Assembly (NCBI GenBank): GCA_022360015.1
Contig: JAKSDQ010000158.1
Coordinates: 62,001 to 126,000, forward strand
From: Cytophagales bacterium
GTDB taxonomy: Bacteria; Bacteroidota; Bacteroidia; Cytophagales; Cyclobacteriaceae
Direction: 5' to 3'
Length of the DNA stretch: 64,000 bases
The notes below the pieces were generated by a model. It saw nothing but the letters and a program-made list of their open reading frames with translations, had not been told where the DNA came from and made no database searches. Position 1 is the stretch's first letter, and each line of letters begins with the position of its first letter. Shown one piece after another: positions 1 through 64,000 of the stretch. The translations under genes and the position numbers were made by a program.

Positions 1-80
1 AGCTTAATTAATTTTTGGGAATGAAAACTGTCAGTTTTGTCAGATAAAACTGCACTTTTCGGTATTAAGAGGAAGTCCGG

Positions 81-437
81 CTACGGAGCATTGGGGCTTA
101 TGATAAACCTGAAGAGGGTATTAAAATATTCTGAATTGTCAACAGGTTCATCAAAATCCCTGAAATGAATAATTTCACTTACCTGTGTTAATTCCTGAAT
201 CAGATAGGACTCAAAATGAAGGTCTATATGGATAAAGTTGATAATCGCCTGGAAGGTTACCATGGCTATTTCCGCCGAGGTATTATCCTGCTTACCTGAA
301 TCATCATTGGTCACTTCCATCCGGTTGACTTGCTCCGCTCCAACCATATAGGTGGAAACTGCACCCATAAAGGTGGCGAGCGTAAGCACCAGCACCGTTA
401 AACGTGACAAAACCGATTTGTTTATCCAGTATTTCAT
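81..437 (-). CDS. small secreted or membrane-anchored hypothetical protein
   Basis: I do not recognise this protein. The reading frame opens at 467, but the ATG at 437 (MKYWINKSVL) is the better start because it puts two basic residues directly before a hydrophobic stretch (residues ~9-33) that looks like a signal peptide or single membrane anchor. The remainder is acidic and soluble-looking, with no cysteine or catalytic motif. It stands alone on the minus strand, divergent from the MOSC gene. Downstream (24-52) are short CAGTTTT/AAAACTG palindromes that could form a weak terminator hairpin. Existence as a gene is likely but not certain. Confidence 0.5.
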   Translation of the reverse strand: MKYWINKSVLSRLTVLVLTLATFMGAVSTYMVGAEQVNRMEVTNDDSGKQDNTSAEIAMVTFQAIINFIHIDLHFESYLIQELTQVSEIIHFRDFDEPVDNSEYFNTLFRFIISPNAP

Positions 438-626
438 TTTGTAGCCTGTAAAGCTAGGCATATTCAATTAAAATTCAATGCTTTAATTGACGAAATCTGC
501 TGGTCAGGCAAAGGAAAATAACATTGGAAATGTTTTTGGCATGAATCATTTTTATTTTGCAACCTAAGTTCTGTATGACAGTTAAAATAAGCGTACCAAA
601 TTATTGTCTTATCATCTGTTTTTATT

Positions 627-1277
627 ATGCAAATTGTTTCATTAAATACCGGTCAGATCAGGGAAATAAATCAAAATGGTAAAATCATTACCACAGCGAT
701 TTACAAAACGCCGGTCGACCGATCCCTGGAAGTCCATAGCCTGGGTATTGAAGGCGATCAACAGGCAGATTTACGCGTTCATGGAGGTGTGGATAAGGCG
801 GTGTATGCTTATCCCGCAGAACATTATGATTACTGGCAAAAATTGCTGAACAGCAACGAATTGCCCTACGGTATGTTCGGAGAAAATATTACCACCTCCG
901 GCTATCCGGAGGATCAGGTTTATTTTGGTGACGTGTTCCAAGCCGGCACAGCCGAATTGCAGGTTACCAGGCCGCGTCAGCCTTGTTCAAAGTTAAATTT
1001 AAAATTCAATGATAATCGAATGGCCAAAAAATTTCTGGCCAGTGGTAGAAGTGGTTTTTACTTTCGTGTATTGAAACCTGGCAGGATAAAAGCAGGGGAT
1101 CCGTTTATCAGAGTTGCCACATCTCCGGATAGATTCTCTATTCATGAGTTTAATGTGGTTTATAGTAAGGAAAAAAATAATATAGGTTTGTTGAAGAAGG
1201 TTGTAAAGGTAAAGGATGTTCCTTTGAAGTACAGGGAGCAGTTTAGGGAGCATCTTAATGGTTTATTGGAGGTTTAG
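627..1277 (+). CDS. MOSC domain-containing protein (YiiM-like)
   Basis: MOSC domains are beta-barrel sulfur-carrier domains related to the C-terminal part of molybdenum cofactor sulfurase. Stand-alone YiiM-type proteins act in molybdenum-cofactor-dependent detoxification of N-hydroxylated compounds. At 216 aa this has the usual length. Near residue 120 it carries the family signature RPRQPCSKLNLKF with the conserved cysteine, preceded by the GVDKAVYAY and MFGENITTSG segments typical of the family. The ATG at 627 is clear. It is a single gene followed by a repeat-rich non-coding stretch. The substrate cannot be told from sequence. Confidence 0.85.
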   Translation: MQIVSLNTGQIREINQNGKIITTAIYKTPVDRSLEVHSLGIEGDQQADLRVHGGVDKAVYAYPAEHYDYWQKLLNSNELPYGMFGENITTSGYPEDQVYFGDVFQAGTAELQVTRPRQPCSKLNLKFNDNRMAKKFLASGRSGFYFRVLKPGRIKAGDPFIRVATSPDRFSIHEFNVVYSKEKNNIGLLKKVVKVKDVPLKYREQFREHLNGLLEV

Positions 1278-1278
1278 G

Positions 1279-1440
1279 TAGTGGGGTAGAGGGCGGATGG
1301 AATGATGAGGTAGTGGAATAATAGATTGAGGTAGTGGAGTAATAGATTGTTAGGGTGGTGGAATAATGGATTGGTGGGAAAGTGGAATAGTGGGATTTTG
1401 GGGTAGTGGGAAGTTAGAATTTCGGGATAGTGGGGCATGG
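1279..1440 (+). repeat. degenerate G-rich tandem repeat, C-free
   Basis: This fills the 304-base gap between the MOSC and pyruvate kinase genes. Units of about 21-25 bases recur around the core GGTAGTGGAATAATAGATT, with the two best copies at 1307-1327 and 1328-1348 and more diverged copies at 1349-1372, 1373-1397, 1398-1421 and 1422-1440. From 1307 to 1421 the plus strand contains no C at all, and it has several runs of three or four G. No reading frame is maintained. The remainder of the gap (1441-1581) shows no clear element. Confidence 0.75.
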
Positions 1441-1581
1441 TCGAGGGGAGGTGTGCAGGATATTGGATTGAGCAGGTGTTAAGTTTTTGTTAACTTTCAT
1501 AGAATTGGGTTTTTCGGCCTATTCAACTGGATAAAAAATGATTATTTTCGGGCTTTAAGTTTTCAAAAGCACATGCGGTAA

Positions 1582-3411
1582 ATGAAATTCAAAAAAGAGA
1601 AAATCCATTCTCTTATTGACGCCATAGAGGTCATAATACGGCGGTTAAAGCAGGCTGAAAATGACCAGACACATTTGTTGGAAGAAATACACCCTAATGC
1701 ACGATTAAGTGCGATGAATCTTATTCATTATCGTAATCTCAGGGAATATGATATCCGTGATGTGCAGAAAAAGCTCGGCAACATGGGGCTTTCGCGACTG
1801 GCCAAAGCAGAGTCGCATATTATGGCCAGTTTGATATCGCTGGAACAGATCCTCCGAAAAATGTGTGAAGAACCGGTTGACGAAAATTCAAAACCACCGT
1901 TTTCTATTAAAAAAGGACAAAAGATACTGGCCGCAAATACTAAATCATTGTTTGGCTACCGTTCAAAAAACAGGCGCGTTAGAATAATGGTAACGCAACC
2001 TACGGAATCGGCCTATAATTATCAGTTGGTTCATAACATGGTGGCAGCGGGAATGAATTGTGCCAGGATTAACTGCGCTCATGATGGTCCTGAGACCTGG
2101 CTGAAAATTATCGACAATGTGCATCTGGCTGGGGAAAAGCTGAAAAAGAAGTGTAAAATTACTATGGACCTTGGTGGGCCGAAAATCAGGACAGGCACGA
2201 TTATTCCCGGGCCAAAGGTTAAAAAATTCAGGCCTGCACGCGATGAATGGGGAAAAGTGATCACTCCTGCCCAAATTGTACTGGTTCCGTCACTAACTTT
2301 GGAGTCTGCCGGTAACATGGTTCCGGTGCCAACCGAATGGTTGGATAAACTAGGTGCTGGTGACAAAATCTTTTTCCAGGATACCAGGGATAAGTTAAGG
2401 GTATTGAAAATCGAGGAAACCGGTGATGGTTTTGCGATGGCCCACTGCTATGATACATCTTACATAGCCACAGGAACCAAATTTATCTCCAACATAAATG
2501 GAAGCAAGGAGATTGTGGAGGTCGGTGAAATGCCATGTATAGAGCAAAATCTGATGCTAAAGGCTGGCGACCGGTTGATTGTCCATAAGGAGCGCCAGCC
2601 AGGACGCCCGGCCACATATGATGAGGAAGGTCGCCAATTGACGGAAGCCCATGTCTCCTGCACATGGCCCGAAATAGTAGACCATATTCGAATCGGAGAA
2701 AAGATACACTTTGATGATGGCAAAATTACAGGAAAAATTGTAGATGCTGACGAGCACAGGTTTGTGGTGGAGATAACTTATGCCAGGGAAATGGGAGCCA
2801 AATTAAAAGCCGACAAAGGAATTAATCTGCCTGAAACCAAATGGCATATCAGTGGTTTAACAGAGAAAGATAAAAATGACCTGAAATTTGTAGCCGAGCA
2901 TGCTGATGTGGTAAATATGTCTTTCGTAAACGGTCCTTCGGATGTAGCCGAACTGATTGAAGAGATAGAAAAGTTAAATACAACTGATAAACTGGGGATC
3001 ATTTTAAAGATTGAAACGCAACATGGATTCAACCATTTGACCGAAATACTGCTGGAAGCCATGAAGCTAAAGAAAGTGGGTGTGATGATTGCCAGGGGAG
3101 ACCTGGCTATTGAAATTGGCTGGGACAATATCGCTCGCATACAAAACGAAATGCTGGCCGTTTGTAACGCTGCCCACGTCCCTGTAGTATGGGCCACGCA
3201 AGTGTTGGAAAACCTGGCGAAAAAAGGGATTCCTTCCCGCTCCGAAATCACCGATGCAGCCACCTCCATCAAAGCGGAATGCGTCATGTTAAATAAAGGA
3301 CCCCATATTACGGAGGCCATCCGGCTCCTGGACACTATTTTAAAAGGCATGGAAAATTACCAGGATAAAAACGCACCTATGCTACCCGCACTGGAAACAG
3401 CAGGGGGTTGA
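1582..3411 (+). CDS. pyruvate kinase-like protein with N-terminal extension and no C-terminal domain
   Basis: Pyruvate kinase transfers phosphate from phosphoenolpyruvate to ADP. The active-site parts of the A barrel are here: ARINCAHD (substrate-binding Arg and Asn), DLGGPKIRTG, the signature ILKIETQHGF with its catalytic lysine, and ARGDLAIEIG with metal-binding acids. Three things are odd. About 130 N-terminal residues rich in charged helix precede the barrel. The segment between RTG and the second half of the barrel is ~220 aa, about twice a normal B domain. The protein stops at ILKGMENYQ, so the allosteric C domain is missing. It is monocistronic. Whether it works as a pyruvate kinase or on another enol-phosphate is open. 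Confidence 0.8.
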   Translation: MKFKKEKIHSLIDAIEVIIRRLKQAENDQTHLLEEIHPNARLSAMNLIHYRNLREYDIRDVQKKLGNMGLSRLAKAESHIMASLISLEQILRKMCEEPVDENSKPPFSIKKGQKILAANTKSLFGYRSKNRRVRIMVTQPTESAYNYQLVHNMVAAGMNCARINCAHDGPETWLKIIDNVHLAGEKLKKKCKITMDLGGPKIRTGTIIPGPKVKKFRPARDEWGKVITPAQIVLVPSLTLESAGNMVPVPTEWLDKLGAGDKIFFQDTRDKLRVLKIEETGDGFAMAHCYDTSYIATGTKFISNINGSKEIVEVGEMPCIEQNLMLKAGDRLIVHKERQPGRPATYDEEGRQLTEAHVSCTWPEIVDHIRIGEKIHFDDGKITGKIVDADEHRFVVEITYAREMGAKLKADKGINLPETKWHISGLTEKDKNDLKFVAEHADVVNMSFVNGPSDVAELIEEIEKLNTTDKLGIILKIETQHGFNHLTEILLEAMKLKKVGVMIARGDLAIEIGWDNIARIQNEMLAVCNAAHVPVVWATQVLENLAKKGIPSRSEITDAATSIKAECVMLNKGPHITEAIRLLDTILKGMENYQDKNAPMLPALETAGG

Positions 3412-3449
3412 GAGTGAGTTTGGGTGTGAGTGTGGGTGTGGGTTTTAGA
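3412..3449 (+). repeat. G/T-rich simple tract after the pyruvate kinase-like gene
   Basis: Immediately after the stop codon the plus strand reads as alternating GTGAG, GTGGGT and TTGGGT words and has no C until 3450. It resembles the C-free repeat on the other side of the same gene, without sharing the 21-25-base unit. The remainder of the gap to the CDF gene (3450-3542) shows no strong terminator for these converging genes. Confidence 0.5.
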
Positions 3450-3542
3450 CAGGTATCGTCTTTCTTTCGGGATTTGGATCGTGTTTTTTCATGGGTCTGT
3501 CTTAGAGTGTACGGATAATGCCTTATCTCATGGTTTTTCACG

Positions 3543-4445
3543 TCAACAGTTGATAAGCGCACATTTTTCCTGGTTGTTTTCAAATTCAATAGTGGCATGG
3601 TGTACACCTTTTCTAACCAGGTTTTCTTTAATAGCTGACTTAAGATCATTTAGCTGATCCATAGACAGGCTCTCATTCAAAACCAGGTGAACAGTCAAAA
3701 TATTGTATTCCCCATCCATCGACCAGATATGAAAATCATGGTAATCCTCAATTTGTGGAATGCCAGCCAGGTAGCTCTTAATCGCGTTGACATCTGCATT
3801 CACAGGAATACCTTGCAGGATGATCTGAAACGTATGTTTTAGGTTTTTCATGACATTCAATAGGATATAGGCACTGATCAGTAGGGAAAGTATTGGGTCA
3901 ATAACGGGTAAATCAAAGAAATACATAATCACAGCCCCGATCAAAACCGCGACCCATCCCATTACATCTTCAATCAGGTGTAACCTCACCACTTTTTCAT
4001 TGAAGGAAGCCCCACCTTTTAACCTGATTACCGCGGCCCCATTAAACATTACCCCTAAAATTGCTAATATGATCATACCCTTGGCATCGCTGGGTTGCGG
4101 CTGTATCAACCTGGGAATAGCCTCGATCAGGATAAATATACTTCCTACCAGAAGAATAATCGAATTGATAATGGCTCCTAAAAGGGAAAAGCGTTTATAG
4201 CCATACGAAAAAGTATTGTCACGCCCCCGGATAGAGATTTTCTGAAAGTACCATGCCAATGCCAGCGATAACGTATCACCCAAGTCGTGCAAGGCATCCG
4301 ATAAAATTGCCACACTGTTAGTCATCAGCCCCCCGACAATTTCTATAATGGTAAAAAAGAAATTGAGGAAAAAGGCAACTTTTATATTTTTTTTACCCCC
4401 ATGACGGTGGCTTCCTGACGACCCATGCTGATGGTGATGATGCAT
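3543..4445 (-). CDS. cation diffusion facilitator (CDF) metal exporter, ZnT/CzcD type
   Basis: CDF proteins export Zn2+ and related divalent metals across the inner membrane in exchange for protons. The 300-aa protein starts with a histidine-rich leader (MHHHHQHGSSGSHRHGG), as many zinc CDF members do. It then has six predicted membrane segments, the transmembrane metal-site motif SDALHDLGD (residues ~48-56) in helix 2, and a C-terminal cytoplasmic ferredoxin-like domain containing HDFHIWS. It faces the pyruvate kinase-like gene tail to tail. It lies downstream of the broken MerR regulator with a 236-base gap (4446-4681) in which I see no convincing element. Confidence 0.93.
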   Translation of the reverse strand: MHHHHQHGSSGSHRHGGKKNIKVAFFLNFFFTIIEIVGGLMTNSVAILSDALHDLGDTLSLALAWYFQKISIRGRDNTFSYGYKRFSLLGAIINSIILLVGSIFILIEAIPRLIQPQPSDAKGMIILAILGVMFNGAAVIRLKGGASFNEKVVRLHLIEDVMGWVAVLIGAVIMYFFDLPVIDPILSLLISAYILLNVMKNLKHTFQIILQGIPVNADVNAIKSYLAGIPQIEDYHDFHIWSMDGEYNILTVHLVLNESLSMDQLNDLKSAIKENLVRKGVHHATIEFENNQEKCALINC

Positions 4446-4681
4446 TTATCAATTTTTAAAGGAGGCTACGACCATTATCCCGCACCTTTGACCGGCAACG
4501 GCAACTCCCTTAAAAATACCGATTTTTATCGTAATAATTAAACCTGCAATCCTTACATTTTTTGTCAGGATACAGATTCTTAGGTACACTGGCTGCATTC
4601 ATTATGCGTTACAGTATATCTGATTACCCAGTAAAAAAGCACTGAAATTCATGGTTTAAAAATTGTTTCATCAATTTTATG

Positions 4682-5446
4682 TCATTCCTTGACCTGCAAA
4701 TTATTGTCACAAAATACCTCGATAGCCTTCTGCATAAACTCAGCTAATCCTTGCACATATTTTTCATAATACTGCTTGAATCGCTCATCTTCAACATACA
4801 TCCTGCCCAGCGCCTCATATCTTTCCCTGCTTACTTCATAATACAAATTCATTTGTCGAAAATGCCTCAAAATTACCCGCTGAACCCGGATATCGGCAGG
4901 ATTGAATCCAACCATGCTAGCCAGAAGCCTGTTGATTTCTTCGTCCTCCTTTTTGTGTTTTTTCCATCCTTTTTTACCTTTTTCGCGAATTCGTTTCCCT
5001 GTTTCATCCAGGCGCTCCTGCCCCCACCTTTGCACGACTTCATCCTTTATCTGTTTGATTTCATCCTGATTAAATCCATCGTACAATTCTTTGTCACTAA
5101 TCATTTTCTCTTTGCTTTTTAAGTTTTCAATGGTTCTGTCAATTGTCAGAAGCAGTTGATGCAAACGATTTGTTTGCTTTGCAATTTGCTCTTTATGAAA
5201 CTTCAGGGCCTTAAGTGTATCAAAGTCCGGATTGTTAATGATTTGCCCTATCTCCTTTAATGGGATATCCATCTCCCGGTAAAACAGAATTTGCTGCAAC
5301 TTAAGAAGTTGCTACGGTGTGTAGATACGATAGCCCTTTTCCGACCTTTGAGCAGGTTTTAATAACCCAAGCTGATCGTAGTAATGCAGGGTCCTGACAC
5401 TCACCCGTGCCAATCCTGAGAGCTCTTTTACAGTATATGTTTTCAA
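4682..5446 (-). pseudogene. MerR-family regulator with TipAS domain, interrupted by an in-frame amber codon
   Basis: The conceptual protein (TTG at 5446) runs LKTYTVKELSGLARVSVRTL, continuing LHYYDQLGLLKPAQ and GYRIYTP. This is a textbook MerR winged-helix N terminus. A TAG follows at 5314-5312, where family members usually have Glu or Asp, and the same frame continues QLLKLQQILFYREMDIPLKE. It then runs into a TipAS-like ligand-binding domain (residues ~130-250) and ends normally. No frameshift is needed. One GAG-to-TAG change explains the break. The TipAS half could be made alone from TTG 5299, as TipAS is made from tipA in Streptomyces, but recent inactivation or a sequencing error is simpler. 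Confidence 0.8.
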
Positions 5447-5466
5447 ATCATTGCCAACAACTGTAG

Positions 5467-5499
5467 CAAAGGTATACTATCACGTAACGTAAGGGTCAA
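5467..5499 (-). promoter_or_regulatory. promoter and MerR-type dyad of the broken regulator
   Basis: On the minus strand, TTGACC (5499-5494) and TACCTTTG (5474-5467) match the Bacteroidota -33 TTG and -7 TAnnTTTG elements with 22 bases between TTG and TA. The spacer holds ACGT-T-ACGT, extended imperfectly to TTACGTTACGTGA. A dyad inside the spacer is where MerR proteins bind. Transcription would start about 14 bases before the TTG start codon at 5446. The intact operator beside a broken coding sequence suggests the damage is recent. Confidence 0.55.
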
Positions 5500-5942
5500 G
5501 AAAAAATACATTTTTTAAAAAACATTCAATGGCTTTCAGCAACACCATATCAATATGATTGAACTGGTATGGCAGCCTAACAGTTGATTTATGCTTCTAA
5601 AAAAAGCATATTTTGTGTAGTGATAGCCTGTATGATTATTTTTTACACGGGTTGAAAAAATCACAAGGAATTCAGGATTTTATAGTCTTACAGCATTTTA
5701 GGTTCTCGTTGCCAAGCAGTTGCTTCAGGCTCAAAATAGGCATCGCGTAAGCAACAGGCACCCATATGCCGGGCAAAAAGACAAAAGGAAATGTGGCAAC
5801 GAGGGTGTTGGCAGGTTCATTATTAAAGAACTGCCGTTTTTCAGACCTGCCATTTGGGCGCTATCATCGAGTGTATGTCTATACTTGCCTTAATTGAGTT
5901 AAAGAACTTTATTAAGAAAAGGTTTTAAGCCATAGAAATTAA
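5500..5942. other. non-coding stretch with nested inverted repeats
   Basis: There is no supportable gene in this stretch. It holds several inverted repeats: TATGCTT/AAGCATA (5590-5610, loop of 7); a perfect 10-base pair CTCGTTGCCA (5705-5714) and TGGCAACGAG (5794-5803), enclosing a second pair GTTGCTT/AAGCAAC; and GGCAGGT (~5811-5817) with ACCTGCC (~5843-5849). The paired arms could fold into a branched RNA or single-stranded DNA structure. It sits directly downstream of the PIN operon and could be its terminator region or the remains of a mobile element. Confidence 0.45.
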
Positions 5943-6563
5943 TTAAGCATAAGATCTTAAGTTCAGTAAATTTTTTTCAATAGTGATAATTTCAATATCC
6001 TCAATTTTCCAGTCGCTGTCATGTGTGATAATCGAGAGTTTTGATGGCAAATTCAATGATTTTAGGAGTTCGTAATAGTAGTAGTCATTAAAATCCAGAT
6101 GCGCAGGGCAAGATTCAACAACTTGTTTTTCCAATAACATTTGATGTCCGTTGTCATCAATGATTTTGACTATTTGATCTTTCTTTAAAAGTGTAGAAAT
6201 ATTATCCGCTATTGTCTCAAGGTTTTCTGTGTAATGTTTTTTATGACGATTTCTATAATCCCTTTTAAAATCAAATTTTTCAGGTAATCTACCATTATAA
6301 ACCTTCATTCGCAATTTATTCAAGGCCACAACCCGCATATACGTGTTTATTATTTCTGAAATCAATAAACTACAGACCAGCACCTTTGACTGAGGATTAT
6401 TCTTTTCAAAAAGCTTAAAAAAAATTTTAGAGTAATGCTTCTGTACGTCGTCAGTGCTGCTAAAGTCATTTAACGCAAAAATCCATACATTGGCATCCAG
6501 AAAATAGTGTTGGTCTTTGGGGGAATAAGTTCTCAGGTCAGAGATATTGAGGAATTTCGGCAC
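5943..6563 (-). CDS. PIN-domain ribonuclease
   Basis: PIN domains are metal-dependent RNases, often toxins. The 206-aa protein opens with the PIN strand HYFLDANVWIF (Asp23) after a short leader. It has a conserved acid in LLISEIINTYMR (Glu70) and further acids in DFNDYYY (Asp157, Asp160) and THDSDW (Asp182, Asp184), so a full acidic active site is plausible. The start is GTG and overlaps the stop of the STAS-like gene by one base (TAGTG), indicating translational coupling. It is longer than typical VapC toxins (~130 aa), with an extra basic segment around residues 80-110. There is no VapB-type antitoxin beside it. The partners here are a STAS-like protein and a GHKL ATPase. The operon is distinctly AT-rich. 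Confidence 0.8.
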   Translation of the reverse strand: MPKFLNISDLRTYSPKDQHYFLDANVWIFALNDFSSTDDVQKHYSKIFFKLFEKNNPQSKVLVCSLLISEIINTYMRVVALNKLRMKVYNGRLPEKFDFKRDYRNRHKKHYTENLETIADNISTLLKKDQIVKIIDDNGHQMLLEKQVVESCPAHLDFNDYYYYELLKSLNLPSKLSIITHDSDWKIEDIEIITIEKNLLNLRSYA

Positions 6564-6901
6564 TAGGAATTGATTATTGAATTCATGCTGTCCTCATGCA
6601 GCTTCCTCGCATTTTCATCAGAACCAAGCTCCCGGGCTTGCTCAATTTTGCGTTTCCATATTGCGCTTAAATCTTTAAAAATCAGCATCTTATCTAAAAA
6701 TTCAGTGTTGAACTCCAGATACAATTTGCCAATGCTAGCGTTAGTAAATGCTGTCACAACTTCCTCAATCCCATTAAAAGATAACGTAATTGGCTCATTA
6801 TCCTGGATTTCGGACTTTACAAATTCATATAACTTCAACCCTTTTCCCGGGGAAATTGCTGAACGGCTGTTGATGATATCTTTTACAAGGTAGTTTTTCA
6901 T
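6563..6901 (-). CDS. STAS-like domain protein (DUF4325)
   Basis: This 112-aa protein has the DUF4325 pattern: a short N-terminal segment, the strand NEPITLSFNGIEEVVTAF, then TNASIGKLYLEF, where STAS anti-anti-sigma factors carry their regulatory serine loop (Ser56 here). STAS proteins bind GHKL kinases in partner-switching cascades and are released or captured by phosphorylation. DUF4325 is often found beside GHKL ATPases, as here: the ATPase gene ends 29 bases upstream, and the PIN gene starts on this gene's stop codon. A role as switch protein between ATPase and nuclease is inferred from this arrangement. Confidence 0.78.
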   Translation of the reverse strand: MKNYLVKDIINSRSAISPGKGLKLYEFVKSEIQDNEPITLSFNGIEEVVTAFTNASIGKLYLEFNTEFLDKMLIFKDLSAIWKRKIEQARELGSDENARKLHEDSMNSIINS

Positions 6902-6930
6902 CTTTATAAATCTTAAATTTAATAAAAAAA

Positions 6931-7779
6931 TCAGATTTTTCTAAAAATCAAATGAATCATGGCCCCCGGAAAAGGATTTTTTATCCTGTAATTCATGTAA
7001 TGTCCTCCGGACAACGTCCAATAGCCTAAACCAGATATGATATGTATCGATCCATTATTACTTTTACAATAATCGATAATATCCTGCAAACCATACCCTC
7101 CTGGGCCATATTCCCTATTTTTGGTGGTATTACCCGGTTTTACTGCCCAATCTATAGCTGCTATATCTGTTTTTATGTCCGGGTTAGAAATTTTGATTTT
7201 TTTAAAAAACCCGTCTCCTAAATCCAGTAAAGTAAATTTTAACAAGTTTTTGTTTGGAAAGTATTGACCACAGGTATAAACCTTGTTGGTATTGGCATGT
7301 AATTCCGCATTTACAAAAACTTCGCTGAACGCCGTCTTCAATTGTTTAACAGTACTAAAAGGCAAGTGATCCAATGCCCGGTGTCCAAAGAAATCTTTTT
7401 TAAGATAAAAGGTAAATGCATCATCATTCTCCGGAGCAAACGTTTTTAAAGGAATTGTTGATTCTCTTTGATCATAAATTAGCCGCTTGTTTCCGGACAA
7501 ATAATTGAAAAAACCGTTACGAAATAAAACATGCATGTGGTCTGGGATTTCCACATAAATATAGAGCTTATTTTCCCATCTTAGTTTTCCAATGATGGCC
7601 AAAAGTAAAGATGACAGGTTTGCATCGAACATCTCAACAGCCCAGATATTTAAGGAAATTGTAGTGTACTTAAGCTTTTTTGCAAAAAAATAGAATTTCA
7701 TTATCTCCTCATATCCAAGATGGTTGGTCATGACTTCCTTCACTTCAATCGCATATTGGTGTTTACTGGTTTGTATCAA
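6931..7779 (-). CDS. GHKL (histidine-kinase-like) ATPase with N-terminal STAS-like half
   Basis: Residues ~140-280 form a GHKL ATPase: N box FSEVFVNAELHA (Glu153, Asn157), G1 box DLGDGF (186-191) and G2 box GPGGYGLQDI (225-234). No phospho-accepting histidine or membrane segment is visible, so it resembles RsbW/SpoIIAB-type switch kinases rather than a sensor kinase. Residues ~17-100 (FDANLSSLLLAIIGKL, then FRNGFFNYLSG) look like a STAS-type fold. The frame opens with TTG at 7779; an ATG at 7731 is preceded by GAAGGAAG and is the alternative start. It is the first gene of the operon with DUF4325 and PIN. A TAATTTTG -7 match lies at 7863-7856. Confidence 0.82.
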   Translation of the reverse strand: MIQTSKHQYAIEVKEVMTNHLGYEEIMKFYFFAKKLKYTTISLNIWAVEMFDANLSSLLLAIIGKLRWENKLYIYVEIPDHMHVLFRNGFFNYLSGNKRLIYDQRESTIPLKTFAPENDDAFTFYLKKDFFGHRALDHLPFSTVKQLKTAFSEVFVNAELHANTNKVYTCGQYFPNKNLLKFTLLDLGDGFFKKIKISNPDIKTDIAAIDWAVKPGNTTKNREYGPGGYGLQDIIDYCKSNNGSIHIISGLGYWTLSGGHYMNYRIKNPFPGAMIHLIFRKI

Positions 7780-7960
7780 CTTATGTCAGCTTTTTTGATA
7801 AAAAATCTGTAATCTTTATACGAAAAATCAAGTCTTTGACATAGAGCTATGATTTCAAAATTACCAGGAATATATTATGGTCTATCAGCCAGCTTAAAAA
7901 AGGTTAATTTAATACGATTAATGAAAATACCAAAATCTGATCCGGGTTAAATTTGGGAAA

Positions 7961-8557
7961 TCAGCCAATTTTAACCCGGACCAAATATCTCATCGTATCC
8001 CTTAAAATGACTTTTTCAAAACCACTAATGCTGTAGGATGTCAGGCGGGGTTCATTTTTTTTCTCTTCAAAACGCATCTCCAGCTCCACCTCAGAGGTGA
8101 AAAGTGTATTGTATTCACCACTTTCGATGAAAATGTTAAGAAGTTTATTGCTGGCTGGGTCTTCAACAATCTCCATTTTGATGACACCGGACACGTGTTT
8201 GTCGACATTTTGATATTGGGTTACTCGGTGGCCTGCATCATCCGTGTAGGTGTTAGTACGATACTGACTCAGCAGTCTGGGTTTATTTATATCTGCTTTA
8301 GCAAAAATATTTAGTTCCTTTTCCCAGTTTACCGAATCCTGTTCAAGTGCTTCCTGCTGGCCATCAATAACGGCATTCTTGTTTATCTTTGGGTTAGTTT
8401 CGGACAAATACGCTACCTGCTGTTGCATCAACCCTGCCAAATCAAAGTATGCGTCAATCTTCCTGGCCTCTTTTTGGTTTCCGGAGGAAATAGAACAGGT
8501 GGTCAGAAGCCATAAAACAGGCAAGAGGTAGATGCCCTTGTTTTTTTGATGATTCAT
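7961..8557 (-). CDS. hypothetical lipoprotein downstream of gpmI
   Basis: The 198-aa protein begins with a lipoprotein signal (LLPVLWLLTTC, Cys21), so it should be anchored in an envelope membrane. The mature part has alternating-strand patterns (VIKMEIVEDPASNKLLNIFI, FTSEVELEMRFEE) suggesting a beta-rich domain. I recognise no catalytic motif. It starts 16 bases after the gpmI stop and is probably cotranscribed with it. Its function is unknown. Confidence 0.75.
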   Translation of the reverse strand: MNHQKNKGIYLLPVLWLLTTCSISSGNQKEARKIDAYFDLAGLMQQQVAYLSETNPKINKNAVIDGQQEALEQDSVNWEKELNIFAKADINKPRLLSQYRTNTYTDDAGHRVTQYQNVDKHVSGVIKMEIVEDPASNKLLNIFIESGEYNTLFTSEVELEMRFEEKKNEPRLTSYSISGFEKVILRDTMRYLVRVKIG

Positions 8558-8573
8558 GAAGATTCAAATCTTG

Positions 8574-10118
8574 TCAAATCATTTTTTCCATAATATCACT
8601 CAATAATATTTCACCGGTCATCTCTTTGGGTGTCTCCAAACCCATGAGGGTAAGAATAGTGGGTGCCAAATCCCCCAATTTGCCATCGTTAATAGGCTTT
8701 TTATATTCCTTATCCACCAAAATGCAAGGCACCAGGGAGGTGGTATGGGCGGTGTTAGGGGTGCCATCCGGGTTAATCATAATATCTGAGTTACCGTGGT
8801 CGGCAATAATAATGGAGGTATAGCCATTTTCAAGGGCCTTTTCAACCACAACTTTAGTACATTGATCAACCGTTTCGCAAGCCTTGACGGCGGCTTCAAA
8901 TACCCCTGTATGACCCACCATATCCGGATTGGCAAAATTGAGGCATATAAAATCCGGTTCCCTGCTTTCCAGTTCGGGCACAATTTTATCGCGGATGTCT
9001 TCCGCGCTCATTTCAGGTTTCAAATCATAGGTTGCCACTTTTGGTGAAGGGCATAATATTCTTTTTTCCCCATCGAAAGGTGCCTCGCGGCCACCCGAAA
9101 AAAAGAATGTAACATGGGGATACTTCTCAGTCTCTGCAATACGGATTTGTTGCTTTCCTGCCCTACTTAGCACTTCTCCCAGGGTATTATTCAGGTTATC
9201 TTTGTCGAAGATCACTTTAACCCCTTCGAATGTATCATCATAATTAGTCATAGTGACATAGTACAGGTCCATTTTTTTCATATCCTGATCCGGAAAATCC
9301 TGTTGTGTGAGGGCGGTAGTGATTTGCCTGCCGCGGTCGGTACGGAAGTTAAAGCACAATACCACATCTCCTGGCTTGATGAAGCCCACCGGGTTGCCAC
9401 TTTCATCCACCTTGACAATAGGTTTGATAAATTCATCGGTCACTTCAGCGGCATAGCTGTTTTCAACCGAATTAAAAAGGTCCGATGCCTTTATTCCTCT
9501 ACCTTTTACCATCGCATCATATGCCAATTTGACACGTTCCCACCGTTTATCCCTGTCCATGGCGTAATAGCGACCGGTTATCGAGGCTATCTGGCCGGTT
9601 GTGTCAGCCATATGGGCATCCAGTTCTTTCAAATAACCCAATCCACTTTTTGGGTCGGTATCCCTGCCATCGGTAAAAGCATGCACGTACAGGTTTTTAA
9701 TGCTGTTATTGGCTGCTATGGTGCACAATCCTTTCAGATGTTTTATGTGAGAATGAACGCCTCCGTCCGATAAAAGGCCTATCAAATGTACATCCTTATT
9801 ATTTTGGCGTGCATAGTCCAGCGCGCCTATCAAAGTCTCATTGTTATCCAGGGTATGCTCTTCAATGGACTTATTTATTTTCACCAAATCCTGGTAAACC
9901 ACCCTTCCTGCGCCAATGTTCATATGGCCCACTTCAGAATTCCCCATTTGTCCTTCCGGCAATCCCACCGCTAAACCAGAGGCTTCCAAACGGCTATGGG
10001 GATACTTTTCAGATAGGGTGTCATAAAATGGCGTATTTGCCTGGAAAATTGCAGAAACTTTGGGATCTACCGTGATTCCCCATCCATCCAAAATCATTAA
10101 AAGTACTTTTTTATTCAT
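8574..10118 (-). CDS. gpmI: 2,3-bisphosphoglycerate-independent phosphoglycerate mutase
   Basis: This enzyme interconverts 3- and 2-phosphoglycerate in glycolysis and gluconeogenesis, using two Mn2+ ions and a phosphoserine. The 514-aa length is standard. The N terminus has the metal-binding VLLMILDGWGI (Asp11) and GQMGNSEVGHMNIGAG with the catalytic Ser61. The inserted transferase domain carries HAFTDGRDTDP and YYAMDRDKRWER. The C-terminal metal site is VGHTGV and IADHGNSD. The start ATG at 10118 is clear. It heads a two-gene unit with the downstream lipoprotein and is divergent from the DUF4783-nadC pair. Confidence 0.97.
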   Translation of the reverse strand: MNKKVLLMILDGWGITVDPKVSAIFQANTPFYDTLSEKYPHSRLEASGLAVGLPEGQMGNSEVGHMNIGAGRVVYQDLVKINKSIEEHTLDNNETLIGALDYARQNNKDVHLIGLLSDGGVHSHIKHLKGLCTIAANNSIKNLYVHAFTDGRDTDPKSGLGYLKELDAHMADTTGQIASITGRYYAMDRDKRWERVKLAYDAMVKGRGIKASDLFNSVENSYAAEVTDEFIKPIVKVDESGNPVGFIKPGDVVLCFNFRTDRGRQITTALTQQDFPDQDMKKMDLYYVTMTNYDDTFEGVKVIFDKDNLNNTLGEVLSRAGKQQIRIAETEKYPHVTFFFSGGREAPFDGEKRILCPSPKVATYDLKPEMSAEDIRDKIVPELESREPDFICLNFANPDMVGHTGVFEAAVKACETVDQCTKVVVEKALENGYTSIIIADHGNSDIMINPDGTPNTAHTTSLVPCILVDKEYKKPINDGKLGDLAPTILTLMGLETPKEMTGEILLSDIMEKMI

Positions 10119-10290
10119 GGCTAACAGGTCCTCTTACCTTATTGATAATGTAAATGTTAGGATTTGGTTATTAATTATTAATTTAATAAGAAAGTTGTCT
10201 AATCTTTGTTATTCTTTAAAATATAATGTTTCAAAATTACGTTTGTAAGTATATTTTTGTCTAAGTACCTACAAAACTTCATTGATCATG

Positions 10291-10306
10291 TACTTTTGTA
10301 AAAGTA
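10291..10306 (+). promoter_or_regulatory. TAnnTTTG -7 match inside a 16-base dyad upstream of DUF4783
   Basis: TACTTTTG matches the -7 consensus and forms part of a symmetrical TACTTTT-gt-AAAAGTA element, 65 bases before the DUF4783 start. No convincing -33 box lies at the usual distance, so this may be an operator or weak promoter. The remainder of 10119-10370 is AT-rich, with nothing else recognisable. Confidence 0.3.
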
Positions 10307-10370
10307 GGTTAATATTCATTATTGGCATAGTTTTAGCCGGATACTTTTTTGGTACTTTAGATAAAAGCTT

Positions 10371-10784
10371 ATGAAGAATTACAAAACATTAGTGTTTGTA
10401 CTCATTTTAGTGATAGTTTCAGGCTTTTCTCAATTTAGTATTGCGACAAAAGTTCAGGGTGACGTATTGAATGATGTCCGGGCAGCCATTAAAATGGGTA
10501 GTTCCAAGGAATTGGTAAAACATTTAAACAACAGGATCGACCTGGTGATTGATGGTGACCAGGCCTCCTACAGTAAAACGCAGGCAGAATTTGTGCTGAA
10601 GAATTTTTTTAAAAAATACCCTCCTTCAGATTTTCAATATATCCACAAAGGCGCCTCCAAAGACGGTCTTAAGTACGCCATCGGCAAGTATTCCCACCAG
10701 GGAGGTACTTTCAGAGTGGTATTAAGATCCAAGAAATTCAATGATAAGCATAAGATTTACAACTTAGATTTCACCAGGGATTAA
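10371..10784 (+). CDS. DUF4783 domain protein, secreted
   Basis: This 137-aa protein has a signal peptide (residues 1-~28, ending in FSIATKVQG) and a compact domain with NDVRAAIKMGSSKELVKHL near the start and NLDFTRD at the end. That pattern is the DUF4783 family, related to NTF2/DUF4440-like folds and found in Bacteroidota directly before nadC. The same arrangement holds here (63-base gap). Location should be periplasmic. No biochemical role is established. Confidence 0.8.
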   Translation: MKNYKTLVFVLILVIVSGFSQFSIATKVQGDVLNDVRAAIKMGSSKELVKHLNNRIDLVIDGDQASYSKTQAEFVLKNFFKKYPPSDFQYIHKGASKDGLKYAIGKYSHQGGTFRVVLRSKKFNDKHKIYNLDFTRD

Positions 10785-10847
10785 AATACAGAACAGAAAT
10801 CAGATAAAGGCAATGGAGAAATTCATGGCCTTTTTTATTTTTGCCTG

Positions 10848-11708
10848 GTGAATCTACCATACTTAACCGAGCAAAAACTTACAGGTTTTATCCGGGCAGC
10901 CCTGGAAGAGGACCTGGGGGAAGGCGATCATTCGTCGTTATCATGCATTCCAAGGGAAATCCAAAGCAAAGCCAGGCTGATCATTAAGGATAAAGGGATC
11001 ATCGCGGGATTATCCTTAGCGGAAATGATCTTTCACCAGGTTGACCCCGATTTGCGGGTTGAAATGATCATGGAGGATGGACAAAGTGCCACGGTGGGTG
11101 ACACGGGATTACTGGTCAATGGCCGGGCCCAGTCCATATTAAGTGCTGAAAGATTGGTGTTAAACTGTTTGCAACGCATGAGTGGTATTGCGACTTACAC
11201 ACATTATTTAACCGGATTGATTAAGGGAACCGGTGCAAAATTACTCGATACGAGAAAAACAACCCCCAATTTCAGGATGTTGGAAAAGTGGGCAGTGGCT
11301 ATAGGAGGCGGTATGAACCATCGCTTTGGACTGTATGATATGATCATTCTGAAGGATAACCACATTGACTTTGCCGGTGGAATTGAAAAAGCAATGAAAC
11401 GCTGCAGGGATTACCTTGCTAAAAATCACCTCTCTTTAAAAATCGAAGTTGAAACAAGAAATATTGCGGAAGTAAAAGAGGTAATAAAAACCGGAGGGGT
11501 TGACCGGATCATGCTCGACAATATGACACCCACGGTCATGAAAGAAGCTGTGGCGATCATTAACGGCCAATATGAAACAGAAGCCTCCGGAGGCATCACA
11601 GAAGCCACCATACGCGGGGTTGCTGAAACAGGTGTGGATTTTATTTCGGTGGGTGCATTGACACACTCTACCAAAAGCCTGGACATCAGCCTGAAGGCTA
11701 CTGATTAA
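10848..11708 (+). CDS. nadC: nicotinate-nucleotide pyrophosphorylase (carboxylating)
   Basis: NadC converts quinolinate and PRPP to nicotinate mononucleotide in de novo NAD synthesis. The 286-aa sequence shows the expected order: AALEEDLGEGDHSS near the N terminus, LNCLQRMSGIAT, the phosphate/quinolinate site LDTRKTTPNFRMLEKWAV, GGGMNHRFGLYDMIILKDNH, and C-terminal EASGGITEATI with DFISVGALTHS. The start is GTG at 10848; no ATG fits the conserved N terminus better. It follows DUF4783 and may be cotranscribed with it. Confidence 0.96.
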   Translation: MNLPYLTEQKLTGFIRAALEEDLGEGDHSSLSCIPREIQSKARLIIKDKGIIAGLSLAEMIFHQVDPDLRVEMIMEDGQSATVGDTGLLVNGRAQSILSAERLVLNCLQRMSGIATYTHYLTGLIKGTGAKLLDTRKTTPNFRMLEKWAVAIGGGMNHRFGLYDMIILKDNHIDFAGGIEKAMKRCRDYLAKNHLSLKIEVETRNIAEVKEVIKTGGVDRIMLDNMTPTVMKEAVAIINGQYETEASGGITEATIRGVAETGVDFISVGALTHSTKSLDISLKATD

Positions 11709-11828
11709 AAAAGTGTAAAAACCGGCTTATCCGCAAGAGGGCCTCACACATAGAAAGTGGTTGAATAAAATTACATTTTGTGAACTTTGTTTATAAATTT
11801 GCGGACTTGTGATAAATTATTCAGAACA

Positions 11829-12302
11829 ATGATCGTAAAAACGAAAAAATATAAGCTGGAAACAGGTACTTATATTAAACTGGCATTGGCAAATATCTTA
11901 AAAGAACAGTGGTGGGTTTTTTTGATAGCTGTGGCAATCGCCTGCGGCACGTTTATCGTCCCCTCCAACTGGTGGTGGATAGGTGCTTTAATCGCGTTGG
12001 CTTTATACATCCTGTTCTGGGTAATCCAATTCGCCGGTGTTACCCAAATGGAGCAAAGCAAAGTACTGTTCGATAAACTGGCCTATGAAATTACCAGCCA
12101 GCAGGTGTTGATCAAGTTAAACAACAAGCAAGGCATGCCTATCAAATGGGAAAGCATCAAAAAAGGAATCAAGGGAAAAGATTATTTTTTGTTGGTGGTA
12201 TCGAAGGCGCAAATGATCCATCTTCCGTTTAAATTATTTAAATCGGAGCATGAAATCAAGTTCATAGAAACTATCCTCAAAAGGAAAGGATATATGAAAT
12301 AA
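11829..12302 (+). CDS. YcxB-like membrane protein
   Basis: From the ATG at 11829 the protein is 157 aa. Two adjacent hydrophobic segments (residues ~28-43 and ~47-68, around the tryptophan-rich SNWWWIGAL) are followed by a soluble C-terminal domain with VLIKLNNKQG, MPIKWESIKKG and MIHLPFKLF. This two-TM plus YcxB-type domain arrangement is common in small uncharacterised membrane proteins. The frame extends upstream to 11787, but that region has no good start. Its function is unknown. Confidence 0.7.
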   Translation: MIVKTKKYKLETGTYIKLALANILKEQWWVFLIAVAIACGTFIVPSNWWWIGALIALALYILFWVIQFAGVTQMEQSKVLFDKLAYEITSQQVLIKLNNKQGMPIKWESIKKGIKGKDYFLLVVSKAQMIHLPFKLFKSEHEIKFIETILKRKGYMK

Positions 12303-12341
12303 ATGAATTAACCGATATTGCAGCAAAAGGGCCTATCGATC

Positions 12342-12785
12342 ATGGAAGAATATATCAAAGGCGAATATACAATTTCTACCGATCAGGACAGACTTGATAC
12401 TGACGTCATCTATGGCTACCTAACACGATCCTATTGGGCTGAGGGTATCCCCAGGAACATGGTAGTAAAAAGTGTAAAAAACTCACTTTGTTTCGGCATC
12501 TATTATCAACTTCAGCAGATCGGTTTTGCCAGGGTAATCTCCGACTATGCCCGTTTTGCATATCTGGCGGATGTTTTCGTACTGGAACCCCATCAGGGCA
12601 AGGGTTTATCCAAATGGCTACTGGAAAAAATCGTTCACCACCCGCAATTGCAGGGACTGAGCAGATTTATGTTAGGTACCAGGGATGCCCACGGATTGTA
12701 TGAAAAATTTGGTTTCAGGACGATAAGCCATCCTGAAACAATGATGGAAAAGGTCTTTTCTGACATTTATAAAAAAAATAGTTAA
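12342..12785 (+). CDS. GNAT-family N-acetyltransferase
   Basis: GNAT enzymes move an acetyl group from acetyl-CoA to an amine. The 147-aa protein (ATG at 12342) has the GNAT core: a strand FARVISDYARFAYLADVFVL followed by the acetyl-CoA loop EPHQGKGLSKWLL (R/Q-x-x-G-x-G/A type), and C-terminal LGTRDAHGLYEKFGF, a typical AHxLYEKxGF end. The closest pattern is the small one-domain subfamily that resembles E. coli YjdJ-like proteins. The substrate is not predictable. It starts 39 bases after the YcxB-like gene. Confidence 0.9.
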   Translation: MEEYIKGEYTISTDQDRLDTDVIYGYLTRSYWAEGIPRNMVVKSVKNSLCFGIYYQLQQIGFARVISDYARFAYLADVFVLEPHQGKGLSKWLLEKIVHHPQLQGLSRFMLGTRDAHGLYEKFGFRTISHPETMMEKVFSDIYKKNS

Positions 12786-12811
12786 ATTCAATACCGGCAC
12801 AGCCAGATCAG

Positions 12812-13369
12812 ATGATGAAGCTACTAATTTCCGTATGCACTGTTTTAATGGCAATTTTATCAGCAAAGGCACAACCGGCCATGGTGAAAACCAAAATTGG
12901 AGAAGAAATCACGCTGTTGTTGCCTGAGGATCTTATCCCTATGACAGATGAGGACTTTGCTTTGAAATTCATTTCTCCGAAAAAACCACTGGCCGTATAT
13001 ACAAATCACCAGAGGGTGGTTGAATTCAGCATCAACGAATCAAACACGACCTGGAAAGATAGCGACCTCGAATTGATGAAAAGTTTTTATAAATCCTCGA
13101 TTCTAAGCCTGTATGATCAGGTCAAATTCTTACAGGAGGATATTCAGGATATCAACAAAAAAAAGTTTGTTATTTTTGAGTTCACCTCCAGGGTAAAAGG
13201 TGATAAAGCGTCATTGGCAAACCAAAGGGATGTAAAAAAATATACCTACATTCAATACACCATTAAAAACGGGAAGACTGTATTGTTGAACTTCAATTGT
13301 CCTTTGCGAGACCAGCCTTACTGGCAACCTGTTATAAAACAGGTAATGGGCAGCATACGATTAAAATAA
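12812..13369 (+). CDS. secreted hypothetical protein
   Basis: The 185-aa protein has a signal peptide (MMKLLISVCTVLMAILSAKA, cleavage before QPAMV). The mature part is probably one alpha/beta domain, with VVEFSINESNTTW, KKFVIFEFTSRV and a terminal KQVMGSIRL. The final amphipathic segment and the overall plan resemble PsbP/DUF1795-like lipid-transfer folds, but this is only an impression. It lies 7 bases before tadA on the same strand and is likely cotranscribed. Confidence 0.7.
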   Translation: MMKLLISVCTVLMAILSAKAQPAMVKTKIGEEITLLLPEDLIPMTDEDFALKFISPKKPLAVYTNHQRVVEFSINESNTTWKDSDLELMKSFYKSSILSLYDQVKFLQEDIQDINKKKFVIFEFTSRVKGDKASLANQRDVKKYTYIQYTIKNGKTVLLNFNCPLRDQPYWQPVIKQVMGSIRLK

Positions 13370-13376
13370 ACCCGTC

Positions 13377-13835
13377 ATGACTTTAAGTTTGTATACCCAC
13401 GAGCATTTCATGAAAGAGGCTTTAAAAGAAGCCGTGAAAGGCAAAGAAGAGGGGGAAATCCCTGTAGGTGCTGTGGTGGTTTGTCAAAAAAGAATTATTG
13501 CCAGGGCCTGTAATCAAACTGAAAAGTTAAATGACGCTACGGCACATGCAGAAATGATTGCCTTGACATCTGCATTTAACTACATGGGTACCAAGTATTT
13601 ACCCGATTGTACGTTGTATGTTACCCTCGAACCTTGTGTGATGTGCGCAGGTGCAGGTTTTTGGGCGCAGTTGGAAAAAGTGGTGTATGGGGCTTCTGAC
13701 AACAGGCGTGGATTTGACCTGATTGGCCCACAGATTCTGCATCCTAAAACCGAAATTATTAAAGGCGTCATGGCCCGGGAAAGCAAAGAATTGATCGATG
13801 ATTTTTTTAGGGAAATAAGGAAAAAAAATAATTAA
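13377..13835 (+). CDS. tadA: tRNA-specific adenosine-34 deaminase
   Basis: TadA deaminates the wobble adenosine of tRNA-Arg to inosine. The 152-aa length and zinc motifs fit: HAEMIAL (His and catalytic Glu) and PCVMCAGA (two zinc cysteines). Other family residues are GEIPVGAVVV near the N terminus and GASDNRRGFDL after the zinc site. The start ATG at 13377 is preceded by the secreted protein's stop. The related cytosine or guanine deaminases are less likely given the surrounding sequence. Confidence 0.92.
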   Translation: MTLSLYTHEHFMKEALKEAVKGKEEGEIPVGAVVVCQKRIIARACNQTEKLNDATAHAEMIALTSAFNYMGTKYLPDCTLYVTLEPCVMCAGAGFWAQLEKVVYGASDNRRGFDLIGPQILHPKTEIIKGVMARESKELIDDFFREIRKKNN

Positions 13836-13844
13836 TTTAATTAC

Positions 13845-13852
13845 TATATTTG
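13845..13852 (+). promoter_or_regulatory. TAnnTTTG -7 match before superoxide dismutase
   Basis: TATATTTG lies 43 bases upstream of the dismutase ATG, in the gap after tadA. It matches the Bacteroidota -7 element in all fixed positions. No clear TTTG -33 box is present at the expected spacing, so support is partial. Confidence 0.35.
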
Positions 13853-13895
13853 AAGGCTTTCGAAATTTTGTTTAACCTATAAAAAAATTTAAATC

Positions 13896-14504
13896 ATGGC
13901 ATTCGAACTACCAGCATTACCCTATGCCCACAATGCATTGGAGCCAAATATAGATGTTACAACCATGGAAATACATCATGGTAAGCACCACAACGGTTAC
14001 GTCAACAATTTGAATGGTGCCATTAGTGGTACGGACCTCGATGGAAAGCCAATTGAAGAAATATTAAAAAATGTCAGCCAGCATTCAGGTGCGGTCAGAA
14101 ATAATGGCGGAGGTCATTACAATCATAGCTTGTTTTGGACGATCATGTCACCCAATGGCGGAGGCACTCCATCAGGAGATTTGTCTGCAGCCATCAATGC
14201 CAAGTTTGGCTCTTTTGACAAGTTCAAAGAAGAATTCTCCAAAGCCGCAGCGACAAGGTTTGGATCGGGTTGGGCCTGGTTATGTGTAGATGCTCAGGGT
14301 GAATTACAGGTTTGCTCGACTCCTAATCAGGATAATCCGTTAATGGACGTTGCCGAATACCCCGGTACACCCATCTTAGGCCTGGATGTCTGGGAGCATG
14401 CCTATTATCTGAAATACCAGAACAAGCGGCCGGATTATATCGCAGCCTTCTTTAATGTGATCGACTGGGATGCTGTAAGTCAAAGGTACGCTGACGCGAA
14501 ATAG
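13896..14504 (+). CDS. superoxide dismutase, Fe/Mn family
   Basis: This enzyme dismutates superoxide to oxygen and hydrogen peroxide. At 202 aa it has the family length and all metal ligands: His27 in [10 protein letters not shown], His77 in [10 protein letters not shown], and the Asp and His of [33 protein letters not shown] is the usual N terminus. No signal peptide is seen, so it is cytoplasmic. Whether iron or manganese is used cannot be decided here. A strong terminator follows. Confidence 0.96.
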
Positions 14505-14544
14505 CATTAACCAAAAACCAAGTTAATAATTAAGCAGTCTAAAG

Positions 14545-14582
14545 AATTGGTTCGAGAGTCAAATCCTGAACCAATTTTTTTT
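14545..14582 (+). terminator. rho-independent terminator of the superoxide dismutase gene
   Basis: A perfect 9-base stem AATTGGTTC (14545-14553) pairs with GAACCAATT (14568-14576), with a 14-base loop and a run of eight T (14575-14582). Confidence 0.85.
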
Positions 14583-14863
14583 AACAACCGGAGGAATTGG
14601 TAATGGACAGTTGAAAATTGACAATTATTTTAGGGTATACATCCTTGGGCCCACGATTATAAAATTATCTCATCCTATCATCATTAAGGCCATCGGATGG
14701 GGCAAGCGTCACATGAGCAATTCTGTTCAAAACCTGCCATTCACGATTAATCATTACATGCGTTGGTAAATTTCGGTTACCAATGATCCCTCACTGGTAT
14801 TCAAAAGTACTTGTTTTCCGGTGGAAACAACCAAATCGAAAAGTAACTTAAACACATATTTCT
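14583..14863 (+). other. gene-free stretch with a small hairpin
   Basis: There is no coding frame of note. TTGGTAA (14763-14769) and TTACCAA (14777-14783) form a perfect 7-base inverted repeat with a 7-base loop, about 80 bases before the next gene. A minor CCATC-g-GATGG element is at 14690-14700. I see nothing else. Confidence 0.4.
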
Positions 14864-15199
14864 ATGAAAATTAAAAATGTCGAGGGATTAACCACTGACC
14901 AAATCAATAAAGAATTACAGAACGGAGGGAAATTTGTATTATATCAGTATACCATTTCAATTATTGTACTGACTTTCAAAAGATCTTCAAACATTTACTT
15001 CATCAGAGGTGGTGAGAGTGCTGCTGCCAAAGGCATTCCTTATTCCCTGATTTCCTTGTTTTTCGGATGGTGGGGTATTCCTTGGGGCCCAATTTATACC
15101 ATCGGAAGCCTTTTCAACAATTTAGGGGGTGGCAAAGATGTTACTGCCGAGGTATTGCATTCTGCCAATCAATCCGGGCAGGTGCACCAGGCTGCTTAG
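14864..15199 (+). CDS. small uncharacterised membrane protein
   Basis: The protein is 111 aa. A soluble start (NVEGLTTDQINKELQNGGKF) is followed by a hydrophobic segment (VLYQYTISIIVLTF), the patch RSSNIYFIRGGES, and a glycine/tryptophan-rich second hydrophobic region SLFFGWWGIPWGPIYTIGSL. It ends in a short polar tail. The pattern resembles a small family seen in various bacteria with the same FGWWGIPWGPIYT core. No function is known to me. It is monocistronic between two terminators. Confidence 0.75.
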   Translation: MKIKNVEGLTTDQINKELQNGGKFVLYQYTISIIVLTFKRSSNIYFIRGGESAAAKGIPYSLISLFFGWWGIPWGPIYTIGSLFNNLGGGKDVTAEVLHSANQSGQVHQAA

Positions 15200-15204
15200 A
15201 AAAA

Positions 15205-15246
15205 GAGCTGCACGGTAATCTGTTTATTTACCTTGCAGCTTTTTGT
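15205..15246. terminator. bidirectional terminator between converging genes
   Basis: AGCTGCACGGTAA (15206-15218) pairs with TTACCTTGCAGCT (15228-15240) with small internal mismatches. A T-run follows on the plus strand (15240-15244). On the minus strand, CTTTTTCT follows the stem. It can serve both the 111-aa protein gene and the minus-strand gene at 15257-15685. Confidence 0.85.
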
Positions 15247-15256
15247 CTTTTAAGAA

Positions 15257-15685
15257 TTAAAACAGATACGCCAGGCCTAATCTGATGCCCAGTTCTCCAG
15301 GATCGAAATAAAAGTCCATTCCTCCTTCAAAACTAAAATTTCCTCCTATTCCACGTTGATAACCCATGCCCAAAGTCACATCGCTGTTATCACCGATAAG
15401 GCCTTTCATTTTAATAAAAACCGGATCAATCGGATAAAATCTGCCTCCTAACACAAAAAAAGTTTCCCGGCCCGACCAAAAATCCAGCCCGATGGTCCCC
15501 GAAAACTTCGAAGTAAAAAAGTAATTACCTTCCAGACCAATTTGGGACCTTTCAGCAAAACCTGAGTTATCTGTCCTGTACAGATCCATGCCCACACCAA
15601 GTAAAAAATTGCCTTTGCTTTGTGCCAGGCCTTGTTGACAAATGCAAAAAAATATTGCAAGAAAAATAAGTTTTCTAATGATCAT
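15257..15685 (-). CDS. outer-membrane beta-barrel-like hypothetical protein
   Basis: A signal peptide (MIIRKLIFLAIFFCICQQGLAQ) is followed by short amphipathic strands with aromatic ends: GNFLLGVGMDLY, SQIGLEGNYFF, FSGTIGLDFW, DVTLGMGYQRG and a final LGIRLGLAYLF ending in phenylalanine, the classic outer-membrane insertion signal. At 142 aa it would form a small barrel of roughly eight strands, OmpW/porin-like in size. It is downstream of uvrB on the same strand (62-base gap). The specific role is unknown. Confidence 0.75.
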   Translation of the reverse strand: MIIRKLIFLAIFFCICQQGLAQSKGNFLLGVGMDLYRTDNSGFAERSQIGLEGNYFFTSKFSGTIGLDFWSGRETFFVLGGRFYPIDPVFIKMKGLIGDNSDVTLGMGYQRGIGGNFSFEGGMDFYFDPGELGIRLGLAYLF

Positions 15686-15747
15686 AGATATATGTTTTGA
15701 TTATATGGCCAAAATTAGCGGATCGGCAGATGATTATTTGTTTAATC

Positions 15748-17772
15748 TTAAGACTTTTCTTTCATCAGTTTCTGAAGATCAAATAATTCATCCCTCAGCC
15801 GGGCGGCTTCGATAAAATCCAGTTCTTTGGCGGCGTTTTCCATGTCTTTCTGTGTTTGACGGATCATCTTTTCCAGGCCTTCCACATCCATATAAGCGAC
15901 CACCGGGTCTGCGGCTACAGATGGTTGGTCATCCTCCACATAATATTGTTTGGCAGCCTTCTTAGAGTCGGCCACCTTGGTTTGTTCCATAATAGCTTCT
16001 TTTGATTTCTTGACCGTCTCCGGAACAATACCATGCTCCTCATTGTAAAGTACCTGCCTGGCCCTTCGACGTGTGGTTTCATCGATGGCCGTTTGCATAG
16101 AGCCAGTGATAGTGTCTGCATACATGATGACCTTTCCATTGGCGTTTCTGGCGGCGCGACCTATGGTCTGGATCATGGATTTTACATTTCGCAAAAATCC
16201 TTCCTTATCTGCATCGAGGATGGCCACCAGAGAAACCTCGGGCAAATCCAGTCCCTCACGTAATAAATTGACACCTACCAGTACATCAAAAACGCCGAGT
16301 CTTAATTCCCTTAAAATTTCAACCCGGTCCAGTACCTTTACCTCAGAATGTATATAACGACATTTGACATTAGCCCGGGTGAGGAATTTTGCCAGCTCCT
16401 CTGCCATGCGCTTTGTTAAGGTAGTCACCAATACCCTTTCATGTCTTTGTATGCGTGCATCGATTTCTTCCAGTAAGTCATCGATCTGATTGGCACTCGG
16501 CCTGACATCAATTTCAGGATCCAGCAGGCCGGTGGGCCTGATGATTTGTTCTACGATCACCCCATCCGATTTTCTTAGCTCATAATCGCCCGGGGTAGCG
16601 CTTACGTAGATTACCTGATTGGTCAAATCCTCAAATTCATTGAATGTCAGCGGCCGGTTATCCATCGCAGAGGGGAGCCTGAATCCATAGTCTACCAGAT
16701 TTACCTTTCTTGCCCTGTCCCCACCCCACATGGCTCGTACCTGGGGAACTGTGACGTGACTTTCATCAATGACCATCAGATAGTCATCCGGAAAATAGTC
16801 CAACAAACAAAAGGGTCTTGCACCGGCATTTCTGCGGTCAAAATAGCGGGAGTAATTTTCAACGCCGCTGCAGTATCCCAACTCCCTGATCATCTCCAGA
16901 TCAAATTCCGTACGTTCCTTGACCCTTTTTGCCTCCAAAAACCTTCTTTCATTTTCAAAATGTTGTACCTGCAAAACCAGGTCATCCTGAATTTCTTCGA
17001 TCACCTTTTGTATAACATCCTTTCCGGTCACAAAAAGATTGGCAGGATAAATATTGACACTTGGTTCTTCGGTAATTTTCTTACCTGATTTGGGCTCTAT
17101 GATTTGAATATTCTCAATTTCATCCCCCCAGAAGTATATCCTGTAGGCGTAATCGGCATAAGCCAAGTAAATGTCTACGGTATCACCTTTTACCCTGAAA
17201 TTTCCACGTTTAAAATCAGCGTCGGTACGGCTGTATAAAATATCGACAAACTTAAAAAGCAGTTGATTCCGCGAAACCACATCGCCTACCTTCAAGCTTA
17301 TCACATTTTTGCCAAATTCTTCCGGATTGCCAATACCATAAATACAGGATACCGAAGCCACTACCACAATGTCCCTTCGCCCCGAAAGCAGAGAAGAGGT
17401 AGCCCGGAGACGAAGTTTTTCAATTTCCTCATTGATAGAAAGATCCTTTTCGATATACAGGTTGGTATTAGGCAAAAAGGCCTCCGGCTGATAGTAGTCG
17501 TAGTAGGAGATAAAATATTCGACCGCATTGTCCGGAAAGAACTGCTTGAATTCACCGTAAAGCTGGGCTGCCAGCGTTTTATTGTGGCTTAACACCAGGG
17601 TAGGGCGCTCTACCCGGGCGATAACGTTGGCGATGGTGAAAGTTTTTCCGGTACCTGTGGCCCCCAGCAGGGTCTGTCCTGGCTCATGGCTGTTTACACC
17701 CGCAACCAGTTGTTTTATGGCCTCCGGCTGATCGCCTGTAGGTTGATATTTTGAGATTAAGTTAAACTGCAT
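15748..17772 (-). CDS. uvrB: excinuclease ABC subunit B
   Basis: UvrB verifies DNA damage delivered by UvrA and recruits UvrC in nucleotide excision repair. The 674-aa protein has Walker A GATGTGKT (37-44), the damage-probing beta-hairpin region YYDYYQPEAFLP, the Walker B-like DESHVTVPQ, helicase motifs VSATPGDYE and GVNLLREGLDLPEVSLV, QTIGRAARN, and a C-terminal UVR motif (MENAAKELDFIEAARLRDEL) for UvrC contact. The ATG at 17772 is the normal start. No SOS-type box was recognised upstream. Confidence 0.98.
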   Translation of the reverse strand: MQFNLISKYQPTGDQPEAIKQLVAGVNSHEPGQTLLGATGTGKTFTIANVIARVERPTLVLSHNKTLAAQLYGEFKQFFPDNAVEYFISYYDYYQPEAFLPNTNLYIEKDLSINEEIEKLRLRATSSLLSGRRDIVVVASVSCIYGIGNPEEFGKNVISLKVGDVVSRNQLLFKFVDILYSRTDADFKRGNFRVKGDTVDIYLAYADYAYRIYFWGDEIENIQIIEPKSGKKITEEPSVNIYPANLFVTGKDVIQKVIEEIQDDLVLQVQHFENERRFLEAKRVKERTEFDLEMIRELGYCSGVENYSRYFDRRNAGARPFCLLDYFPDDYLMVIDESHVTVPQVRAMWGGDRARKVNLVDYGFRLPSAMDNRPLTFNEFEDLTNQVIYVSATPGDYELRKSDGVIVEQIIRPTGLLDPEIDVRPSANQIDDLLEEIDARIQRHERVLVTTLTKRMAEELAKFLTRANVKCRYIHSEVKVLDRVEILRELRLGVFDVLVGVNLLREGLDLPEVSLVAILDADKEGFLRNVKSMIQTIGRAARNANGKVIMYADTITGSMQTAIDETTRRRARQVLYNEEHGIVPETVKKSKEAIMEQTKVADSKKAAKQYYVEDDQPSVAADPVVAYMDVEGLEKMIRQTQKDMENAAKELDFIEAARLRDELFDLQKLMKEKS

Positions 17773-17937
17773 TGTTTCAAAAATATTATCTGGTTTTTTA
17801 CCCGGCTAAAGCTATAAGTCGTTAAAATAATCAACTCTCATCTGAAGAAATTATTTGCCCGACTATGTAAAAATTATTGGATAATGAAAAAGATGATTGC
17901 TAATTTACCATTAATCACCAAAAATTGTAACCTTGCC

Positions 17938-19332
17938 ATGAATCTTTACTGCCTAAAACCTGTATTATTTCTGCTCATCTTTCCCTGGGTTGCAGGTCTG
18001 TTAAACCCTGTGGAGGAAGCCGCTGCCCAATCCCGTCAGGTGACTGGTTTTTATGATGTTAACGTTGTGGATGCCGATGCAAACAGGATCATTCCCCATC
18101 AAAATGTATTGGTTGAAAATGGAAAGATTAAGGCGATTGGAGGGGTCGGCGAACTGAAATTTGAACGCAGGGTCCGGGTTATCAATGCCAGCGATAAATT
18201 CATGATGCCCGGGCTGGCTGAAATGCATGCACATATTCCCGGTATCGATAACGGCCTTTCACTGGTTGAAGAAACATTATTCCTGTACCTGGCCAATGGT
18301 ATAACGACGATCAGGGGTATGCTGGGTCAGCCTTATCACCTGGAGTTGCGGGAAATGGTAAACAAAGAAGAAATCCTCGGACCAAGGATTTTCACTTCGG
18401 GCCCTTCGTTAAATGGCAATAGTGTTAAAAGCACCGAAGAAGCAGAGCAAAAAGTGAGGGCACAGAAAAAGGCCGGCTATGATTTTCTGAAATTGCACCC
18501 CGGCCTGACCAGAGAGAACTTCGATGAGATTGTGAAGACAGCCAATGAGGTAGGTATTCCGTATTCGGGCCATGTTTCGGTAGATGTCGGTATCAGGCGG
18601 GCGATTGAAGCAAAGTATGCCTCCATTGATCACGTTGATGGATATCTGGAAGGACTCGTGCCAGCCTCCGCCGGGGTTGCAGCCCATGAAAATGGCTTCT
18701 TTGGCGTGAATTTTACGACATTGGCCGATCAAGATAAAATTAAGGAGCTTGCAAAAGCCACCAAAGCGTCGGGTGTATGGGTAGTGCCAACACAGCGCCT
18801 CCTGGAACGGTGGGTAGGTATCGTCAATCCCAATGAGATCATCAAAGAAGAGGGTATGGAGTTCATGAATAAAAATACCCTGGGTCAATGGGTGACATCC
18901 AAAAAAAATTTCGACCGGCTGTATAAACTGGATGAAAAAACGGTTTCACTGTTTATTGATATACGAAGAAATATTATCAAAGCACTGCATGATGAAGGGG
19001 TAGGTCTTCTGTTAGGTGCTGATTCACCCCAGGTGTTCAACGTGCCTGGATTCTCCATTCACCATGAACTGCAGGCAATGCGGGATGCCGGTCTGACCAA
19101 CTCCCAGGTGCTGGTTATGGGCACCGGTAATCCTGCCAGGTTTTTCGGCATGGAAAAGGACTTCGGAACCATCCGGATTGGCGCAGCCGCTGACCTTGTA
19201 ATTTTGAATGATAATCCATTGGAAGATTTACGACATATCAAAAACAACCATGGGGTAATGGTGCGGGGAAAATGGTTGAGCCGGGAAGATATTGACAAAA
19301 GATTGCAGGTAATCAGCGCTGCCCACGAATGA
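17938..19332 (+). CDS. secreted amidohydrolase (imidazolonepropionase-like)
   Basis: Amidohydrolases are metal-dependent hydrolases with a TIM barrel. This one has HAHIPG (two zinc histidines, early in the barrel), a metal lysine in FLKLHPGL, GHVSVDVG and DHVDGY histidines, and LLGADSP with the catalytic aspartate. It is the same plan as imidazolonepropionase-like and Xaa-Pro dipeptidase-like enzymes. An ATG at 17884 opens the frame. The second ATG at 17938 is preferred because it gives a clean signal peptide (LYCLKPVLFLLIFPWVAG), so the enzyme should be periplasmic. It lies just upstream of the ECF sigma-FecR-SusCD genes and may act on their substrate, but that link is only positional. Confidence 0.85.
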   Translation: MNLYCLKPVLFLLIFPWVAGLLNPVEEAAAQSRQVTGFYDVNVVDADANRIIPHQNVLVENGKIKAIGGVGELKFERRVRVINASDKFMMPGLAEMHAHIPGIDNGLSLVEETLFLYLANGITTIRGMLGQPYHLELREMVNKEEILGPRIFTSGPSLNGNSVKSTEEAEQKVRAQKKAGYDFLKLHPGLTRENFDEIVKTANEVGIPYSGHVSVDVGIRRAIEAKYASIDHVDGYLEGLVPASAGVAAHENGFFGVNFTTLADQDKIKELAKATKASGVWVVPTQRLLERWVGIVNPNEIIKEEGMEFMNKNTLGQWVTSKKNFDRLYKLDEKTVSLFIDIRRNIIKALHDEGVGLLLGADSPQVFNVPGFSIHHELQAMRDAGLTNSQVLVMGTGNPARFFGMEKDFGTIRIGAAADLVILNDNPLEDLRHIKNNHGVMVRGKWLSREDIDKRLQVISAAHE

Positions 19333-19419
19333 AAAGCGAAAGCCCAAACCCCTCCGGAAAGTATTTACAAGTCTGAAAGCCAACAAATAGGCCATCGGGA
19401 TGAAATGATGATCGAATCA

Positions 19420-19450
19420 TTTGTTTTTAATGACTATTTTAATAATTTTC
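19420..19450 (+). promoter_or_regulatory. probable promoter of the ECF sigma gene
   Basis: TTTG (19420-19423) and TAATTTTC (19443-19450) are separated by 19 bases, a good match to the Bacteroidota housekeeping -33/-7 promoter with one mismatch in TAnnTTTG. The start of transcription would lie about 20 bases before the sigma factor ATG. Confidence 0.5.
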
Positions 19451-19478
19451 GTATGTCTGGGACCGTCCGGTTGCGAAA

Positions 19479-20072
19479 ATGAATAATGGCATTGAAACAA
19501 ATATAAGAATTACTTCCAGGCTGAAGGAAGGTGATTTAAATGCTTTAAAGGAAGTCTATTCGCGACACTGGAAAAACATTTTTATTATCGCTTTTTCTTT
19601 TTTGAAATCCAAAGAGGATGCAGAAGATGCTGTCCAGGATATTTTTATGCTATTCTGGAACAAAAAAGATTATTTAGACCAAAACGCCGATTATAAACCC
19701 TATCTGTTCCGCATCGCCAAAAATTCACTGGTAAACATAGTACGTTCCGGTGTCAGGCAAGCCAGTGATGAAATGGTGGATAGGACCCATCCAAGTAGTT
19801 CAGCCACTGAAGAGCTGGTTGAATTCAACGAACTATCGAAATTTGTGGAGGAGGCTATCGACAAATTACCTCCTAAAAGAAAACTGGTATTTGATTTGAA
19901 AAGAAATCAGGGTTTTACGAAACACCAGATTGCAGTAGAGATGGGCATCTCCATCACAATGGTAGAAAAGCAATTAAGACTTGCCAATAGCTTTATCAAA
20001 AACTATCTGAAAATTAACGCTGATCTTGACGTTTCCCTGGCGCTCTTATTAATTAGTATTTTTTTAGATTAA
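19479..20072 (+). CDS. ECF-type RNA polymerase sigma factor
   Basis: This is a sigma-70 family ECF factor of 197 aa. Region 2 (residues ~10-85) includes YSRHWKNIFIIAFSFLKSKE, DAEDAVQDIFMLFW and KPYLFRIAKNSLVNIVR. Region 4 (~130-185) includes LPPKRKLVFDLKRNQGFTKH and MGISITMVEKQLRLA. In Bacteroidota such factors are held by a FecR-type anti-sigma regulator and released when a TonB-dependent receptor binds its ligand. FecR and an STN-bearing SusC follow immediately. Confidence 0.95.
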   Translation: MNNGIETNIRITSRLKEGDLNALKEVYSRHWKNIFIIAFSFLKSKEDAEDAVQDIFMLFWNKKDYLDQNADYKPYLFRIAKNSLVNIVRSGVRQASDEMVDRTHPSSSATEELVEFNELSKFVEEAIDKLPPKRKLVFDLKRNQGFTKHQIAVEMGISITMVEKQLRLANSFIKNYLKINADLDVSLALLLISIFLD

Positions 20073-20160
20073 TGAACCCTTTGTTGAAAGGGTATTAATA
20101 AAGCCATCCTTTTTATACTTGTTTCATAAAATTCTATAAAAAAGGTTATCTGGCCCCCTT

Positions 20161-20184
20161 CCCTTTTGTACTATATAAAAAGGG
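20161..20184 (+). repeat. hairpin between sigma factor and fecR
   Basis: CCCTTTT (20161-20167) and AAAAGGG (20178-20184) form a perfect 7-base inverted repeat with a 10-base loop. There is no T-run after it, so it may be a processing or partial termination site between the two regulators. Confidence 0.4.
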
Positions 20185-20222
20185 AAAAGGAAGATATCCA
20201 TCAAACTTTCAATCGCCTAAGC

Positions 20223-21278
20223 ATGAAAACCAATGACCAGAAGCAAATAAAAAACATAGTTCTGAAATATTTAAAAGGCACCCATTCTGCCTTTGAGTTA
20301 GAGTTACTACATCAGTGGATCATGGACGATAGAAATAAGCAAGGACTGGATCAATTGATCGATGAACTCCTCGAAGACCGGCATTTATCCAATGCTGAGA
20401 CAATGGAAAATGAAGAGGGCCGGATTTGGAAACGGATTTATACAAAATTAAAACCACCGGCTGACACGGACAGACCGTCTTTCAATCAAAAAGTAACCAA
20501 CAAAAGGATACCTCGGATTTTTCAGCTCGGGAGAATCGCAGCAACAATGGCCTTATTGGTTTGCATTGGGATCACCTATTGGCTTTTTGTAAAAAATGAG
20601 ACAAAAAACGAGGCTTTAAAAGGTACTTTGGCCAGTTGGAATGAAAAGAAAACCAACGCCGGCGAAAAAGTAACCATCTCCTTACCTGATGGTTCCAAGG
20701 TGAAACTCAATTCATTATCCGGCCTTCGATACTCCGGCAATTTTAATCTTGAAGAACGTAAAATATTTCTTGTTGGGGAGGCCTTTTTTGAAGTAGAAAA
20801 AAATGATCGAAAACCATTCATTGTGGTGACAGGAAACATTGAAACTTCGGTGCTGGGAACTTCATTTAATGTAAAATCTTTTTCAGACAGCGTGGCTTCA
20901 ATAGCGGTAACCTCCGGCCATGTATTGATCAAAGACAGGGGCGATAACCACACAATTGCACTGAAAAAAGACGAAATGGCCAATATTCATGCCAACAACC
21001 CTATTTGGCATAAATCAGATTTTGATTATGAAAAGGTGATTGGCTGGAAAGATGGTATCCTGGTCTTTGAAAATGAAGGATTTGAAGGAATACTGAAAAG
21101 ACTGGAAAGCTGGTATGGTGTGGAATTTGAGGTGCTGGGACAGGCAAATCCTGACATCCTTATCAATACGACCTATCATAATGACCCTTTGAGCAGAATA
21201 CTCCATGGGTTAAGCTTTACCTACAATTTCAATTTTGAAATAAACGAAAAACAGGTAGTCATCAGGTTTAAGTCTTAG
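20223..21278 (+). CDS. FecR-family anti-sigma/signalling regulator
   Basis: FecR proteins span the inner membrane. The cytoplasmic part binds the ECF sigma factor and the periplasmic part senses the TonB receptor's N-terminal signalling domain. From ATG 20223 (351 aa) there is a cytoplasmic segment (1-~100), one membrane helix (~104-122, IAATMALLVCIGITYWLF), the FecR domain (~135-240, with VTISLPDGSKVKLNS and GEAFFEVEKNDRKPF) and a C-terminal DUF4974 domain (~275-350). An upstream start at 20166 would add 19 residues without a recognisable feature. Confidence 0.94.
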   Translation: MKTNDQKQIKNIVLKYLKGTHSAFELELLHQWIMDDRNKQGLDQLIDELLEDRHLSNAETMENEEGRIWKRIYTKLKPPADTDRPSFNQKVTNKRIPRIFQLGRIAATMALLVCIGITYWLFVKNETKNEALKGTLASWNEKKTNAGEKVTISLPDGSKVKLNSLSGLRYSGNFNLEERKIFLVGEAFFEVEKNDRKPFIVVTGNIETSVLGTSFNVKSFSDSVASIAVTSGHVLIKDRGDNHTIALKKDEMANIHANNPIWHKSDFDYEKVIGWKDGILVFENEGFEGILKRLESWYGVEFEVLGQANPDILINTTYHNDPLSRILHGLSFTYNFNFEINEKQVVIRFKS

Positions 21279-21390
21279 CATCAACCGGATAGGCTGCCAT
21301 ACATCATGATTTAGTGACAACCCATAAATTCTTGTAAACACAAATAAAAAATTATGAAGATCGACAGTAGTTAAGAGACTCCATAAAAGC

Positions 21391-21436
21391 GCCCCGGGAT
21401 GTATGAAATATTTGACGGTACTCATCATCCCAGGGC
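21391..21436 (+). promoter_or_regulatory. GC-rich leader hairpin before susC
   Basis: GCCCCGGGATG (21391-21401) pairs with CATCCCAGGGC (21426-21436), ten of eleven positions complementary and the eleventh a possible G-U pair, with a 24-base loop. It is the only strong structure in the 200-base gap between fecR and the SusC-like gene, and is followed by an AT-rich leader. It may separate low-level regulator transcription from susCD expression. Confidence 0.45.
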
Positions 21437-21478
21437 AAAATCTGAAATAATAATTTAAATATTAAATCCATTTAAAGT

Positions 21479-24400
21479 ATGAAAAAAAAGTTACAACATC
21501 AACTTCTGAAGGTGGTGAGATATTCTTTTCTTGGCGTGTTTTTGCAATGTTCGCTGACCTGTGTGCTTCTTGCGAGCCCAGGCATCGGCAAGAGCCAGCA
21601 TATTAGCATTGATAAAATCTATGTGTCTGTTGATCCAGGTAAGGTTAAAATCAGGGAAGCCTTCAATTTGTTAGAGCAATCCACGTCTTTGAAATTTGTT
21701 TACCTCAACAATTCCACAATTGGTAAAGGGTACATAGAGATGACAGGGATCAGAAGATCCCTGGGAGATATATTAAGAGATATTTCCAGGCTTAAAAAAC
21801 TGGCTTTTAGGCGTGTAAATGACAAAATCTATGTAAAAAAGGTAGAAGACAGCAAGAATTTGCTGGCTAATATGGTGCAGGAAGTTCTCGAAATTGATAT
21901 TTCAGGGAAAGTGACCGATGAAAACGGAGAGGGCTTACCAGGCACCAGTGTGCTGGTAAAAGGAAGTGACATTGGCACAGTTACCGATTCAGAGGGTCTT
22001 TATAAGCTGAGTGTGCCGGACGATGTCACAACTTTGGTGTTTTCTTTTGTAGGTTATTTGACGGAGGAAGTAGCCATTGAAGGCCGGACTAATATTGATG
22101 TTATCCTTACCACGGATATCTCTCAACTTTCTGAAGTGGTAGTGATCGGTTACGGTACACAAACAAAAAGGGAAGTTACAGGTTCCATTGCCTCCATCTC
22201 ATCCAAAGAACTCGGTGAAGTGTCTGTGGATGGGTTCAGCCGGGCTTTGACAGGTAAAGTCGCCGGAGTACGGGTGCAGCAAACAACAGGCGCCCCTGGT
22301 GGCAATATCACCATCCGTGTCAGAGGCACTGGCTCTATCAATGCAGATAATGAGCCTTTATATGTGATCGATGGCTTTCCTGTCGAAAATACAAATGTAG
22401 GGGCTTCTGATCAGGGGATCAATCCACTTTCCTCTATTAACCCGGACGATATTGAATCGATCGAAGTACTGAAAGATGCTGCTGCTGCCTCTATTTATGG
22501 TTCCCGGGGCTCGAATGGCGTAGTAATTATTACCACCAAAAGGGGAGAGCAAGGCAAAGCCAAGATCAATTTCAATGTATCTTTCGGTACACAAAGTGTT
22601 ATTAACAAAGTGGATGTTTTGAACGGGGATGATTTTTTAGATTTGATTGGAGAAGCTTATGCCAACGCGGCCGCTACCAATGAGCCCGGACTTCCGCCAC
22701 CGGATTTCCTGCAAAATGAAAACCAATTCAGAGGTATCAACACGGACTGGCAGGATGAAATTTTCCGTGCTGCCACGGTTCAGAACTATCAACTTTCAGC
22801 CTCAGGAGGAAGTGAAAACTTAAAATATTTTATTTCAGGAGGTTACCTGAACGAGGAAGGCGTTGTGATTGCCTCAGGTTTCGAGCGGTTTTCATTTCGT
22901 ACCAACCTGGATGCGAAACTCACGGATAAAGTGAGATTAGGATTAAGTTTTACACCGAGCTATGCTATCAATGACGAGGTTAATGCGGAAGGACATTGGG
23001 CTTCTAATGCAGTAATTAACCAAAGCCTTATAGGATTTGGCTTCCTGAGGCCAGACCAGGACCAGGAGGAATTTGTCAACTCCCAGCCAAATTTTAACTG
23101 TTGCGGAGTGCCCAATCCGGTAAGAACTGCCAATAGATTCGATGCTGTCAGTACACAATTCAGAGTGATCGCCAATAGTTTTGCAGAAATTGACTTGATG
23201 AAGGGCTTAACGTTTAAAACAAGCATAGGTACCGATCTTAACTATTTTAGACGAGATGTTTTCAATCCCGCCGACATCCGGAGAAATCAGGTCGATACAG
23301 AAGCCGAAGCCCGGAATTTGTCACAAAGAAGTTGGTTATCGGAAAATACTTTAACTTACACTAAGGGATTTGGAGATCATAATTTCACTGCCCTGGGAGG
23401 ATTTACCTATCAGGAATTCAAACAAGAATCAGACACAATCAACGGCAGAGGATTTTCCAACGAACTTGTAAGAACCCTTAACTCAGAAAATAACCTGATT
23501 ACATTTGCCAATACTACCGTTGAAGAGTGGGCATTGGTTTCATTCATTGGCAGAATAAACTACAGCTTCAGGAACAAATACTTCCTGACCGCCACTTTGA
23601 GAAGCGACGGTTCTTCACGATTTGGTGAGAAAAACAGATTTGGCACTTTCCCATCCATTTCGGCAGGCTGGGCTATTTCCGACGAGTCCTTTATGCAAGG
23701 TATCTCCAAGATCAGTGAATTGAAGTTGCGGGCGAGTTATGGAACGAGCGGTAACAACCGTATTGGGAACTACGCTGCTATTGGCTTGTTAGCGCCTTCA
23801 AGCTACGTATTTGGAAGCGGTAATGGGTTGAGTGTAAGCGGTTTTAATCCTTCTACCATTGCCAACCCGGACCTGACATGGGAAACCACCAAGCAACTCG
23901 ACATCGGTATTGAACTGGGCTTATTCGATGACCGGATTTTCCTGGTAGCAGATTATTACAATAGCAGAACTGAAGATTTACTTCTCAATGTACCGATACC
24001 CACCATCACCGGGTTCGCGTCAGCACTACAAAACCTGGGAGAAGTAAGAAACAGAGGCTGGGAGTTTGCCCTTAACACCCGGAATTTTGTCGGGGACTTT
24101 CAATGGTCCACCAACTTTAACATTTCATTTAATCAAAATGAAGTTTTAAGGCTTGGGCCAGAGGGAGATCCATTGATTACAGGAGCGGTCAGGGGAGGAA
24201 CCCACATCACTCGGATTGGCGGTGAATTGGCTGCTTTCTACCTGCTAATCCAGGATGGAATTTTTCAAACCCAGGAGGAAATTGATAACAGTCCTACCTG
24301 GAATATCTCCCGTGGTACCTGGCCAGGTGATGTTAGATACAGGGATGTAAATGGTGATGGGGAAATTACCGCAGATGACAGAACTGTTGTAGGTAGTAAT

Positions 24401-24910
24401 CAACCTGATTTTATTTGGGGAATTACCAACACCTTTTCCTACAAAAATTTTGATCTTACCATTGTTGCTGATGGTATACAGGGAAATGAGGTATTTAATA
24501 TAGCTGGGAGGTTTTTAACAAATCTTGAAGGTAATCAAAACCAGGCAGCCAGTGCGCTTAACAGGTGGAGATCGGTAGATCAGTCTGGCGATGGGGTCAC
24601 ACCCCGGGCAAACCGTGTCACCAGTGGTAACAATAATATAGAGTCAACCCGGTGGTTGGAAGATGGGTCCTTCATTAGAATACAAAATGTTACCCTAGGG
24701 TATAACTTCTCGCCCAAAGTAATCCAAAATTCACCTTTTTCGTCACTGCGACTTTATGGTGCGGTCTCTAACCTGGCTTACTTCACCGAATATACAGGCT
24801 ACAATCCGGAAGTCAGTTTGGAGGGTGGTGATCCTTTGAGCCCCGGAGAAGACTATGGCTCATATCCATTGTCAAGAAGGTTCACGATCGGAGTAAAAGT
24901 GGGTTTCTGA
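21479..24910 (+). CDS. SusC/RagA-family TonB-dependent receptor with STN domain
   Basis: This is an outer-membrane TonB-dependent importer of 1143 aa. After a signal peptide comes an STN (secretin/TonB short N-terminal) domain at ~50-110 (KIREAFNLLEQSTSLKFVYL), which contacts FecR. A carboxypeptidase-regulatory-like beta sandwich (~138-215; ISGKVTDENGEGLPGTSVLV) follows, with a short linker containing SEVVVIGYGTQ, the plug (~225-345; GTGSINADNEPLYVIDGFP, IESIEVLKDAAAASIYGSRG) and the 22-strand barrel ending in FTIGVKVGF. This SusC type with an STN is the sigma/FecR-controlled class. The substrate is unknown: no glycoside hydrolase or protease is encoded beside it, apart from the amidohydrolase. 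Confidence 0.96.
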   Translation: MKKKLQHQLLKVVRYSFLGVFLQCSLTCVLLASPGIGKSQHISIDKIYVSVDPGKVKIREAFNLLEQSTSLKFVYLNNSTIGKGYIEMTGIRRSLGDILRDISRLKKLAFRRVNDKIYVKKVEDSKNLLANMVQEVLEIDISGKVTDENGEGLPGTSVLVKGSDIGTVTDSEGLYKLSVPDDVTTLVFSFVGYLTEEVAIEGRTNIDVILTTDISQLSEVVVIGYGTQTKREVTGSIASISSKELGEVSVDGFSRALTGKVAGVRVQQTTGAPGGNITIRVRGTGSINADNEPLYVIDGFPVENTNVGASDQGINPLSSINPDDIESIEVLKDAAAASIYGSRGSNGVVIITTKRGEQGKAKINFNVSFGTQSVINKVDVLNGDDFLDLIGEAYANAAATNEPGLPPPDFLQNENQFRGINTDWQDEIFRAATVQNYQLSASGGSENLKYFISGGYLNEEGVVIASGFERFSFRTNLDAKLTDKVRLGLSFTPSYAINDEVNAEGHWASNAVINQSLIGFGFLRPDQDQEEFVNSQPNFNCCGVPNPVRTANRFDAVSTQFRVIANSFAEIDLMKGLTFKTSIGTDLNYFRRDVFNPADIRRNQVDTEAEARNLSQRSWLSENTLTYTKGFGDHNFTALGGFTYQEFKQESDTINGRGFSNELVRTLNSENNLITFANTTVEEWALVSFIGRINYSFRNKYFLTATLRSDGSSRFGEKNRFGTFPSISAGWAISDESFMQGISKISELKLRASYGTSGNNRIGNYAAIGLLAPSSYVFGSGNGLSVSGFNPSTIANPDLTWETTKQLDIGIELGLFDDRIFLVADYYNSRTEDLLLNVPIPTITGFASALQNLGEVRNRGWEFALNTRNFVGDFQWSTNFNISFNQNEVLRLGPEGDPLITGAVRGGTHITRIGGELAAFYLLIQDGIFQTQEEIDNSPTWNISRGTWPGDVRYRDVNGDGEITADDRTVVGSNQPDFIWGITNTFSYKNFDLTIVADGIQGNEVFNIAGRFLTNLEGNQNQAASALNRWRSVDQSGDGVTPRANRVTSGNNNIESTRWLEDGSFIRIQNVTLGYNFSPKVIQNSPFSSLRLYGAVSNLAYFTEYTGYNPEVSLEGGDPLSPGEDYGSYPLSRRFTIGVKVGF

Positions 24911-24958
24911 TAATTCTTTAACATGATTCTGTATGATAATAAACAGCAATTTAAAACT

Positions 24959-26338
24959 ATGAAAAATATTAAATTCTATATACTAACCTGGCTATCGTTA
25001 ACCTTCCTAGCATGTGACGATAACCTGGAACTGGAACCCATTTCGCAATTAGGCCAGGGTAGTTTTTACGTTACCGAAAATGACTATACGGCTGCCATTA
25101 ATGCGGTTTACAGCTCACTCAGAGAAGAAGGACAATTTGATGATCTGGTGCTATTCGGTGAAATACGATCAGATAATACACTGCCGGTTTTATCCGGATC
25201 GGTAACCACCAGAACGGATTTTTCTGAATTTTCTCTAAATTCAGCGAATCCACGTATTCAATCCACCTGGGAAGAAACCTATAACGGTATCGCACGTGCT
25301 AATAGCATATTGGTAAGAGTCGATGAAGCTTCTATCAACGAAGAATTTAAAAACCGGGTGAAGGGAGAGACCTTGTTCCTAAGGGGCTTAATGTACTTCA
25401 ATCTGGTGCGTATTTATGGTGATGTTCCACTTATTGTCTCTGAATTATCACCGGAGGAGGCATTAGCAGCAGGGCAACGTGATATCAACGAAATTTACAC
25501 GCAAATCATTACTGATCTGACCACTGCGGCATCACTTTTACCAGACTCCTACAGCAACGATATAGGCCGGGCGACCAGTATCGCCGCCAACGCTTTGCTG
25601 GGAAGGGTTCATTTGACAAGGGGTGATTTTTCGCTGGCAATAACCGAGCTGCGAAAAGTAACTGCTCAAAGTCCTTCGCTGGTTGATCTGCTCCCCAATT
25701 ATGGCGATGTATTCGATATCACCAACGAATACAATGCAGAGATCATTTTTGCAGTAAGATGGACGGATGACGGTCTGAACGGAAACGATTTCAGCTTCTC
25801 CTTTGCCAATGTGAATGAACCCGATAACAAGGCCACTCCTGACATGTATGCGGATTATGAGGCAGGTGATTTAAGGCGTGATGTTACGTTTGATGCTACA
25901 ATATCCACAGTAGATACCATTTTGGTTAAATATGAATTCGCTCCTCCGGAGCAAGGGGAAAGCGATTGGCCTGTTATTCGTTACGCAGACGTCTTGCTGA
26001 TGTTGTCAGAGGCGTTAAATGAGGAGGGTTATGTACCGGATGGCGAGGCATTTGATTTGCTGAACCGCGTAAGAAACAGGGCGGGACTTGCTGCCTTAAC
26101 GGCTGCGGAAGTTCCGGACCAGGAAGCTTTTCGCCTGGCCATAGCGCATGAACGACGGGTAGAACTAGCGGGTGAAGGGCACAGATGGTTCGATCTGGTA
26201 AGAACCGGCAGGTTTATGGATGTCATGAATAGCAAAGGATTTAACGTAGCGCCTCGACATGTGGTATTTCCTATTCCTCAACGTGAGATTGACAATGTAA
26301 ATGACCCGTCGGTACTTTCCCAAAACAACGGCTATTAA
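24959..26338 (+). CDS. SusD/RagB-family nutrient-binding outer-membrane lipoprotein
   Basis: SusD proteins cap the SusC barrel and capture substrate at the cell surface. From ATG 24959 the 459-aa protein begins with a lipoprotein signal (YILTWLSLTFLAC). It contains the typical helical TPR-like pattern and SusD landmarks: NDYTAAINAVYSSL, NSILVRVDEA, KGETLFLRGLMYFNLVRIYG, RYADVLLMLSEALNE, LLNRVRNRAGL, and HERRVELAGEGHRWFDLVRTG near the C terminus. It starts 48 bases after susC and is certainly cotranscribed. Confidence 0.95.
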   Translation: MKNIKFYILTWLSLTFLACDDNLELEPISQLGQGSFYVTENDYTAAINAVYSSLREEGQFDDLVLFGEIRSDNTLPVLSGSVTTRTDFSEFSLNSANPRIQSTWEETYNGIARANSILVRVDEASINEEFKNRVKGETLFLRGLMYFNLVRIYGDVPLIVSELSPEEALAAGQRDINEIYTQIITDLTTAASLLPDSYSNDIGRATSIAANALLGRVHLTRGDFSLAITELRKVTAQSPSLVDLLPNYGDVFDITNEYNAEIIFAVRWTDDGLNGNDFSFSFANVNEPDNKATPDMYADYEAGDLRRDVTFDATISTVDTILVKYEFAPPEQGESDWPVIRYADVLLMLSEALNEEGYVPDGEAFDLLNRVRNRAGLAALTAAEVPDQEAFRLAIAHERRVELAGEGHRWFDLVRTGRFMDVMNSKGFNVAPRHVVFPIPQREIDNVNDPSVLSQNNGY

Positions 26339-26349
26339 AAATTGGGGCC

Positions 26350-26567
26350 TTTGAATGCAAAAACGAGGCTGTCTCAAAAGGGCAGCCTATGATTTTTTTC
26401 CAAATATTATTTTGCTTGGTTAAAATCTCACTGAGAATCGATAGAAAACAAAGGGTGTTTTACTCATATCTTGAGAAAAAAACCATTCAACCTGTATCCA
26501 ACAAAAGGATATTTGGTGTTAAAAAAGGCCATCCCACTTTTGAGACAGCCTCGTTTTTATTTTGAAT
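26350..26567. mobile_element. palindromic MITE with 22-base perfect terminal inverted repeats
   Basis: A non-coding element of about 204 bases (26357-26560) lies between 7-base direct repeats TTTGAAT (26350-26356 and 26561-26567). Its ends are perfect 22-base inverted repeats (26359-26380 and 26537-26558, core GAGGCTGTCTCAAAAG). The interior is also a rough palindrome: CCAAATATtaTTTTG on one arm corresponds to CCAAATATccTTTTG on the complement of the other. The whole unit can therefore fold into one long hairpin. GAGGCTGTCTCAAAA-type ends occur on insertion sequences. The element also separates susD from aroE and could terminate both. Confidence 0.75.
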
Positions 26568-26651
26568 ATTAAATTGTAAAGTTTTTCTTGAAATTTATTG
26601 GCCTGACATACTATTTGCTTCAAAAACCAATAGGACCGGATCACCACAGAC

Positions 26652-27416
26652 TTATGCCTGACTCCAAATCTCCCATGATTTTTCAGCCTGCAGGTGAAGC
26701 ATATCCAGTCCGTTCTTCACACTGGCCCCTCTTGAAAAGCCTTTTTCCATAAATAAAGTTGTCTCAGGATTGTAGACCAGATCGTAAAAAAAATGATTTT
26801 TACCCACAACGTTGTAGGGTAAATCAGGGTACTCGTCTACCTGAGGATACATACCCAGTGGTGTGGTATTGATGATCAACCCTGTGTCACGGACCAGCTC
26901 CGGATTTTGATTTAAATCCTTGTAGGTGATGGTGTTTTCAGTCGCCGACCTTGAAACAAGTTTATAGGGGATTTCCAAATCCTTTAATACTACGCTTACT
27001 GCTTTGCTAGCTCCTCCTGTTCCAAGAATTAATGCACTTATCGACTGATTTCCGTTATTTCCATGAAGAAGCCAGTTCTCTAAAGATGTCTTAAAGCCGT
27101 AATAATCAGAATTAAAACCTGTTAACTGACCATTGCTCTCAAACCTGATCACATTCACAGCACCAACTTTTTCCGCACTGATATCCAATTTATGCAGATA
27201 GGTCATCACCTGTTCCTTGTAGGGAATAGTCACATTGAGTCCTGCCAATGGAACCGTTTTTATCAATGTTTCAAATTCTTTAATGTCAGACAATTCGAAA
27301 AGTCGGTATGTGCATCCGGTAATGTGTTCTTCTTCAAATTTCCGGGTAAAATATCCTTCTGAAAAAGAGTGTTTCAGCGATCGTCCAATTAAACCAAACG
27401 TACGGGAGTGCTTCAT
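26652..27416 (-). CDS. aroE: shikimate dehydrogenase
   Basis: AroE reduces 3-dehydroshikimate to shikimate with NADPH in aromatic amino acid synthesis. The 254-aa protein has FGLIGRSLKHSFSEGYFTRK at the N terminus, the catalytic-lysine segment LNVTIPYKEQVM, GFNSDYYGFKTSL (usually N-T-D), the nucleotide-binding GTGGASKAVSVVL, NTTPLGMYP and C-terminal NGLDMLHLQAEKSWEIW. It is the last gene of a minus-strand group with DUF368, the ComA-like gene and the TPR gene, separated from DUF368 by 23 bases. Confidence 0.94.
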   Translation of the reverse strand: MKHSRTFGLIGRSLKHSFSEGYFTRKFEEEHITGCTYRLFELSDIKEFETLIKTVPLAGLNVTIPYKEQVMTYLHKLDISAEKVGAVNVIRFESNGQLTGFNSDYYGFKTSLENWLLHGNNGNQSISALILGTGGASKAVSVVLKDLEIPYKLVSRSATENTITYKDLNQNPELVRDTGLIINTTPLGMYPQVDEYPDLPYNVVGKNHFFYDLVYNPETTLFMEKGFSRGASVKNGLDMLHLQAEKSWEIWSQA

Positions 27417-27439
27417 TCCTATCAGGTATTTACGGGTGG

Positions 27440-28378
27440 TTAAACGGAGGCTTTTCTTAAATGTGCCAATTTCTCTATCAGCACTACCAGGCCAATACCC
27501 AGCGCCCCGAATAGGATGGCCTGCAAGACAAACGGCTCATTGCCCAGCGCCTGATAATCAGTCGGCCAAACATTCTCCTGTACCAGCGGTTTCACATCCC
27601 CATGCCGGTCAACGTAAGTCTCAATGGTTTCCTTCCAGGGCCAAATCTTATTCAGAGAACCGATCATGAATCCTGAAAGAAATGCCACCATAAGATGGTG
27701 AAACTTTTGCAGCAGCCAGGACAAAAACCTTGAAAAACTCAATAATCCGACAACACAGCCAAGAGCAAATACGATGATAATTGGTATGTCTCTTTCATTG
27801 AGGGCGTTAATGATAAAACTATATTTTCCCAGAATCAACAAAATGAAACTTCCGGATATGCCGGGCAAAATCATGGCGCAAATAGCGATAGCACCTGATA
27901 TAAATACAAACCAGGCACTTTCAGGCGTTTCGGCAGGTGTAAATTTGGTGATCAGGAAAGCAACGATTGTACCGACAACCAATGCCAAAACCATAACAGC
28001 CTTCCATTTTTTGATCTCTCTTGCCACCAGGAAGCTGGAAATAATGATCAGACCAAAGAAAAACGACCAGAGTTGAATCGGATAATTGGCCAACCAAAAC
28101 CCTATCAGCTTTGAAAGGGTCAAAAGACTTATCAGTATTCCTGCAAAAAGCGTCAGCAAAAACCTGCCATTCACCTTTTCCCAAAAATCTTTTATTTTCA
28201 GGCCGAACAGCAGCTTCAGTGCCTCAAGATCTATTGATTTAATACTATTCAATAATTCTTCGTAGATACCGGTTATGAAAGCAATGGTACCTCCGGACAC
28301 ACCCGGTACCACATCAGCCCCTCCCATACCCATTCCTTTCAAAAACAACAGGATGTAATCTTTTAATCTATTCATCAA
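27440..28378 (-). CDS. DUF368 membrane protein (PopT-type undecaprenyl-phosphate transporter)
   Basis: DUF368 proteins have been shown to help recycle undecaprenyl phosphate across the inner membrane for cell-wall and polysaccharide synthesis. The 312-aa protein is almost entirely membrane-embedded. It carries the paired family signatures ADVVPGVSGGTIAFITGIYE near the N terminus and MILPGISGSFILLILGKY mid-protein, an internal inverted-repeat fold. It is in operon with ComA-like (9-base gap) and aroE. The carrier-lipid role fits with the exopolysaccharide operon a few genes away. Confidence 0.9.
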   Translation of the reverse strand: MMNRLKDYILLFLKGMGMGGADVVPGVSGGTIAFITGIYEELLNSIKSIDLEALKLLFGLKIKDFWEKVNGRFLLTLFAGILISLLTLSKLIGFWLANYPIQLWSFFFGLIIISSFLVAREIKKWKAVMVLALVVGTIVAFLITKFTPAETPESAWFVFISGAIAICAMILPGISGSFILLILGKYSFIINALNERDIPIIIVFALGCVVGLLSFSRFLSWLLQKFHHLMVAFLSGFMIGSLNKIWPWKETIETYVDRHGDVKPLVQENVWPTDYQALGNEPFVLQAILFGALGIGLVVLIEKLAHLRKASV

Positions 28379-28387
28379 TAAGCAATA

Positions 28388-29161
28388 TCACTTAATGTTT
28401 TCAAGGTTTAAAAAGTAATCGAATGTATCACCTCTCAAACCTAATCGTAAGGTTTCGAGGGGGATAATTTCGTTGGGGGCAATATTGCCAAGATTAACGT
28501 TGGTGCCCAGTAATTTGATAAACCACACTTGCTGAGCTTTTTGCGGTGCTTCCCAGATGATCTTTTCAAAAGGAATTTTTGTCAGTATCTCTTCCACCAG
28601 CCCTGACCTCACTTCCCCGGTCGCCCTGAACAGTCCGACATTTCCACCTTCCCTGGCCTCTCCGATCACTTTCCAGGCTCCCGCATCCAGCTCTTCCTGC
28701 ATAAGCTTTATCCATTTGTACGGAGGAATGATCTTCTCCGCATCTTTGGATCCTACTTCCGATAAAACCGTAACCTGCTCCGATAACTTGCTGATGAAAT
28801 CGCATTTTACATCATGATCGAGTTCTATGGATCCGTCTGAAACTTCAGCAAAGGTCAGTCCGAATTTATCGAGTACTTTTCGGTAATCATCAAACTGATT
28901 ACGTACCACAAAAGCTTCAAATAATGTTCCTCCCAGATAAGTGGGTATTCCGGCTTCTTTATATATTTCGATCTTTTCTTTTAAATTGGGGGTGACATAA
29001 GACGTGGCCCATCCCAGTTTAACAATATCCACATATTCTCCACTAACAGCAATAAAATCTTCTACCTCCCTGGGGCTCAAACCTTTATCCATGGCCATAG
29101 TAAATCCAGTCTGCCTAGGTTTTTGGGTCCTTTCAGGTAAATTCTTTAACGAATAATTCAT
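28388..29161 (-). CDS. phosphosulfolactate synthase-like (ComA family)
   Basis: ComA adds sulfite to phosphoenolpyruvate to give phosphosulfolactate, first known from coenzyme M synthesis in methanogens. The 257-aa sequence has the family's TIM-barrel motifs: FTMAMDKGLSPREVEDF, VDIVKLGWATSYV, PTYLGGTLFEAFV, FAEVSDGSIEL, LSEVGSKDAEKIIPPYKW, VIGEAREGGNVGLFR, and IIWEAPQKAQQVWFIKLLG. Bacteroidota do not make coenzyme M. Homologues here may supply sulfolactate or sulfonate precursors. The function in this organism is therefore inferred from family only. Confidence 0.85.
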   Translation of the reverse strand: MNYSLKNLPERTQKPRQTGFTMAMDKGLSPREVEDFIAVSGEYVDIVKLGWATSYVTPNLKEKIEIYKEAGIPTYLGGTLFEAFVVRNQFDDYRKVLDKFGLTFAEVSDGSIELDHDVKCDFISKLSEQVTVLSEVGSKDAEKIIPPYKWIKLMQEELDAGAWKVIGEAREGGNVGLFRATGEVRSGLVEEILTKIPFEKIIWEAPQKAQQVWFIKLLGTNVNLGNIAPNEIIPLETLRLGLRGDTFDYFLNLENIK

Positions 29162-29170
29162 CCGGGGTTG

Positions 29171-30568
29171 TTATTTTCTATATTGGTCAATTATTTTGAA
29201 AAGCGCCTTTTGAGTTTCTAATCTAGGAAAAAAATCAAACAACACTTTGTGATTATCGAAATTCAAAATTAATGCATTTTCCAAATAATGAAAGGCTTCC
29301 TTGTATTTACCTGCTGAGATCAGGTAGGCGGTCAGTCTGTAATATAGTTCTGAGGATTCCGGCAATTCCTCTATACCACTTAAAATCAATTCTATGGCCT
29401 TAGTGTAATCGCCCTGCTCATAATATATAAATGACCAGTTCAGCCAGATATCAAGATTCGAAGGATTTAGCAAGCACGACTCTTCATAGGCATCAAGGCT
29501 TGAGACAATATTTCCGGCATGATATTCGGCTTCCGCGATACTTTGCCAATAGACATAGTTTTCGGAATCTATCTTCAAAGCTTTGTTGAAAAAATGGATG
29601 GCCTGAAACCATTTATCCTGCTTTCCAAAACAGCAGCCTATACCGAACCAGGCTTCATCGTTCATCTGATCGAGCTTCAGGGACTTACGGTAATATTTTA
29701 TACCCAGATCGTAGTGTTGTAATTTCTCATAACATGCACCAATATGGCCGTAAACCTCAGGGCTGGGGCCTTCTAATTTAAGTGTTGATTTAAAAACCTC
29801 CAGGGCCTTATCGAACTTTTTCAAATTCATGAAGGCATTACCGAGGTTGAAATAGGCCGAGGCAAAATCCTGATCGATCAGAATTGCGTATTCATACGCT
29901 TCGACAGCTTCTTCAAATTTGTTCAACTTGTTCAACACAATGCCCTGATTATACCAGGCATAGCTCGAATAGGGATCGCTGTCAATAAATTTCTGATAAT
30001 AAGACAAGCTGTCTTCCAGCTCGCCTGTTACATCCAGGCAGAAGGCCAGTTCATAAAGGGCGTTCGTATTGTTAATGTTTTCCTCAATGGCCTGTTTGTA
30101 CGCCTCGATCGCATGATTGAACTGACCGGCAGATTGGTGGGCCATACCAATGTTATAAAAGATTTCATCTTTATCTTCAGACATTGGCAATGCCATCTGA
30201 AAAATCTCTATAGCCCTGTCATACTCCCCGCAAAGGCAAAGAATCGATCCTTTCAGTGCGTTGATTTCAGTATCGTTGGGGTTCATATAGCCGGCTTTCT
30301 CAAGTATTTCCAAAGCTTCTTCATAACGCTCCAGATTTGACAAAACCTGGGCTCTGTCGATGACCAATTCTATAGAGTAGGGGTATTGTACGGCGGCAAT
30401 CTCACAAGCTTTTAGAGCCCGTTGATACTTACCAGTTTCAATATAGTAATCAATTATTTCTTCGAAGGCCTCAAGACCAAAGAATATAGTTTCTCCATTT
30501 CTTAATTGCTCCTCGAACTTTTTTATCAAATCCTTTTCCTCTTTTCTTTTCCTGAAATCCTCAGCCAT
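29171..30568 (-). CDS. tetratricopeptide-repeat protein
   Basis: The protein is 465 aa, built almost wholly of ~34-residue TPR units (e.g. AWYNQGIVLNKLNKFEEAVE, SAYFNLGNAFMNLKKFDKAL, EVYGHIGACYEKLQHYDLGI), about eleven in all. There is no signal peptide, so it should be a cytoplasmic scaffold. It starts the TPR-ComA-DUF368-aroE group (10-base gap to ComA) and sits 106 bases downstream of the exopolysaccharide epimerase gene. TPR proteins mediate protein contacts. The partner is unknown. Confidence 0.93.
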   Translation of the reverse strand: MAEDFRKRKEEKDLIKKFEEQLRNGETIFFGLEAFEEIIDYYIETGKYQRALKACEIAAVQYPYSIELVIDRAQVLSNLERYEEALEILEKAGYMNPNDTEINALKGSILCLCGEYDRAIEIFQMALPMSEDKDEIFYNIGMAHQSAGQFNHAIEAYKQAIEENINNTNALYELAFCLDVTGELEDSLSYYQKFIDSDPYSSYAWYNQGIVLNKLNKFEEAVEAYEYAILIDQDFASAYFNLGNAFMNLKKFDKALEVFKSTLKLEGPSPEVYGHIGACYEKLQHYDLGIKYYRKSLKLDQMNDEAWFGIGCCFGKQDKWFQAIHFFNKALKIDSENYVYWQSIAEAEYHAGNIVSSLDAYEESCLLNPSNLDIWLNWSFIYYEQGDYTKAIELILSGIEELPESSELYYRLTAYLISAGKYKEAFHYLENALILNFDNHKVLFDFFPRLETQKALFKIIDQYRK

Positions 30569-30674
30569 TACTTATATTTTAATTGAGCAATAATGCCCTA
30601 ACAAGATAAAGAATTACCTGAGATTATTAATGAATTAGGTAATATATTTCTTATTATGAATTTATTCAAACACA

Positions 30675-31649
30675 CTAATTCCTGGCTTTCAGCACCTGAC
30701 ATGTCCAGTCCAGGGTGTCTTCCAGGCTCCTGAAGTGAAAATTTAGGGTGTTTTGTAATTTTGTGTTATCATAATAAAATGACAACCCGGCCATATTTGC
30801 CGATTCCCAGCCAATCAATGGCCTCCCTCCCGTTAGAAGTGAACCGATCCGGCTAAATAGCAATACCAGATTCAACAGCGGCTTGTTAACTGCCATATTT
30901 GGCGCCTTTCTTTGAAACCTTTTGGCGATAAAAGCAAAAATATCTTTGTAACTAACATGGCCGGCACTCACAATAAATCTCTGTCCCAAAATATCAGCCC
31001 CTATCAATCTTCTTACCACTTCAGCTATATCTCTTACATCAACGTAATTCATAGAACCTTTTGTATAAAATCGCTTTTCATCCCATACATACTTGAAAAT
31101 TCTGGTGCTGCTTTTTTCCCAATCCCCAGGTCCCAAAACCACAGAGGGGTTAACGATCACCACGTTCAACCCTTCCTCCTGGCCTCTCCAAACCTCCAAT
31201 TCCGCCAGATACTTTGAAACAGCATATCCCGTATTATATGACGAATTTTCCCATTTATTGTTTTCATCTATGACACTGGAACTTTTGGTTCTTCCCAGTG
31301 CCGCCACGGAACTTATGTGGATGACTTGTTTTACTCCGGCCCGGGAGGCTGCATTAATGACATTGGCAGTTCCTTCTACATTGATTTTGAACATGGATTT
31401 ATGATCCCTTTTGTGAAAAGAGATCATGGCAGCAGCATGGATCACGATCTCCACACCTTCCATAGCCCTTTCCAGCCTCAAAATATCTAAAATATCGGCT
31501 TCTGTCCAATCAATTTTTTCCTTGAATCCGGACAACAGCTTAAAATCACTCGATTTTCTAAAAATGGCCCTTACACTAAAACCATGGTCAATCAGAACTT
31601 TACAAATATAACTGCCTATTAATCCGGTGGCCCCTGTTACTAAAACCAT
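30675..31649 (-). CDS. NAD(P)-dependent epimerase/dehydratase (extended SDR)
   Basis: The 324-aa protein starts with the Rossmann motif VLVTGATGLIGSYICKVL (GxxGxxG), and has the catalytic YAVSK (Tyr-x-x-x-Lys) with an upstream serine in HISSVAALG and the structural segment VIVNPSVVLGPGDW. It belongs to the extended short-chain dehydrogenases, which include nucleotide-sugar epimerases and dihydroflavonol-reductase-like enzymes. The start codon directly abuts the stop of the phosphatase gene, so it is the last gene of the exopolysaccharide operon. The substrate is open. Confidence 0.9.
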   Translation of the reverse strand: MVLVTGATGLIGSYICKVLIDHGFSVRAIFRKSSDFKLLSGFKEKIDWTEADILDILRLERAMEGVEIVIHAAAMISFHKRDHKSMFKINVEGTANVINAASRAGVKQVIHISSVAALGRTKSSSVIDENNKWENSSYNTGYAVSKYLAELEVWRGQEEGLNVVIVNPSVVLGPGDWEKSSTRIFKYVWDEKRFYTKGSMNYVDVRDIAEVVRRLIGADILGQRFIVSAGHVSYKDIFAFIAKRFQRKAPNMAVNKPLLNLVLLFSRIGSLLTGGRPLIGWESANMAGLSFYYDNTKLQNTLNFHFRSLEDTLDWTCQVLKARN

Positions 31650-32381
31650 TTAAAGGGTATAATTTCGTAAATCCAACTGGGTGGCTTTTTTGAAATATTT
31701 CATGCTGTATGCCTCCCTTATAACAGCCAGGTGTCTTTCATTATGGCAATCGCTACCCAAAAATGAAATGTAATTATTATCTATCAGTTTTTCTGCCAGC
31801 TTTCTGGCGGCTTTAGAATAATAGCCGGTCAATGAGTTAATGTTCAACTGCATCAGTACATCCCTTTCCAATAAATCCTCCAGTATTTTCATGTTTTCCT
31901 GGATGTAAATGTATCTTTCCGGGTGGGCCAGTACCGGCTTATATCCGTGAGCGCTGATTTTGAAAACAGCCTCTATCAAAAAAGTCGGTTTGTTGATGAA
32001 TGAAGTTTCAAAAAGCAGATAGTTGTCGCCAAAAGTTAAAAACTTTCCGTTATTTTCAAGGTTGGTCAGAAAAGTCTCATCAAGATAGTACTCAGCCGCT
32101 GCCTCTACTTCAACCGGAAGGCCGTGCTGCCTGATTAGGTGCTTTAGTTCGTGAAGTTTACCCAGTATTATCTCCGGTGTGTTGGGATAATGGTCAGACA
32201 TCACATGTGGCGTAGTTATTACCTTGTTGTATCCTATTTTTATCAGTTCCTCCAAAATGTATAATGACTCCTCCCAGGTGTCCACACCATCGTCAATTCC
32301 TGGCAAAAGGTGTGAATGTACATCGACCTTTAAAGGCAAAACCGATGCTGCCACTTTTTTTTTGAATAGCCTGAATACCAT
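31650..32381 (-). CDS. PHP-type tyrosine-protein phosphatase (YwqE/CpsB family)
   Basis: CpsB/YwqE phosphatases remove phosphate from BY-kinases to control capsule or exopolysaccharide length. The 243-aa PHP-fold protein has metal-binding motifs VDVHSHLLPGIDDG, ITTPHVMSDHYP, AEYYLDETFL, AHPERY and FLGSDCHNE. It overlaps the Wzc gene by one base and follows it directly, the standard kinase-phosphatase pairing. Confidence 0.93.
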   Translation of the reverse strand: MVFRLFKKKVAASVLPLKVDVHSHLLPGIDDGVDTWEESLYILEELIKIGYNKVITTPHVMSDHYPNTPEIILGKLHELKHLIRQHGLPVEVEAAAEYYLDETFLTNLENNGKFLTFGDNYLLFETSFINKPTFLIEAVFKISAHGYKPVLAHPERYIYIQENMKILEDLLERDVLMQLNINSLTGYYSKAARKLAEKLIDNNYISFLGSDCHNERHLAVIREAYSMKYFKKATQLDLRNYTL

Positions 32382-34819
32382 TAATTATTCCTACTGAAAA
32401 AATTCGTAAACCCGGAGACTTTCACCTTTTTCTTTCTATCCTCATCATAATAGCCATAGTTTGGTTTGTAGCCGTAGCCGTAACCATAGCCGTAACCATA
32501 GCCATAACCATGATAACGGGATGATTTAATAGAATTAATAATTAACGAAAGATTGTTGAAATTGTTTACACTCACCAACCTGTTTATGTTATAAATGAAG
32601 GACTTTTTTGAGTAATCGGCCCTCACCACAAAAATTGGCAAATCTACTTTCTTCATTACAAGGATACCATCGGTAACCAGTCCCACAGGAGGCGTATCCA
32701 GTATAACTACATCGTATTTTTCCTTTAGCTGGTTTACCAGTTCGTTAAATTCGGGGCTCAATATCAGCTCTGCAGGATTGGGTGGTTTAGGGCCTGCAGC
32801 CAGAAAGTCCAGATTATCCAGTGCTGTCTTCCTGATGCAGTCCTCTATGGAATTCTTGTTAATGAGTATCGTACTTACTCCACGTGTGGTGTTTTCTTCA
32901 TCAAAAGCATGGTGAATATTTGGATTTCTTAAATCAATATCCACAATAATCACTTTTTGGTTTGACATGGCAATTATGGCCCCCAGGTTGATAGAAATAA
33001 ATGTTTTCCCCTCACTACTAATGGTAGAAGAAACACTGATCACCCGGTTTTTATGATTAGGTCTTAAGAATTCCATATTTGTCCTGATGGAACGGAATGC
33101 CTCTGTAATGCCTGATTTAGGGTTTTTATCTATCACCAGATTGGAAAGATGTAAATCCGCATCCTTGTGATAAGGAATAGCCCCAAGAATAGGTGCCAGT
33201 GAAATTCTTTCCAGTTCTATCTGGCTGGTAACTTTATTATGTAATAAATATTTTATCCCAATAAACAACAGGCTTAGTATAAACCCTGCCACTGCCCCAA
33301 TGGCATACACCAGCAAAGTATTGGGATAAATAGGCTCATGTGGCAAGCTGGCAGATGACAGAATGACAAAATCAGGTTTGGTGCCCGCCTCCGCAATTTC
33401 AAACTCTGTTTTCTTTTGCTGTAGGGAAAGATATACCTGTTCTTCCAGGTCAAATGCCCTTTTGTTTTTGTTGAATTCCGTTCCTTTTGATGGCAGACTT
33501 TCAAAATTCTTTAATAACTCCAGCTTTCTGGTGTAAAGGCTGTTGAGCTCATCATTATAATTTTTCCTGTAAACCTCCATCATATTGGTAATCTCACCTT
33601 TCAGAAAGTCGATTCTTTGCTTTTTAATCCGGTAGGCCTGTGTTTTTTGTTTGTAGGAAGACAGCAACAGTTGATTGTCTACAATTAGCTGGTTTAATTC
33701 ATCGATATTGTTCTTTAACTCCTCCGGTATCTCTAAAATTGGTAACTGGCTTATTTTGATCAGAGAATCAGCTAAAATATACTGCTGCAAATTTGTAATT
33801 CTGTCTCTTCTTTGCTCGAGTACAAATCTTTGGGAATCCACGGCATTGATAAATTCAATAATCCTGTCCATATCGCCCTGCACATTAGTTGTCTTGTTGT
33901 CGATGGTAAAACTCTCAAAGTAATCTTCAAAAGACTCAAGCTTTTTAATGGTTGCCTCAATTTGCTGATTCAGAAAATCAATCTTTCGCCTGTTCGCTAT
34001 ATTCTTTTGCTCCTGCGTGTAGTTTAAATAAATAGTGTCGATGGCATTTACCAGATCTCTTGCCTTCAGCTTGTTGTTGTCTTTGAAAGCGATTTTTATT
34101 GTATTTGCATTAAGGTTTAAGGGTTCAACGGTCAGGTTTTCCGACAGGTAACTAATCAAAGCCCTGTCGCTGTTAATGGTAAAGTAGTATTTACCCTCGC
34201 TTTCATTCTCGATAAAATACTGGGTCAGATGAATGGTAAAAATGAAATGCTCTGTTTCAATCTTTTCCCCAAACCGGTATGACTCGTTGATTTCCTCATT
34301 GCCGAGGAAATAAATCAAATTAAAATTTTCCTTGTCAATGATCTCCAGATCAAATTTTTCATCAAGGATCAACGTATTTTTGAGGTTATAGTCTACCCTG
34401 AAGGGCGATCTTTTATACCTTTCGTTGACCAGGATATTCCCGTAAAAATAGTAGTTGATATCCAGGTCCAGCAAACCGATAACTTTATCGAAAAAAAGCT
34501 TGGATCTGATTAATTCAATTTCACCGGAGATCGTGTTGATATTTTGGTTTTGCTGCTCGGGAAAATTGTTAAACCCAAACAAGCTTGCTTCATTCTTAAT
34601 TTCCAGCTTTAGTTCTGATACGGATTCATATACCTCCGGAGTCCATCTTATATAAAGATAAGCCAGCATATTGGTAATAGCCATGATAAGGATGATCCAT
34701 GGCAGGCTCTTCTTAAGGACACTTAATATTTTATCAATGTCAATATTACCCAGGAGGTTATTATCTTCCCTCGATTCATAGCTTGCCCCGTTGTCAATAT
34801 TTAGATAATTCTCATTCAA
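32381..34819 (-). CDS. wzc: Wzc-type polysaccharide co-polymerase and BY tyrosine kinase
   Basis: Inner-membrane BY-kinases set polymer length and couple polymerisation to export. The 812-aa protein has an N-terminal Wzz domain between two membrane helices (~39-56 and ~505-527), with a long coiled-coil periplasmic part. The kinase domain carries Walker A STISSEGKTF, Walker A' VIIVDIDLRNP and Walker B VVILDTPPVG. The C-terminal tail is a run of seven Gly-Tyr pairs followed by KPNYGYYDE, the autophosphorylated tyrosine cluster. It starts 1 base after wza stops and overlaps the phosphatase by one base. Confidence 0.95.
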   Translation of the reverse strand: MNENYLNIDNGASYESREDNNLLGNIDIDKILSVLKKSLPWIILIMAITNMLAYLYIRWTPEVYESVSELKLEIKNEASLFGFNNFPEQQNQNINTISGEIELIRSKLFFDKVIGLLDLDINYYFYGNILVNERYKRSPFRVDYNLKNTLILDEKFDLEIIDKENFNLIYFLGNEEINESYRFGEKIETEHFIFTIHLTQYFIENESEGKYYFTINSDRALISYLSENLTVEPLNLNANTIKIAFKDNNKLKARDLVNAIDTIYLNYTQEQKNIANRRKIDFLNQQIEATIKKLESFEDYFESFTIDNKTTNVQGDMDRIIEFINAVDSQRFVLEQRRDRITNLQQYILADSLIKISQLPILEIPEELKNNIDELNQLIVDNQLLLSSYKQKTQAYRIKKQRIDFLKGEITNMMEVYRKNYNDELNSLYTRKLELLKNFESLPSKGTEFNKNKRAFDLEEQVYLSLQQKKTEFEIAEAGTKPDFVILSSASLPHEPIYPNTLLVYAIGAVAGFILSLLFIGIKYLLHNKVTSQIELERISLAPILGAIPYHKDADLHLSNLVIDKNPKSGITEAFRSIRTNMEFLRPNHKNRVISVSSTISSEGKTFISINLGAIIAMSNQKVIIVDIDLRNPNIHHAFDEENTTRGVSTILINKNSIEDCIRKTALDNLDFLAAGPKPPNPAELILSPEFNELVNQLKEKYDVVILDTPPVGLVTDGILVMKKVDLPIFVVRADYSKKSFIYNINRLVSVNNFNNLSLIINSIKSSRYHGYGYGYGYGYGYGYKPNYGYYDEDRKKKVKVSGFTNFFSRNN
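32468..32509 (-). repeat. hexanucleotide repeat coding the Gly-Tyr tail of the BY-kinase
   Basis: Seven tandem copies of a six-base unit (GGTTAC/GGCTAT variants) encode (Gly-Tyr)7 in the kinase tail. Unit gain or loss would keep frame and alter only the number of phosphorylatable tyrosines. Confidence 0.85.
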
Positions 34820-34820
34820 G

Positions 34821-35624
34821 TTACAAATTGTTTAAGGCAACAATCAGCGCCACTCCACTTGTAATCAGGCTCACGACCGGTGCCAAATCCCTGATAGATT
34901 CGGGCAACGGTCTTCTTACCGGTTCCACATAGATAATATCACCTGGTAAAACCTTTTTAATGGTTTTGGTCATACCTTCCACAGTGGACAGGTCAATCTT
35001 ATAAACCTGAGGGTTGTTCAGGGGTCCCCGGATCAGCCTGATGTTTTGTGCTTTGGCATCATTGCCCAATCCACCCGATAACGCCAACACTTCCAGCAAG
35101 CTGGTGTTTTCATTGGCTAATGGTATTACCTGTCCCTCTGTAGCACCTAATACAATGACACGTTTGTTAACATATCTCGTAATAACGAAAGGGTTCTCGT
35201 AAAATTCTGCGTACTTCTCCTGCAGAAAAAGATCTGCATTTTGCAAGCTCAGGCCTTCCAGCTTCACCATACCGATCATTGGTAATCTAACATTGCCATC
35301 CTCCTGAATCAAATAATTGGGATTGGGCCTGTTAAGCACCTGGTTGTTTTGAAACCCTACCTCTTTCAACAATTCAAAGTCCGGATCGATAATTCTTTCC
35401 CCCCCGTTGGTATATACTTCAATGGTGATGAAGTCGCTTTTCCGAATAATATAGTTTTTTTCCGCTTCATATATCACCGCTGCCACATTCTCCGGTATAA
35501 TGTCATTTTCTGTCTTAAACATGATGTTTTGACGATAAGAACCACAGGAGGTCAGCAACACCAACAATCCCGTAAATGCTACCCATAATTTAAGTGGTGC
35601 GCTGTTACTTTGATCTGAAATCAT
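34821..35624 (-). CDS. wza: Wza-type polysaccharide export lipoprotein
   Basis: Wza proteins form the periplasm/outer-membrane channel for exopolysaccharide. From ATG 35624 the 267-aa protein has a lipoprotein signal (KLWVAFTGLLVLLTSC), the polysaccharide-export domain (YIIRKSDFITIEV through LIQEDGNVRLPMIGMVKLEG), an SLBB domain (RVIVLGATEGQVIPL to IRLIRG), and the terminal LPGDIIYVEP followed by a hydrophobic C-terminal helix. The open frame extends upstream to 35702, but that would overlap rfbC. The chosen start leaves a 16-base gap to it. Confidence 0.93.
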   Translation of the reverse strand: MISDQSNSAPLKLWVAFTGLLVLLTSCGSYRQNIMFKTENDIIPENVAAVIYEAEKNYIIRKSDFITIEVYTNGGERIIDPDFELLKEVGFQNNQVLNRPNPNYLIQEDGNVRLPMIGMVKLEGLSLQNADLFLQEKYAEFYENPFVITRYVNKRVIVLGATEGQVIPLANENTSLLEVLALSGGLGNDAKAQNIRLIRGPLNNPQVYKIDLSTVEGMTKTIKKVLPGDIIYVEPVRRPLPESIRDLAPVVSLITSGVALIVALNNL

Positions 35625-35640
35625 CCCCAAAAATATGAAT

Positions 35641-36183
35641 TTATTTATAATCTTTTGTGAAGGCTTTGAAAGTCTGTAATTTAAGATCCTTTTCTGAAAC
35701 AATCGGATTAACTATACTCCAATCAATGGCCAGTGTCTCATCGTTCCATCGTATACCTCCTTCAGACGATCTGTTGTAAAAGTTTGAACACATATATTGA
35801 AAGATGCAATCTTCCAATGCCAAAAACCCATGGGCAAATCCCCCGGGAATGTATAACATGTTGTGTGCTGTTTCTGTCAGTATACATTGGCAATACCGGC
35901 CAAAAGTGGGTGAGTCTCTGCGAATATCTACAGCAATGTCAAGCGCGCTTCCCTTTACCACACGAACCAGCTTAGCCTGGGCATAAGGCTCCGTCTGATA
36001 ATGTAGCCCTCTAAGTACCCCTTTGCTGGAAAACGACTGGTTAGATTGCACGAAATTATCATTTATTCCTATCTCTCTGAATTTCTGCTCATGGTAAGAC
36101 TCAAAAAAGAAGCCACGATCATCTTTAAAAATATCGGGGATGACTTCTATAATCCCGTCTATTTCGTAATGCTTAAATTTCAT
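35641..36183 (-). CDS. rfbC: dTDP-4-dehydrorhamnose 3,5-epimerase
   Basis: RfbC/RmlC epimerises dTDP-4-keto-6-deoxyglucose in the dTDP-L-rhamnose route. The 180-aa cupin shows FKDDRGFFFESYHEQKFRE, QSNQSFSSKGVLRGLHYQ with the catalytic histidine, VRVVKGSALDIAVDIRRDSP, YIPGGFAHGFLAL and RWNDETLAIDW. The other three rhamnose genes (rfbA, B, D) are not in the window. It lies between the glycosyltransferase and wza with short gaps (26 and 16 bases). Confidence 0.95.
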   Translation of the reverse strand: MKFKHYEIDGIIEVIPDIFKDDRGFFFESYHEQKFREIGINDNFVQSNQSFSSKGVLRGLHYQTEPYAQAKLVRVVKGSALDIAVDIRRDSPTFGRYCQCILTETAHNMLYIPGGFAHGFLALEDCIFQYMCSNFYNRSSEGGIRWNDETLAIDWSIVNPIVSEKDLKLQTFKAFTKDYK

Positions 36184-36209
36184 ACCGTAGTGCCTAAAAC
36201 TTGCGAAAA

Positions 36210-37322
36210 TTATGATTTCTTGCCTAAAATTCTAATGGTTTGACAATATTTATTTATTACAATTTGTTCATCAAAGTAATCTTCGGCCAATTTACGACTG
36301 TTATCGGCCATTTCTAATCTGGTGGCTTCTTCAAGGCCTAGCATTTCCTGCATTTTATCGGCGAGGTCGGTGGCGTTTTTTACTTTACATAACAATCCGT
36401 TGTAGCGGTCTTTGACTACTTCCCTGCATCCGGGAACATCCGTTGCGATAAGTGGCCTTCCCATACTGGCAGCTTCAAGCAAAGTTCTGGGTGTACCTTC
36501 ACGATAAGAAGGTAACAAAACACAATGAGCCCGGGCAATATAGGGTCGTACATCGACTGCAGTGCCCAGGTATTCAATCCATCCATCCGCTATCCATTGA
36601 TCCACTTCTGCCAGAGGGATCCCCCTTTTATGATCCGGATCACGGGCTCCCAAAATCTGGAAGTTGGCGTTAATACTTTTCGATTTCAGTATTTTAATAG
36701 CTTCAATGAACTCTCCAATACCTTTGTCACGGATAATCCGGGAAATGAGCAAAAAGGTAAACTCCCCGCTGGAAGGCATCGGCGATTTCTCAAATTTCTG
36801 CAGGTCAATCCCTGATCCGGGAATGACCTCCGTACTTCCGCGCCTGACCAGTTTATGGTTAAAAAACAGTTTCTCATCGTCTTTATTTTGAAAAAACACT
36901 TTGTCAGGAAAACGAAAAGCCAACCTGTAAAGGAATTTGGATATAACCGAAAGCAGATTATTTTTCAAAAAAACGGTGCCGAGGCCACTGACATTGTTGA
37001 TCACGGGAATGCTTAAAAAGCCGGCAGCCAGGGATCCGTAAATATTGGGCTTGATGGTATACTGTAAAATGATGTCTGGTTTTATGTGCCTGTAAATACG
37101 CCACAAATCATAGATCAACTTTAAATCTTTAAATGGATTAACACCCTGATTATCCATAGCCACAGGTACAAATTCACAACCATTATCCAGCAATAACCGG
37201 CTGTATTCGTCTTCCGGCGCCACCGCTGTTATCTTATGCCCATTTTCAATAAGCGCCCTGATCAGGCCCAGCCTAAAATTGTAAATATTCCACGAGGTAT
37301 TTATCACAATCGCTACCTTCAT
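36210..37322 (-). CDS. glycosyltransferase family 4
   Basis: The 370-aa GT-B fold protein transfers a sugar from an activated donor, most likely to an undecaprenyl-linked acceptor. The N terminus has NTSWNIYNFRLGLIRAL. The C-terminal donor domain has FLLISRIIRDKGIGEFIEA and the E-x7-E region SYREGTPRTLLEAASMGRPL, followed by ATDVPGCREVV. The overall pattern is close to PglA/WbnK-type alpha-glycosyltransferases. It is the first gene of the exopolysaccharide operon, with a promoter match just upstream. Confidence 0.93.
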   Translation of the reverse strand: MKVAIVINTSWNIYNFRLGLIRALIENGHKITAVAPEDEYSRLLLDNGCEFVPVAMDNQGVNPFKDLKLIYDLWRIYRHIKPDIILQYTIKPNIYGSLAAGFLSIPVINNVSGLGTVFLKNNLLSVISKFLYRLAFRFPDKVFFQNKDDEKLFFNHKLVRRGSTEVIPGSGIDLQKFEKSPMPSSGEFTFLLISRIIRDKGIGEFIEAIKILKSKSINANFQILGARDPDHKRGIPLAEVDQWIADGWIEYLGTAVDVRPYIARAHCVLLPSYREGTPRTLLEAASMGRPLIATDVPGCREVVKDRYNGLLCKVKNATDLADKMQEMLGLEEATRLEMADNSRKLAEDYFDEQIVINKYCQTIRILGKKS

Positions 37323-37329
37323 AAGTCCT

Positions 37330-37362
37330 CAAAAGTAATAATTATATCAACACATTTACAAA
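37330..37362 (-). promoter_or_regulatory. promoter of the exopolysaccharide operon
   Basis: On the minus strand, TTTG (37362-37359) and TACTTTTG (37337-37330) are 21 bases apart and match the -33 TTTG and -7 TAnnTTTG consensus completely. The -7 box lies 7 bases before the first gene's ATG at 37322, so the transcript would have almost no leader or the start codon may be slightly further in. The 71-base gap also has to hold the divergent hflX promoter. Confidence 0.5.
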
Positions 37363-37393
37363 AGCCAAAAATCTTCGTTTACTTTGTAGTTCG

Positions 37394-38551
37394 ATGATGA
37401 CAAAAACTTACTCAACCATACCGAAACAGGAGACTGCCGTCCTGGTAGCCTTGGTCAATCACCGGCAATCTGCCGAACAGACCAGGGAATATCTGGACGA
37501 GCTGGCTTTTCTGGCCGAAACTTCGGGTGCCAAAACCATGGCTACTTTCACCCAGAAGTTTGAAAAGCCCGATGTAAAAACTTTTGTCGGTAAGGGTAAG
37601 CTGGAAGAAATCAATGCCTATGTAAAGTCCAATGAGGTGGATATGATCATCTTCGATGATGATTTAAGCCCTTCCCAGGTAAGAAATCTGGAGAAGGCGC
37701 TAGGGGTAAAAATTCTTGACAGAAGCCTTTTAATACTCAATATCTTTTCGCTAAGGGCAAAAACAGCGCAGGCCAAGACCCAGGTAGAACTGGCACAATA
37801 CCAATATCTGCTGCCACGACTTACCAACATGTGGACGCACCTTTCCAAACAAAAAGGTGGTATTGGCATGAAAGGGCCGGGAGAAACAGAGCTGGAAACC
37901 GATAGAAGGATTGTCAGGGACAAAATTGCCCTTCTTGGCAAAAAGCTGGACAAAATTGATAAGCAAAGTGCTAGCCAGCGAAAGTCCAGGACTAAAATGG
38001 TACGTGTGGCCCTGGTCGGTTATACCAATGTAGGTAAGTCGACTATCATGCAACTGTTATCCAAAGCCGATGTTTTTGCTGAAAACAAGCTTTTTGCTAC
38101 AGTTGATTCGACGGTCAGGAAAATAGTGATCAATCAGATCCCATTTTTACTTACGGACACCGTAGGATTCATTCGAAAACTTCCCCACGCATTGGTAGAA
38201 TGTTTCAAATCCACGCTCGATGAAATCAGGGAGGCTGATATGCTGATCCATGTTGTTGATGTTTCACATCCATCTTTTGAAGAGCAAATCGATATTGTCA
38301 ACAGTACCCTGCTGGAAATCAATGCCGCGGAAAAACCTACCATCCTGGTTTTCAATAAAGTCGATAAATATCAGGGGAAATCCGAGTTGACATCGACATT
38401 TATAGGCAAGGGGAATCATGAGACTGTATTCATTTCTGCTACCAAAAAGAAGAATATAGAACAATTACGAGAAGTTATCTTTCATTTTGTTTCAAAAAAA
38501 CACTATACTATTTTTCCGAATTTTCTGAAAAATAATCATTATTTCCAGTAA
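37394..38551 (+). CDS. hflX: ribosome-associated GTPase HflX
   Basis: HflX splits or rescues stalled ribosomes under stress. The 385-aa protein has the N-terminal nucleotide-binding region with FVGKGKLEEI, the linker GGIGMKGPGETELETDRR, then G-domain motifs G1 GYTNVGKS (209-216), G3 DTVGFI, G4 FNKVDK and G5-like ISATKK. The start MMTK at 37394 is a double ATG; either may be used. It is divergent from the exopolysaccharide operon. Confidence 0.96.
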   Translation: MMTKTYSTIPKQETAVLVALVNHRQSAEQTREYLDELAFLAETSGAKTMATFTQKFEKPDVKTFVGKGKLEEINAYVKSNEVDMIIFDDDLSPSQVRNLEKALGVKILDRSLLILNIFSLRAKTAQAKTQVELAQYQYLLPRLTNMWTHLSKQKGGIGMKGPGETELETDRRIVRDKIALLGKKLDKIDKQSASQRKSRTKMVRVALVGYTNVGKSTIMQLLSKADVFAENKLFATVDSTVRKIVINQIPFLLTDTVGFIRKLPHALVECFKSTLDEIREADMLIHVVDVSHPSFEEQIDIVNSTLLEINAAEKPTILVFNKVDKYQGKSELTSTFIGKGNHETVFISATKKKNIEQLREVIFHFVSKKHYTIFPNFLKNNHYFQ

Positions 38552-38626
38552 ATTTAGTCGACACAAATCGTGATAGCTATTGTTATCGGGGTTGATCTGC
38601 GGTATTTTAAATAACCAAATCTTGTT

Positions 38627-39247
38627 GTGCGCAAATATCTATTAGTTGTTTTTCTTCTCGTGGGGCTAACAGGCTGTATTTCCGGATCTTCAGGAAACAA
38701 CACCGGTAAGGCCAAAAAACAGGTCGGATCAACGGATAAATATAAAATTTGGCGATTAATTGATTCAACTGCCGTTACAAACCGGCCTGACGTTCAAAAC
38801 CTACCCCGGAAATACCAGGCGCTGACACTCGATATTAACAGGGCAAAAGCCCGCCTGAAGGCGCTGGAGCCAACGGAGAAAGTGCCTGATCAATTACGAT
38901 ATGAAAAGACAAATAGCGATCACGTACGATTACAACTACCCTGGAATAATGGCGAATTTTATACCTTTGTGGTGAAAAAATCTAATATTTTTTCGCCGGA
39001 GCTTGCCAAAAAATTTCCAAATATCAGGTCTTATAGTGGAGAAAAAGAAGAAGATAGCAGAACGCATTTGAGGTTGGATGTTAACCCAGCCGGTCTTTAT
39101 GCCATGATTATAGCTCCTTCACAAACGCTTTTTATCAGGCCGTTAAATGATGAAAGCAAAATTTATTTGTGCTATGATAAAAACGATGTGGATCGCAACA
39201 ACAAAAAATTTTATGAACCTCCAGTCAAAACCCAGGCAAATGAATGA
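38627..39247 (+). CDS. lipoprotein homologous to the propeptide of the next protease (orphan prodomain)
   Basis: The 206-aa protein (GTG start) has a lipoprotein signal (LLVVFLLVGLTGC). Its mature part resembles the propeptide of the metalloprotease encoded 109 bases downstream. SPELAKKFPNIRSYSGE here matches SDELAQKFPQIKTYAGQ there, and LRLDVNPAGLYAMII matches IRFDITPKGFHAMII. Both continue into a YDK/YKRD segment and end with an FYEPP / FFEEP motif. The lipoprotein has no catalytic domain. It may be an inhibitor, a folding helper, or a truncated duplicate. I did not find a known family name. Confidence 0.75.
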   Translation: MRKYLLVVFLLVGLTGCISGSSGNNTGKAKKQVGSTDKYKIWRLIDSTAVTNRPDVQNLPRKYQALTLDINRAKARLKALEPTEKVPDQLRYEKTNSDHVRLQLPWNNGEFYTFVVKKSNIFSPELAKKFPNIRSYSGEKEEDSRTHLRLDVNPAGLYAMIIAPSQTLFIRPLNDESKIYLCYDKNDVDRNNKKFYEPPVKTQANE

Positions 39248-39356
39248 ATTCAAAGCTTTATTTCCATTCCAAAACCAATAATCAAAGCCTTTCCAGGCAA
39301 ATTTATGTTAAAAATTGAGATATTTAAGTCATAGCCCCTAACTACCACATTGTTAT

Positions 39357-42300
39357 ATGAATAAGCTGGGAAAGATCACTACAAGCAGTTTTTACTCACG
39401 ACTTTGCATATTTAGTGTAATTACCATTTTTTATTTCCAAACCAATGCCATTGCACAAAATATTTCAATCGATGAACATTACTGGTCTGAGCATTCCTCT
39501 GCTAGCACCCAATCCAGCGCGAAATTACGGATTCGGACCAGGTCGGCCAGGGCGCTCAATCTCCAATTTGACGCTTTTTCCAAACAGGTCGGCCTGATCG
39601 GAAAGGTTAAGCCTGATGCCCTGCATCTGGCAGGGGCAACCATCAGCCTTCCATTGCCCGATGGCACTTTTGGACGGTACAGAGTGGCGGAGTCACCGAT
39701 TATGTCCGATGAACTGGCACAGAAATTTCCACAGATCAAAACTTATGCGGGACAGGGGATAACAGATCCGACAGCCACGATTCGTTTTGATATTACCCCA
39801 AAAGGGTTTCATGCAATGATCATCAAGAAGGACCGGGTAATTTATATAGATCCTGCTTATGACGGAAATACTACGAAATACGTGGCTTACTATAAAAGGG
39901 ATTACATCCGGGAGAGTTCCGGTTTTTTTGAGGAACCAGATCATCAACTTAGCAAAGAAAAAAAGGCTGGTGAGAAAAAAAAGGCAACCAGTCGTACTGT
40001 CAGCAGCAGGGCATCGGGTAGCGAAATAAGGACTTATAGACTGGCGGTGGCGGCAACCGGAGAATATACGACTTTTCATGGAGGAAGCGTGACTCTTGGG
40101 CTGGCTGCGATTATCACTTCGATTAACCGCGTTAACGGGATATATGAAAGGGAAGTGGCCATCCGCATGATCCTGATAGGCGACAATGATAAGATTATTT
40201 ATACCGATTCTCCCACTGATCCATATACTAACAGCAACAGCGAGCTTCTATTGGACGAAAACCAAACCAATCTGGACGATGTTATTGGCTCTGCGAATTA
40301 TGACATCGGCCATGTTTTCAGTACAGGCGACGGAGGACTGGCAACAGAAGATGGGGTATGTAGTAGTAATAGCAAGGCCCGGGGCACTACCGGCAGGCCC
40401 ACACCGCAGGGTGATCCTTTTGATGTAGATTTCGTGGCACATGAAATCGGACATCAGTTTGGGGCAACGCACACATTCAACGGCACCGACGGCAATTGCA
40501 ACGCCTTTAACAGAAGTGCGCTCACCTCTTATGAACCGGGTAGCGGTACTACTATTATGGGATATGCAGGAATATGTGATTCACACAATATTCAAACCAA
40601 CAGCGACGATTATTTCCACACTGTCAGCTATGATCAGATTGCAGAATTCATAACCAATGGTATGGGCAACAGTTGTGGGTCCTCGTCTTCAACAGGCAAT
40701 ACCCCACCTACCGTAAACGCAGGTGCTGATTATTTCATTCCGGTCAACACGCCCTTTACCCTTACAGGATCGGGAAGTGATCCGGATGGTGATCCATTGA
40801 CTTATTGCTGGGAACAATTTGACCTCGGGCCGGCTGGTCCCCCGGATGATCCGAATACTACCGGTCCGCTGTTCCGTTCCTTCCCGCCGGTGAACGCACC
40901 ATCAAGGACATTTCCGCAATTATCCGACATCCTGAACAACACCACTACACTGGGCGAAATTCTCCCGGCGATCAAAAGGAGTATGGAATTCAGGCTGACA
41001 GTGAGGGACAACAAGAGTGGCGGCGGCGGTGTCAACTACGATAATATGACAGTCAACGTAGCAGACGTGCCCGCAAAATTTGAAATTACCAATTTCAACC
41101 AGCCCCAAACCATCCAATCCGGCTTCCCTGAAAACATCACCTGGGAGGTGGCTAACACCGATTTGCCCCCGATTAATACACAACTAGTGAATATCCTTTT
41201 ATCTACTGATGGCGGGTTAACCTTTCCTCTCATATTAGCTCAAAACGTAGACAATGATGGTTTTGAAACTGTGATATTCCCGGATAACCCTACGGATCAG
41301 GCAAGGATTAAGATTGAGGCGGCCAATAATATTTACTTCGATATTAATAATCAGGACTTCTCAATTGAAGCCCCCGCTGCACCGGATTTCGCCGTTGTTG
41401 TCGATCCCATTTCCTCATCGATCTGCATCCCCTCCGATGCCATATTTACTGTTGAAGTCATCTCTGTGCTCGGTTTTAGCGATCCGGTAAATTTCGTTGT
41501 GAACAACCTTCCTGCCGGGGTAGCAGCAAACTTTAGTGACAACCCTGTCATCCCCGGTAATTCAACCACCCTGACCATTACCAATACCGGCGCGGCTGCT
41601 CCGGACGAATATTCAATCGAATTAGCATCATCAGCCGGGAGCCAGAATAACCAAAATGAAATCAACTTAAGTATTCAGAGTACCATTTTCATAAAACCGG
41701 AGCCCCTCTCTCCGGGCAACGGTGCTGTGGATGTGGCACTTGTACCATCTATGAGCTGGGTCGATAACCCCAAAATTGAAAAATATACTTTTGAACTGGC
41801 ACTTGACCCGGATTTTAACAACATAATAGACAGCGTATTTGACCTGAGCGAACCCTCTTATCAGCTAAAGATGCCGTTGGAAAGTAACGAAACTTTCTAT
41901 TGGCGGGTAATAGGTACAAACAGTTGCGGAACCGGGGAATACTCAGAAATTTTTAGTTTTACTACGCTTACTATCAACTATTTTTCTTTCGAAAGTACCG
42001 ATGTTCCTAAAATAATCGAAGAAGCCGATCCAAATACAGTGACATCCATACTGGAAATTCAAATCGTTGAAGACCTCATCATTTCAGATTTAAATGTGAT
42101 TAATTTAAAAGGTGAACATACTTTTATTAATGACTTAAGTTTCACTTTAAGAAGCCCCGTTGGCACGGAAGTAGCGCTCTTTGCCAATATATGTTCCTCT
42201 GAAGCCAATTTCGATCTTTCGCTGGATGATGAATCGCCAAATACCATCTTTGCCTGCCCTCCTACCAGCGGAGAGGCGTACACCCCTGCTGAGCCACTCA

Positions 42301-43244
42301 GCAACTTTAATGGGGAAAATGCCAGGGGCACCTGGACGCTGATTGTGGAAGACAATGCGCCTGAAGATGGAGGGATTCTGAACGCTTGGGCCCTAGAGAT
42401 AGGCACACGTGTGTCCCGGCCCAAACCACCTTTTGATTTACAGGCTTCGCCAAGATCGGTAAATGCCATCACACTCACCTGGGAAGACGGTTCGAATAAT
42501 GAAGATAGTTTTGTGCTTGAAAGGTCGACATTCAATAATTCGAATTTTGAAGAAGTTGTCACATTAAATGCCAACTCCCGATCTTTTACGGATGAAGGAT
42601 TGATACCAGAAACCAATTATGTTTATCGCATCAGAGCCGTGAATGAATTTGGGGTATCGGACTATTCACCCGAGGTGGAAACGGCCACCTTGCCAGTAGC
42701 TCCCCGGAACCTCGTGGCTACTGTGCTTTCGGTAACCCGGATAGGACTTACCTGGTCTGACCTCTCCGCTGCCGAAGAAGGCTATATTATCGAGCGGTCA
42801 GAAGGAGATAATGAAAACTTTGTTGCCATACACACAACCGCTGCCAACATCCGGAGTTATATCGTTACGGGACTTGCGGAGAACACCACTTATTATTTCA
42901 GAGTTTATGCACAAAACCAGTTTGGGCAATCCTCATTCTCTGAAGAAGTAAATGCGACCACGTTGGTTGTGGGCATAGAAGAGGAAATCGCGCAAACCAT
43001 TGCTGTATTTCCCAACCCCACTGAAAATAACGTCAGGGTCGAAGTCGAGAAAGCAGGTTTCTCTATCGAGGGTATCAGGTTATCTGACATCCATGGCAAA
43101 GCGATACGATATCTTTCTGCCGATGACATAAAAAGGCAGGGCAATCCGTTGACACTGGAAATGAATACCAACGCCAAAGGCATGTATTTGTTGGAAATTG
43201 TCACGGATCAAGCCATCGTTATTAAAAGAATAATCAAGAAATAA
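39357..43244 (+). CDS. secreted metzincin metalloprotease with P-domain, FN3 repeats and T9SS tail
   Basis: This is a 1295-aa exported zinc protease of the reprolysin-like type. In order: signal peptide (1-~33), propeptide (~35-200), catalytic domain with zinc site HEIGHQFGATH (His362, Glu363, His366, His372) and Met-turn TTIMGYAGIC, a Ca-dependent Ig/PKD-like region (~440-560), further beta-sandwich segments, a proprotein convertase P-domain (~875-1010), two fibronectin type III domains (~1022-1110 and ~1115-1203), and a type IX secretion C-terminal tail (AVFPNPTENNVRVEVE... ending VIKRIIKK). It should be released or surface-bound after T9SS export and self-cleavage. Confidence 0.93.
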   Translation: MNKLGKITTSSFYSRLCIFSVITIFYFQTNAIAQNISIDEHYWSEHSSASTQSSAKLRIRTRSARALNLQFDAFSKQVGLIGKVKPDALHLAGATISLPLPDGTFGRYRVAESPIMSDELAQKFPQIKTYAGQGITDPTATIRFDITPKGFHAMIIKKDRVIYIDPAYDGNTTKYVAYYKRDYIRESSGFFEEPDHQLSKEKKAGEKKKATSRTVSSRASGSEIRTYRLAVAATGEYTTFHGGSVTLGLAAIITSINRVNGIYEREVAIRMILIGDNDKIIYTDSPTDPYTNSNSELLLDENQTNLDDVIGSANYDIGHVFSTGDGGLATEDGVCSSNSKARGTTGRPTPQGDPFDVDFVAHEIGHQFGATHTFNGTDGNCNAFNRSALTSYEPGSGTTIMGYAGICDSHNIQTNSDDYFHTVSYDQIAEFITNGMGNSCGSSSSTGNTPPTVNAGADYFIPVNTPFTLTGSGSDPDGDPLTYCWEQFDLGPAGPPDDPNTTGPLFRSFPPVNAPSRTFPQLSDILNNTTTLGEILPAIKRSMEFRLTVRDNKSGGGGVNYDNMTVNVADVPAKFEITNFNQPQTIQSGFPENITWEVANTDLPPINTQLVNILLSTDGGLTFPLILAQNVDNDGFETVIFPDNPTDQARIKIEAANNIYFDINNQDFSIEAPAAPDFAVVVDPISSSICIPSDAIFTVEVISVLGFSDPVNFVVNNLPAGVAANFSDNPVIPGNSTTLTITNTGAAAPDEYSIELASSAGSQNNQNEINLSIQSTIFIKPEPLSPGNGAVDVALVPSMSWVDNPKIEKYTFELALDPDFNNIIDSVFDLSEPSYQLKMPLESNETFYWRVIGTNSCGTGEYSEIFSFTTLTINYFSFESTDVPKIIEEADPNTVTSILEIQIVEDLIISDLNVINLKGEHTFINDLSFTLRSPVGTEVALFANICSSEANFDLSLDDESPNTIFACPPTSGEAYTPAEPLSNFNGENARGTWTLIVEDNAPEDGGILNAWALEIGTRVSRPKPPFDLQASPRSVNAITLTWEDGSNNEDSFVLERSTFNNSNFEEVVTLNANSRSFTDEGLIPETNYVYRIRAVNEFGVSDYSPEVETATLPVAPRNLVATVLSVTRIGLTWSDLSAAEEGYIIERSEGDNENFVAIHTTAANIRSYIVTGLAENTTYYFRVYAQNQFGQSSFSEEVNATTLVVGIEEEIAQTIAVFPNPTENNVRVEVEKAGFSIEGIRLSDIHGKAIRYLSADDIKRQGNPLTLEMNTNAKGMYLLEIVTDQAIVIKRIIKK

Positions 43245-43272
43245 TATGAATTTTCTTTTCTAACTTTAAGGC

Positions 43273-46065
43273 ATGAACAAGCCTGATAAAACGCTCTTTT
43301 TGCTGGACGCTATGGCCCTTATATACCGTGCTCATTTCGCTTTCAGCAAAACGCCCAGAATCAATTCAAAAGGTCAGAATACCGGGGCCGCCTTAGGTTT
43401 TACCAATACCCTGGTAGAAGTCATTCAAAAAAGAAAACCCTCTCACATAGGCGTGGCATTCGACACTTTTGCCCCAACCTTCAGGCATGAACAATATGCC
43501 GAATACAAAGCAGGAAGGGAGGAAGTGCCGGAAGATATCGTCAGTAATCTCCCCTACATCCGCAAGATCATTCAAGGATTTGGTATCCCTATATTGGAAC
43601 TGGACGGGTACGAGGCGGACGACATCGTCGGAACACTGGCTAAAAAGGCTGGCAAACAGGGTTTTGAAGTTTACATGATGACCTCAGACAAGGATTACGC
43701 ACAACTGGTAGAGGAAAACATTTATCTCTATAAACCAGCCTTTATGGGCAATGGTGTCGACATTCTGGGTGTTGAAGAGGTGAAAAAGAAGTTTGAAATT
43801 GACGAAGTCGATCAGGTAAGGGATTTACTCGGCTTACAAGGTGATAAGGTGGATAACATCCCTGGAATTCCCGGAATTGGTGCCAAAACGGCGATAAAAC
43901 TGTTAAAAGCTTATGGAACCGTTGAAAACCTGATAGCGAATGCCGACGATTTAAAAGGAAAACAAAAAGAAAACGTCGTTAATTTTGGCCAGCAGGGAAT
44001 CATGTCCAAAGAACTGGCCACGATCAGGCAAGATGTTCCTGTCAATTTTGTGGAAGAGGACCTGGTTTATACCGGCCCGCAGGAGGATGTATTGAACGGG
44101 CTTTTTGAGGAATTGGAGTTTCGCACTTTATCAAAAAGAATTTTCAACAAAGCGGAGGAAAAGCCGAAGACCAAAGCGGAGGAAAGCGGACAAATGGTCA
44201 TGTTTGAAACTGTCGATACCGATGAAAAAATAGCAACCAACGACCCTCCTGAAAAAAACAACATATACACCGTAATTCATGATTACCACCTGATTGACAC
44301 ACCCGCATTAAGAAAAAGCCTAATCAGTTACCTGAAAAAGCAGGAGGAATATTGCTTCGATACCGAAACTACCAGCATAGAACCTGTAGAAGCCGAACTG
44401 GTGGGCATAGCCTTCGCTTATCATCCAAAAGAGGCTTACTACGTGCCCGTGCCGGAAGATCAGATAGAAGCCCAAAAGATTGTAGATGAATTCAGGGAGA
44501 TCCTGGAGGATAAAAAAATCCTGAAAATCGGCCAGAATCTGAAGTACGATATTCAGGTGCTCAAAAATTACAATGTCCAGGTTGAAGGACCCTTTTTTGA
44601 CACCATGCTGGCCCACTACCTGATCGATCCCGAAACCCGTCATAACATGGATGTACTGGCCGAAAATTATCTGAGTTATTCGCCGGTTTCCATTACCTCC
44701 CTGATTGGGAAAAAAAGTGGAAAGCAGGGAAATATGCGGGATGTGGAAATTGAAAAGGTGGTGGAATACGCTGGAGAAGATGCTGACATCACCCTTCAAT
44801 TGAAACAAGTACTTGAAAAAGATCTGAACGACAACTTGAAAAAGCTATTTGAAGAGGTGGAAATTCCATTAGTCAATGTATTGGCGGAGATGGAGTATAG
44901 TGGTGTGAAAATAGACGTTGAAGCGCTGGAAGAAATGTCTGTCGAACTCAGAGACGCCAGTGCTAAAGTTGAACAGGAGATATATGAGATTGCCGGAACC
45001 ACTTTCAACATTGCCAGTCCCAAACAGCTCGGTGAAATTCTTTTCGATCGATTGAAGCTGGTTGAAAAACCAAAAAAAACCAAAACCGGCCAATATGCAA
45101 CCGGAGAGGACATACTATCGAAACTGGCCAAAGAGCATGAGATAGCCAGCAAAATTATGGAGTTCCGGGAATACCAGAAGCTAAAATCCACCTACGTAGA
45201 TGCGCTGCCAAAAATGGTTATCCCCAAAGATGGGAGGGTGCACACCGATTACCGCCAGGCAGTAGCAGCAACCGGAAGGCTAAGTTCCAATAATCCTAAC
45301 CTGCAAAACATTCCTATCCGTACGGCCAAAGGAAGGGAAATAAGAAAGGCATTTGTACCTATGGATGAAAACCACACGCTGGTTTCTGCCGATTACTCCC
45401 AGGTCGAGCTTCGTATTGTAGCAGCCCTGGCGCGCGATGAAAGCATGATGGAAGCATTTAAAAACGGCAGGGATATTCACGCAACAACCGCCAGTAAGGT
45501 TTTTAAGGTACCACTGGAGGAAATAGAGTCGGGCATGAGGAGAAAAGCCAAAGAGGTAAACTTTGGGATTATTTATGGCATATCGGCTTTTGGTCTCGCG
45601 CAAAATTTGAATATTTCAAGAACCGAGGCAAAGGAAATTATCGACGCCTACTTTGAGGAATTCCCCGCTATCAAGCGATACATGGATGACTCAATCGACC
45701 AGGCACGTGAAAAGGGTTATGCTGAAACCATTTTAGGCAGAAGAAGATATCTGCGTGACATTAATTCACGGAATATGACCGTCAGGGGTTTTGCCGAAAG
45801 AAATGCCATCAATGCACCTATACAGGGAAGCGCGGCAGATATTATCAAAATTGCCATGATCAACATTCACAACTGGCTGCAAAAGGAAAATCTTAAATCC
45901 AAAATGATTTTGCAGGTACATGATGAATTGGTCTTCGATGCAGCCAATGATGAACTGAAACTACTGAAAGAAAAAATCCCGGAACTGATGAAAAGTGCGG
46001 TCAACCTCGCTGTGCCTTTTGAAGTAGAAATAGGTACCGGTAACAACTGGCTCGAAGCCCATTAG
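43273..46065 (+). CDS. polA: DNA polymerase I
   Basis: PolA fills gaps and removes RNA primers. The 930-aa protein has all three domains: N-terminal 5'-3' exonuclease/FEN (GYEADDIVGTLAKKA, LQGDKVDNIPGIPGIGAKTA), an apparently active 3'-5' exonuclease (CFDTETTSIEP), and the polymerase with motif A VSADYSQVELRIVAALARDE, motif B RRKAKEVNFGIIYG and motif C LQVHDELVFD. It follows the protease stop by 28 bases. TAACTTTA just before the start resembles a -7 element. Confidence 0.98.
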   Translation: MNKPDKTLFLLDAMALIYRAHFAFSKTPRINSKGQNTGAALGFTNTLVEVIQKRKPSHIGVAFDTFAPTFRHEQYAEYKAGREEVPEDIVSNLPYIRKIIQGFGIPILELDGYEADDIVGTLAKKAGKQGFEVYMMTSDKDYAQLVEENIYLYKPAFMGNGVDILGVEEVKKKFEIDEVDQVRDLLGLQGDKVDNIPGIPGIGAKTAIKLLKAYGTVENLIANADDLKGKQKENVVNFGQQGIMSKELATIRQDVPVNFVEEDLVYTGPQEDVLNGLFEELEFRTLSKRIFNKAEEKPKTKAEESGQMVMFETVDTDEKIATNDPPEKNNIYTVIHDYHLIDTPALRKSLISYLKKQEEYCFDTETTSIEPVEAELVGIAFAYHPKEAYYVPVPEDQIEAQKIVDEFREILEDKKILKIGQNLKYDIQVLKNYNVQVEGPFFDTMLAHYLIDPETRHNMDVLAENYLSYSPVSITSLIGKKSGKQGNMRDVEIEKVVEYAGEDADITLQLKQVLEKDLNDNLKKLFEEVEIPLVNVLAEMEYSGVKIDVEALEEMSVELRDASAKVEQEIYEIAGTTFNIASPKQLGEILFDRLKLVEKPKKTKTGQYATGEDILSKLAKEHEIASKIMEFREYQKLKSTYVDALPKMVIPKDGRVHTDYRQAVAATGRLSSNNPNLQNIPIRTAKGREIRKAFVPMDENHTLVSADYSQVELRIVAALARDESMMEAFKNGRDIHATTASKVFKVPLEEIESGMRRKAKEVNFGIIYGISAFGLAQNLNISRTEAKEIIDAYFEEFPAIKRYMDDSIDQAREKGYAETILGRRRYLRDINSRNMTVRGFAERNAINAPIQGSAADIIKIAMINIHNWLQKENLKSKMILQVHDELVFDAANDELKLLKEKIPELMKSAVNLAVPFEVEIGTGNNWLEAH

Positions 46066-46075
46066 TTACGACATT

Positions 46076-46309
46076 CAGCCAACAATTTCCAACACCCCAT
46101 ATCCACCCCTTTGTGCCTCTTTTATCTGTAACAAATGAAAAGTAACCATTAACATCGGTTGATACCCCGTCACAGGCATCCTTCAGATAAACATTCGCCC
46201 AGATAACAGGCTGACCTTTCCGGTCAGTCAAATATCTTTTTATAGTCACCTGGCCCATCAAATAGGGACTTAACGAGGTGAAGAACCGTAAAGATATCCG
46301 TGCTTTCAT
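46076..46309 (-). pseudogene. relic of a carboxypeptidase-regulatory-like domain protein
   Basis: The minus strand reads GQVTIKRYLTDRKGQPVIWA, then NVYLKDACDGVSTDVNGYFSF, the hallmark of a CarboxypepD_reg-like sandwich as at the N terminus of TonB-dependent receptors. After VTDKR the sense appears to continue one base out of frame as GGYGVLEIVG, then stops. No plug, barrel or peptidase follows, because polA ends at 46065. This looks like the truncated, frameshifted end of a once longer protein. The stretch 46310-46433 between it and the next gene shows nothing else. Confidence 0.6.
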
Positions 46310-46433
46310 AGCGCTTATTTGTTTGGGTCAAATCTGCGCTTAAAAAATTGTGTTAATAAAAAAGACCGGCTGAAACGTTGGATCACCCGGATGAATTGTA
46401 AAAACAGGTGGAACTAAAAGTAAGTGCTAACCT

Positions 46434-47402
46434 TTACCGGAAAGGCAGCTTGCCCAGATCAACATTACCGCCGGTCAGAATAATCCCGGTTTTTCTGCCG
46501 GCAAAAATCTCCTTCCTTTTTAACAAGGCAGCAAAAGGAACTGCGCAGGAAGGTTCTATGATGATTTTCATTCTTTCCCAGATTGTGCGCATTGCATGGA
46601 CAATTTCCTCATCCGTTACTGTAATAATTTCGCTCACGTGATTTTTGATGATGCCAAAGGTTTTCACAGACAGGGTGGTCAATAACCCATCAGCAATAGT
46701 CGCAGGATTGGCACAAGGGACAATGGTTCCGGCCTTCATCGATCGATAGGCATCATCGGCGCCGGATGGTTCTCCGGCAATGACTTTGGTTTTGGGTGAC
46801 CAGTAAAGACAGGACAACGCTGTGCCACTCAGCAAGCCCCCACCCCCAACCGGGGCCATGATAATATCAAAATTGCCTTCATCTTCAATCAATTCTTTAG
46901 CAGCGGTCGCCTGTCCGGCAATAATCCTGTAGTCATCGAATGGATGGATGGTAACCGCTCCCGTTTGCTCAATGACCTTTTGCAAAGTATCTTTCCTGGA
47001 TTTCAGTGTGGGTGCACAGGGTATTACCTTAGCGCCATACTCTTCTACTGCCTTTCTTTTCACGGTTGGCGCATTTTCCGGCATAACGATATAGGCATCT
47101 ATTCCCTGTATTCTTGCGGCCAGTGCCAATCCCTGGGCATGGTTTCCCGAAGAATGAGTGGCTACCCCTCTTTGTTTTTCTTCATCACTCAGTGAAAGTA
47201 CCGCGTTAGTGGCCCCCCTGAATTTAAAAGCCCCGACCTTTTGAAAATTCTCACATTTAAAATATATCCGCGCCCCCGAAATGTCGTTGATACTCCGGTT
47301 TGTCATAATCGGGGTGCGATGGATAAAAGGTTCGATACTTTCATGTGCTTGTCGGATGATTTCAGCGGTTGGTATATTCTTCGTTAAAATTGTCATAGTC
47401 AA
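46434..47402 (-). CDS. PLP-dependent ammonia-lyase (threonine/serine dehydratase-like)
   Basis: This is a fold-type II PLP enzyme of 322 aa. KCENFQKVGAFKFRGA carries the Schiff-base lysine, SSGNHAQGLALAA the substrate loop, VGGGGLLSG the phosphate-binding glycine loop, and ILTGGNVDL the C-terminal serine/glycine site. The ACT regulatory domain of biosynthetic IlvA is absent. Catabolic threonine dehydratase, serine racemase and threo-3-hydroxyaspartate ammonia-lyase share this plan and cannot be distinguished here. Confidence 0.92.
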   Translation of the reverse strand: MTMTILTKNIPTAEIIRQAHESIEPFIHRTPIMTNRSINDISGARIYFKCENFQKVGAFKFRGATNAVLSLSDEEKQRGVATHSSGNHAQGLALAARIQGIDAYIVMPENAPTVKRKAVEEYGAKVIPCAPTLKSRKDTLQKVIEQTGAVTIHPFDDYRIIAGQATAAKELIEDEGNFDIIMAPVGGGGLLSGTALSCLYWSPKTKVIAGEPSGADDAYRSMKAGTIVPCANPATIADGLLTTLSVKTFGIIKNHVSEIITVTDEEIVHAMRTIWERMKIIIEPSCAVPFAALLKRKEIFAGRKTGIILTGGNVDLGKLPFR

Positions 47403-47482
47403 TCACTAATTTTACCTAAATTAGTGATAATTAAATTATTTATCGGTCACTATTTTTTTACAACCATATTCTGATTAAAACA

Positions 47483-47998
47483 GTGGACAATTACGCAGAA
47501 AATTTTAAAGATTTGATAGTTGTGGAAGTAAAAAGAAGGATTATCAAGGAATCGGTTCCCCGTATTAAAAAGTGTTTGTCAAAGCTGTCCCAAGAGGAAA
47601 TCTGGAGGCGGCCCAACAAGGAAACGGTCAGTGTTGGCAACCTCGTCCTGCATCTGTGCGGAAATGTTTCGCAATGGGTGCTGAGCGGCTTGGGTAATGT
47701 GCCCGATACCCGGGAAAGGGATCGTGAATTTAGTGAAACAGAAGGCATATCCGCTGATAAACTGATGGAGGATATGGAAGGTTTAATGCAAAAGGTATCT
47801 GACGTACTGGATAGTCTGTCGCCTGCGGATCTGCTTGAAGTTAGAAGGGTGCAGGGATTTGAGGAGACAGGTGTGGCCATACTTATGCATGTAACAGAGC
47901 ATTTCTCCTATCATACCGGCCAGATCACTTATTATGTGAAGACCAATAAAAATATCGATATGAATTATTATGGAGGAATCGATCTGAATAAAAAATGA
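47483..47998 (+). CDS. DinB-family protein
   Basis: The protein is a four-helix-bundle DinB/YfiT-like protein of 171 aa. Metal-binding histidines are visible in NLVLHLCGNV and in LMHVTEHFSYHTGQITYYVK, the latter being the standard DinB C-terminal His pair. Some members are bacillithiol or mycothiol transferases and others are uncharacterised. The start is GTG at 47483. It is divergent from the ammonia-lyase gene and followed by the nitroreductase gene (37-base A-rich gap). Confidence 0.85.
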   Translation: MDNYAENFKDLIVVEVKRRIIKESVPRIKKCLSKLSQEEIWRRPNKETVSVGNLVLHLCGNVSQWVLSGLGNVPDTRERDREFSETEGISADKLMEDMEGLMQKVSDVLDSLSPADLLEVRRVQGFEETGVAILMHVTEHFSYHTGQITYYVKTNKNIDMNYYGGIDLNKK

Positions 47999-48035
47999 AA
48001 ATCAAAATGAAAATTAAAATAAAAACAGGAAGTAA

Positions 48036-48623
48036 ATGCAGTTTGATATATCAGTAGTTAATCAATTGATCCAGGAGCGGCGATCAATTTTTCCCGTACA
48101 TTATTCCGGTGAGCCGGTACCCAGGTTTATTGTAGAAAAAATGCTGGAAAATGCCAACTGGGCACCGACACACCGGTTTACGGAGCCATGGCGGTTTAAG
48201 GTGTTTACAGGGAGTGGGATCGCGAAGTTGGCAACGTTTCAGGCAAATATGTACAAAGAGCAAAACAGCGGAAATGGTGACTTTGAGGAAAGTAAATATG
48301 AAAAGCTGCTTAAAAAGCCGCTTTTATGTTCCCATATTATCTCAATTGGCATGCACCGCGATGAAAAGAAAAGTATTCCGGAGGTAGAAGAGATCGCCTC
48401 TGTAGCCATGGCTGTACAAAATATGTACCTGACTGCAACGGCCTATGGGGTGGGTTGTTATTGGGGAACGGGAGGTGTAACCTATATGGAGGAAGCCAAA
48501 CCTTTTTTTGACCTGGAAGCATCAGATAAATTACTCGGGTTTTTATATCTCGGTATGCCCGCCAAAGCCTGGCCTAAAAGCAGAAGAAGACCCATCCGGG
48601 AAAAGGTACAATGGGTAGATTAG
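48036..48623 (+). CDS. nitroreductase-family protein
   Basis: This is an FMN-dependent oxidoreductase of 195 aa. FMN-binding segments are IQERRSIFPVHYSGEPVP, the NANWAPTHRFTEPWRF loop, and YGVGCYWGTGGVTYM near the middle. LGFLYLGMPAKAWPKSRRR is the usual C-terminal motif. Family members reduce nitro compounds, quinones or enones. The physiological substrate is unknown. It probably shares a transcript with the DinB gene. Confidence 0.92.
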   Translation: MQFDISVVNQLIQERRSIFPVHYSGEPVPRFIVEKMLENANWAPTHRFTEPWRFKVFTGSGIAKLATFQANMYKEQNSGNGDFEESKYEKLLKKPLLCSHIISIGMHRDEKKSIPEVEEIASVAMAVQNMYLTATAYGVGCYWGTGGVTYMEEAKPFFDLEASDKLLGFLYLGMPAKAWPKSRRRPIREKVQWVD

Positions 48624-48651
48624 CTAACATTTTGATCTTAAATCATACCGT

Positions 48652-48705
48652 TGCTACTACTGCCACTGTTGCTCCTACTGTTGCTGTTGCTCGCATTGTT
48701 GCTGT
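48652..48705 (-). repeat. CAGCAA-type microsatellite at the methyltransferase 3' end
   Basis: Imperfect tandem copies of TTGCTG/TTGCTC (plus strand) span the last codons and the stop of the methyltransferase gene and continue past it. They encode the poly-glutamine end. Different copy numbers would change the tail length or the position of the stop. Confidence 0.55.
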
Positions 48706-49418
48706 CCTCGTACGATGACAAGCCAACGGAAAGCCCAATGCCAACGGATGGTGTAATGTTCAATTCCGGCTTGCCTGAAAATCTTGTGCCAATCGTGTTT
48801 CCGAAACGATCGGGCAACAGACAAAGGTGCGTCGTTTTTTACCATATAGGATTTAGAGAACAGGCGGGTAAGTATTTTAATGGCGTGATAAGCCAGCCAA
48901 TGACGATGTAAATCATTGATGACCATGCCAATCCTGACCTGGGATTTCAAGTGTGTAAACAAGTCAATGAGTTGGTCATCAGTAAAATGATGGGCGAATA
49001 GGGTACAAGTGATGATATCATAGGTTTCGCTTTTAAAAGCTTCTGAAAACACATCCAGGGCGCGATGATGAATTTCTGAAAAGGCGCCTGTGTTTTCCCT
49101 GGCATAGTCGACAATGGCATGATTGGCATCGATCCCGGTCAACTTTAAATTTAGTCCTTTACCTCGCGAACATTTTGCAATCTGAACCATCATATCACCA
49201 CCACCACTCCCAAGATCGGCTACCGACAAATGATCCCCGGTTGTATGAAGGTCCGATTGCTTCAGTAGCTTTTGAAAACCTTTGATCGTCACTTGATTGC
49301 CGCCCAGCCAGTGGTTAATGAACTTTAGTTCTTTTAAAGTTTGGAAAATGACTCCATCCGAAAAGTCCAGATCGTCCATAATTTCCAATTGCTCAGACCT
49401 TTGATCAAACATTGACAC
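48675..49418 (-). CDS. class I SAM-dependent methyltransferase of the type III PKS cluster
   Basis: The 247-aa Rossmann methyltransferase has motif I VADLGSGGGDMMVQIAK, the acidic motif II LTGIDAN, and YDIITCTLFAHHFTD (motif III/post-I). It starts 10 bases after the polyketide synthase stop and is translated from the same message. In the srs phenolic-lipid operon of Streptomyces, the type III PKS is likewise followed by a methyltransferase that O-methylates the product. The C terminus ends in a glutamine-rich tail (GQQQCEQQQQ) encoded by a GTTGCT-type microsatellite. Confidence 0.88.
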   Translation of the reverse strand: MSMFDQRSEQLEIMDDLDFSDGVIFQTLKELKFINHWLGGNQVTIKGFQKLLKQSDLHTTGDHLSVADLGSGGGDMMVQIAKCSRGKGLNLKLTGIDANHAIVDYARENTGAFSEIHHRALDVFSEAFKSETYDIITCTLFAHHFTDDQLIDLFTHLKSQVRIGMVINDLHRHWLAYHAIKILTRLFSKSYMVKNDAPLSVARSFRKHDWHKIFRQAGIEHYTIRWHWAFRWLVIVRGQQQCEQQQQ

Positions 49419-49428
49419 AGCTTTCCAA

Positions 49429-50538
49429 TCAGTTTCCTACAACTTTTAATACCATACTTTCCAACGTTAGTCCGGGCCCGAAAGCCAGACCCAGTACGTG
49501 ATTACCCCGGTCTTCGGAGGTCAAATCATCAAAAAGTAATTTCAACACATAAAGTATGGTAGGGCTTGACATATTCCCGAATTCTTTCAAAATTTCATAG
49601 GCATAATAGTTATCTTTCTTCTCAATAGCCAGTTCCTTCTCTATAACCTGCAATATTTTTTTTCCACCCGGATGTATAGCGTATTTGTCGAAATTTTCAA
49701 CAGGCACCCGGAGGTTTTCTTTCAATTGGGTGATTAAAGCCCTTATTCCGGTCTTTATCACTTCAGGCACATAGGCTGAAAGCGTCATTTCAAACCCAAA
49801 ATCCCCGATGCTCCAGGCCATATCAGTGGCACCCTGCGGCATGATGTCACTACGAAATGACTGAACCGCCAGCGCCACGTCTGCCCCAGGGTCATTTTCC
49901 ATGATGATAGCTGCTGAACCGTCGCCAAATAAGGCATTGGCCAACAGGTTATCCTCACTTGGCATTTTCTGAAAATGAAGACTACAAAGCTCAACACATA
50001 CAATCAACACTTTCGCTTTTGGGTCGGCGCTGCATATAGTATGTCCCAGCTTGATTGCGTTAAAGGCAGCGTAGCAACCCATGAAGTTAATACAAAAGCG
50101 TTGTATGGAAGGATCGAGACCTAAGGTATTGATCAGATCGATATCAAGGCCTGGGGCATACATGCCTGTACAGCTAACGGTAATCAGATGAGTAACTTCC
50201 CGGGGTGTAACAGAGGTTGGTCCGGCTAAACATGCCCGGGAGGCTGCGACGGCCAGAGGCAGTGCCTCCTTTCGATAAAGTTCCATTCTGAACTTTGTGG
50301 CTGGAAAGGGTTCGAGGTTTTCATTATTGGGATAAAATTCATAGGAACCCGGAGGGTTTCCGTAATCCGGGATCACCGCATAACGGTATTGAATGCCAGT
50401 CGCCCTGTACAGTGCTAATAAACGCTGTTTTTCCCTGGTATCGAATTGATGAGCGGTACTCATAAATTCTGCAATTTTTGCCTGTTCGATTCTATATGGC
50501 GGATTTGCGGTTTCTATCGCAGAAATACATACCTCCAT
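49429..50538 (-). CDS. type III polyketide synthase (chalcone/alkylresorcinol synthase-like)
   Basis: Type III PKSs extend acyl-CoA starters with malonyl-CoA without an acyl carrier protein. The 369-aa protein has the complete Cys-His-Asn triad: Cys155 in INFMGCYAAFNA, His289 in AIHPGGKKIL and Asn322 in FGNMSSPTILYVL, plus FGDGSAAII and the C-terminal GLAFGPGLTLE (GFGPG loop). It lies head to head with the UbiA gene and in operon with the methyltransferase. The product is likely an alkylated phenol or pyrone. The starter cannot be read from sequence. Confidence 0.95.
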   Translation of the reverse strand: MEVCISAIETANPPYRIEQAKIAEFMSTAHQFDTREKQRLLALYRATGIQYRYAVIPDYGNPPGSYEFYPNNENLEPFPATKFRMELYRKEALPLAVAASRACLAGPTSVTPREVTHLITVSCTGMYAPGLDIDLINTLGLDPSIQRFCINFMGCYAAFNAIKLGHTICSADPKAKVLIVCVELCSLHFQKMPSEDNLLANALFGDGSAAIIMENDPGADVALAVQSFRSDIMPQGATDMAWSIGDFGFEMTLSAYVPEVIKTGIRALITQLKENLRVPVENFDKYAIHPGGKKILQVIEKELAIEKKDNYYAYEILKEFGNMSSPTILYVLKLLFDDLTSEDRGNHVLGLAFGPGLTLESMVLKVVGN

Positions 50539-50668
50539 TTATACTTTCCCGTCCTTCCTTGATATTTGTAAAATCTGAAATCTGATGGTTATTGTTATTT
50601 TTTCCGTTTTAACAATTATTAATTATAAGCAAATTTTTAATAAATTGTTCCTAATCAATTTTATTTAA

Positions 50669-51568
50669 ATGATTAAAAAATCAACTTTTCTACATTTGCG
50701 CATCCCCTTTTCATTTTTCCTTATGCCTGTGTTTCTGTTTGCGCTGGCACTTTCACCTAATCCGGACCCCACCAGGATTTTAATTGTTTTTCTGGTCATG
50801 CATTTGTTTTTGTATCCGGCAAGTAATGCGTATAACAGTTATTTCGACAAGGATGAAACAAGTATTGGAGGCATAAAAAACCCTCCTCCTGTCACCAGGC
50901 AATTGTATTGGACATCGCTTTTGTTTGACTTACTGGCATTGCTGCTCGGTGCCACCATTAATTTTCACTTTGTCGTCATGCTGCTTGTTTACGGACTGGT
51001 TTCCAAGGCCTACAGTCATCCCTCGGTGCGAATAAAAAAATACCCTTTTTTAAGTTGGTTTATCGCCGGTTACTTTCAGGGAAGCTTTTCCTTTTTAACA
51101 GCTTATGCGGGGCTTAATGATTTTCATTTTGACAACCTCCTTAGCACTAAAACAATCATGGCCAGCTTGCTTTCATCTGCTATATTATGGGGCTCCTATC
51201 CTATGACACAAATTTACCAGCACGAGGAAGACGCCAAAAGGGGTGATTTTACCTTGAGCAGATTATTAGGAATCAACGGCACCTTTGTATTTACAGGAAT
51301 CATATTTTCACTCGCCACTTTGGCTTTTTTGTATTATTTTAAGGTTTACTACACGATTCGATTCGGTTACGATTTTATGCTGTTCCTAATGCCTGTAATC
51401 ATCTATTTCACTTATTGGTATGCAAGGGTTTTAGTAATTAAGACCAGAGCCGACTACCAACACACCATGTGGTTAAACACCATATCGGCCGTGTGTATGA
51501 ATGCATTCTTTATCTATTTTTTCATCAAATCTTCGGGTATCTTCAGTGCCTTGCAAGAGGGCTATTAA
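50669..51568 (+). CDS. UbiA-family prenyltransferase-like membrane protein
   Basis: UbiA enzymes attach isoprenoid chains to aromatic acceptors inside the membrane. The 299-aa protein has about eight membrane helices, a first Asp-rich motif NAYNSYFDKDETS (53-65), and a second acidic loop HEEDAKRGDFTLSRLLG, both in the usual cytoplasmic positions. Beside a type III PKS, a role in prenylating the polyketide phenol is plausible. It converges with the FAD enzyme gene (5-base gap). Confidence 0.87.
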   Translation: MIKKSTFLHLRIPFSFFLMPVFLFALALSPNPDPTRILIVFLVMHLFLYPASNAYNSYFDKDETSIGGIKNPPPVTRQLYWTSLLFDLLALLLGATINFHFVVMLLVYGLVSKAYSHPSVRIKKYPFLSWFIAGYFQGSFSFLTAYAGLNDFHFDNLLSTKTIMASLLSSAILWGSYPMTQIYQHEEDAKRGDFTLSRLLGINGTFVFTGIIFSLATLAFLYYFKVYYTIRFGYDFMLFLMPVIIYFTYWYARVLVIKTRADYQHTMWLNTISAVCMNAFFIYFFIKSSGIFSALQEGY

Positions 51569-51573
51569 TTCTG

Positions 51574-52689
51574 TTAAAATGGTTTTCCGTGTGTGTTTTT
51601 TATGATAGCCAGGGCAAGGGGCCTGAAGTTTTTCATGATAAAGACTGCAAGTTCGGAAGCAAGTCCGCTTCCAAATAATAACTGAGATTTTCTGCCTACC
51701 AATAACCGGGTGGCAAACAGTTGACTCCATCTTTTCTGGTAAAACTGTTCGAGGTTCCTCCGTGATATTTCCCCATTAAAATGGCGCAGCACCAAATCTG
51801 ACAAGACCTTCGCTGAATGAATGGCCATCGCCATGCCGTTGCCACACAGAGGTGTTATCAGCCCCGCAGCATCACCGGTCATCAGGATATGATTTTCCAC
51901 AGCATTTTTCCGGGCAAAGGAAATCTCGTTGATCACCAGGGGTTTTTCAAACAAAAAATCAGCTTCGTTGAAAATGGTCGCCAGAAATGGATTCTTACAT
52001 AAGACCTCTTTTTCTAAAGTATTGATGTGCTTGTGCTTTTTCAGTTGATGACGATGACTCAGGTAACATAAGTTTACCTTGTTTCCCTCCACACGGCTTA
52101 CACCACAATATCCTCCATCAAAATTATGCAAAGCAATCAGATCATCCGGGATATCATAGGCTATATGATACTTTACAGCCAGATAGGGAGACCTTTCTGA
52201 AACAAAAGACCTGTTCAGCATTTTATCCAACTTCGATCTTTTTCCATAAGCCCCCACCACTATCCTGGATTTCAAAACTTCCGATCCTTTTGCCAGCCTT
52301 ACCTGAAAATGATCACCTTCGTAAGAAACATAGTCGACCGTAGTGTTAAGACGGAAAATTGCCCCGGCTTTTTTACCCATTTCGTATAGGTGATGATCCA
52401 GGCTATAACGGCTTATGCCAAATCCACCGAGATCAAGAGGTATTTCCACCCTCCTGCCGGTTACCGAGGATAAGGCCAAACGCTGTATTTGAGGAGGGTC
52501 AAATGAAGACGGATAGGCATCTATAGCCCTCAGAAACGGAACCACCTCATTGGAAATATATTCACCACAGACCCGATGAAACGGATATTGGCGCTTTTCA
52601 ATTAGCAAAACATCCAATCCGGCCCTGGCCATGCAGATAGCATTTACAAGACCCGCCAAGCCGCCTCCAATGATTATAACATCCTTCAT
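51574..52689 (-). CDS. FAD-dependent oxidoreductase (geranylgeranyl-reductase/hydroxylase-like)
   Basis: This is a flavoprotein of 371 aa with FAD-binding DVIIIGGGLAGLVNAICMAR at the N terminus, the RVCGEYISNE segment of the geranylgeranyl reductase group, GAYGKRSKLD, and the second FAD motif LMTGDAAGLITPLCGNGMA. In the Streptomyces srs operon the third gene is a flavin hydroxylase that oxidises the resorcinol to a quinone. A similar hydroxylation or a prenyl-chain reduction are both possible here. Confidence 0.88.
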   Translation of the reverse strand: MKDVIIIGGGLAGLVNAICMARAGLDVLLIEKRQYPFHRVCGEYISNEVVPFLRAIDAYPSSFDPPQIQRLALSSVTGRRVEIPLDLGGFGISRYSLDHHLYEMGKKAGAIFRLNTTVDYVSYEGDHFQVRLAKGSEVLKSRIVVGAYGKRSKLDKMLNRSFVSERSPYLAVKYHIAYDIPDDLIALHNFDGGYCGVSRVEGNKVNLCYLSHRHQLKKHKHINTLEKEVLCKNPFLATIFNEADFLFEKPLVINEISFARKNAVENHILMTGDAAGLITPLCGNGMAMAIHSAKVLSDLVLRHFNGEISRRNLEQFYQKRWSQLFATRLLVGRKSQLLFGSGLASELAVFIMKNFRPLALAIIKNTHGKPF

Positions 52690-52847
52690 GCAGTATTTTG
52701 AAATAACTCAAAAAGTGGTAGGAAGAAATATTCCATTAATATAACTTACAAACCGCTGATATAATTGAGTAACCCTAAGTAAATGAATTTAGCTAAATTT
52801 CTTACTACCATTTAGTACATTTTGTGAAAACTATCGATAATTGAGCA

Positions 52848-55382
52848 ATGCATAACCCTTACAAAAACAATCAAATCACCCGTTCAGTGGGCCTTTTGCT
52901 ACTTGTTATATTGGTAATTGGATTTAGTCCCGATGCCAGTTCTCAGACAAAAAGTAAAAAGAAAAAAAACAGGAAAGGCCAGACTGAAGCGGCGACTGGT
53001 AAAGTATCCAAAAAGAAAAACGGGATTAAACCCTATAAAGAAGTAATCACCGCGGAGGCTATAACCGATGACGGGCTCTTCAAAGTACACAAAGTAGAGG
53101 ACAAGTACTATTTTGAAATTGCCGATAGTCTGCTGCAGCGTGAGATCCTGGTTGTAAGCAGGATCTCAGGAACAATTGCCAATTTCAATTTTGGCGGCGC
53201 CGGCATGAAGGCCAGGGGTCAGCAGGTATTCAGGTGGCAAAAACATGAAAAGAAATTATTGTTGAGATCTGTTTCCTTCAATAGTGTGGCGAGTGAAGAC
53301 AAGCCCATATACGAGTCCGTTAGAAACAATAATTTTGAACCGATTATTATGGCCTTTGATATCAAGGCATTAAGTGAGGACTCTGCGGCTTATGTCATAG
53401 AGACAAATGAACTTTTCAATACCGATGTACCGATTTTGAGTCCGCTAAGCTCAGATCAGCGTCAACGATTCGGCGTGAGAAGCCTGGACAAAAAAAGGAG
53501 TCTGATAAACAGCATGAAAAGCTTTCCCCTGAATGTGGAGGTCAGGCATGTGCTCACATTCAGTGCTACCAAAATGCCTTCCAATACTAATACCAACTCC
53601 CTGTCCATGGAGATGAACCAATCCTTTATTCTACTACCCAAAGAGCCTATGATCCCCAGAATGTACGATGAAAGGGTAGGATACTTTTCTGTCGCACAGA
53701 TAGATTACGGCCTGGATGAGCAGAAAGCTACGACCAGAAGGTACATTACCCGGTGGAGATTAGAGCCTAAGGATATGGAAGCGTTCAAAAGAGGTGAGCT
53801 GACAGCACCTAAAAAGCCAATCGTTTACTACATAGATCCGGCTACACCTGCGAAATGGAGAAAATATCTGAAGCAGGGCGTCGAGGATTGGAATGTAGCT
53901 TTTGAAAAAGCCGGTTTCAAGAATGCTATCATAGCTAAAGATCCACCTTCACCGGAAGAAGATCCGGACTGGAGCCCTGAAGATGTCAGGTATTCGGTAA
54001 TCAGGTATACGGCCAACCCTATTCAGAACGCTCAGGGCCCCCATGTGCATGACCCAAGGTCAGGAGAAATAATCGAATCTGATATTATATGGTATCACAA
54101 TGTCATGAACCTGTTGAGAAACTGGTTTTTCATTCAAACAGCGGCTGTTAATCCGGACGCCAGAAGTGTAAAATTTAAAGACGAGGTCATGGGAAGACTC
54201 ATACGCTTTGTGTCTGCTCACGAAGTGGGACATACCCTGGGCCTTCCACACAATATGGGCTCCAGTTATGCCTATCCCGTTGATTCACTCAGGTCTGCCA
54301 CATTTACAAAAAAAATGGGTACGGCCCCGTCAATCATGGATTATGCCAGGTTTAACTACGTCGCCCAGCCGGAAGATGAGGGCGTTTCACTGATGCCCGA
54401 CATTGGCATCTATGATAAGTATGTGATAGAATGGGGATATAAACCTATTCCTTCTGCAAAAAGCTGTGAGGATGAAAAAACCATACTTAACAAATGGATC
54501 ACTGACAAAAAAGATGACCCGCTTTATTTTTATGGAAGGCAAACTATCAATCCCATTGATCCCAGATCCCAAACCGAAGATTTGGGCAACGATGCCGTGA
54601 AAGCCAGCAGCTATGGTGTTGCAAACCTCCAAAGAATTGTACCTAATTTACTCGAGTGGACCGCAGAAGAGGGCAAAAACTATGAAGATCTGGATGAACT
54701 CTATAACCAGGTACTGGCACAATGGAACCGGTACAATGGTCATGTCAGGGCTAACATCGGCGGTGTTTATGAAAACCATAAGACCTACGATCAATCCGGT
54801 GAAGTTTACACGGTGGTTGAAAAAAGTAAGCAACAAAAAGCTATGGCCTACTTACAAAAGGAAACATTTGCTACTCCGCAATGGTTGCTGGATGAAAATG
54901 TGCTGAGAAAAATACAAGCGGCCGGTGCCATTGACCGGATCAGAAGTTTACAGGTTGCCACACTTAACAACTTACTGGACCCCGGAAGAATCGCCAGGCT
55001 AATTGAGGCTGAAACCATGCTGGGCAACGAAACCTATACCCCGTTGGAAATGCTCGGTGATTTGAGAAAGGGTATCTGGTCGGAATTGCAGTCTGGTAAA
55101 AAAATCGATACCTATCGCCGAAATCTCCAGCGTGCCTATATCGAAATATTCGAACACTTGATGACCCGGGAGCAAAATTCTGTTTCACCTTCATTTCGCG
55201 CTTTTGTGGGCTTTACACAGGTTGATGTGAGTCAATCAGATATCAGACCCTTGGTCCGGGCAGAATTAAGTGCACTGAAAAGTCAAATAAAATCGACTAT
55301 TTCCAAAACTTCTGATAGAATGTCACGTTATCACTTAGTAGACGCTTTGGAGCGTATCGATAATATATTGAATCCAAAGTGA
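52848..55382 (+). CDS. secreted zinc metalloprotease, DUF5117/DUF4953 type
   Basis: The 844-aa protein has a signal peptide (1-~32), a lysine-rich linker, an N-terminal DUF5118/DUF5117-like region and a metzincin-type catalytic core. The zinc site is SAHEVGHTLGLPHNMGSS (His458, Glu459, His462, His468), and SIMDYARFNY gives the Met-turn. The C-terminal half is helical (DUF4953-like). No Por tail is visible, so the protein is probably periplasmic or otherwise envelope-located. The substrate is unknown. It is monocistronic, followed by a terminator. Confidence 0.92.
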   Translation: MHNPYKNNQITRSVGLLLLVILVIGFSPDASSQTKSKKKKNRKGQTEAATGKVSKKKNGIKPYKEVITAEAITDDGLFKVHKVEDKYYFEIADSLLQREILVVSRISGTIANFNFGGAGMKARGQQVFRWQKHEKKLLLRSVSFNSVASEDKPIYESVRNNNFEPIIMAFDIKALSEDSAAYVIETNELFNTDVPILSPLSSDQRQRFGVRSLDKKRSLINSMKSFPLNVEVRHVLTFSATKMPSNTNTNSLSMEMNQSFILLPKEPMIPRMYDERVGYFSVAQIDYGLDEQKATTRRYITRWRLEPKDMEAFKRGELTAPKKPIVYYIDPATPAKWRKYLKQGVEDWNVAFEKAGFKNAIIAKDPPSPEEDPDWSPEDVRYSVIRYTANPIQNAQGPHVHDPRSGEIIESDIIWYHNVMNLLRNWFFIQTAAVNPDARSVKFKDEVMGRLIRFVSAHEVGHTLGLPHNMGSSYAYPVDSLRSATFTKKMGTAPSIMDYARFNYVAQPEDEGVSLMPDIGIYDKYVIEWGYKPIPSAKSCEDEKTILNKWITDKKDDPLYFYGRQTINPIDPRSQTEDLGNDAVKASSYGVANLQRIVPNLLEWTAEEGKNYEDLDELYNQVLAQWNRYNGHVRANIGGVYENHKTYDQSGEVYTVVEKSKQQKAMAYLQKETFATPQWLLDENVLRKIQAAGAIDRIRSLQVATLNNLLDPGRIARLIEAETMLGNETYTPLEMLGDLRKGIWSELQSGKKIDTYRRNLQRAYIEIFEHLMTREQNSVSPSFRAFVGFTQVDVSQSDIRPLVRAELSALKSQIKSTISKTSDRMSRYHLVDALERIDNILNPK

Positions 55383-55404
55383 TAGTTTTATGTTTTGGTT
55401 GATT

Positions 55405-55440
55405 GAAAGCCCTGGTCTCCCCGGGGCTTCATTCTTTTTA
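55405..55440 (+). terminator. terminator of the DUF5117-type protease gene
   Basis: AAGCCC (55407-55412) pairs with GGGCTT (55424-55429), flanked by G-A and C pairs, and is followed by the T-rich ATTCTTTTTA. The loop is 11 bases. Confidence 0.6.
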
Positions 55441-55455
55441 CCAGTCGGGCAATAA

Positions 55456-55547
55456 AAATTAAAATAAAAATGACAATGAAAGTGAAAATATCCGGTGAAC
55501 GCTACCGCTAACTTTTTTAATTTTAATTGTCATTTTTATTTTAATTT
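55456..55547. repeat. 22-base perfect inverted repeat, AT-rich
   Basis: Positions 55456-55477 (AAATTAAAATAAAAATGACA followed by AT) are exactly complementary to 55526-55547, enclosing 48 bases. The right arm ends 13 bases before the frameshifted EamA start. No direct repeats flank it and there is no coding frame inside. A shorter related A-rich string occurs at 48000-48025. Confidence 0.65.
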
Positions 55548-55559
55548 AACTTAGTCGTA

Positions 55560-56449
55560 TTGAAAAGCAGTAATTTTCTTCTATTCATAATCCCCACCTT
55601 AATTTGGGGAAGCACTTGGTTTATCATTAAATTTCAGCTTGGTGTTACAGACCCTTTGCTGTCTGTAAGCTACCGGTTTGGTATAGCCGGCTTGTTATTG
55701 CTGGCCTATTGTGTTGTTTTTAAACTGGATTTGAAATTCTCGAAAAGAAGCCACCTGCTAATGGCCCTGCAGGGATTTTTTCTTTTTGGATTAACTATTT
55801 ATTTGTTTACCTGTCAGAAAAGTATCTTACAAGCGGGCTGGTCGCTGCCGCTTTTTCCATTTTGATTTTTCTGAACATCTTCTTTGCAGCCATTATTCTT
55901 AAAAATAAAGTCAGGAACAGAGTTGTGTTCGGTGCCATCCTGGGGGTAGGGGGTATTGTTCTTATTTTCAAAGAGGAGTTTATCACCCTCGACCTTTCCA
56001 ATGACAATTTTGTCGGACTGCTTTACTGTTTAGTGGGTATAACATTGGCTTCTCTGGGAAATATTACATCGGCTTACAATCAAAGACAAAAATTACCTGT
56101 CATTCAAACCAACATGTTTGGAATGATTTACGGCTCATTGGCCCTGCTGGCTGTTGCCATATTGTCCGGAAGCAGTTTTATCTTCGACAGCTCATGGACT
56201 TATCTGCTTTCCCTGATGTATCTGGCTATCATGGGGTCCATGGTTGCTTTCGGTGCCTATTTGAAATTGATAGGAAATATAGGCCCTGACAAGGCGGCCT
56301 ACGTGATCCTGCTCACCCCCATCATAGCCCTGTTTATTTCCAACTATTTTGAGGGATTTCAATGGACTCCTTATTCTGTTTCCGGCACCATCTTGATTGT
56401 ATTGGGAAACCTGATTTCGTTAAAGAAAACAAAGCCCCGGGCTTCCTGA
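55560..56449 (+). pseudogene. EamA/DMT-family transporter split by a frameshift
   Basis: Two overlapping frames together make one ten-helix drug/metabolite transporter. The first (55560-55865) encodes LIWGSTWFIIKFQLGV and the first three helices, then loses sense after ALQGFFLFG. The correct reading resumes in the other frame as INYLFVYLSEKYLTSGLVAA, continuing into FSILIFLNIFFAAII and the remaining helices to 56449. One base appears missing between about 55775 and 55792, within runs of six and five T. This could be a real mutation, a phase-variable tract, or a homopolymer sequencing error. Confidence 0.85.
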
Positions 56450-56680
56450 TACCCCGGTGGTTTACGTTGACTTTATCAAAGTGATAAAACCCCCGATCGA
56501 CGTTTTGCCAGGTTTTAATTTTACATTTTTAGCATTGGTCGAAATATTTCGAAAAAAAGACACTTTTGTGGAACACTTCGGATATTTAAACGTTATTTAG
56601 TAAACCTTTTGTATAATATTGTATCTAATCACAGTCAAACCTAACGTAGCAGGAAATAGCAGTAGAAAGGCCTCAGGAAC
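56450..56680. other. intergenic stretch with two small perfect dyads
   Basis: TTTATCA-aag-TGATAAA (56472-56488) is a hairpin or operator after the EamA gene. CGAAATATTTCG (56540-56551) is a 12-base palindrome about 130 bases before the receiver-like gene. No assigned regulator matches either of them. Confidence 0.35.
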
Positions 56681-57148
56681 ATGGATAAATCTATCACCAA
56701 TACCATCAATGTACTCATCATAGGAAACAATCCCGTAGAACTATCCCGCATAAAGAACCAACTCAAGAATCTGAAGGGGAGAAAATTTATCGCAGATTTT
56801 TGTTTTTCAACCCGGGACAGTCTCATGAGGATTTTGAAGTTTAAACCCGGTTGTATTTTGGTTGATGATACCATAGATAAAAAGAGCCTGGCAGATTTTT
56901 CCAATAAAATCAACAGCAACAACAAAACCAGACATATTCCTATTACTTTGTTAAAAAGTTCTTATAAAAATCAGATTAATATACCCGGGTTGAGTGATTT
57001 CCTGCTCAAAGACGGGTTATCCGGTGAAAGCCTGTCTAAAGCCATCGTCAATGTAATCAGGTCGAGGAAAACTCAGCGGTATTTATATATTAAATATAAA
57101 AAGAATAAAAGGCGATTATCTAACCTCTTTCAATCTGCCCATCAATAA
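56681..57148 (+). CDS. degenerate response-regulator receiver protein
   Basis: The 155-aa protein has the receiver layout: TINVLIIGNNPVELSRIKNQL at the first strand, FKPGCILVDDTIDKKSLADF around the phosphorylation strand (Asp62), HIPITLLKS where the Thr/Ser strand should be, and LSDFLLKDGLSGESLSKAI with the conserved lysine (Lys110). The acidic pair of strand 1 is replaced by Asn16-Asn17, so phosphorylation chemistry is doubtful. A basic tail (RYLYIKYKKNKRRLSNLF) replaces any output domain and could bind nucleic acid. No kinase gene is near. Confidence 0.7.
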   Translation: MDKSITNTINVLIIGNNPVELSRIKNQLKNLKGRKFIADFCFSTRDSLMRILKFKPGCILVDDTIDKKSLADFSNKINSNNKTRHIPITLLKSSYKNQINIPGLSDFLLKDGLSGESLSKAIVNVIRSRKTQRYLYIKYKKNKRRLSNLFQSAHQ

Positions 57149-57163
57149 CCCGGGTTATTGATT

Positions 57164-58417
57164 TCAGATTACCTTTTCCAATCTAAAGCTTTTCTTTATT
57201 TTCAATCCTTCCCGTAAAACGACGAGATTGATCTTCCGGCCTGCTTTAGATCGGAAAAACGCATTAATGTCATTCAGTTTAACATTTGAAGAGCTATGGC
57301 CATTGATGTTAAGAATAATGTCCCCTGGCATTAATCCTGCCTTTTCAGCGGGTGAATCGGCTGTAAGCTCGTTTATGATAAACGTATCCAGATTAGTACC
57401 TATGGCTTTTACTTCGATACCGCTCATGTTGTATTCAAATCCTTTTTTAAAACCTTTTCCTTTTTTCAGATAAACCCGCTCATTAAAATAATCGACTGTA
57501 ACCACAAATTTGGAAAGCAATCCCCCGCCAATGGTTCCTTGCCTGTTGTTAGGCTTGTACAGGTTGACCAGCATTTCAGAAGCCGGAAAAGAACCTATCA
57601 CCTGCTGAAATTGATACTCACTGATGTGTACCTTTTTAACCCGGCCAATATAACCTTCGATGTTACCACCCAAACCCCTGCCCAGCGTGGTAAAAATCCT
57701 TTTTTCAGGGATTCCTATAGACTCATGCATGCCAGTCTGCAAAAGAATCGAATGACTTGCCCCCGTATCCATCATTAGCTTCGCCGTCAAGCTCTTTCCA
57801 TTCAACATCATCACATCACCTGAAAAAAAGGGTTTCGAGTCCTCGATACTGATAGGTAGGATCTTAAGGTTTCTTTTGGGCTTATATTGCCCCGGATCAT
57901 AGAGTGTAATGGTGGTCTTATCGTAGTTTATTTTTACTACGAATCTGCTAAATAATTCGTAGCCTAAAATGCCATGAACCTCCACCCCCAGATAGTTTTT
58001 TAGTTGCAGATAATCTTCAGCCAATACCAGCATACCCTGACCTTTGCTGGTAGCTCCGGGTAACTGCAATGTTACGTTGTTGGCAACATAGGCGTCAATT
58101 ACTTTTGACCCGTCTGTCCCCACCAGCGGAATTTTCCGATCATAGTTAATAGACAAAAAATCGCTCAGTGACCGCTCCGTTAAAATCGCCGTTCTTACGC
58201 CGGTATCAAGAATAAACTTCACCGGCAGCACGTCATTGAGGAGCATGGAAACAATGATGAGATTGTTGTAATTTTCAAATTTAAACTCTGTTTTCTTTTT
58301 ACCATTGTCAATATTAAACCCAAACACCTGACGCGTAGTTGTTTGTGAAAAACACAGGGAACCAGGGCCAATGAATAAAAAGATAATAAAAAGTAGGCGC
58401 TTTAATATCTTTCTCAT
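57164..58417 (-). CDS. retropepsin-like aspartic protease with C-terminal PDZ domain
   Basis: The 417-aa protein has a signal peptide (1-~25) and two retropepsin-type half-domains, with catalytic-looking motifs ILDTGVRTAIL (Asp71) and MMDTGASHSIL (Asp217). This allows a single-chain pseudo-dimer active site. A PDZ domain follows at ~335-410 (ADSPAEKAGLMPGDIILNIN). The combination predicts a periplasmic protease that binds C-terminal peptide ends. It is convergent with the receiver-like gene (15-base gap). Confidence 0.87.
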   Translation of the reverse strand: MRKILKRLLFIIFLFIGPGSLCFSQTTTRQVFGFNIDNGKKKTEFKFENYNNLIIVSMLLNDVLPVKFILDTGVRTAILTERSLSDFLSINYDRKIPLVGTDGSKVIDAYVANNVTLQLPGATSKGQGMLVLAEDYLQLKNYLGVEVHGILGYELFSRFVVKINYDKTTITLYDPGQYKPKRNLKILPISIEDSKPFFSGDVMMLNGKSLTAKLMMDTGASHSILLQTGMHESIGIPEKRIFTTLGRGLGGNIEGYIGRVKKVHISEYQFQQVIGSFPASEMLVNLYKPNNRQGTIGGGLLSKFVVTVDYFNERVYLKKGKGFKKGFEYNMSGIEVKAIGTNLDTFIINELTADSPAEKAGLMPGDIILNINGHSSSNVKLNDINAFFRSKAGRKINLVVLREGLKIKKSFRLEKVI

Positions 58418-58505
58418 ACTAGGCAGTTAACAGACTAAAAGATAACAATAATATATGCAAATACACAACCAGGGGTCAATTAAAATATCCCTTGTTGTTC
58501 CCGGA

Positions 58506-60902
58506 TTATTCCACCTTAAGAGGCTTGACCGGATTGGTACACGCGGCTTTGGTAGCATGGAAACTTATGGTGAGGATCGTGATAATGATGGTAACAATTG
58601 CGGTTAAAACGAAAGTTGCCGGCTTTACACTTACGCTATAAGCAAAGTTTTGTAACCAGTTGATAACAAAATAATAGGCAAAAGGCCAGGCCAGCACAAT
58701 GGAAATGCCTATAAGTACCAAATAATCTTTGGCCACCAAAAAAATGATATCCGAAAAGGTCGCTCCGTTAACCTTTCTGATACTAATCTCCCGTTTCCGC
58801 TGAGAGGCTGTAAAGGACGCTAACCCGAATAACCCTAAACAGGCGATGAGAATGGTAATACCCGAAAATACTGCAAATATTTTCCCTTTTCTCTCATCCT
58901 CAATGTAGTATTTTCTTAAATCATCGTCGACAAAACTATAATCAAAGGGTGCTTCGGTGATATGTTTATCCCATACTTCGTGCATAAAGTTAAGTGTACT
59001 TTTAATTTCCTTATCTTTGATTTTTATCAACATAAATTGATTGTGTGCTTTATAGGTCAAAACCATGGGCTCAATTTTTTCATGAAGTGAGCGCATGTGG
59101 AAATCCCTGATTACTCCAATGACCTTTGCATTTTTAATTTTATAATCTTCGTTTACCACTATGTCGACCCTCATACCTACAGGCTTTTGCCAACCCATTT
59201 TATTAACCAATGTCTGGTTTACGATCACCGCATCTAACGAATCGGCAGGCGATTGCCTTGAAAAATTCCTGCCTTCCAGTAACTGAATTCCAAGGCTCGG
59301 CAGATATTGCTCATCGACGTTAAAATTAAGCAATAACCGCTCCTGCATTCTACCATGATTCGACTCAACGTAAAATGCGGATTGAATAAAGTCCCCTGTC
59401 CCGGGTGTGCATTCACCGGACGCAACAAATTCAATGTTTTCATGAGACTCCCAAAAGGTGGACAATTGGTTGAACTTCGACTTCAGCGATTCACTATGTA
59501 AAGGGATCCTGACCAGATTCCGTTCATCAAAACCCAAATCCTTGTCACTCAGATAGTTTAACTGATCATACACCACCCAAGTGCATATCAACATGATACT
59601 GGAGAGCCCAAACTGGGTGATAACCAGGATTTTTCTTAGAGACAGGTTGCCCAGGTTTCCATAGAATTTTCCTTTCAATACCTCGATCGCGTTAAGTCTT
59701 GATAAATAAAAAGCCGGGTAACTTCCGGCCATTAACCCGACCAGCAAAATAATTCCCAGCAGTGCCATCATGATACCTGGTGAAGTAAGTACTGATAAAT
59801 CGATCGCTTTACCCGAGATAGCAGCAAATGGTCCGACGAGATATTTAATGCTAATTAAGCTTACTATCATGGATAATGTGGTAAATATAACCGACTCGAC
59901 AATGAATTGCTTCATCAATTGAGTTTTGTAAGAACCCACCAGTTTTCTCAGCCCAACTTCCTTGGCCCTCTTTACAGATCCCGCAGTTGCCAGGTTCATG
60001 TAATTGATACTGGCAATGATGATCATAAACAGGGCAATGGCTGAAAAAATGTAGATGTAAGATATTTCACCACCAGGCCTTACTTCGGCCTGCAGTTTGG
60101 AATACAAGTGAATATCAGTGAGTGGCTGAAGAAAAAATGACGCCGAAGCGTTAAATTGATAAAATATTTCTTCCATATATCGGTTGTAAACCTCCTTAAG
60201 CCTGGGCAAAAATTGGTCCGGTGGGTAATTTTTTGGCAGAAGAACATATGTGTAATCGCTGAAATTTACCCAATTCGTGGTTCTTTCCCTCGGTATATTC
60301 CGGTAAGAAATAAAGGCGGCCGGAACAAAATGCGAGTTAGGGCGGATATCTTCCAGCACACCTGTTACCTTTAATGGTTGTCGGTTGCCACCGAAATAGA
60401 TTTTCTTCCCAAGCGCTTCAACCGTACCAAAGTATTTCTCAGCCAGGGTTTTGGAAATGACTATAGCATGCTCCTCATTCAGGCATGTATATGGGTCGCC
60501 ATGAAGCAGGTTAAAATCAAACATTTTAAAAATGCCGGGATCGGCATAGTAAAAATCATTTTCAAAAAACCGGTTATCATCTACTGCCACCATTTCCCTT
60601 TTCAAATCCACGACGCGCGTGAACTCGATCACCTCGTTAAATTCCCGTTTTAATACAGGCCCCAGCGGTGCGGGTGTGGTGGCGATGCTGAAATAATCAT
60701 CCTTAATCACCGCATCTGCGGCTATCCGGTAGATTTGCCGGGCCTGATGATGATACCGGTCGTAGCTAAACTCGTAATTGATATAAAGTAAAAGCAATAC
60801 GCTGAATGTCAGACCTAATGACAGCCCGAAAATATTGATAAAGCTATACATCTTATATCTTTCAATATTTCTGAGAACAATAAGGATATAATTTTTAAGC
60901 AT
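58506..60902 (-). CDS. MacB/FtsX-like ABC transporter permease
   Basis: The 798-aa membrane protein (ATG 60902; the frame extends to 60929) has the duplicated MacB_PCD-FtsX layout. An N-terminal helix with INIFGLSLGLTFSVLLLLYI precedes a periplasmic domain, a three-helix FtsX core (VKRAKEVGLRKLVGSYKTQL), a second periplasmic domain, and a final FtsX core (SQRKREISIRKVNGATFSDI). There is no ATPase domain, and none is encoded adjacent. In Bacteroidota such permeases are commonly orphan and linked to cell-envelope stress or lipoprotein export. Confidence 0.93.
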   Translation of the reverse strand: MLKNYILIVLRNIERYKMYSFINIFGLSLGLTFSVLLLLYINYEFSYDRYHHQARQIYRIAADAVIKDDYFSIATTPAPLGPVLKREFNEVIEFTRVVDLKREMVAVDDNRFFENDFYYADPGIFKMFDFNLLHGDPYTCLNEEHAIVISKTLAEKYFGTVEALGKKIYFGGNRQPLKVTGVLEDIRPNSHFVPAAFISYRNIPRERTTNWVNFSDYTYVLLPKNYPPDQFLPRLKEVYNRYMEEIFYQFNASASFFLQPLTDIHLYSKLQAEVRPGGEISYIYIFSAIALFMIIIASINYMNLATAGSVKRAKEVGLRKLVGSYKTQLMKQFIVESVIFTTLSMIVSLISIKYLVGPFAAISGKAIDLSVLTSPGIMMALLGIILLVGLMAGSYPAFYLSRLNAIEVLKGKFYGNLGNLSLRKILVITQFGLSSIMLICTWVVYDQLNYLSDKDLGFDERNLVRIPLHSESLKSKFNQLSTFWESHENIEFVASGECTPGTGDFIQSAFYVESNHGRMQERLLLNFNVDEQYLPSLGIQLLEGRNFSRQSPADSLDAVIVNQTLVNKMGWQKPVGMRVDIVVNEDYKIKNAKVIGVIRDFHMRSLHEKIEPMVLTYKAHNQFMLIKIKDKEIKSTLNFMHEVWDKHITEAPFDYSFVDDDLRKYYIEDERKGKIFAVFSGITILIACLGLFGLASFTASQRKREISIRKVNGATFSDIIFLVAKDYLVLIGISIVLAWPFAYYFVINWLQNFAYSVSVKPATFVLTAIVTIIITILTISFHATKAACTNPVKPLKVE

Positions 60903-61065
60903 ACTGCCAACTTTGGCTTTTTTCCTCAATTAATATACCATTAAGTATAACTTGCTGTAAAAGAGATATTTATGTTGTATTATTGTTAATAACAAACAAA
61001 ATATGTTCGTATATATGACATTTATTGATCAATATTGAACACTTTTTATATATAAATCAGCCCAT

Positions 61066-62004
61066 TCAACGCCAGTTTATGACATTCTTCTGTTTTCTTC
61101 CGGCCATTTCCGGAGGCAAGGAATCGATGATCTCCTTAAATAAGGCTTCGACAATTTTTCGCTTCAGAAAACTGCGATGCATGATGAGACTCACCTCCCT
61201 GACCGGTGCCGGTGCCACGAAGGGTCTCAGTTTTTTTTTGTTGTTGACAGATAAATCATAAACAGCCAATTCCGGCAGCAAAGTAAGCCCCCGTCTTTGA
61301 TCAACGATTTTCCTGAGCGCCTCCAGGGAGCCGCTTTCGTACCTGAAATGTTCATTTTTTGGTTTTTCCTGATAGGCCCCGCATAAGTTGAGTGCCTGCT
61401 CCCTGAAACAATGCCCCTCGTTTAATAACCATAAATCATTTACATCAATATCATGAGTCGTTAAAACCTCCTGCTCGGATAAAGGATGTAAACTTGATAC
61501 ATACGCATAAAATTCTTCATAAAACAGGGGTTTTTCCAAGATACCCTGTTCTTTAAGCGGAGTCACCACAAGGCCTATGTCCAGCAGGTCATTTTTTAAC
61601 CGCTTAATAATTTGTGAGGTCAAAAATTCCTCTACAAGGACATTCACCTTGGGATATTTTTCAACGAAAGTGTTGATAAAAAGGGGTAAAAGATAAGGTG
61701 ATAATGTAGGGATCACCCCAAGCCTGATTTCGCCAACCAGCTCGTGTTTTTCATCGTCAATGATCTCTTGTATTTTTTTTGACTCATTTAAAACCACCCT
61801 GGCTTGTTTGATGATTGTCTGGCCTATTTCGGTGGGTATGACCGGGTGTTTACTACGATCGAAAATTATTACACCCAACGAGTCTTCCAGTTTCTGAATT
61901 TGCATACTGAGGGTAGGCTGAGTAATGAAACATTTTTCAGCAGCCTTGGCAAAATGCCGGTAGGTATCGACAGCAACAATATACTCTAACTGTATTAAGG
62001 TCAT
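61066..62004 (-). CDS. oxyR: LysR-type peroxide regulator OxyR
   Basis: OxyR activates catalase/peroxidase genes when H2O2 oxidises two cysteines. The 312-aa protein has an N-terminal winged helix (MTLIQLEYIVAVDTYRHFAK, FITQPTLSMQIQKLE) and a LysR effector domain containing EGHCFREQALNLCGAY. The two cysteines fall at residues 199 and 208, the same numbering and spacing as in E. coli OxyR. The gene is divergent from a 95-aa protein gene (168-base gap). No peroxidase gene is in the window, though a superoxide dismutase lies far upstream. Confidence 0.94.
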   Translation of the reverse strand: MTLIQLEYIVAVDTYRHFAKAAEKCFITQPTLSMQIQKLEDSLGVIIFDRSKHPVIPTEIGQTIIKQARVVLNESKKIQEIIDDEKHELVGEIRLGVIPTLSPYLLPLFINTFVEKYPKVNVLVEEFLTSQIIKRLKNDLLDIGLVVTPLKEQGILEKPLFYEEFYAYVSSLHPLSEQEVLTTHDIDVNDLWLLNEGHCFREQALNLCGAYQEKPKNEHFRYESGSLEALRKIVDQRRGLTLLPELAVYDLSVNNKKKLRPFVAPAPVREVSLIMHRSFLKRKIVEALFKEIIDSLPPEMAGRKQKNVINWR

Positions 62005-62172
62005 AGCTATAATTTTATCAAAAAAACCTGGTAAATTATCCCAAAGCTAACTTTCAGGGAACAACCAACAAATATTTTACGTTAATTAAGTAACCAGTAG
62101 TTGTAAACGACAATTCAAAGGTGAAAGATCGTTAGTGTTAGCCAATTTATTCGTAAATTTCTGGTTGTAATT

Positions 62173-62460
62173 ATGATTAAAAAATCTACCATAGTAAACC
62201 TTTTAAACTACCTGATAGAGCAGCACCGGGATCTAACCTGGAAGCTTGACTGCTGCTACAGCGACGGTAAAGATTTAATCATCTACAAAATCCTGATCAA
62301 CTCTCTGCAAAACAACCAGATTAAAGGCAATATACAATTTAATTCCAGCAATGGTGAGGTCCTAACCTTCAATTACCTGGGGTTTAAATTAAAAGACAAA
62401 ACAGGAATTGTTGACTTGTTGCTTGACCTTTGCAACTACGAAAGAACTTCGCTGGTCTAG
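62173..62460 (+). CDS. small hypothetical protein
   Basis: The protein is 95 aa, with a predicted soluble alpha-beta pattern (TIVNLLNYLIEQHRDLTW, GNIQFNSSNGEVLTFNYLGF). There are three cysteines, two of them adjacent (DCCYS) and one near the C terminus (LCNYE). I recognise no family. It is divergent from oxyR and could be a regulated target, but no OxyR site was recognised. Confidence 0.6.
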   Translation: MIKKSTIVNLLNYLIEQHRDLTWKLDCCYSDGKDLIIYKILINSLQNNQIKGNIQFNSSNGEVLTFNYLGFKLKDKTGIVDLLLDLCNYERTSLV

Positions 62461-62506
62461 CCCTTATCCTCCATATTGAAAACAAAATAACTTATTCACC
62501 TTTAAT

Positions 62507-62527
62507 TATTTAGATTTATTCTAAATA
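62507..62527 (+). promoter_or_regulatory. probable iron-regulator operator (21-base perfect palindrome)
   Basis: TATTTAGA-tttat-TCTAAATA has perfect 8-base arms and lies 38 bases before the ferric-iron binding protein gene, next to its likely promoter. Its TTTAG...CTAAA core resembles DtxR/MntR-type metalloregulator boxes more than the classical Fur box. Confidence 0.6.
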
Positions 62528-62564
62528 CTTTCTATTTTTATAATTCAAAATCAACAAATAGACC

Positions 62565-63620
62565 ATGTTTAAAAATCACTTAACTATTTTTTTGATAGCC
62601 ATCACCAGTGTTATGATATATTCCTGTGATATTAAAAAGGCAGGTACCCAAAACGAAAACACGGATGAACAAGTAGTAAACGTCTACACCCACCGGCACT
62701 ACGAGGTAGACAAGCAACTTTTTGCTGATTTTACTACTGAAACGGGCATAAAGGTGAATGTTGTAAACGCCAGTGCGGATGAACTGATACAGAAAATGGA
62801 GATGGAAGGTGAAAAATCCCCGGCGGATGTGTTAATTACGGTTGATGCAGGCAGGTTGCACAGAGCCAAAGAAAAGGGCCTCATTAAAAGTATTAAATCC
62901 GGCCTACTGGAAAATAATATACCTGGCAAATTCCGGGATCCGGAAGGTTACTGGTTCGGTCTTACCTACCGGGCCAGGGTTATTGTATACGCACCTGATC
63001 GCGTTGACCCCACTGCCCTTACTACCTATGAATCCCTGGCGGACGAAAAATGGAATGGAAAGTTATTGATCCGTTCCTCAGGCAATATTTATAATCAGTC
63101 ATTACTGGCTTCGCTCATTGCCGCAAACGGGAGGGATGAGGCCAAAAAATGGGCTGAAGCTGTTGTTAATAACCTGGCCAGGGAACCTAAAGGCAGCGAT
63201 CGGGACCAGGTAAAGGCTATCGCTTCTGGCATTGGAGATGTTGCTGTGGTCAATTCTTACTACATAGGAAAACTGCTGGATTCAAAAGTGGAAGAAGAGG
63301 TAAATGCCGGCGAAGCCGTACAGGTGTTCTTCCCGAATCAGGAAGGCCGTGGTACACACATTAATGTGAGTGGTGCTGCTGTTGCCAATCACGCTCCCAA
63401 CGAGGCAAACGCCATAAAGTTTATAGAATATTTATCAGACGAAAAGGCTCAATCAGTTTTTGCAGGCGCTAACTTTGAATATCCGGTGAAGCCCGGAATT
63501 AAATTTGCATCGCTTTTAGACGCCTGGGGAACATTTAAGTCTGATTCCGTTAACCTTTCTGTTTTGGGTGAAAATAACAGGGATGCGGTTATGATTTTTG
63601 ATGAAGTCGGCTGGAAATAG
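62565..63620 (+). CDS. ferric iron ABC transporter substrate-binding lipoprotein (FbpA/AfuA-like)
   Basis: This is a periplasmic Fe3+-binding protein of 351 aa. A lipoprotein signal (MIYSC, Cys21) is followed by the extracellular solute-binding fold with VVNVYTHRHYEVDKQLFADF, ADVLITVDAGRLHRAKEKG, and a hinge-spanning YWFGLTYRARVIVYAPD. NSYYIGKLLDSK carries the paired tyrosines that bind iron in FbpA proteins. The C-terminal EYLSDEKAQSVFAGANFEYP is typical. The permease gene begins 36 bases downstream. Iron control is suggested by the palindrome upstream. Confidence 0.92.
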   Translation: MFKNHLTIFLIAITSVMIYSCDIKKAGTQNENTDEQVVNVYTHRHYEVDKQLFADFTTETGIKVNVVNASADELIQKMEMEGEKSPADVLITVDAGRLHRAKEKGLIKSIKSGLLENNIPGKFRDPEGYWFGLTYRARVIVYAPDRVDPTALTTYESLADEKWNGKLLIRSSGNIYNQSLLASLIAANGRDEAKKWAEAVVNNLAREPKGSDRDQVKAIASGIGDVAVVNSYYIGKLLDSKVEEEVNAGEAVQVFFPNQEGRGTHINVSGAAVANHAPNEANAIKFIEYLSDEKAQSVFAGANFEYPVKPGIKFASLLDAWGTFKSDSVNLSVLGENNRDAVMIFDEVGWK

Positions 63621-63656
63621 AATCCGGCGATTTTTGACAAATTATTCAAATAGATT

Positions 63657-64000
63657 TTGGCATTAAACAAATATCGGGCCTCACGAAAAATTACTTTTAA
63701 TTCGTGGACAGTTTACCTGATAGTTATTGTCCTTGTTATTGCCATTCCGCTGCTTTCTATATTCTTTGGCCTTTTTAAAGGGCCCGGACAAGCCTGGGGT
63801 CATATCCAAAAAAACCTGTTGCCTGATTATGTGGCTAACTCACTGGTTCTGGTTCTTGGAACAGGACTGTTGACCACATTACTGGGGGTGTCGACAGCTT
63901 GGTTTGTAAGTACCTGCGATTTTACAGGAAGAAAGTTTTTTGAGTGGGCATTGATATTACCTCTCGCTATTCCTTCCTACATTATTGCCTATACCTATGC
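63657..64000 (+). CDS. ferric iron ABC transporter permease, N-terminal part (runs off window)
   Basis: Translation from TTG 63657 gives LALNKYRASRKITFNSW, then membrane helix TVYLIVIVLVIAIPLLSIFF, and the start of a BPD_transp_1 permease domain: VANSLVLVLGTGLLTTLLGV, STAWFVSTCDFTGRKFFEW, LILPLAIPSYIIAYTY. This is the pattern of FbpB/ThiP-like iron permeases. An in-frame TAG sits just upstream of the start. It ends at the window edge with about 114 codons visible, so the ATPase gene presumably lies beyond. Confidence 0.88.
   Translation, partial: MALNKYRASRKITFNSWTVYLIVIVLVIAIPLLSIFFGLFKGPGQAWGHIQKNLLPDYVANSLVLVLGTGLLTTLLGVSTAWFVSTCDFTGRKFFEWALILPLAIPSYIIAYTY

Follow-up and report, generated by a model that had tools for sequence, protein, structure and literature searches.

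A probable VapKSC kinase-antitoxin-nuclease operon in a Cytophagales genome and the placement of its relatives in type I restriction operons

The three-gene operon at positions 5943-7779 of the window (the whole stretch of 64,000 nucleotides analysed, from a Cytophagales bacterium) was assigned to the VapKSC family with a probability of roughly 0.88, its products probably having the VapK, VapS and VapC roles proposed below. The assignment was made because the profiles of its DUF4325 and PIN proteins match chains A and C of PDB entry 9Z7O. It is further supported by the signature residues of the three proteins, the alignment of Thr50 on Ser48 of Escherichia VapS, the SpoIIAB fold of the ATPase, the linkage of the genes in 73/80 loci and the defence-type contexts of relatives. 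The vapKSC operon was named by Chambers et al. (EMBO J, 9 June 2026; PMC13373217), and no further paper on the name VapKSC was found in the full-text library searched; two papers that name DUF4325 were judged unrelated. The preliminary description of this DNA had proposed a partner switch of GHKL and STAS proteins with a nuclease toxin as its end effector; this reading was supported, and is essentially the published VapKSC (PMC13373217).

The genes are intact minus-strand ORFs. vapK (6931..7779, 282 aa) encodes a STAS-like N-terminal half and a GHKL kinase domain, vapS (6563..6901, 112 aa) a putative STAS-like DUF4325 antitoxin with a predicted C-terminal helix at residues 96-111, and vapC (5943..6563, 206 aa, GTG start) a putative PIN-domain RNase toxin. 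The tight linkage described earlier was reproduced exactly, with a 29-base gap between vapK and vapS and a one-base overlap (TA-G-TG) between vapS and vapC, as were the G+C counts of 14/60 (6241-6300) and 32/60 (9301-9360, in gpmI). G+C content of the trio is 34.4%, the lowest among all sampled 1837-base stretches of the window (mean 41.7%). In the minus-strand intergenic region upstream of vapK (7780..7960), TAATTTTG lies about 84 bases before the vapK start and weakly resembles a Bacteroidota -7-like motif (consensus match only); the full Bacteroidota promoter consensus was not found in this region.

The sodA-to-gpmI-lipoprotein order is kept in a genome of the same genus, with divergence exactly where the trio begins, and a DUF4325 match was present in only 6 of the 98 genomes of the relatives search (the window's own genome counted). 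The trio was therefore taken to be accessory DNA. The 'repeat-rich accessory pocket' proposed earlier is thus accessory, but 'repeat-rich' was overstated, since near the trio there are merely short AT-rich matches. Flanking repeats were not found, and a repeat-bounded mobile element at the trio was rejected. Inspection by eye of the first 14 kb around the trio revealed no other defence gene. A gene for a MerR/TipA-like regulator (4682-5455, minus strand) carries one in-frame TAG after its DNA-binding part.

Pfam matched DUF4325 in VapS (E 4e-10). Matches of PIN in VapC (E 0.004) and of HATPase_c_2 in VapK (E 0.16) were below the cut-off, and profiles of relatives were thus needed to secure both assignments. 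PADLOC and NCBIfam gave no match for any of the three proteins. Relatives were not found in a genome scan with the single DUF4325 protein of the window as query, and alignments were used instead; profiles were built from five loci, and the collection searched held one genome per species. The two profile matches fall in the same single PDB entry, VapS on 9Z7O chain A ("Escherichia VapS", E 3.9e-25) and VapC on chain C ("Escherichia VapC", E 1.3e-17), and in the profile alignment D23 of window VapC falls on the catalytic D28 of chain C. Sequence identity of the window proteins to related members is only partial (20-49%), which, like the lack of other defence genes noted by eye near the trio, weighs against the assignment. 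Entry 9Z7O is the 2:2 structure of VapS and VapC from Escherichia sp. E4736 (PMC13373217).

An AlphaFold2 model of VapK (pLDDT 94) comprises a beta-alpha-beta-alpha N-terminal half and a GHKL domain, and in fold it comes closest to the anti-sigma kinase SpoIIAB (1tid_C, probability 1.00). The N-terminal half aligned weakly with the STAS anti-sigma antagonist TM1442 (E 0.03), in line with an earlier remark that the ATPase has a STAS-like N-terminal half. The model of VapS (pLDDT 91) contains helices at residues 50-63, 80-94 and 96-111, pLDDT dropping from 80 to 52 along the last of these. For this model Foldseek returned only weak STAS matches (RsbS, SpoIIAA), with 9Z7O absent among the listed matches (entries released up to 2026-04-08); the identity of VapS was decided by the sequence profile.

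Conservation was counted over 95 complete trios containing 91 different kinases. Window VapK carries the signature boxes E153, N157, H161; D186-x-G188-x-G190; and G227-G228-x-G230-L231. Seven residues (E153, N157, H161, G171, Q172, G188 and G228) are invariant over the 95 trios, in agreement with the complete N, G1 and G2 boxes read earlier from the window alone (E153, N157, H161, G188 and G228 at 100%). The E-x3-N-x3-H spacing is typical of SpoIIAB-type kinases. The full acidic site of the PIN protein also held, with D23, D160, D182 and D184 at 100%, D157 at 98% and E70 at 96% of the 95 trios; with all six residues at 96% or above, the possibility that the active site is unconserved in relatives was dismissed.

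The switch residue of VapS required revision. Ser56, named previously, was rejected by conservation over the 95 relatives (Ala in 69, Ser in only 21). Position 50 holds Ser (49 relatives) or Thr (46) and no other residue, and Thr50 of the window protein (codon 6752..6754, minus strand) aligned with Ser48 of Escherichia VapS, the Ser of 'ASPF' in 9z7o_A. Helix 2 of the VapS model starts at residue 50, and STAS antagonists carry their phosphoserine at the start of helix 2. Thr50, not Ser56, is thus the predicted phosphoacceptor of window VapS, the residue that this copy would use.

ATPase, DUF4325 and PIN genes occur in the same order in 73 of 80 ATPase-seeded loci, a linkage far beyond chance in a sample that leans to PIN (its seeds were PIN-bearing loci). 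Six of the seven loci lacking the full trio are at or near contig ends, and in about 91% of the cases in which there is room for it, PIN comes next. In the DUF4325-seeded sample, which leans to PIN less (Bacteroidota, 395 genomes), the ATPase was found in 25 and PIN in 20 of the 28 loci examined. Annotated hosts include Bacteroidota, Pseudomonadota, Spirochaetota, Campylobacterota, Planctomycetota, Fibrobacterota, Thermodesulfobacteriota and Bacillota, together with methanogens in metagenome bins.

Several loci depart from the usual arrangement. Kinase and DUF4325 protein are naturally fused in one 428-aa ORF in L039:541-1827, which independently argues for a joint function of the two proteins. 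The GHKL-DUF4325 pair stands without a PIN gene in L035, L036, L037, L038 and L043; the pair in L035 adjoins an M78-type peptidase and that in L037 a phage terminase small subunit, and given these two neighbourhoods, outputs other than PIN may exist for the GHKL-STAS pair. In L063:267-9359 a complete trio is flanked by two additional VapK-like kinase genes and lies beside a Mu/Tn7-type transposase and ATPase; a nucleotide-cyclase-like gene is also present (Pfam match sub-threshold). L008:5956-16808 holds two DUF4325 genes around the kinase and a shortened PIN gene, among hsdM/S/R-like genes.

The window operon was compared with characterised systems. It shares with published VapKSC (PMC13373217) the gene order kinase, STAS protein, PIN nuclease; a VapK with a STAS-like half and GHKL domain and no N-terminal HTH (282 aa; model); a VapS related to 9Z7O chain A, with the invariant Ser/Thr in STAS helix 2 and a C-terminal helix (predicted in the window); and a VapC PIN domain with the catalytic Asp (D23, equivalent to D28) and full acidic site. 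Phage and defence contexts are also common to both. It differs from Escherichia VapKSC in Thr50 for Ser48, Met at the probable ssDNA-contact aromatic, a Bacteroidota host and a stand-alone location.

SpoIIAB-SpoIIAA, RsbW-RsbV and RsbT-RsbS likewise pair a GHKL Ser kinase with a STAS substrate and share the E-x3-N-x3-H box and the 1tid fold match, but the window operon has an extra STAS-like half in its kinase, an RNase effector and no sigma factor. As described earlier, the third gene encodes a PIN nuclease and no sigma gene is adjacent, and an anti-sigma partner-switch module was rejected on these grounds. VapBC also combines a PIN RNase toxin and an antitoxin in one operon. Membership of VapBC was rejected, since the antitoxin here is a DUF4325/STAS protein, which would be controlled by the kinase, and not a labile DNA-binding VapB. 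The closest characterised pair, CapK and CapS, regulates transcription (PMC13373217). It too consists of a STAS-GHKL kinase and a STAS substrate responding to DNA damage, but CapK has an N-terminal HTH, CapS a C-terminal wHTH, and the output is transcription, not toxin release (PMC13373217). The lengths and predicted structures of window VapK and VapS leave no room for either domain, and membership of this class was rejected.

In Escherichia, VapC toxicity depends on D28, and VapS neutralises VapC in a manner requiring its C-terminal region (residues 94-116); the S48E substitution in VapS abolishes both binding and inhibition of VapC (PMC13373217). Against phage Bas42 the Escherichia operon protects about 2-log (about 100-fold), and protection is lost with VapC D28A, VapS S48A or VapK F54A (PMC13373217). 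Direct phosphorylation of VapS by VapK and activation of VapK by ssDNA were only inferred in Escherichia, VapK being insoluble there, and so was the identity of the RNA target (PMC13373217).

By analogy, in the window operon VapS would bind VapC so that the switch helix of VapS is buried in the interface and its C-terminal helix extends toward the active site, keeping VapC inactive. VapK would act as a Ser/Thr kinase of the SpoIIAB kind whose STAS-like half serves as its sensor. Activated by DNA damage or an infecting phage, it would phosphorylate VapS, here on Thr50; phosphorylated VapS would release VapC, which would cut RNA, and the resulting growth stop would prevent propagation of the phage. 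For the window copy we infer by this analogy all that goes beyond sequence anatomy, activity included. The damage or phage signal is a proposed trigger for this copy.

The input to the kinase is where the window copy may depart from this scheme. VapK F54 and CapK W68 are aromatic residues at the predicted ssDNA site (PMC13373217), and F54 of Escherichia VapK (WP_135559716.1) probably corresponds to column 50 of the alignment, just before helix 2 of the STAS half. This column is W in 56 and F in 27 of the 95 trios (83/95 aromatic). Window VapK has Met there, so that its trigger could differ, and the aromatic is lost in the window's clade, the nearest relatives having Ser (L044/L045) or His (L047-L049). 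A VapKSC relative whose STAS-like half receives an input other than ssDNA, with the same output, would account for this loss and was given an appreciable but minor share of the probability. Against it, Phe51 directly follows the Met and could take over the contact, the remainder of the kinase is fully conserved, and the alignment is gapped in the column-50 loop.

Two further readings were considered. The window ORFs might be a degenerate, non-functional copy lying in an accessory pocket, as the in-frame TAG in the nearby MerR/TipA-like gene and the truncated PIN of L008 would suggest; all three ORFs are intact, however, and keep the full set of signature residues of the kinase, the antitoxin and the nuclease, making this quite improbable. 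Least probable, and only barely credible, is a GHKL-STAS pair that regulates transcription in a CapKS-like or anti-sigma-like way, the PIN gene being a mere neighbour. The transcriptional output of CapK/CapS and six DUF4325-seeded loci holding a GHKL-DUF4325 pair without PIN speak for it, but the 112-aa VapS lacks a wHTH domain and is matched by VapS of 9Z7O, the vapS and vapC genes share one base, and PIN is the next gene at the frequency given above. Membership of VapKSC, with release of VapC by the kinase, was retained as the preferred reading.

The trio itself is already known as VapKSC; its slot in restriction operons is not in the text of PMC13373217, which makes no mention of hsdR or prrC. 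At eight loci (L066, L069, L091, L095, L104, L109, L112, L115) a type I restriction operon on the same strand contains vapKSC or adjoins it (spans L112:1848-11101; L109:186-6603; L115:4546-9469; L104:5965-10842). The gene directly upstream of vapK is hsdS in L069, L091, L109 and L112, and hsdR lies downstream of vapC in L066, L095, L104, L109, L112 and L115, so that L109 and L112 have both neighbours. Four bases are shared between hsdS and vapK in L091, L109 and L112, and a single base between vapC and hsdR in L104 and L115. An hsd gene was present in the fetched flanks of 12/80 trio loci and in 0/20 random stretches of relatives' genomes, a random set that is smaller (160 kb vs 846 kb) and taxonomically narrower. 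The type I label requires 7 changes on the kinase tree, at least 6 of them forced by well-supported branches, and the association has thus been gained or lost repeatedly.

Other neighbours of trios are type III Res (L055, L067), a type IIG-like enzyme (L079) and DISARM/DUF1156-like genes (L074, L118). In Streptococcus phage Javan172 (L161:2045-6043) a complete trio lies between a repressor/M78-peptidase pair and the integrase; the pair consists of a Cro/CI-type repressor and an M78 (ImmA/IrrE-like) peptidase. Complete trios were also found in viral contigs L144, L146 and L147 and on Deinococcus gobiensis plasmid P5 (L162), while in viral contig L145 kinase and PIN were seen and in L148 PIN in two frames. 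The defence-type and mobile contexts of trios thus comprise type I, III and IIG R-M, DISARM/DUF1156-like genes, prophages, viral contigs and a plasmid. Among the 289 copies of vapKSC reported, 36% lie within 10 kb of another immune gene (PMC13373217).

A precedent is prrC, which sits inside the EcoprrI type I R-M operon (PMC3874165), as vapKSC does in L109, L112, L115 and others. PrrC differs in being an anticodon nuclease that the R-M enzyme itself keeps in check, the proteins are unrelated, and the window trio, unlike EcoprrI prrC, has no R-M neighbour. On this precedent it is a reasonable hypothesis, and not a result, that in part of the family vapKSC between hsdS and hsdR would be a fail-safe that senses damage or ssDNA from acting or failing restriction and then fires its RNase, a PrrC analogue built of unrelated parts, and in the window's clade the kinase might in addition read a different signal. 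We advance this tentatively, at odds well short of even.

The raw sequence bears out a system whose name dates only from June 2026, and the analysis widens the range over which that system is known in public genomes. What is of specialist interest is the position of relatives in restriction operons and the changed sensor residue, rather than the trio as such. That vapKSC repeatedly occupies the prrC slot of type I operons, with overlaps of 1-4 bases, suggests that restriction and the RNase toxicity released by a kinase are directly linked in function.
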